The translations under genes were made by a program, and so were the position numbers. The notes beneath the pieces are model-generated. The model had not been told where the DNA came from and did no database searches. It worked only from the letters and a program-made list of their open reading frames with translations. This document shows, one piece after another, positions 1-16,332 of a stretch of 16,332 nucleotides of DNA. Source of the DNA: Sulfurovum sp. (GTDB taxonomy: Bacteria > Campylobacterota > Campylobacteria > Campylobacterales > Sulfurovaceae); assembly GCA_027046415.1 (NCBI GenBank), contig JALTYW010000080.1:1-16332 (forward strand), in the 5' to 3' direction. Position 1 is the stretch's first letter; every line of letters starts with the position of its first letter.

Positions 1-76
1 ACGCATCGGCTGTTGTGAAGCCAAGTGTCATTGTCAGTGCCGCAACCGCAGCGATCGTTCGTTTTTTCAAATTCAT
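1..76 (-). CDS. N-terminus of a secreted protein (partial, runs off the left edge)
   Basis: Only the first 25 codons are in the window. On the minus strand an ATG at 76 follows AAAGGA about six bases upstream. The visible peptide, MNLKKRTIAAVAALTMTLGF plus TTADA, has a Lys/Arg-rich start, a hydrophobic core and a small-residue end. This is a typical Sec signal peptide, so the product is probably periplasmic or outer-membrane. It begins 25 bases after the stop of the secreted amidohydrolase in the same orientation, which suggests one transcript. Nothing of the mature protein is visible, so no function can be given. Confidence 0.7.
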   Translation of the reverse strand, partial: MNLKKRTIAAVAALTMTLGFTTADA

Positions 77-101
77 GTTTTTCCTTTGTGTTGAATTGGA
101 T

Positions 102-1982
102 TTAATTTCTGTTTCCGCAGAAAGCGTCAAACGCCTCCGCACGCTTTTCGAACTTCTCCTTTTTGGCAAGCTCCCACGGACGTTCGCACCGGTTGGTTTT
201 GGCACACCACTTGTAGCCGGCACTGCCGATACACCCATACGCGTCTTTGTCACCGCCGACAAGCTTTGGTTTTCTCATTTTCAGTTCTCCTCTAAAAACC
301 ACACCCGCAACTTCAATATCTTTGATGTGCATTTTGTCGACTTTGAACGGGTTCTCCTCAAGAATGGTAAAGTTTGCGGTTTTCCCCTTTTTGATGGAGC
401 CGATCTTATTTTCAAGATTCAGTGTTCTTGCCGCATTGAGGGTAATGGCCTTCATTGCAGTGAAAACATCGATACGCTGATCCTGCGAAACGGGGTTGCC
501 TTTGTCCGTGACTCTGTTGACAGCCGTCCACGCCAGTGTCAGCGGTTCGGCTGGTGCCATACCAAAGTCTGAATGGAAAGAAAAGGGGATACCTCTCTCT
601 TCAAGAAGCTTCATAGGTACCAGGTTGTGTGCTCTTTTGGGTCCCAGACCGTATTTGGCATACTTTTCCGACAACGCCCACAGATAGTAGGGGTTCACGG
701 AGGCTTCGATGCCAAGTGCTTTCAGCTCATCTGCCTGATCTGCCGTAAAATACCCAAGATGATGCAGTGTCAGACGGTGATCCTTTCTCGGATGCTCCTT
801 TTGCAGCTGGCGTACTGTATCGAGACAGAGCTGAATACCCAGGTCGCCGTTGGCATGGATATGGATCTTGTAGCCTTTGTCCCAGTAGTAGCGCATCTGC
901 TTTTTAAAGGTCTCTATAGGCGTCATCCACTGCCCCTTGAAGCCGTCGCTATAGCCCTCTTTCATCTGCATCGCTAACGAATAGATGGCACCGTCTGCAA
1001 AGAGTTTCACCTGCTTTGGCAATATTTTGATATTGTCGGTATCATACTTTGCCGGTGCCTCTTCCATAAATTTTGTCGCCGCATCGAGGCTGCCCTTGAC
1101 CTCAGTGAGCTGTCCGGCATTGAGAATGTTGTAGATCTCATAGGCAGGCTTTTTATCCATCTCCGACTTGAGCAGATTGTACTCCATATCGAAATCGACA
1201 TTGGGGAAACCGGGCTCGTCTATGGTCGTAATGCCGTTTTTCTCCATCAGCTTCGTCATATCCGCAAGCCCCTTTTTATACTTGACGGGGTTGAGCATGA
1301 ACGGTGCTATCTTGGGCGCAAGCGCCTGCCATCCACCTTCGAAGAAGTGCCCTTTGTCCCACTCTACCTGAGGATTTCCCTTGTAATCGGCCTCTTTGAT
1401 CTTCATCAGTTTTATTGCAGCATCGTTGAGGAAGACTTCATGAAATGAGCGATGCAGTACGGCAACGGGGATATCGGGCGATATCTCGTTGAGCATGTTT
1501 CTGTCCAGTTTTCCGTGCCAGAGCTGATGGTATCCCCACACGAACAGTACGTCATCTTTTTTTCCGTACTTCGCAATGGACTCTTTCAGCCTTTTGATGT
1601 AGGCATCATGCCCCTCCACACCCTTTTTAATGCCATCTGGCACATGCCAGTCATGCGGCGCGATGATGTCGCCCGAGAGGAGAATCGCGGCAATAAGCGG
1701 ATGCAGGTGCGGTTCAATGAAACCCGGCATCATGGTTTTACCCTTGAGGTCGACCTCTACGGTCTTTCCGGCATAGTTGTTGACCGCATCAGCCTTTTTA
1801 CCGGTATAGATGATCTTACCGTCTCGCACCATGACTGCTTCGACATACTCGGGCTTGTCGCCCTCCATCGTGATGATGTCTCCGCCGTAGTAGAGTGTCT
1901 GCACTGAAGACGCCATCAGATTTGACAGCCCCAAAGCTGCCAGAATACCCGTTTTGCATACGGTTTGAATCCATAGTTTCAT
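102..1982 (-). CDS. Secreted amidohydrolase family 3 (YtcJ-like) with cysteine-rich C-terminal tail
   Basis: A 626-residue metal-dependent hydrolase of the amidohydrolase superfamily. The substrate cannot be told from sequence. Residues 1-25 look like a Sec signal peptide, so it acts in the periplasm or outside the cell. The family pattern is clear: an N-terminal beta segment, then PGFIEPHLHP with the metal pair H92/H94, later FADGAIYS, HIHANGD, LHHLGYF and the FHSDFG metal-Asp region, closing with GSIKKGKTANFTIL, the usual end of the second beta part. The last 44 residues are an add-on with four cysteines (C584, C593, C599, C622) in the pattern GCIGSAGYKWC-x5-CERPWE, a short motif also seen at the ends of other secreted proteins. 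The start is supported by a purine-rich site (GAGAGGGGAAG) just upstream. Likely co-transcribed with the secreted protein at 1-76. Confidence 0.88.
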   Translation of the reverse strand: MKLWIQTVCKTGILAALGLSNLMASSVQTLYYGGDIITMEGDKPEYVEAVMVRDGKIIYTGKKADAVNNYAGKTVEVDLKGKTMMPGFIEPHLHPLIAAILLSGDIIAPHDWHVPDGIKKGVEGHDAYIKRLKESIAKYGKKDDVLFVWGYHQLWHGKLDRNMLNEISPDIPVAVLHRSFHEVFLNDAAIKLMKIKEADYKGNPQVEWDKGHFFEGGWQALAPKIAPFMLNPVKYKKGLADMTKLMEKNGITTIDEPGFPNVDFDMEYNLLKSEMDKKPAYEIYNILNAGQLTEVKGSLDAATKFMEEAPAKYDTDNIKILPKQVKLFADGAIYSLAMQMKEGYSDGFKGQWMTPIETFKKQMRYYWDKGYKIHIHANGDLGIQLCLDTVRQLQKEHPRKDHRLTLHHLGYFTADQADELKALGIEASVNPYYLWALSEKYAKYGLGPKRAHNLVPMKLLEERGIPFSFHSDFGMAPAEPLTLAWTAVNRVTDKGNPVSQDQRIDVFTAMKAITLNAARTLNLENKIGSIKKGKTANFTILEENPFKVDKMHIKDIEVAGVVFRGELKMRKPKLVGGDKDAYGCIGSAGYKWCAKTNRCERPWELAKKEKFEKRAEAFDAFCGNRN

Positions 1983-2044
1983 TATTCTTCCCCTCTCCCT
2001 TCATCTGTAAAAGCAACACAGACGTATTGCCCTGTTCATCTACA

Positions 2045-2050
2045 AGTATA
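2045..2050 (-). promoter_or_regulatory. Candidate -10 box for the amidohydrolase
   Basis: On the minus strand TATACT sits at 2050-2045, in the context CGATATACTT, about 62 bases before the amidohydrolase ATG and inside the 107-base gap after trkH. No convincing -35 is seen, which is common for Campylobacterota vegetative promoters. This is a motif match only. Confidence 0.35.
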
Positions 2051-2089
2051 TCGAAATAAAATGCGTTCAGGATTTTTGTCGTAGTACTT

Positions 2090-3544
2090 TTAGAATTTCT
2101 TCCAAAAACTTCTGCTAAAAAGCAAAAAAACAGTATAGAACTCGAGCCGTCCGATAATCATGGCGAAAGAGAGAATGATCTTATCTGCATCAGAGAAAAA
2201 AGCGTAGTTCTGTGCAGGTCCCGTCAGTGCGAACCCTGGCCCGATATTGCCCACACATGCCAGTGCCGTAGAGACTGCCGTCATCGCATCAAATCCTCTG
2301 CCAAACAGGTAAAGGGTTACAAGCATATTGGTTATAATGAACAGAAAAATAAACCCTGTGGTCGAACTGATAATTTGTGAAGAGACCCGCTGCCTGTCGA
2401 TAAATACCCCTACTACCGCATTGGGGTGCAAAATCTTTTGCAACTGCAGAGAGAGATTTTTAAACAGTACAATATAGCGGATGACCTTAACCCCGCCTGC
2501 AGTCGATCCGGCATTACCGCCAATGAGCATCGCTACAAAGATGACACTGATAGCAATGTGTCCCCACTGCGCATAGTCAAGGGTGGCAAATCCGGTCGTT
2601 GTCAAAACCGATGCTATGGTAAAAAAGGAGTGGGTCATGGCATGAAACAGACTGTCTTTGTCCACAAATTCATCCACGCCACTCAATACCAGAGAAAGGA
2701 CAACAAAGATCAGAAGATACCATACCACCTCTTCCCGTTTGTATCCGTCAAGCGTACCGGTAGAGAACAACTTCAGGTGTGCCAAAAAGTTGATGCCTGA
2801 AATGATCATAAAAAAGGTCGTGATCCAGATAATGAGAGGAGAATCAAAGGCACCCAAGGAGGCATTTTTTGTCGAAAACCCACCGGTTGAAATGGTCGAA
2901 AAGGCATGGTTGATCGCATCAAACAGGCTCATACCTGCCAGTTTAAGCGCAATGGTATCAACAAGTGTAAAAAGCACATAGATGCCCCAAAGCCGCATAG
3001 CGGTATCTTTGATCTTTGGTGTAACCTTCTCCATCTTGATACCTGTCGACTCCGCTTTAAAAAGTGCCAAAGAACCACTGGGGTTGATAAGAGAGAAAAG
3101 CCCTACCCCCAGTACAATAATCCCCATCCCGCCAAGCCAGTGCATCAGGCTTCTGAGCATCAAAATGGAGTGTGGCAATCCCTCTATATCACTGTAGATC
3201 GTCGCTCCCGTAGTGGTAAATCCGCTAATCGCTTCAAAAAAACCGTCTGCCCACCCTGCATCCGTATAGAGAACAAGGGGTACCGTACCGGCAATGCCCA
3301 AGAGTATCCAGACAAGATTGACAGAGAGCACGCCGTCTCGAATGCTAAGCCGTATAGTATGCTGTTGCAATAACAGAAAAACGATCCCATTGATACCAAA
3401 CAATCCTGCAACAAAAAATGCAAAAGCATGCATATCCTCGCGGTAAAGCACTCCTGTAACCACTGGGATCAGAAGGAAAAGGCTCAATGCCATACCGATG
3501 ATCGACAAAAACTTCAGTACATTTTTTAACGCGTGTATATCCAT
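2090..3544 (-). CDS. trkH: TrkH/KtrB-family potassium uptake channel subunit
   Basis: A 484-residue polytopic inner-membrane protein that forms the K+ path of the Trk system, gated by the TrkA ring. The four pore-loop filter segments are all present, each with its key glycine: TTGAT near residues 111-115, STGGFST near 219-225, TTTGF near 315-319 and VGNIGPGF near 431-438. The IGGNAGSTAGGVK stretch near 341-353 is also typical of TrkH. Length matches E. coli TrkH (483). The start codon lies inside the last codons of trkA (19-base overlap), which suggests translational coupling. No truncation or missing filter residue is seen. Confidence 0.95.
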   Translation of the reverse strand: MDIHALKNVLKFLSIIGMALSLFLLIPVVTGVLYREDMHAFAFFVAGLFGINGIVFLLLQQHTIRLSIRDGVLSVNLVWILLGIAGTVPLVLYTDAGWADGFFEAISGFTTTGATIYSDIEGLPHSILMLRSLMHWLGGMGIIVLGVGLFSLINPSGSLALFKAESTGIKMEKVTPKIKDTAMRLWGIYVLFTLVDTIALKLAGMSLFDAINHAFSTISTGGFSTKNASLGAFDSPLIIWITTFFMIISGINFLAHLKLFSTGTLDGYKREEVVWYLLIFVVLSLVLSGVDEFVDKDSLFHAMTHSFFTIASVLTTTGFATLDYAQWGHIAISVIFVAMLIGGNAGSTAGGVKVIRYIVLFKNLSLQLQKILHPNAVVGVFIDRQRVSSQIISSTTGFIFLFIITNMLVTLYLFGRGFDAMTAVSTALACVGNIGPGFALTGPAQNYAFFSDADKIILSFAMIIGRLEFYTVFLLFSRSFWKKF

Positions 3545-4842
3545 CGTTGCAGCATCTCCTCATCCTCCGTTTTTCCTACAACGAGAATCGTATCATCCTC
3601 TGCGAGCAATGGTCTCTGCATTAAAGGGAAAATACGCTCCTCTCTCAAAACAAATACACTACACCCTTCCGGCGCATGTGCTATGGTCTTCCCAATCAAC
3701 GGTGACTGGGGATATATCTTTCGCATAAACAGTACAGCTTCTCCTCCGCAAAAATGGCGTTCACTCACAATACTGCTTGCCACAATACTCTCTAAGATCG
3801 CATAGTACGCTCCTGTTTTGCTTCCTCGTACGACCACAATGCCAAGCTGATGCATCAGCCCATAATAGGCTTTGTCATTGTTGATTGCAACAACCTTCTC
3901 CACACCATATTCTTGTGCTTCAATACACTTGACAATATTGGTCTCGTCATTTACAGTCGCGGCAATCAGCATATCGGCCTTTTTCAACCCCTCCTCTTCA
4001 AAAAGCCTATGATCTTCATAAGCGGAGTGAATCACCGTTGCCCTGCCCTCAAGATACTCCGCTGCCTGATGACACAGCTCTCTGTTCTTCTCGATCAGCT
4101 TGATCTCAAGATCACGTTTTAGCAGCTTTTTGGCGATCTTCTGCGCCAAAACATTCGCACCGAATATCGCAACCTTTTTGATTTTGGATGGGAGCTTCAC
4201 ATCAAGTATGGCCGAAGTTTTCTGAATGGTATGCTCCTCCCCGAACAGATACACCAGATCTCCATTTACAATCTTTTCATCTGCACTGGGAACCATAAAG
4301 CGTTTCTGACGTTCTATCCCTACAACCACCATTGTTTTATCTGTCAACTGACCAATAGACAACCCGGTCTTGCACTCTGCCTTGACTGACACCAGCTTGT
4401 GTTCTGTTTGTGGAAAACGCTTGACATTGTTCGCCTTTGGGAAAGCAAACAACTCTCCTACCTGATCAGCGGTCAATTTGTCAGGAAAGACCGCAAAATC
4501 GACACCGAGTTTTGCAATCACAGCACTGTTGGAGAAGTAATCATTGCGCAGGCGGATGATCTTCTTTCCTACCCTAACCGCATCTTCCACAATAAGTGTC
4601 GAAAGAAGGTTTGACTCATCAGAATCGGTAACAGCAATAAAGAGATCTACCGATTCCAGCGGTAGATCCTGATAGGTTTGAGGATCTTCGACATCACCTT
4701 GAAAAACCATAATATCAACATCCTCTTCAAGCTTGTTCAGCTTTCGGATATCTCTGTCCACCACAATAACATTGTACTTGAAAGAGAGCTTCTGTGCCAG
4801 AGAATACCCAACCGTTCCGGCTCCGGCGATCATCACATCCAT
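3526..4842 (-). CDS. trkA: TrkA, NAD-binding regulatory subunit of Trk K+ uptake
   Basis: A 438-residue cytoplasmic protein with two RCK units in tandem. It binds NAD(H) and/or nucleotides and gates TrkH. The first Rossmann fold opens with MIAGAGTVG (Gly7, Gly9, Gly12) and ends its second strand with the acidic Asp29 in VIVVDRD. The second starts near residue 223 (KKVAIFGANVLAQKIAKKL) with the matching acidic end LIEKN. Each Rossmann unit is followed by a TrkA-C-like domain. The start is fixed by AGGAGA about seven bases before ATG. It overlaps trkH and lies 28 bases after the thioredoxin-fold gene, so it may also be read from the nirF promoter. Its own promoter within that gap was not recognised. 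Confidence 0.94.
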   Translation of the reverse strand: MDVMIAGAGTVGYSLAQKLSFKYNVIVVDRDIRKLNKLEEDVDIMVFQGDVEDPQTYQDLPLESVDLFIAVTDSDESNLLSTLIVEDAVRVGKKIIRLRNDYFSNSAVIAKLGVDFAVFPDKLTADQVGELFAFPKANNVKRFPQTEHKLVSVKAECKTGLSIGQLTDKTMVVVGIERQKRFMVPSADEKIVNGDLVYLFGEEHTIQKTSAILDVKLPSKIKKVAIFGANVLAQKIAKKLLKRDLEIKLIEKNRELCHQAAEYLEGRATVIHSAYEDHRLFEEEGLKKADMLIAATVNDETNIVKCIEAQEYGVEKVVAINNDKAYYGLMHQLGIVVVRGSKTGAYYAILESIVASSIVSERHFCGGEAVLFMRKIYPQSPLIGKTIAHAPEGCSVFVLREERIFPLMQRPLLAEDDTILVVGKTEDEEMLQRWIYTR

Positions 4843-4870
4843 ACTGCTGTCTCCTTCTATATGGTCATTC

Positions 4871-5299
4871 TCATCTTATTATACTCTTTTCAGCCTGTTG
4901 CAGCATAGGGAGCACTTGTGTTCGTATGATCTCCGGCGTGATCTCTCTTCCGTAGAGCGGTGCGGCAAGCAGTTGTTCATCCCGCCAGTCTATCAGGAAA
5001 AGTGTAGGGAAGCGTGTAGTATAAAACATTTCTGAAGGGTATGCCGAAACATGATCTGCCTGTACAATCAGGGGGACTGTCATCCGGTTAAGCATATCTA
5101 CATACGGCTGATCTGTCATCACATCCTTTACAATCTCTCGGCTTAACCTGTCACCATTGCGAATAAGCAGCATCAAGATAGGTTTATGTGCCCGTATCGC
5201 TTTGCTGTGTGCTTTCTGGTAGCTTCCGCTCCAATGAACAAAATCCACGCCATAAGCGGTAACAGAGAGTACCAATAGCACACATCCAAACCGCAGCAT
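4871..5299 (-). CDS. Exported thioredoxin-fold protein lacking the CxxC motif
   Basis: A 142-residue protein with a short N-terminal hydrophobic segment (FGCVLLVLSVTAYGVDF), probably a signal peptide. The rest follows the thioredoxin-like layout of small periplasmic proteins: VHWSGSYQKAHSKAIRAHKP, then the strand ILMLLI, a helix, a central strand VPLIVQAD, and the cis-Pro segment RFPTLFLID near residues 96-104. Where the redox CxxC should follow the first strand there is RNGDRLSRE instead. The only cysteine, C6, lies in the leader, so thiol-disulfide chemistry is unlikely. It starts 10 bases after the nirF stop on the same strand, with a weak AGGTG ribosome site, so it is probably the second gene of the nirF transcript. 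A chaperone or docking role in nitrite reductase maturation is possible but is inference. Confidence 0.75.
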   Translation of the reverse strand: MLRFGCVLLVLSVTAYGVDFVHWSGSYQKAHSKAIRAHKPILMLLIRNGDRLSREIVKDVMTDQPYVDMLNRMTVPLIVQADHVSAYPSEMFYTTRFPTLFLIDWRDEQLLAAPLYGREITPEIIRTQVLPMLQQAEKSIIR

Positions 5300-5309
5300 C
5301 GTATCACAC

Positions 5310-6434
5310 CTACGGGTTCGCCTTCATATCATAGATAAAAATACCGGATGGATGCTCCACCTGGTAGATATCTCTGGCAAGATACCATTTTTTTGTATGG
5401 ATCACACTAACCTGATTGGCATCGTTGACAGAGACATAGAGAAAAGGATCATATTGTGACCATCGCACATGCAGTACTTTTCCGGGGAATGTAAACGTTT
5501 TGACGATCTTCAGTGTTTGGGTATCTATGATCTGAATCGTAGGAAAATCTTTTCCTGAATAGGTTACAGCAAGATACTTTTTATCCGGGCTTAGAGAAGT
5601 AAATACCGGCAATCCTTTGGTTTTGATGTTTTTGATAAATTTGAAATGCTTGTCATAAACCATCACCACATTATTTCCGACTGCCGGAATAAAGGTTTTA
5701 TCCTTGCTGATAGACCAAAAACCGAAATGGGGCACTTTCAACACGGGCTTGTTGCCTTCGGCGGTGATCTTGATCGCTTTGTACATCATTTTATCAAGAT
5801 CGATCACACCAAAAGCTTTTCCGAGAAAAAAGCCAACGATATAGGTATGTCCGCTAAGCATCGCGTCAAACGGCATTTGTCCTACGTCAAACTCTCTGTA
5901 TCGCTTGAATTTCGGCAACCCTTTTCCAGCGTTTTCATCTTTAAGCACAGTCACTTTGTCATTGTCCATCTGTGCAAAAACCAACATATCTTTATAGATT
6001 TTGATACCGACATTCTTTGACCCGGTCACAATTTTGTCAATGGGCTTGAGGTCACGGCTCAGAATATCTACTGATTTGTCGTCATAGTTGGCTACAGCGA
6101 CATAGTTTTTCCCTATAACAAATCCGATGGCAGACTTGGAAGTTTTGTACTCTGCTTCTTTTTTTTCAGTTTTCGGATCGAACTTTACAACATACCCGTC
6201 ACGGCTGATCAGATAACCATCATCGCCATCGAATTTGATGATCCCGTGATTCATGTTATGCATATGCTGCATATGTCTTCTGACCAACCCCTCTTCAATC
6301 ACTGCAACCGATTCACTCTCACGTTCGACTACAAATATTTTCTCTCTGGCAGTCGGAGTGGCCTCCTTCACAATATCAGGCGTAGCACCTATCAATAGAC
6401 TATATACAGATACGATTAGAAACAAGTATTTCAT
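5310..6434 (-). CDS. nirF: NirF-like heme d1 biogenesis protein
   Basis: A 374-residue beta-propeller protein with a Sec signal (residues 1-16) and no lipobox cysteine. NirF proteins act in the periplasm in late heme d1 synthesis for NirS. Evidence is the d1-propeller style of repeats: MNHGIIKFDGDDGYLISRDGYVVKFD (given in pieces: H63, then DGYLISRDG), AVANYDDKSVDIL, FIPAVGNNVVMVYD, IQIIDTQTLKIV, and a C-terminal HPSGIFIYD that matches the usual NirF ending. H63, at the head of the first blade, aligns by eye with the histidine known to matter in Paracoccus NirF. Just before it is an unusual His/Met cluster, HMQHMHNMNH (residues 54-63). The start is backed by GAGGA seven bases upstream, and a DNR/FNR-like promoter lies at 6469-6510. 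A generic YVTN-repeat protein is the main alternative; position next to nirS favours NirF. Confidence 0.8.
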   Translation of the reverse strand: MKYLFLIVSVYSLLIGATPDIVKEATPTAREKIFVVERESESVAVIEEGLVRRHMQHMHNMNHGIIKFDGDDGYLISRDGYVVKFDPKTEKKEAEYKTSKSAIGFVIGKNYVAVANYDDKSVDILSRDLKPIDKIVTGSKNVGIKIYKDMLVFAQMDNDKVTVLKDENAGKGLPKFKRYREFDVGQMPFDAMLSGHTYIVGFFLGKAFGVIDLDKMMYKAIKITAEGNKPVLKVPHFGFWSISKDKTFIPAVGNNVVMVYDKHFKFIKNIKTKGLPVFTSLSPDKKYLAVTYSGKDFPTIQIIDTQTLKIVKTFTFPGKVLHVRWSQYDPFLYVSVNDANQVSVIHTKKWYLARDIYQVEHPSGIFIYDMKANP

Positions 6435-6468
6435 TTTCAGTCCTCACACGATTTTGAAATTATGCTAC

Positions 6469-6510
6469 ATTGTACTCTATTTGTATCAATCATCCGTTGA
6501 GGCATATCAA
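6469..6510 (-). promoter_or_regulatory. DNR/FNR-like operator and -10 box in front of nirF
   Basis: On the minus strand TTGAT-ATGC-CTCAA (6510-6497) differs from a perfect FNR/DNR palindrome at one base. After exactly 22 bases comes TACAAT (6474-6469), five of six matches to TATAAT. With the start seven bases past the -10, the palindrome centre is at -41.5, the class II activator position. The same spacing occurs at the norC-side and 11976 sites. The binding protein itself is not in the window. Confidence 0.6.
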
Positions 6511-6625
6511 GCAAGCAGGGAAAATATTTGGAGAGAAAGACAGTTACGAGGGAAACCAATCAAACAGAAAAGGAGACTAAACTTTCACAGTTGATGATTT
6601 CCCGCCTGACTGCCTTGTTATGACA

Positions 6626-6646
6626 AAGAGGGCAGAGTGCCCTCTT
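6626..6646 (-). terminator. Hairpin just downstream of nirS
   Basis: A perfect 9-bp stem, AAGAGGGCA and TGCCCTCTT, with a 3-base loop, begins 15 bases past the nirS stop. The stem ends in TT, followed by TGTCATAAC, so the T tract is poor. It is likely a terminator or 3' stabilising hairpin separating nirS from nirF, which has its own promoter. Confidence 0.6.
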
Positions 6647-6660
6647 CATCTAGTGTGCCA

Positions 6661-8370
6661 TTATGCACCTGGAATGTGCTGTCTGTGCTCTACAGAATAG
6701 GTAAATGTCGGTGTTGTCAAGTTATGTATATACTTGATAAATTCACCTGTTTTGGCATTATAGATACCAATACGTCCGGTTGTCCACTCGGAAATAAATG
6801 TCCACTTTCCATGATTTGCAGGCTCTGCATGAAGCAGTCTCGGCTGTACCGGCTTGGCAACCTTGGCACCCGGTTTGGCTGTATAGGAGAGCAGCTTCTC
6901 TTTGGAAAGTTTCGAAGCTACCTCTTTGCCCGCCACAGTTTTAAACTGTGTTGCATCCCAAGTTTGCAATATCTTTCCTGTATGCGCATCAATGAGTCTA
7001 CCCTCTTTTTTGCCCACTTCAATAATACGGTCTGTCTCAAGTGTCTCTTTGTTGATCAGATACACTTTGTTGTAGTTCTCAGGGGTGCCGAGTACACAGT
7101 CTGCCCAAAGATACGGCGTATCCTTGCTGGTACCAACAAACAGACCACCGCCAGCGGTAGGAACATTTGCAACAACATCCCAGTTCATATCCCAGACAAC
7201 AATATTACCGACGTTCATGCTTGCTGTTGCGTTCAACTGTCCATACTTCTCATTAAACCATGAACTACCTTGACCTGGATGCGGTTTTGTTCCCGGACCT
7301 GTGTAAACTTTTGCCGCCAGTTTTTTCGTTTTAAAGTCAACGATACCCACCAGATCTGATCCCTGCGAAGCGATCATATAGTAACGACCGATCTCTTTCC
7401 CTTCATTGAGGAAGGCATCATGCAAAATCTTTCCAATATTTGGAATATCACCCACAATTGGGAAGTCCGGTTTGCTGTAGTCTACAATATAGACATGCCC
7501 ACCATCTTTGAGTGCGAATGCGAAATATGGTCCATACGGTGTATCGGCAATAGAAGCCACGCGGCTTGGTACAATATTACCGTCAGGGTCAATCACACCG
7601 GCTGTCTGATAGACTTTCAACGGTTCAAGTGTCATAGCATCACACAAAACAGCTCCACCTGGATTATAGTTACCCGCCATAACATATTTTCCATCCGGAG
7701 ACACGGCAAGCCCTCTTGACTCCTGACCTACCTGAACACTGGCAATCGCAGGCTGCCCCGGTGCTGCCAGATCAAACATCGTAAGACGTCCTGAACGCGA
7801 AATGGAATAGGCATAGCGCGGCATACGCTTGTTGGTTACGGTTACGTGTACGGCAAATCCTGCTTTATGTCGGGAGAGTACTTTACCGTTTGTACCGTCA
7901 ATGAAATCAACCAGTGATGCATCACGCTCTGTAGCAAATACAATATCCATGACACTCTTTACATCCGTTGCATGCGGATACTTCTTTAAGAGTTCCTTAC
8001 GGTCAGCAAGTTTTTTCCAACTCTTTTTTACCTCATCAAGATCGAGTCGCAGTTCTACCGTATTTTTCCAGTTCATCAGCCAGTCGACCATCCCCATTGC
8101 ATCATCTTTGCTGAACATATGTTTCCATGCCGGCATTGCCGTACCCGGACGCCCGTTCATAATCACCTCAGCCAGAGAATACGCCTCTTTTTTCTTCAGT
8201 GCTTTAGGACGGAGATCTGACCCAACACCACCCTGATGGATCGGTCCGTGACATCCCTGACACTCTTTCTCATATACTTTGGCAAAATCCATTTTGGATG
8301 ATCCTGCCATTGCCATGGTTGCAACCAGACTCGTCGCCGCTGCCAGTCCCAAAAGTCTACTAAGTTTCAT
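6661..8370 (-). CDS. nirS: Cytochrome cd1 nitrite reductase (NO-forming)
   Basis: A 569-residue periplasmic enzyme that reduces nitrite to NO in denitrification. It has a Sec signal (residues 1-22, ending AMA), then a cytochrome c domain with heme motif C37-QG-C40-H41 and a likely axial Met79 in GTAMPAW. The heme d1 eight-blade propeller spans about 135 to the C-terminus. H175 (GFAVHVT) fits the proximal d1 ligand. H317 (ILHDAF) and H364 (TKPHPGQG) fit the two active-site histidines equivalent to His327/His369 of Pseudomonas aeruginosa NirS. Length is normal for the family. The start is supported by AAGGAG seven bases upstream. Read on its own transcript: a terminator-like hairpin lies downstream and another after the small gene upstream. 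Only a TTGAC half-site (8449-8453) was seen in its promoter region, so its control may differ from that of nor and nirF. Confidence 0.96.
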   Translation of the reverse strand: MKLSRLLGLAAATSLVATMAMAGSSKMDFAKVYEKECQGCHGPIHQGGVGSDLRPKALKKKEAYSLAEVIMNGRPGTAMPAWKHMFSKDDAMGMVDWLMNWKNTVELRLDLDEVKKSWKKLADRKELLKKYPHATDVKSVMDIVFATERDASLVDFIDGTNGKVLSRHKAGFAVHVTVTNKRMPRYAYSISRSGRLTMFDLAAPGQPAIASVQVGQESRGLAVSPDGKYVMAGNYNPGGAVLCDAMTLEPLKVYQTAGVIDPDGNIVPSRVASIADTPYGPYFAFALKDGGHVYIVDYSKPDFPIVGDIPNIGKILHDAFLNEGKEIGRYYMIASQGSDLVGIVDFKTKKLAAKVYTGPGTKPHPGQGSSWFNEKYGQLNATASMNVGNIVVWDMNWDVVANVPTAGGGLFVGTSKDTPYLWADCVLGTPENYNKVYLINKETLETDRIIEVGKKEGRLIDAHTGKILQTWDATQFKTVAGKEVASKLSKEKLLSYTAKPGAKVAKPVQPRLLHAEPANHGKWTFISEWTTGRIGIYNAKTGEFIKYIHNLTTPTFTYSVEHRQHIPGA

Positions 8371-8466
8371 GCTTCACTCCTTAGTGCATCATATTCATAA
8401 TTTAGCCTAACTTAAAGCTTTTATGAATAAAATCATGAAGTCTATTATTTGACGATAACAGACACC

Positions 8467-8498
8467 TTTGGGGGTCCTACACCGACCCTCACCCCAAA
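8467..8498. repeat. GC-rich inverted repeat in the nirS upstream region
   Basis: TTTGGGG (8467-8473) and CCCCAAA (8492-8498) form a perfect 7-bp outer stem, and GGGTC/GACCC (8472-8476 and 8484-8488) gives a competing 5-bp inner pairing. It stands out as a G/C block in AT-rich DNA between the 48-residue gene and nirS. There is no T tract on either side, so an ordinary terminator is unlikely. Role unknown. Confidence 0.45.
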
Positions 8499-8530
8499 CT
8501 TCTTCCATCCAAGTGTATCATCTAAAAACT

Positions 8531-8573
8531 TAATAAAAATAGATTTAGATAATCACTTATATTGATAAATCTA
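8531..8573 (-). terminator. AT-rich hairpin with T run after the nor-linked small gene
   Basis: On the minus strand TAGATTTA (8573-8566) pairs perfectly with TAAATCTA (8547-8540) across an 18-base loop, followed at once by TTTTTATTA. The first stem bases are the stop codon of the 48-residue gene. This could end the norCB transcript. The weak AT stem and long loop make it uncertain; within the loop TTATCA and TGATTA are also near-symmetric, so an operator is the alternative. Confidence 0.45.
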
Positions 8574-8717
8574 CTTCTTTAAACGCTTCTTTTCCTGAAA
8601 ATAGATCCAGAACATCGGCAATACAATCACCGTATGTAAAAAGATCGTCAGCGTCAAAGGTCCCTGGTTCAACATACCGAAAAAACTCGGTACGACATCA
8701 GTAAACGGTTCAAACAT
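8571..8717 (-). CDS. 48-residue single-span membrane peptide downstream of norB
   Basis: A short gene on the minus strand with a strong ribosome site, AAGGAG six bases before ATG at 8717. The product begins MFEPFTDVVPSFFGMLNQGP, has one predicted membrane span at about residues 21-40 (rich in L, I, V, F, with His28 and Pro34 inside it), and ends in a basic tail QEKKRLKK that suggests a cytoplasmic C-terminus. An in-frame ATG at 8744, preceded by GAGAGG, would give a 57-residue form. It lies 68 bases after norB in the same direction, before a likely terminator. By analogy with small subunits of heme-copper oxidases (CcoQ) and bd oxidase (CydX) it might be an accessory subunit of NO reductase; this is inference. 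I do not recognise a named family. Confidence 0.7.
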   Translation of the reverse strand: MFEPFTDVVPSFFGMLNQGPLTLTIFLHTVIVLPMFWIYFQEKKRLKK

Positions 8718-8746
8718 CTTCTGCTCCTTATTCGTCAATTTCATTT

Positions 8747-8772
8747 ATGTTTCCTCTCAAAGGGAGAAACAT
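8747..8772 (-). repeat. Intercistronic hairpin between norB and the small peptide gene
   Basis: ATGTTTC (8747-8753) pairs with GAAACAT (8766-8772); past a single bulged C at 8754, TCTC and GGGA add four more pairs (one G-T), closing on an AAA loop. No T tract follows on the minus strand. It may protect the norCB 3' end or set relative expression of the small gene. Confidence 0.5.
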
Positions 8773-8785
8773 GTTCACCTAAGTC

Positions 8786-10234
8786 TTATGCGGCTTTGGC
8801 ACCTTGTTTTGCCTGCTTCCCGATAGTCAGCAGATCCCATACCAGATAGACAAATCCGACAAAGGTAACCACACCCATGATCGTCCGCCACATCTGCGCC
8901 TGCACATACCATGGAAGATTCTGTGCGGTAAAGAAAGCACTCCAGCCACCGCCGAGTTCCGCTCTTTCAACCAGTACCTGCTCATACCCTGCGATTGTCA
9001 ATGCAATCGTCATGCCAATCACACCAAAGGTGATCAGGAAGATCGCCATTTTGGATTTGAATGTTGCTCTAAGCTTCTCTATCCCGTAAGCACCCTGTAC
9101 CCCAAGATACATCATACCGATCAAGATCGTCGCATAGGCTCCGAAGAATGCCAGGTGACCGTGTGCTGCGGTAAACTGTGTACCGTGCGTATAGATGTTT
9201 ACCTGCGGCAGTGTATGGAAGAATCCCCAGATACCTGCGCCAAGGAAGTTTCCGAATGCATTGGTGACAATCCATGCCATAGCAGGACCGTTGTTCATCA
9301 CAGCACCCTCTTTGCCTTCCGCTTTTGCTTTCCCCTGCTCTTTACCCCAGTCATAGAGGACGTGTACGAACATCGCTACCAGAGGTACCGGTTCAAGTGC
9401 AGAGAAGAGCGCACCAATCTCCCACCAGTACTCAGGTGTACCGATCCAGAAGTAGTGGTGACCAAGCCCAAGGATTCCTGAACCAAAGAGCATCAGCACT
9501 TCAATCCAGAGCCACATTTCGACGATCTCACGCTTTGCCCCGATAATCTTGATCAGACCATATGCAGCAAGTGAACCTACAAAGACCTCCCATGTCGCTT
9601 CAACCCAAAGGTGAATGACCCACCACCACCAGTACTGATCCATAGAGATGTTGTCTGTAAAGAACATCCCTGCAAGGTAAAGACCAGCAAGTGCAAGCAA
9701 GTCTGCAACCAGTACAGTCAGAATACCGGTCTGTTTCCCTTTCATGTAAGTTGCAAAGACATTCCAGTAGAAAATAAGTACGACAACAACAATACCGATA
9801 TCGGCCCATCTTGGTGCCTCAATATACTCTCTACCCTCATTGATCAGCCAGATAGTCGACTCTTTACCAGGTCCTACCTGAATAAAGATGTAGACCAAAA
9901 CAACAACTGTTACAGCTGCTGTCAGTACCCAGAATGCCAGTTTGCCAAGACCTACACCAACTGTTTCCACACCTGCCTCATCAGGCAGCAGATAGTAAAC
10001 TGAACCTATCATCGCATAGAGCATCCATACAACCAGTGCATTGATGTGCACCATTCTTGCAACATTAAAGTCAAAAACTTCAAACAAGAAACCTGGAGCC
10101 AGGAACTGGATCGCTGCGATAAGTCCCATCAACAGCTGTGCACCGAACAGGATAATTGCTACCCTGAAGTACATCATCGCCAGTTTTTTCGACTCACTGC
10201 CCGCAAATTCGTTTGTTTTAATACTAGTGAGCAT
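8786..10234 (-). CDS. norB: Nitric oxide reductase subunit B (cNOR type)
   Basis: A 482-residue, about 12-span inner-membrane protein of the heme-copper superfamily that reduces NO to N2O using electrons from NorC. All expected ligands are present: H63 (low-spin heme b) and H360 (its partner) in AAHGHLAF, H358 (heme b3), and FeB ligands H208, H259 and H260 with the NOR-defining Glu212 in HLWVEATWE, rather than the Tyr-His pair of oxidases. There is no fused N-terminal quinol domain, so it is cNOR rather than qNOR. The ATG at 10234 is chosen because AGGAGG lies seven bases upstream; an in-frame ATG nine codons earlier has no such site. The start lies within the end of norC (11-base overlap), so the two are translationally coupled. 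Confidence 0.96.
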   Translation of the reverse strand: MLTSIKTNEFAGSESKKLAMMYFRVAIILFGAQLLMGLIAAIQFLAPGFLFEVFDFNVARMVHINALVVWMLYAMIGSVYYLLPDEAGVETVGVGLGKLAFWVLTAAVTVVVLVYIFIQVGPGKESTIWLINEGREYIEAPRWADIGIVVVVLIFYWNVFATYMKGKQTGILTVLVADLLALAGLYLAGMFFTDNISMDQYWWWWVIHLWVEATWEVFVGSLAAYGLIKIIGAKREIVEMWLWIEVLMLFGSGILGLGHHYFWIGTPEYWWEIGALFSALEPVPLVAMFVHVLYDWGKEQGKAKAEGKEGAVMNNGPAMAWIVTNAFGNFLGAGIWGFFHTLPQVNIYTHGTQFTAAHGHLAFFGAYATILIGMMYLGVQGAYGIEKLRATFKSKMAIFLITFGVIGMTIALTIAGYEQVLVERAELGGGWSAFFTAQNLPWYVQAQMWRTIMGVVTFVGFVYLVWDLLTIGKQAKQGAKAA

Positions 10235-10910
10235 TGGTGCCTCCTGTTTTGAATTGGTCAACTGTTTTCGAGAAGTTTCTCGGGAAACCGTTGGTGTCGA
10301 TACTACTCATATGTTTGAGGAATGCGACAAGTCCTTTTGCTTCTTCAGCAGTAATTCCCAGATTTGGCATCATACGTGCATGTGTAGGGTACTGTGAAGG
10401 GTGCTGCAGGAACTCTGCCATTGCCTCTTCTACCGTATTTTTCCCTGTCATTGCCTGCATAGGACCACCCTTCTGCCATGCCGGATCGATCCATGCCTTG
10501 GTCAGGTCAGGCGCATAATAGGCACCGTTTCCAAGCAGGGTATGACAGTTCATACAGTTTTTCGCCTGGGAAGTCAGTTTTCCAAGATGCAGCAGTGCCG
10601 CAGCCTCTTTCGGACTCCACTCTTTACCAAAGAAAGGCTCTTTTGCACCAATCACCGGCACCTCATGCCCTCTTCTTGTATCCATTTTGTAATCAATATG
10701 GTAATTGATCACAGTTGGTGCAGGCACTCTCTTGTTCTCTTTCTTCTCAGCAACCGCCTTTTGAAGATCAGCATCTGTTCCCATCGATATCTGTCCAAGT
10801 GTATCGAATGTAAGCCAGATAAGCAGAATGACCGCAAATCCGGTTACCCATGCTGCCGAACGCCGCCAGAATCGAATACTGGTCCAAACCGAAGCATTTT
10901 CGTTAGCCAT
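10224..10910 (-). CDS. norC: Nitric oxide reductase subunit C, extended form
   Basis: A 228-residue membrane-anchored cytochrome c that passes electrons to NorB. One span is visible at about residues 19-38. The heme motif is C119-MN-C122-H123 in the NorC signature NCMNCHTLLGNGAYYAPDL. RMMPNLG (M180 or M181) gives the Met ligand, and FLKHMSSIDTNGFP is the typical C-terminal motif. NorC is about 146-150 residues in Pseudomonas; here about 70 extra residues lie between the anchor and the heme, including VINYHIDYKMD and KEPFFGKEW. The ATG at 10910 has AGGAGG five to six bases upstream, which is better than the ATG nine codons earlier. It lies 87 bases after the three-span gene and overlaps norB. 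Confidence 0.94.
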   Translation of the reverse strand: MANENASVWTSIRFWRRSAAWVTGFAVILLIWLTFDTLGQISMGTDADLQKAVAEKKENKRVPAPTVINYHIDYKMDTRRGHEVPVIGAKEPFFGKEWSPKEAAALLHLGKLTSQAKNCMNCHTLLGNGAYYAPDLTKAWIDPAWQKGGPMQAMTGKNTVEEAMAEFLQHPSQYPTHARMMPNLGITAEEAKGLVAFLKHMSSIDTNGFPRNFSKTVDQFKTGGTNAH

Positions 10911-10997
10911 GTTTCCTCCTTTTTCAATGTGATACACAAAACCGTTACAGTTTTGTATTCACGCTCTTTCCCTCTTTCAAACGCTTCAACTGCGCAC

Positions 10998-11354
10998 CTA
11001 TCGTTTGTGATCCTGCAGACTCTCCTCTGTCCCTTCGTACCGCTCATCTGCCGATGAGATCAGATAAAAATAGAGATGCGGGACAAAAAGATATGCGACC
11101 ATCGTCACCATCAGTACTTTCATAGTAAAGTGATTACTCTGGATCAGCATCGCAAAGTCATACAGGAAATAAGTCTGTAATGCCCAAAACAGATACCCCA
11201 CAGGCATCCACTTTTTGGAAAAGTACCCCATCTTGGCAAGGGTAATGGTTGCGGCATACCCTACACCAAAAACGAGTACGAGTGTCGATTCGATGAAGAT
11301 AGGCAGGAACTGATCCAGCGCTATCTCCGGTCTTACGATCAATACTTCCGTCAT
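10998..11354 (-). CDS. Three-span membrane protein, first gene of the norCB operon
   Basis: A 118-residue protein with three hydrophobic segments: about residues 16-40, 48-71 and 76-100. It ends in a charged tail (SSADERYEGTEESLQDHKR). No cysteines and no heme motif. AGGAGG lies six to seven bases before ATG, within CAGGAGGCAC, the same ten bases found before norB. It is the first gene after the DNR-like promoter at 11417-11458 and precedes norC by 87 bases, so it should be made together with NorCB. It is not a recognisable NorD, NorE, NorF or NorQ. It could be an assembly factor or extra subunit; function unknown. Confidence 0.75.
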   Translation of the reverse strand: MTEVLIVRPEIALDQFLPIFIESTLVLVFGVGYAATITLAKMGYFSKKWMPVGYLFWALQTYFLYDFAMLIQSNHFTMKVLMVTMVAYLFVPHLYFYLISSADERYEGTEESLQDHKR

Positions 11355-11416
11355 GTGTGCCTCCTGTCGGTTTTGCTGTTTTACTGTAAGGGTTCAAGAT
11401 CCTTTGAGCATAAAGT

Positions 11417-11458
11417 ATTATGACAGCTTCACGGAACAATACGATTGACTTATGTCAA
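11417..11458 (-). promoter_or_regulatory. DNR/NNR-type operator and -10 box of the norCB operon
   Basis: TTGAC-ATAA-GTCAA on the minus strand (11458-11445; TTGAC-TTAT-GTCAA on plus) is a perfect palindrome of the DNR/NNR consensus used by CRP/FNR-family N-oxide regulators. After 22 bases comes CATAAT (11422-11417). The implied start at about 11410 puts the palindrome centre at -41.5. The leader to the ATG would be about 56 bases. This is the cleanest of the three sites. Confidence 0.72.
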
Positions 11459-11469
11459 GGAAGAGAGAA

Positions 11470-11491
11470 AATCATAGAATAATTTATGATT
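11470..11491 (-). terminator. Weak hairpin after the two-span membrane protein gene
   Basis: AATCATA (11470-11476) and TATGATT (11485-11491) make a perfect 7-bp stem with an 8-base loop. On the minus strand it is followed by TTCTCTCTT. It lies about 60 bases past the stop at 11552 and just ahead of the norC-side operator. A weak terminator is likely; a second protein site is the alternative. Confidence 0.3.
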
Positions 11492-11551
11492 CAAATAAGT
11501 AAAAATGATAAAAAAGTTTGAGAAGATTTGCTTATACAGGAAAGGTGTATG

Positions 11552-11917
11552 CTACTCAACAATACACCGAGCAATGAAAAATGGCCTTTCATAGTAAGGA
11601 GAGACGAAATTGTCCCCTTTCAATCTCCAGCCATTCTCCTTTTTGATATGTACTACCTGAGAGACCTTGCGCTGCATACGGCTTTCACACAGAATGGATC
11701 TGTTCTGCTCAAAAGCACCTTTTACTTCAGTCATTCTGCTTGTCGTAATATAATAGTGTGCCCCTATCATGACTGCCAGCACCAGCAAAACACCACTCAG
11801 CCCTTTTTTGGGTGCATTTTTGGACATGAACGGTCGGGTAGTGACAAACAGTGTGATAAACAGCACAATCCCTGCAAGAATGAGATAGGCCCCCTCAAGA
11901 TAGAAAAACGTTTTCAT
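11552..11917 (-). CDS. Two-span membrane protein of unknown function
   Basis: A 121-residue product. Two membrane spans are visible, at about residues 7-27 and 43-58, with a basic loop (RPFMSKNAPKKG) between them, which suggests both ends face the periplasm. The C-terminal half, about 60 residues, is soluble, with two cysteines (CESR and ARCIVE) and a KKENGWRLKG stretch. The ATG at 11917 is preferred, with AAAGGG nine bases upstream; a TTG three codons earlier (11926) is possible but would touch the ribosome site. It is transcribed away from the 12048 gene across a shared DNR-like operator. I do not recognise a family. Confidence 0.65.
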   Translation of the reverse strand: MKTFFYLEGAYLILAGIVLFITLFVTTRPFMSKNAPKKGLSGVLLVLAVMIGAHYYITTSRMTEVKGAFEQNRSILCESRMQRKVSQVVHIKKENGWRLKGDNFVSPYYERPFFIARCIVE

Positions 11918-11947
11918 CCTCAACAACCCTTTAATTGATATGTAAAA

Positions 11948-11989
11948 AGTGTATCACACTTTACCATCCCTGCCATTGATATCCGTCAA
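11948..11989 (-). promoter_or_regulatory. Leftward promoter sharing the central DNR/FNR-like site
   Basis: Read on the minus strand the palindrome is TTGAC-GGAT-ATCAA (11989-11976). After 22 bases comes TACACT (11953-11948), four of six matches to the -10 consensus. The centre is again at -41.5 from the implied start near 11941. It would drive the two-span protein gene. The -10 is weaker than in the other direction. Confidence 0.42.
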
Positions 11990-12017
11990 GTAAAACTGAG
12001 CAAAAACGTTCTATACT
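11976..12017 (+). promoter_or_regulatory. Rightward promoter with DNR/FNR-like operator
   Basis: TTGAT-ATCC-GTCAA (11976-11989) has one FNR-type and one DNR-type half-site. After exactly 22 bases comes TATACT (12012-12017). The implied start near 12024 puts the centre at -41.5 and leaves a 24-base leader before the ATG at 12048. Confidence 0.65.
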
Positions 12018-12047
12018 AACGCAACGGAACAAAAGGGGTGTTTTAAC

Positions 12048-12434
12048 ATGGGTAAATTTTCAAAATATCTGCTGCCGGCACTGATGATAGGCTTTTTTCT
12101 TTTTGGACTCAGTGCCTTCATAGAAGGTAAACCAAGCCATAAAAATGCCAGAATCTACAAAGCGGTTCAGCAGTACAGTCCCTACTACTTTGAAAAACGT
12201 TTCGGGGGGCTGGAGATACGCAGCAAAACCGATACCGAGTTCAAAGAAAAACCCAGCAATATGGAAGTCTTCAAAGCCTTTGAACAACTCGAAAGGGCAT
12301 GGGGGCAGAAACATCTTGTTATCAAAAATGATACACTGCTCATTACTGACACCAATGGTACAGTACACACTCTTCCAATCAAAAACGAAGAGGAACGCCG
12401 CTTTATCCAAAACTATTACGGAGTACAGCCATGA
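12048..12434 (+). CDS. Membrane-anchored protein of unknown function, first of a two-gene operon
   Basis: A 128-residue protein with one N-terminal hydrophobic segment (about residues 7-26, LLPALMIGFFLFGLSAFI), acting as an anchor or uncleaved signal, then a hydrophilic domain of about 100 residues. The domain has no cysteines or recognisable cofactor motif. Its C-terminal part has the pattern HLVIKNDTLLITDTNGTVHTLP, likely a beta hairpin. AGGGGTG lies before the ATG with long spacing. Its stop overlaps the next gene as ATGA. It has a DNR/FNR-like promoter and lies across from a membrane protein near norCB, so a link to nitrite/NO respiration is inferred. Family not recognised. Confidence 0.7.
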   Translation: MGKFSKYLLPALMIGFFLFGLSAFIEGKPSHKNARIYKAVQQYSPYYFEKRFGGLEIRSKTDTEFKEKPSNMEVFKAFEQLERAWGQKHLVIKNDTLLITDTNGTVHTLPIKNEEERRFIQNYYGVQP

Positions 12435-12619
12435 TGGATATTGTCATCACACTGGTCTTCAGCATTGTGATGCTGGTCTTTATGGCATTTCCCGCTATGA
12501 AGATCGTCGAGTGGATAGAACGTAAAGTGAATGTACCGGAGAGGTGGCACAATGTACTGCTTATTGGTATGGTTATATTCCTCTCTTTGCTGGTCGGCAT
12601 CTTCCTCAAATTTGCCTGA
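12431..12619 (+). CDS. 62-residue two-span membrane protein
   Basis: A small protein with two hydrophobic helices (about residues 4-23 and 41-60) and a polar linker rich in charge (KIVEWIERKVNVPERWHN). The linker tryptophans, Arg and Glu suggest a membrane-surface segment. The start ATG shares bases with the preceding stop (ATGA overlap), so translation is coupled to the 128-residue gene. A second ATG follows at once. No named family is recognised. Because of the shared transcript the two products may form one complex. Confidence 0.7.
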   Translation: MMDIVITLVFSIVMLVFMAFPAMKIVEWIERKVNVPERWHNVLLIGMVIFLSLLVGIFLKFA

Positions 12620-12645
12620 TAACCGCCTATTAACCACAATTTCGA

Positions 12646-12651
12646 TAAAAT
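12646..12651 (+). promoter_or_regulatory. Candidate -10 box for ilvE
   Basis: TAAAAT in the context CGATAAAATATTCC, 55 bases before the ilvE ATG, fits the AT-rich extended -10 of Campylobacterota. No -35 at normal spacing. A GGGAG ribosome site lies eight bases before the start. A small ACCCG/CGGGT inverted repeat (12669-12692) lies in the leader. Confidence 0.4.
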
Positions 12652-12706
12652 ATTCCTATTCATTTTTTACCCGCACTTACAAAATGACGGGTTGGGAGCA
12701 TAACAT

Positions 12707-13627
12707 ATGAACAAAGCGAAATATATCTGGATGGACGGCGAGCTCACTCCGTGGGATGATGCGAAGGTACATGTTCTGACACATACACTCCATTATGGGA
12801 ACGGTGCCATTGAGGGGACAAAAGCCTACAAGACAGCTGACGGAAGATGTGCTATCTTCAAACTTAGAGAGCACACTCAGCGGCTGCTGAACTCTGCGAA
12901 GATGACACTGATGGAAGTCCCTTTCACACTCGAAGAACTTGAGGAAGCACAGGTTAAGCTACTTCAGGAAAATGAACTCTTCGACGGAGCATACATCCGC
13001 CCGCTGGTCTATCTTGGCTACGGAGTCATGGGGCTCTACCACAAAGAAGCACCGGTTAATGTCTCCATCTCTGCATGGGAGTGGGGAGCCTATCTTGGCG
13101 AAGAGGGGCTCAAAAAAGGTATCCGCCTCAAGATCGCCTCTATGACCAGAACACCTAACACTTCAGGTATGGGGAAAGCCAAAGCAGTAGCCAACTACCT
13201 TAACAGCCAAATGGCAAAATTCGAAGCAGTCGAGGCGGGCTATGATGAAGCACTGCTGCGCGACGACCAAGGCTACATTGCTGAAGCGTCAGGTGCCTGT
13301 TTCTTTATGGTACGTGACGGCAAACTGATTACTCCGCCAAGCGACAATGCGTTGGAGTCCATCACTCAGGCAACCGTCATCGACCTTGCTAACGATATGG
13401 GCATAGAGGTGGTCAGACGCCGTATTACACGTGAAGAGATTTACATTGCAGACGAGTGTTTCCTCACAGGTACCGCAGCCGAAGTCACACCGGTTCGCGA
13501 AGTCGATGCACGCATCATCGGCAGTGGTTCTCGCGGCCCGATCACAGAAAAACTCCAGACAGCCTATTTTGACGCTGTAGCAGGCAAAAACCCTGACTAT
13601 ATCCAGCACCTGACATACATCAACTAA
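12707..13627 (+). CDS. ilvE: Branched-chain amino acid aminotransferase
   Basis: A 306-residue PLP enzyme of fold type IV. It catalyses the last step of leucine, isoleucine and valine synthesis, with glutamate as amino donor, in the cytoplasm. The N-terminus has HVLTHTLHYGNGAIEGTKAY, the usual IlvE opening. The PLP lysine is K159 in AKAVANYL, the same number and context as E. coli Lys159. GYIAEASGACFFMV and ECFLTGTAAEVTPV (phosphate-binding region) are both present. Length matches the family. It follows the two small membrane genes by 87 bases but has its own likely promoter, so it is probably not part of the N-oxide group. Confidence 0.95.
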   Translation: MNKAKYIWMDGELTPWDDAKVHVLTHTLHYGNGAIEGTKAYKTADGRCAIFKLREHTQRLLNSAKMTLMEVPFTLEELEEAQVKLLQENELFDGAYIRPLVYLGYGVMGLYHKEAPVNVSISAWEWGAYLGEEGLKKGIRLKIASMTRTPNTSGMGKAKAVANYLNSQMAKFEAVEAGYDEALLRDDQGYIAEASGACFFMVRDGKLITPPSDNALESITQATVIDLANDMGIEVVRRRITREEIYIADECFLTGTAAEVTPVREVDARIIGSGSRGPITEKLQTAYFDAVAGKNPDYIQHLTYIN

Positions 13628-13686
13628 TCTACTGTCTCCGGGGATGCAATACACCCTGTCGGAGGCATCAATTACAAAGGATTCTC

Positions 13687-14781
13687 ATGCCAGCAGACAT
13701 GAACGACTATTTCAAGAAAAAACGACCCAACAGCAACCCAAACCCCTCAGGAGGGGACAATAACAATCAGTCTTTCAACAATCCGCTGAACAATATGGGA
13801 GGGAGTAAAGCCCCTATGATCTTTGTGCTCATCGCACTTGTTTTCGGACTTATTGTACTCAAACCCTTTGCCATCATCAACTCCGGTGAGGTGGGCATCA
13901 AAATCAACACCGGTAAGTTCGAAGAGCAGCCTCTCCAGCCCGGTCTGCACTTTTTCATCCCAATCCTGCAAAAGATCGTCCCGGTCAATACCCGCGTACG
14001 GATGATCACCTACTCCAACGAGAACAAGCAGGTACTCAGTGACGGCTACAACCGATACGAAGGCGGTCTTCGCCGCAACCCTGCCATTCGCGTTATGGAC
14101 AGCAGAGGGCTGGATGTTGACATCGACCTTGCCGTACAGTATCACCTCAGACCAGAGAGTGCACCTAAAACCATTGCAACATGGGGTACTGCATGGGAAG
14201 ACAAGATCATCAACACCAAAGTACGTGAGATCGTGCGTGATGTCATCGGTAAATATGCCGCAGAGAATCTGCCGCAAAAACGTACTGAGATCGCCAAAGA
14301 GATTCAGGAGCGTGTACGTAAAAAGGTCGAGTCGATCCCGGGAAGCCCGGTCGTGCTTGACTCTGTAGAGCTTAGAAACATTGAACTGCCGCCAAAGATC
14401 AAAGCCAAGATTGAAGAGCTTCAGGCAGAGAAACAAAACGTAATGATTGCAGAGCAGCAAAAAGATAGAGCCAAACGTGAAGCTGAACGCAAAGCGGAGA
14501 TCGCACGTGGTGAAGCGGAGAAAAAACGTATCGAAGCACAGGGACATGCTGATAAAATCCGCATCGAGGCTCAGGCTCAGGCAAAAGCCAACCAAATCAT
14601 TGCCCAGTCACTGACAGAGAAATTGCTTCAGATGGAACAGATCCATACACAAGGCAAGTTCAACGAAGCACTCAAAGTCAACAAAGATGCCCAAATCTTC
14701 CTCACCCCCGGCGGTGCGGTACCAAACATCTGGGTTGATGCCAAAGGCAAAGAACAAAAAGCCGTCTCGGCGCAACAATAA
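13687..14781 (+). CDS. SPFH/band 7 (prohibitin, HflK-like) membrane protein
   Basis: A 364-residue inner-membrane scaffold-type protein. Residues 1-42 are polar and Asn-rich (KKKRPNSNPNPSGGDNNN). One span follows at about 43-63, then the SPFH domain at about 65-245 starting INSGEVGIKINTGKFE. A long charged coiled coil runs from about 245 to 305 (KREAERKAEIARGEAEKKR), and the C-terminal tail includes LTPGGAVPNIWVD. SPFH proteins form large membrane rings and often modulate FtsH protease; the exact partner here is unknown. AAAGGA lies six to seven bases before the ATG at 13687; an alternative ATG lies four codons in. It comes 59 bases after ilvE, which may be a shared transcript. Confidence 0.88.
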   Translation: MPADMNDYFKKKRPNSNPNPSGGDNNNQSFNNPLNNMGGSKAPMIFVLIALVFGLIVLKPFAIINSGEVGIKINTGKFEEQPLQPGLHFFIPILQKIVPVNTRVRMITYSNENKQVLSDGYNRYEGGLRRNPAIRVMDSRGLDVDIDLAVQYHLRPESAPKTIATWGTAWEDKIINTKVREIVRDVIGKYAAENLPQKRTEIAKEIQERVRKKVESIPGSPVVLDSVELRNIELPPKIKAKIEELQAEKQNVMIAEQQKDRAKREAERKAEIARGEAEKKRIEAQGHADKIRIEAQAQAKANQIIAQSLTEKLLQMEQIHTQGKFNEALKVNKDAQIFLTPGGAVPNIWVDAKGKEQKAVSAQQ

Positions 14782-14784
14782 ATC

Positions 14785-14815
14785 AGTGAAGAGTGAAGAG
14801 TGAAGAGTGAAGAGT
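14785..14815 (+). repeat. Heptanucleotide tandem repeat AGTGAAG, about 4.4 copies
   Basis: Four exact copies of AGTGAAG plus AGT, starting three bases after the SPFH stop codon. Each unit carries TGA; since seven is not a multiple of three, successive units place a stop in all three plus-strand frames. Confidence 0.95.
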
Positions 14816-14823
14816 TTCGGTAT

Positions 14824-14842
14824 GCTTTTCCAAAGGAAAAGC
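14824..14842. repeat. Perfect 8-bp hairpin between the two repeat tracts
   Basis: GCTTTTCC, loop AAA, GGAAAAGC. It lies between the two heptad tracts. It is followed by TACTGTTTC rather than a T run, so it is a weak terminator candidate for the SPFH gene; an mRNA structure or repeat-element part is equally possible. Confidence 0.7.
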
Positions 14843-14850
14843 TACTGTTT

Positions 14851-14882
14851 CTGAACGCTGAACGCTGAACGCTGAACGCTGA
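14851..14882 (+). repeat. Heptanucleotide tandem repeat CTGAACG, about 4.6 copies
   Basis: Four exact copies of CTGAACG plus CTGA, ending 19 bases before the hisIE start. Same unit length as the tract at 14785 but a different sequence; again each unit holds TGA, so plus-strand stops occur in all three frames. Confidence 0.95.
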
Positions 14883-14901
14883 TAATTTCGGAGAAATTAT
14901 C
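14881..14901 (+). promoter_or_regulatory. Hairpin holding the hisIE ribosome site, abutting the ATG
   Basis: GATAATTTC, loop GGA, GAAATTATC is a perfect 9-bp inverted repeat whose last base touches the hisIE ATG. The only ribosome site, GGAGA, lies in the loop and the top of the right arm. In RNA this could partly hide or present the site, so it may tune translation. Confidence 0.6.
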
Positions 14902-15570
14902 ATGACCATCGACTGGAACAAAAACCCCCTCATCCCCGCCATCGCACAAGATGCCGACACCAATGAAATTTTAATGCTTGCCTACATGAACAAAGAGGCA
15001 TACGAGTTGACACTCTCCACCGGTTTTGCCCACTACTTTAGCCGCTCCAAACAGCGCATCTGGAAAAAAGGCGAGAGCTCGGGACATACGCAGGAAGTCA
15101 AGGATGTGCTGCTTGACTGTGATGCCGATACGATCGTACTTAAAATAAAGCAGAATGGCGTTGCCTGCCATACAGGACGCAAAAGCTGCTTCTTTACCTC
15201 TGTGATGCAAGAGAAGGTCATTTTGGACAAAGAGGTTGACACTGATGCCATTTATGGTGTAGTCGATACCCTCTACCATACTATCCTTGAGCGTAAAAAT
15301 GCCCCTGCAGAGCAAAAGTCATGGACAAAAAAACTACTTGACAATAAAGAACTTATGCTAAGTAAAATCACTGAAGAGGCGCAGGAAGTCGTCGATGCCA
15401 TTGACCACGAAAGTGACGAACAGGTCATTTATGAAAGTGCCGATCTGCTCTACCATACCCTTGTCGGTCTTGGTTACCGAAACATTTCACCCGACAGAGT
15501 CAAGCAGGAACTGGCACGTCGATTTGGTATGAGTGGTATCGAAGAGAAAGAGAGCAGAAAGAAGTCGTAG
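14902..15570 (+). CDS. hisIE: Bifunctional phosphoribosyl-AMP cyclohydrolase / phosphoribosyl-ATP pyrophosphatase
   Basis: A 222-residue fusion that performs steps 2 and 3 of histidine synthesis in the cytoplasm. The HisI part (about 1-110) has AYMNKEAYELT, SRSKQRIWKKGESSGH, the Mg site D72-C73-D74-A-D76 and zinc cysteines C73, C89 and C96. The HisE part (about 118-215) is an all-helical MazG-like fold with E158, E159 and E162 in TEEAQEVVDA and E178/D181 in YESADLLYH, which bind Mg. All catalytic residues are present. The gene sits behind an unusual repeat and hairpin leader; no other his gene is in the window. It ends 39 bases before the convergent purF stop, with no obvious terminator in between. 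Confidence 0.95.
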   Translation: MTIDWNKNPLIPAIAQDADTNEILMLAYMNKEAYELTLSTGFAHYFSRSKQRIWKKGESSGHTQEVKDVLLDCDADTIVLKIKQNGVACHTGRKSCFFTSVMQEKVILDKEVDTDAIYGVVDTLYHTILERKNAPAEQKSWTKKLLDNKELMLSKITEEAQEVVDAIDHESDEQVIYESADLLYHTLVGLGYRNISPDRVKQELARRFGMSGIEEKESRKKS

Positions 15571-15609
15571 GGTGCTCTCTCCCGACAGAACCTTTTTTAT
15601 AGGGGTTAC

Positions 15610-16332
15610 CTAACACCCTCCGGCACAGCCTGGGGTATCCGCATTGCCTCCCGCGAAATAGTTACCGTCAAAGCTAACCAGAGAATACTCTCTGTCATGG
15701 CCAAGAGCATCGATAAGACCTTCAACGGAAAGGAATCCAAGTGAGTCTGCATCAATTTTTTTCGCAATCTCATCAACAGAAAGGTTTGCCGAAATCAATT
15801 CTGCCCGTGTAGGTGTATCAATACCGTAACGGCAAGGGAATCTGATCTCCGGTGCGGCAATACGCATATGCACCTCTGCAGCACCCGCCTCTTTAAGCAT
15901 TTTGACAATCTGCTTTGAAGTAGTTCCCCGAACCAGAGAATCATCAATGATCGCCACACGTTTACCGGCAATCAGATGCTTAATAGGAGAAAGTTTAAGT
16001 TTGACCTTCAAATCCCTGATCTCCTGCGTAGGTTCGATGAAAGTACGTCCCACATAGTGGTTACGTACAATTCCCATTTCAAACGGAACCCCCAGCCCTT
16101 CGGCATACCCTTTGGCCGCAGCTACACCACTGTCGGGTACAGGCAGTACCAAATCAACCTCAGCAGGTACTTCCTCTGCCAGTTTTCGCCCCATCTGAAG
16201 CCGTGTCTGATAGACATTCTTGCCGTCAATAATGCTGTCAGGTCTGGCAAAATAAATATACTCAAATGCACACGGATGGTAATCCGGCTCAAAAATCTGC
16301 TCGGAGATCGGCTCTTTCCCCTCTTCAAAGAT
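15610..16332 (-). CDS. purF: Amidophosphoribosyltransferase, C-terminal part (cut by the right edge)
   Basis: 240 residues of PurF, the first committed enzyme of purine synthesis (PRPP plus glutamine to phosphoribosylamine). The reading frame stays open to the window edge; the N-terminal glutaminase half with its catalytic cysteine lies outside. Visible marks are HPCAFEYIYFARPDS, VLPVPDSGVAAAKGYAEGLG, YVGRTFIEPTQ, the PRPP loop VAIIDDSLVRGTTS, and FPCRYGIDTPTRAELIS. Two cysteines (in HPC and FPC) occupy positions used as Fe-S ligands in Bacillus-type PurF, but the later Cys-x-x-Cys is not in its usual place. Instead the protein ends in GCAGGC. Convergent with hisIE. Confidence 0.95.
   Translation of the reverse strand: MFEEGKEPISEQIFEPDYHPCAFEYIYFARPDSIIDGKNVYQTRLQMGRKLAEEVPAEVDLVLPVPDSGVAAAKGYAEGLGVPFEMGIVRNHYVGRTFIEPTQEIRDLKVKLKLSPIKHLIAGKRVAIIDDSLVRGTTSKQIVKMLKEAGAAEVHMRIAAPEIRFPCRYGIDTPTRAELISANLSVDEIAKKIDADSLGFLSVEGLIDALGHDREYSLVSFDGNYFAGGNADTPGCAGGC

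Follow-up and report, generated by a model that had tools for sequence, protein, structure and literature searches.

The closest described systems are the Nss proteins of Wolinella succinogenes (NssA, NssB and NssC) and their homologues in Nitrosophilus labii, which belong to the Crp/Fnr superfamily, come from the same phylum (Campylobacterota) and were compared with the present locus by description. NssA and NssB have a Dnr-type DNA-binding domain (PMC6682613). In N. labii, the nearest studied relative, TTGA-N6-TCAA begins 49, 48 and 48 nucleotides before the predicted starts of napA, norE and nosB, respectively, and Crp/Fnr genes lie upstream of nap and nor (PMC11539149). As reported, these systems resemble ours in a motif 48-49 nucleotides before predicted starts, with its centre near -41.5, and in having nap, nor and nos as targets (PMC11539149; PMC6682613). 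Most N. labii denitrification transcripts are described as constitutive, present in anoxia without any nitrogen oxide (PMC11539149), which counts against simple induction. Further afield, DNR of Pseudomonas and betaproteobacteria is an NO-responsive Crp/Fnr activator with the box TTGATnnnnATCAA and nir, nor and nos targets (PMC1274295); the locus analysed here differs in phylum and in its accessory genes. The class II promoters of E. coli FNR, where 19 of the 23 activated promoters with a known start have the site at -41.5 +/- 4 (PMC3688515), share the palindrome centre, but our candidate regulator lacks the FNR cysteine cluster. Finally, 11 pairs of divergent E. coli promoters are reported to use one CRP site, with one bound regulator serving two opposite promoters (PMC3105977). 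Unlike in those pairs, both -10 elements here are at class II spacing from a single palindrome, and the arrangement is kept in many genomes.

Vents and sulfidic sediments commonly harbour Sulfurovum-like bacteria, and little seems to have been published on how these organisms regulate denitrification. The locus lies in a 16,332-nucleotide stretch of a Sulfurovum sp. contig, hereafter the window. Its kind of switch is already known, with a precedent in N. labii as described, and here probably extends to several unstudied membrane proteins. The window departs from the available descriptions of Nss and N. labii in its divergent double promoter and its small membrane genes, which, as far as those accounts go, appear undescribed. 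A further difference is that in the relative G011 the regulator gene adjoins heme d1 genes.

Promoter layout in the window and in relatives

Three 14-base palindromes and four -10 hexamers can be read from the window (Table 1), and recomputation placed them 22 bases apart every time, exactly as an earlier note on this DNA had stated. Provided that transcription starts 7 nucleotides past the -10, all four palindrome centres fall at -41.5, the textbook class II Crp/Fnr position; the window promoters, with an FNR-type palindrome 22 nucleotides from the -10, have this layout. The predicted transcript starts lie near 11410 for o118-norCB, 11941 for o124, 12024 for o128-o62 and 6462 for the nirF-like gene.

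Table 1. Genes and promoter elements of the locus, in window coordinates
Feature	Position	Strand	Basis
nirF-like gene	5310..6434	-	6tv2 NirF, E 1.9e-28
-10 TACAAT of nirF-like gene	6474-6469	-	22 nt from palindrome; 5/6 matches
Palindrome TTGATATGCCTCAA of nirF-like gene	6510-6497	-	9/10; one arm mismatch (CTCAA)
nirS, cytochrome cd1 nitrite reductase	6661..8370	-	1dy7, E 2e-42
48-aa hydrophobic protein, between norB and nirS	8571..8717	-	tblastn match in 79/81 sequences, E up to 1
norB, cNOR catalytic subunit	8786..10261	-	3o0r_B, E 9.4e-94
norC, cytochrome c subunit, start near 10910	10224..10916	-	Pfam cytochrome c; match in 78 sequences
o118, small membrane protein gene upstream of norC	10998..11354	-	tblastn match in 72 sequences
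-10 CATAAT, o118-norCB promoter	11422-11417	-	22 nt from palindrome; 5/6 matches to TATAAT
norCB-promoter palindrome TTGACTTATGTCAA (minus-strand form TTGACATAAGTCAA), upstream of o118-norC-norB	11445..11458	-	sequence
o124 gene	11552..11926	-	hydrophobic N-terminal part, 2 invariant Cys, conserved start ATG at 11917
-10 TACACT facing o124	11953-11948	-	22 nt from palindrome; 4/6 matches
Common palindrome TTGATATCCGTCAA between o124 and o128	11976..11989	.	sequence
-10 TATACT facing o128-o62	12012..12017	+	22 nt from palindrome; 5/6 matches
o128 gene	12048..12434	+	47 homologues aligned
o62 gene, 62-aa hydrophobic protein	12431..12619	+	tblastn match in 58 sequences

Conservation was examined in the norCB promoters of the Campylobacterota. 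With the window included, the palindrome was perfect in 70 of 72, and in 69 of these 70 the -10 stood at exactly 22 nucleotides, the remaining one being at 21. Mean pairwise identity was 0.90 for the arms and 0.85 for the -10, against 0.41 for the spacer and 0.39 for the upstream sequence, and a greedy selection retained 43 of the 70 promoters with less than 60% identity to one another over flank plus spacer. Since the distance between palindrome and -10 is kept almost to the letter in relatives, the palindrome is probably where a single activator protein docks, and spacing of one-base precision offers a marker by which the regulon can be read from the sequences of uncultured relatives.

In the 1.44-Mb bin the exact pattern TTGAY-N4-RTCAA, whose genome-wide scan the earlier note had proposed, occurred 13 times, compared with once for a reversed control pattern. 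Allowing up to one mismatch, the window has nine sites (three of them those already named in that note), compared with a mean of 3.31 in shuffled sequences, and none of 200 shuffles reached nine. Hexamers resembling a -10 (at least 4/6 matches, plus A2 and T6) occupy 98 of 2852 intergenic hexamer places (3.4%), giving a probability of about 2e-5 for finding one in four of the six possible directions; this figure is post hoc, the spacing having been picked after it was seen, and conservation across relatives is the stronger test. When 31 genomes were searched for the palindrome plus HATAAT at spacings of 12-34, 48 of 102 matches listed within the genus and 13 of 48 listed outside it had a spacing of 22. 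The earlier claims of a DNR/FNR-like palindrome at -41.5 common to nor, nirF and small membrane genes, and of spacings hard to explain by chance, are borne out, as is the conservation of the sites that the same note had asked about.

The nirF-like gene showed a looser pattern than norCB. A site of at least 9/10 was present upstream in 14 of 22 sequences, with the best -10 at 23 in eight of these and at 22 in four, so that 12 of the 22 combine such a site with a best -10 at 22 or 23. For nirS, a site of its own was rejected in the window, where the best match within 450 bases upstream was 7/10; in relatives 15 of 65 sequences reach 9/10, and most loci have no site. In a consensus scan of the minus strand nothing resembling a terminator turned up in the norB-nirS interval, and nirS is perhaps transcribed together with norCB by read-through.

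The two-way site and its membrane genes

The palindrome at 11976 was perfect in 56 of 59 sequences. On the o128 side the -10 stood at 22 in 47 of the 56 loci, and its presence followed the gene: it was found in 46 of the 47 loci with o128 adjacent and in one of the nine without (Fisher p 5.6e-8, shared ancestry not corrected for). The second -10 of this palindrome thus depends on the divergent gene. In loci without o128, inspection by eye revealed no other fixed spacing on that side, only -10-like hexamers at varying distances. On the o124 side the best -10 lay at 22 in 35 of the 56 loci and at 23 in 18. The site is a natural test case in which a single activator dimer would serve two class II promoters in opposite directions.

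Sites spaced this precisely also draw attention to proteins, so far uncharacterised, that are linked to NO reduction. Pfam searches at E up to 10 gave nothing credible for o118, o124, o128, o62, the 48-aa protein or a 142-aa gene, and for o118 no match at all. The alignments cover 47 of 50 o128 and 45 of 48 o124 homologues, the more distant ones being left out. Tentatively, and with somewhat less than even confidence, we suggest that the palindrome marks an unrecognised, near-obligatory accessory module of NO reduction in the Campylobacterota, comprising o118, the 48-aa protein, o124, o128, o62, an unlinked FmdE-like/hemerythrin pair and a DUF2269-like protein. Its proteins would serve cNOR and NirS, by assembling or protecting these enzymes, or would handle NO; a dimer firing both class II promoters would keep the module's divergent parts in a fixed ratio.

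A candidate regulator and the competing explanations

The CRP/FNR-family regulator gene that the earlier note had proposed to look for is linked to nor loci in relatives, with a homologue in the retrieved flanking sequence at 17 of 80, but was not found in the bin itself by PF00027, PF13545 or G011 protein searches. Because the bin is 65.7% complete and NirDL was not found there either, this absence is weak evidence, and we read it as part of the missing third of the genome. An orthologue with 66-90% identity was present in all 12 relatives searched. The G011 regulator combines a cNMP-type sensor domain (PF00027, 2.9e-16) with a Crp helix-turn-helix (PF13545, 4.4e-14), and its gene is the one next to heme d1 genes. 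It matches the solved DNR structure 3dkw (E 7.1e-9); its matches to 3h3z and 3fx3, named only as cyclic nucleotide-binding protein, score better. All 37 regulator sequences, among which at least one genome is counted twice, carry the recognition helix ET[FL]SR, and an E..SR helix suits TTGA half sites. The regulator is likely a Dnr/Nss-type Crp/Fnr protein.

We hold with considerable confidence that the palindromes are sites of one such dimeric activator, working in class II mode and bringing all these genes under one signal. Bound at -41.5, the dimer would replace the -35 element and contact RNA polymerase, a contact that would hold the -10 at a spacing of 22, in some cases 23. With one activator at all sites, norCB and the small membrane genes (perhaps also nirS), o124, o128-o62 and the nirF-like gene would answer together, most likely to nitric oxide and possibly to nitrate or N2O.

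Among the alternatives, the least doubtful is that more than one Crp/Fnr paralogue uses the sites, bringing different signals to the same promoters. In W. succinogenes the same reductases are described as being under three Nss proteins (PMC6682613), and several relatives have two to four HTH_Crp_2 matches, so another family member could use the same sites. G016 and G017 (99% complete) nevertheless keep nor-type promoters of the same layout, and at E <= 0.001 HTH_Crp_2 matches a single protein in each, the regulator orthologue; beyond it, PF00027 matches just one more frame per genome, of 627 or 623 aa. We consider it unlikely that the regulator, acting at the same sites in class II mode, senses oxygen or general redox state, which would make this an anaerobic-respiration rather than an N-oxide regulon. 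The N. labii genes active in anoxia without N-oxides (PMC11539149) would fit, as would the G011 sites before Rieske protein and class I and class III ribonucleotide reductase genes, but the 37 regulator sequences lack an FNR-like N-terminal [4Fe-4S] cysteine set (three have just one Cys among their first 30 residues), regulator genes adjoin nor or heme d1 genes, and a review reports no FNR orthologue in Campylobacterota (PMC6682613).

Repressor operators are much less probable still. One Crp/Fnr gene of N. labii is inferred to act negatively on nosZ (PMC11539149), but the fixed 22-nucleotide spacing leaves the -10 free and is that of the activating class II position (PMC3688515), and where the divergent gene is lost its -10 goes with it while the palindrome is retained. 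The explanation to which we give least credence is coincidence, or the presence of ordinary sigma-70 promoters in which the -35 resembles half a palindrome. An ordinary-looking promoter (TTGATA-16-TAGCAT, 6489-6462) overlaps the nirF-like promoter region in a plain sigma-70 scan, which showed no enrichment over 4800-12700 (18 found, 14.2 +/- 3.9 expected). The upstream TTGAY arm, however, begins 36 nucleotides before the -10, leaving 30 between hexamers, when the usual distance is 17, and both arms and their spacing are conserved. Conservation refutes this explanation for norCB and o124/o128, and it could still apply to single sites such as that of nirF.

Extent of the proposed regulon

A cytochrome c peroxidase gene on another contig of the bin (C249) was dropped as a core member, its site being kept in only six of 13 distinct relatives, two of them with a -10 of at least 5/6 at 22. 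Two unlinked loci in the bin have the same promoter, namely the FmdE-like/hemerythrin gene pair and the DUF2269-like gene, and a complete relative has further sites ahead of nosZ, heme d1, Rieske, ribonucleotide reductase and other genes. The regulon is thus wider than the compact N-oxide regulon originally proposed.

Palindrome spacing at the nor and nir promoters

Each of the four palindrome-to-hexamer distances that the earlier note had reported in the window is indeed 22 bases, exact to the base. The nearest named relatives of norB come from Sulfurovum bins, with at most 96% identity over the best segment, and the genome bin that includes the window as its contig C80, G000, comprises 1.44 Mb on 260 contigs and is 65.7% complete. 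The bin contains 13 exact matches to the palindrome, versus one to the reversed control pattern; six of the 13 sit within long ORFs by our own reading. Beyond the two window sites, TATAAT at exactly 22 is found at the sites on contigs C53 and C199, while the C231 and C249 sites have TATACT at spacing 23 and the C110 site has TATAAT at spacing 18. The ORF list had a cut-off of 60 aa, under which the 48-aa hydrophobic protein falls.

Features and sites in the window, the G000 bin and the relative G011
Feature	Location	Strand	Description
o118-norCB site	window 11445-11458		palindrome
o124/o128 site	window 11976-11989		palindrome
nirF-like site	window 6497-6510		palindrome
o124	window 11552-11917	minus	divergent from o128-o62, upstream of nor
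o128-o62		plus	divergent from o124, upstream of nor
o118-norC-norB		minus	norB: cNOR catalytic subunit (3o0r, 9.4e-94)
48-aa hydrophobic protein	window 8571-8717	minus	between norB and nirS; tblastn match in 79/81 sequences
nirS		minus	cytochrome cd1 reductase (1dy7, 2e-42); after 48-aa protein
nirF-like gene	window 5310-6434	minus	NirF-like (6tv2, 1.9e-28); after nirS
FmdE-like then hemerythrin gene	L004 (C53), site 2647-2660		same promoter
DUF2269-like membrane protein gene	L009 (C199), site 1045-1058		same promoter
NrdB, GAPDH-like and NrdD genes	L123 (G011), 15213-16394		sites before these genes

Conservation across relatives is the real test of this promoter layout. From the 486 norB loci of a public collection we took the best 80 and located the window genes in them by tblastn, and 72 sequences with a placeable o118 start, window included, formed the norCB promoter set. 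The site withstood this check, with a perfect palindrome in 70 of the 72 sequences and a -10 at exactly 22 in 69 of those 70 (at 21 in the other). Information content reaches 2 bits at the fixed arm positions and nearly 2 bits at four of the six -10 positions; between arms and -10 it is low, with a small number of exceptional columns, one of them a G that lies two bases ahead of the -10 and fits an extended -10. Mean pairwise identity is 0.90 in the arms, 0.85 in the -10, 0.41 in the spacer and 0.39 upstream. Recent common descent does not explain this conservation, because a greedy subset of 43 of the 70 promoters is mutually less than 60% identical in flank plus spacer. At the nirF-like gene, a site of at least 9/10 is present in 14 of 22 sequences, with the best -10 at spacing 23 in eight, 22 in four and another value in two, and at nirS in 15 of 65.

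One palindrome between o124 and o128

The divergent pair was analysed in 56 sequences that contain o128 or o62 and have a perfect palindrome next to o124. On the o124 side the spacing of the best -10 is 22 in 35 sequences and 23 in 18, and on the o128 side it is 22 in 47, the hexamer being TATACT in 44 of those. Loci without adjacent o128 provide a natural control: of 47 sequences in which o128 is adjacent, 46 have the o128-side -10 at 22, versus one of the nine in which it is not, although the Fisher p of 5.6e-8 is too small because relatedness is left uncorrected. In seven of these nine loci (L053, L058, L070, L072, L075, L077 and L090) a Crp/Fnr gene comes after o62; there the class II -10 is absent on that side, with -10-like hexamers at varying distances. 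In L049 a Crp/Fnr gene starts 27 bases past the palindrome.

The o128 alignment comprises 47 sequences. Among 45 aligned homologues of o124, two cysteines, in CESR-like and ARC motifs, are invariant (C80 and C121 of window:11555-11926).

Sites beyond the nor locus

The predicted regulon, which the earlier note had proposed to be compact and devoted to N-oxides, is wider than nor, with sites at unlinked loci of the bin and at further genes in the complete relative G011. For unlinked genes 16 genomes were searched, and one duplicate was dropped from each count. At the FmdE-like/hemerythrin promoter the palindrome, the spacing of 22 and TATAAT are kept in 14 of 14 distinct relatives, and the pair is a candidate for NO handling. 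The DUF2269-like gene has a site of at least 9/10 in 12 of 14 (spacing 22 in 10, 21 in two), and the cytochrome c peroxidase gene on C249 has one in six of 13. Across 31 genomes, the palindrome with HATAAT has its spacing peak at 22 among the 150 matches listed.

G011 has 29 palindromes versus four control matches, 16 of the 29 within 86 kb; 10 overlap ORF calls and 19 lie outside them. At 13 of these 19, one side carries a -10 matching at least 5/6 at exactly 22 (one of the 13 being more than 1 kb from the nearest gene listed); at four the spacing is 21 or 23, and two have no such -10. Behind well-placed sites lie genes for a Rieske protein, nor, o124/o128, nirF, NrdB, a GAPDH-like protein, NrdD, cytochromes c, nosZ, a cupin and a FIST protein, as well as the FmdE-like/hemerythrin and DUF2269-like genes; at a site flanked by siroheme and NirDL genes, the -10s are weaker (4/6). 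Since sites precede NrdB and NrdD, the ribonucleotide reductase genes may be part of the regulon in G011.

Known systems and the candidate regulator

The kind of promoter system is known, given precedents in FNR class II promoters, Nitrosophilus labii, Nss and DNR regulators and divergent CRP pairs. Of 23 E. coli promoters that FNR activates and whose start is known, 19 are reported to have the class II position, centre -41.5 (PMC3688515), and DNR regulons are described as using the same box (PMC1274295). In N. labii, the account puts the palindrome's first base 49, 48 and 48 bases ahead of the starts predicted for napA, norE and nosB, and describes two Crp/Fnr genes whose identities to NssA and NssB are 44.8% and 50.0%; most denitrification transcripts in that species were constitutive, however, and a negative effect on nosZ was inferred (PMC11539149). 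According to a review, W. succinogenes NssA, NssB and NssC respond to nitrate, NO and N2O, and the same responses are suggested for marine relatives (PMC6682613). For E. coli, eleven divergent pairs that share one CRP site have been catalogued (PMC3105977); of the divergent o124/o128 arrangement or of the small membrane genes of the window we found no description in the accessible portions of the open-licence literature searched.

Site binding, activation, the signal and the transcript starts are inferred. The search for a CRP/FNR-family regulator gene, suggested earlier, yielded a candidate in relatives but not in the G000 bin (65.7% complete), where neither this gene nor NirDL was found. G011 encodes a protein of 233 aa that combines a cNMP domain with a Crp-type HTH domain, its gene flanked on one side by a NirDL-type heme d1 gene and on the other by what we take, from its sequence, to be a uroporphyrinogen methyltransferase. 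Of the 80 nor loci, 17 have a homologue within their retrieved flanks, and each of the 12 relatives searched has an orthologue, at 66-90% identity. All 37 candidate regulator sequences carry the helix motif ET[FL]SR and lack an FNR-like cysteine set. In G016 and G017, both 99% complete, the orthologue would by elimination be the reader of the sites, because it is the sole HTH_Crp_2 match (E <= 0.001) and the remaining PF00027 match is a frame of 627 or 623 aa. G009 resembles them, but the second PF00027 match there is a frame of 152 aa close to the start of a contig; in G008 there are three PF00027 matches, one of them 202 aa long.
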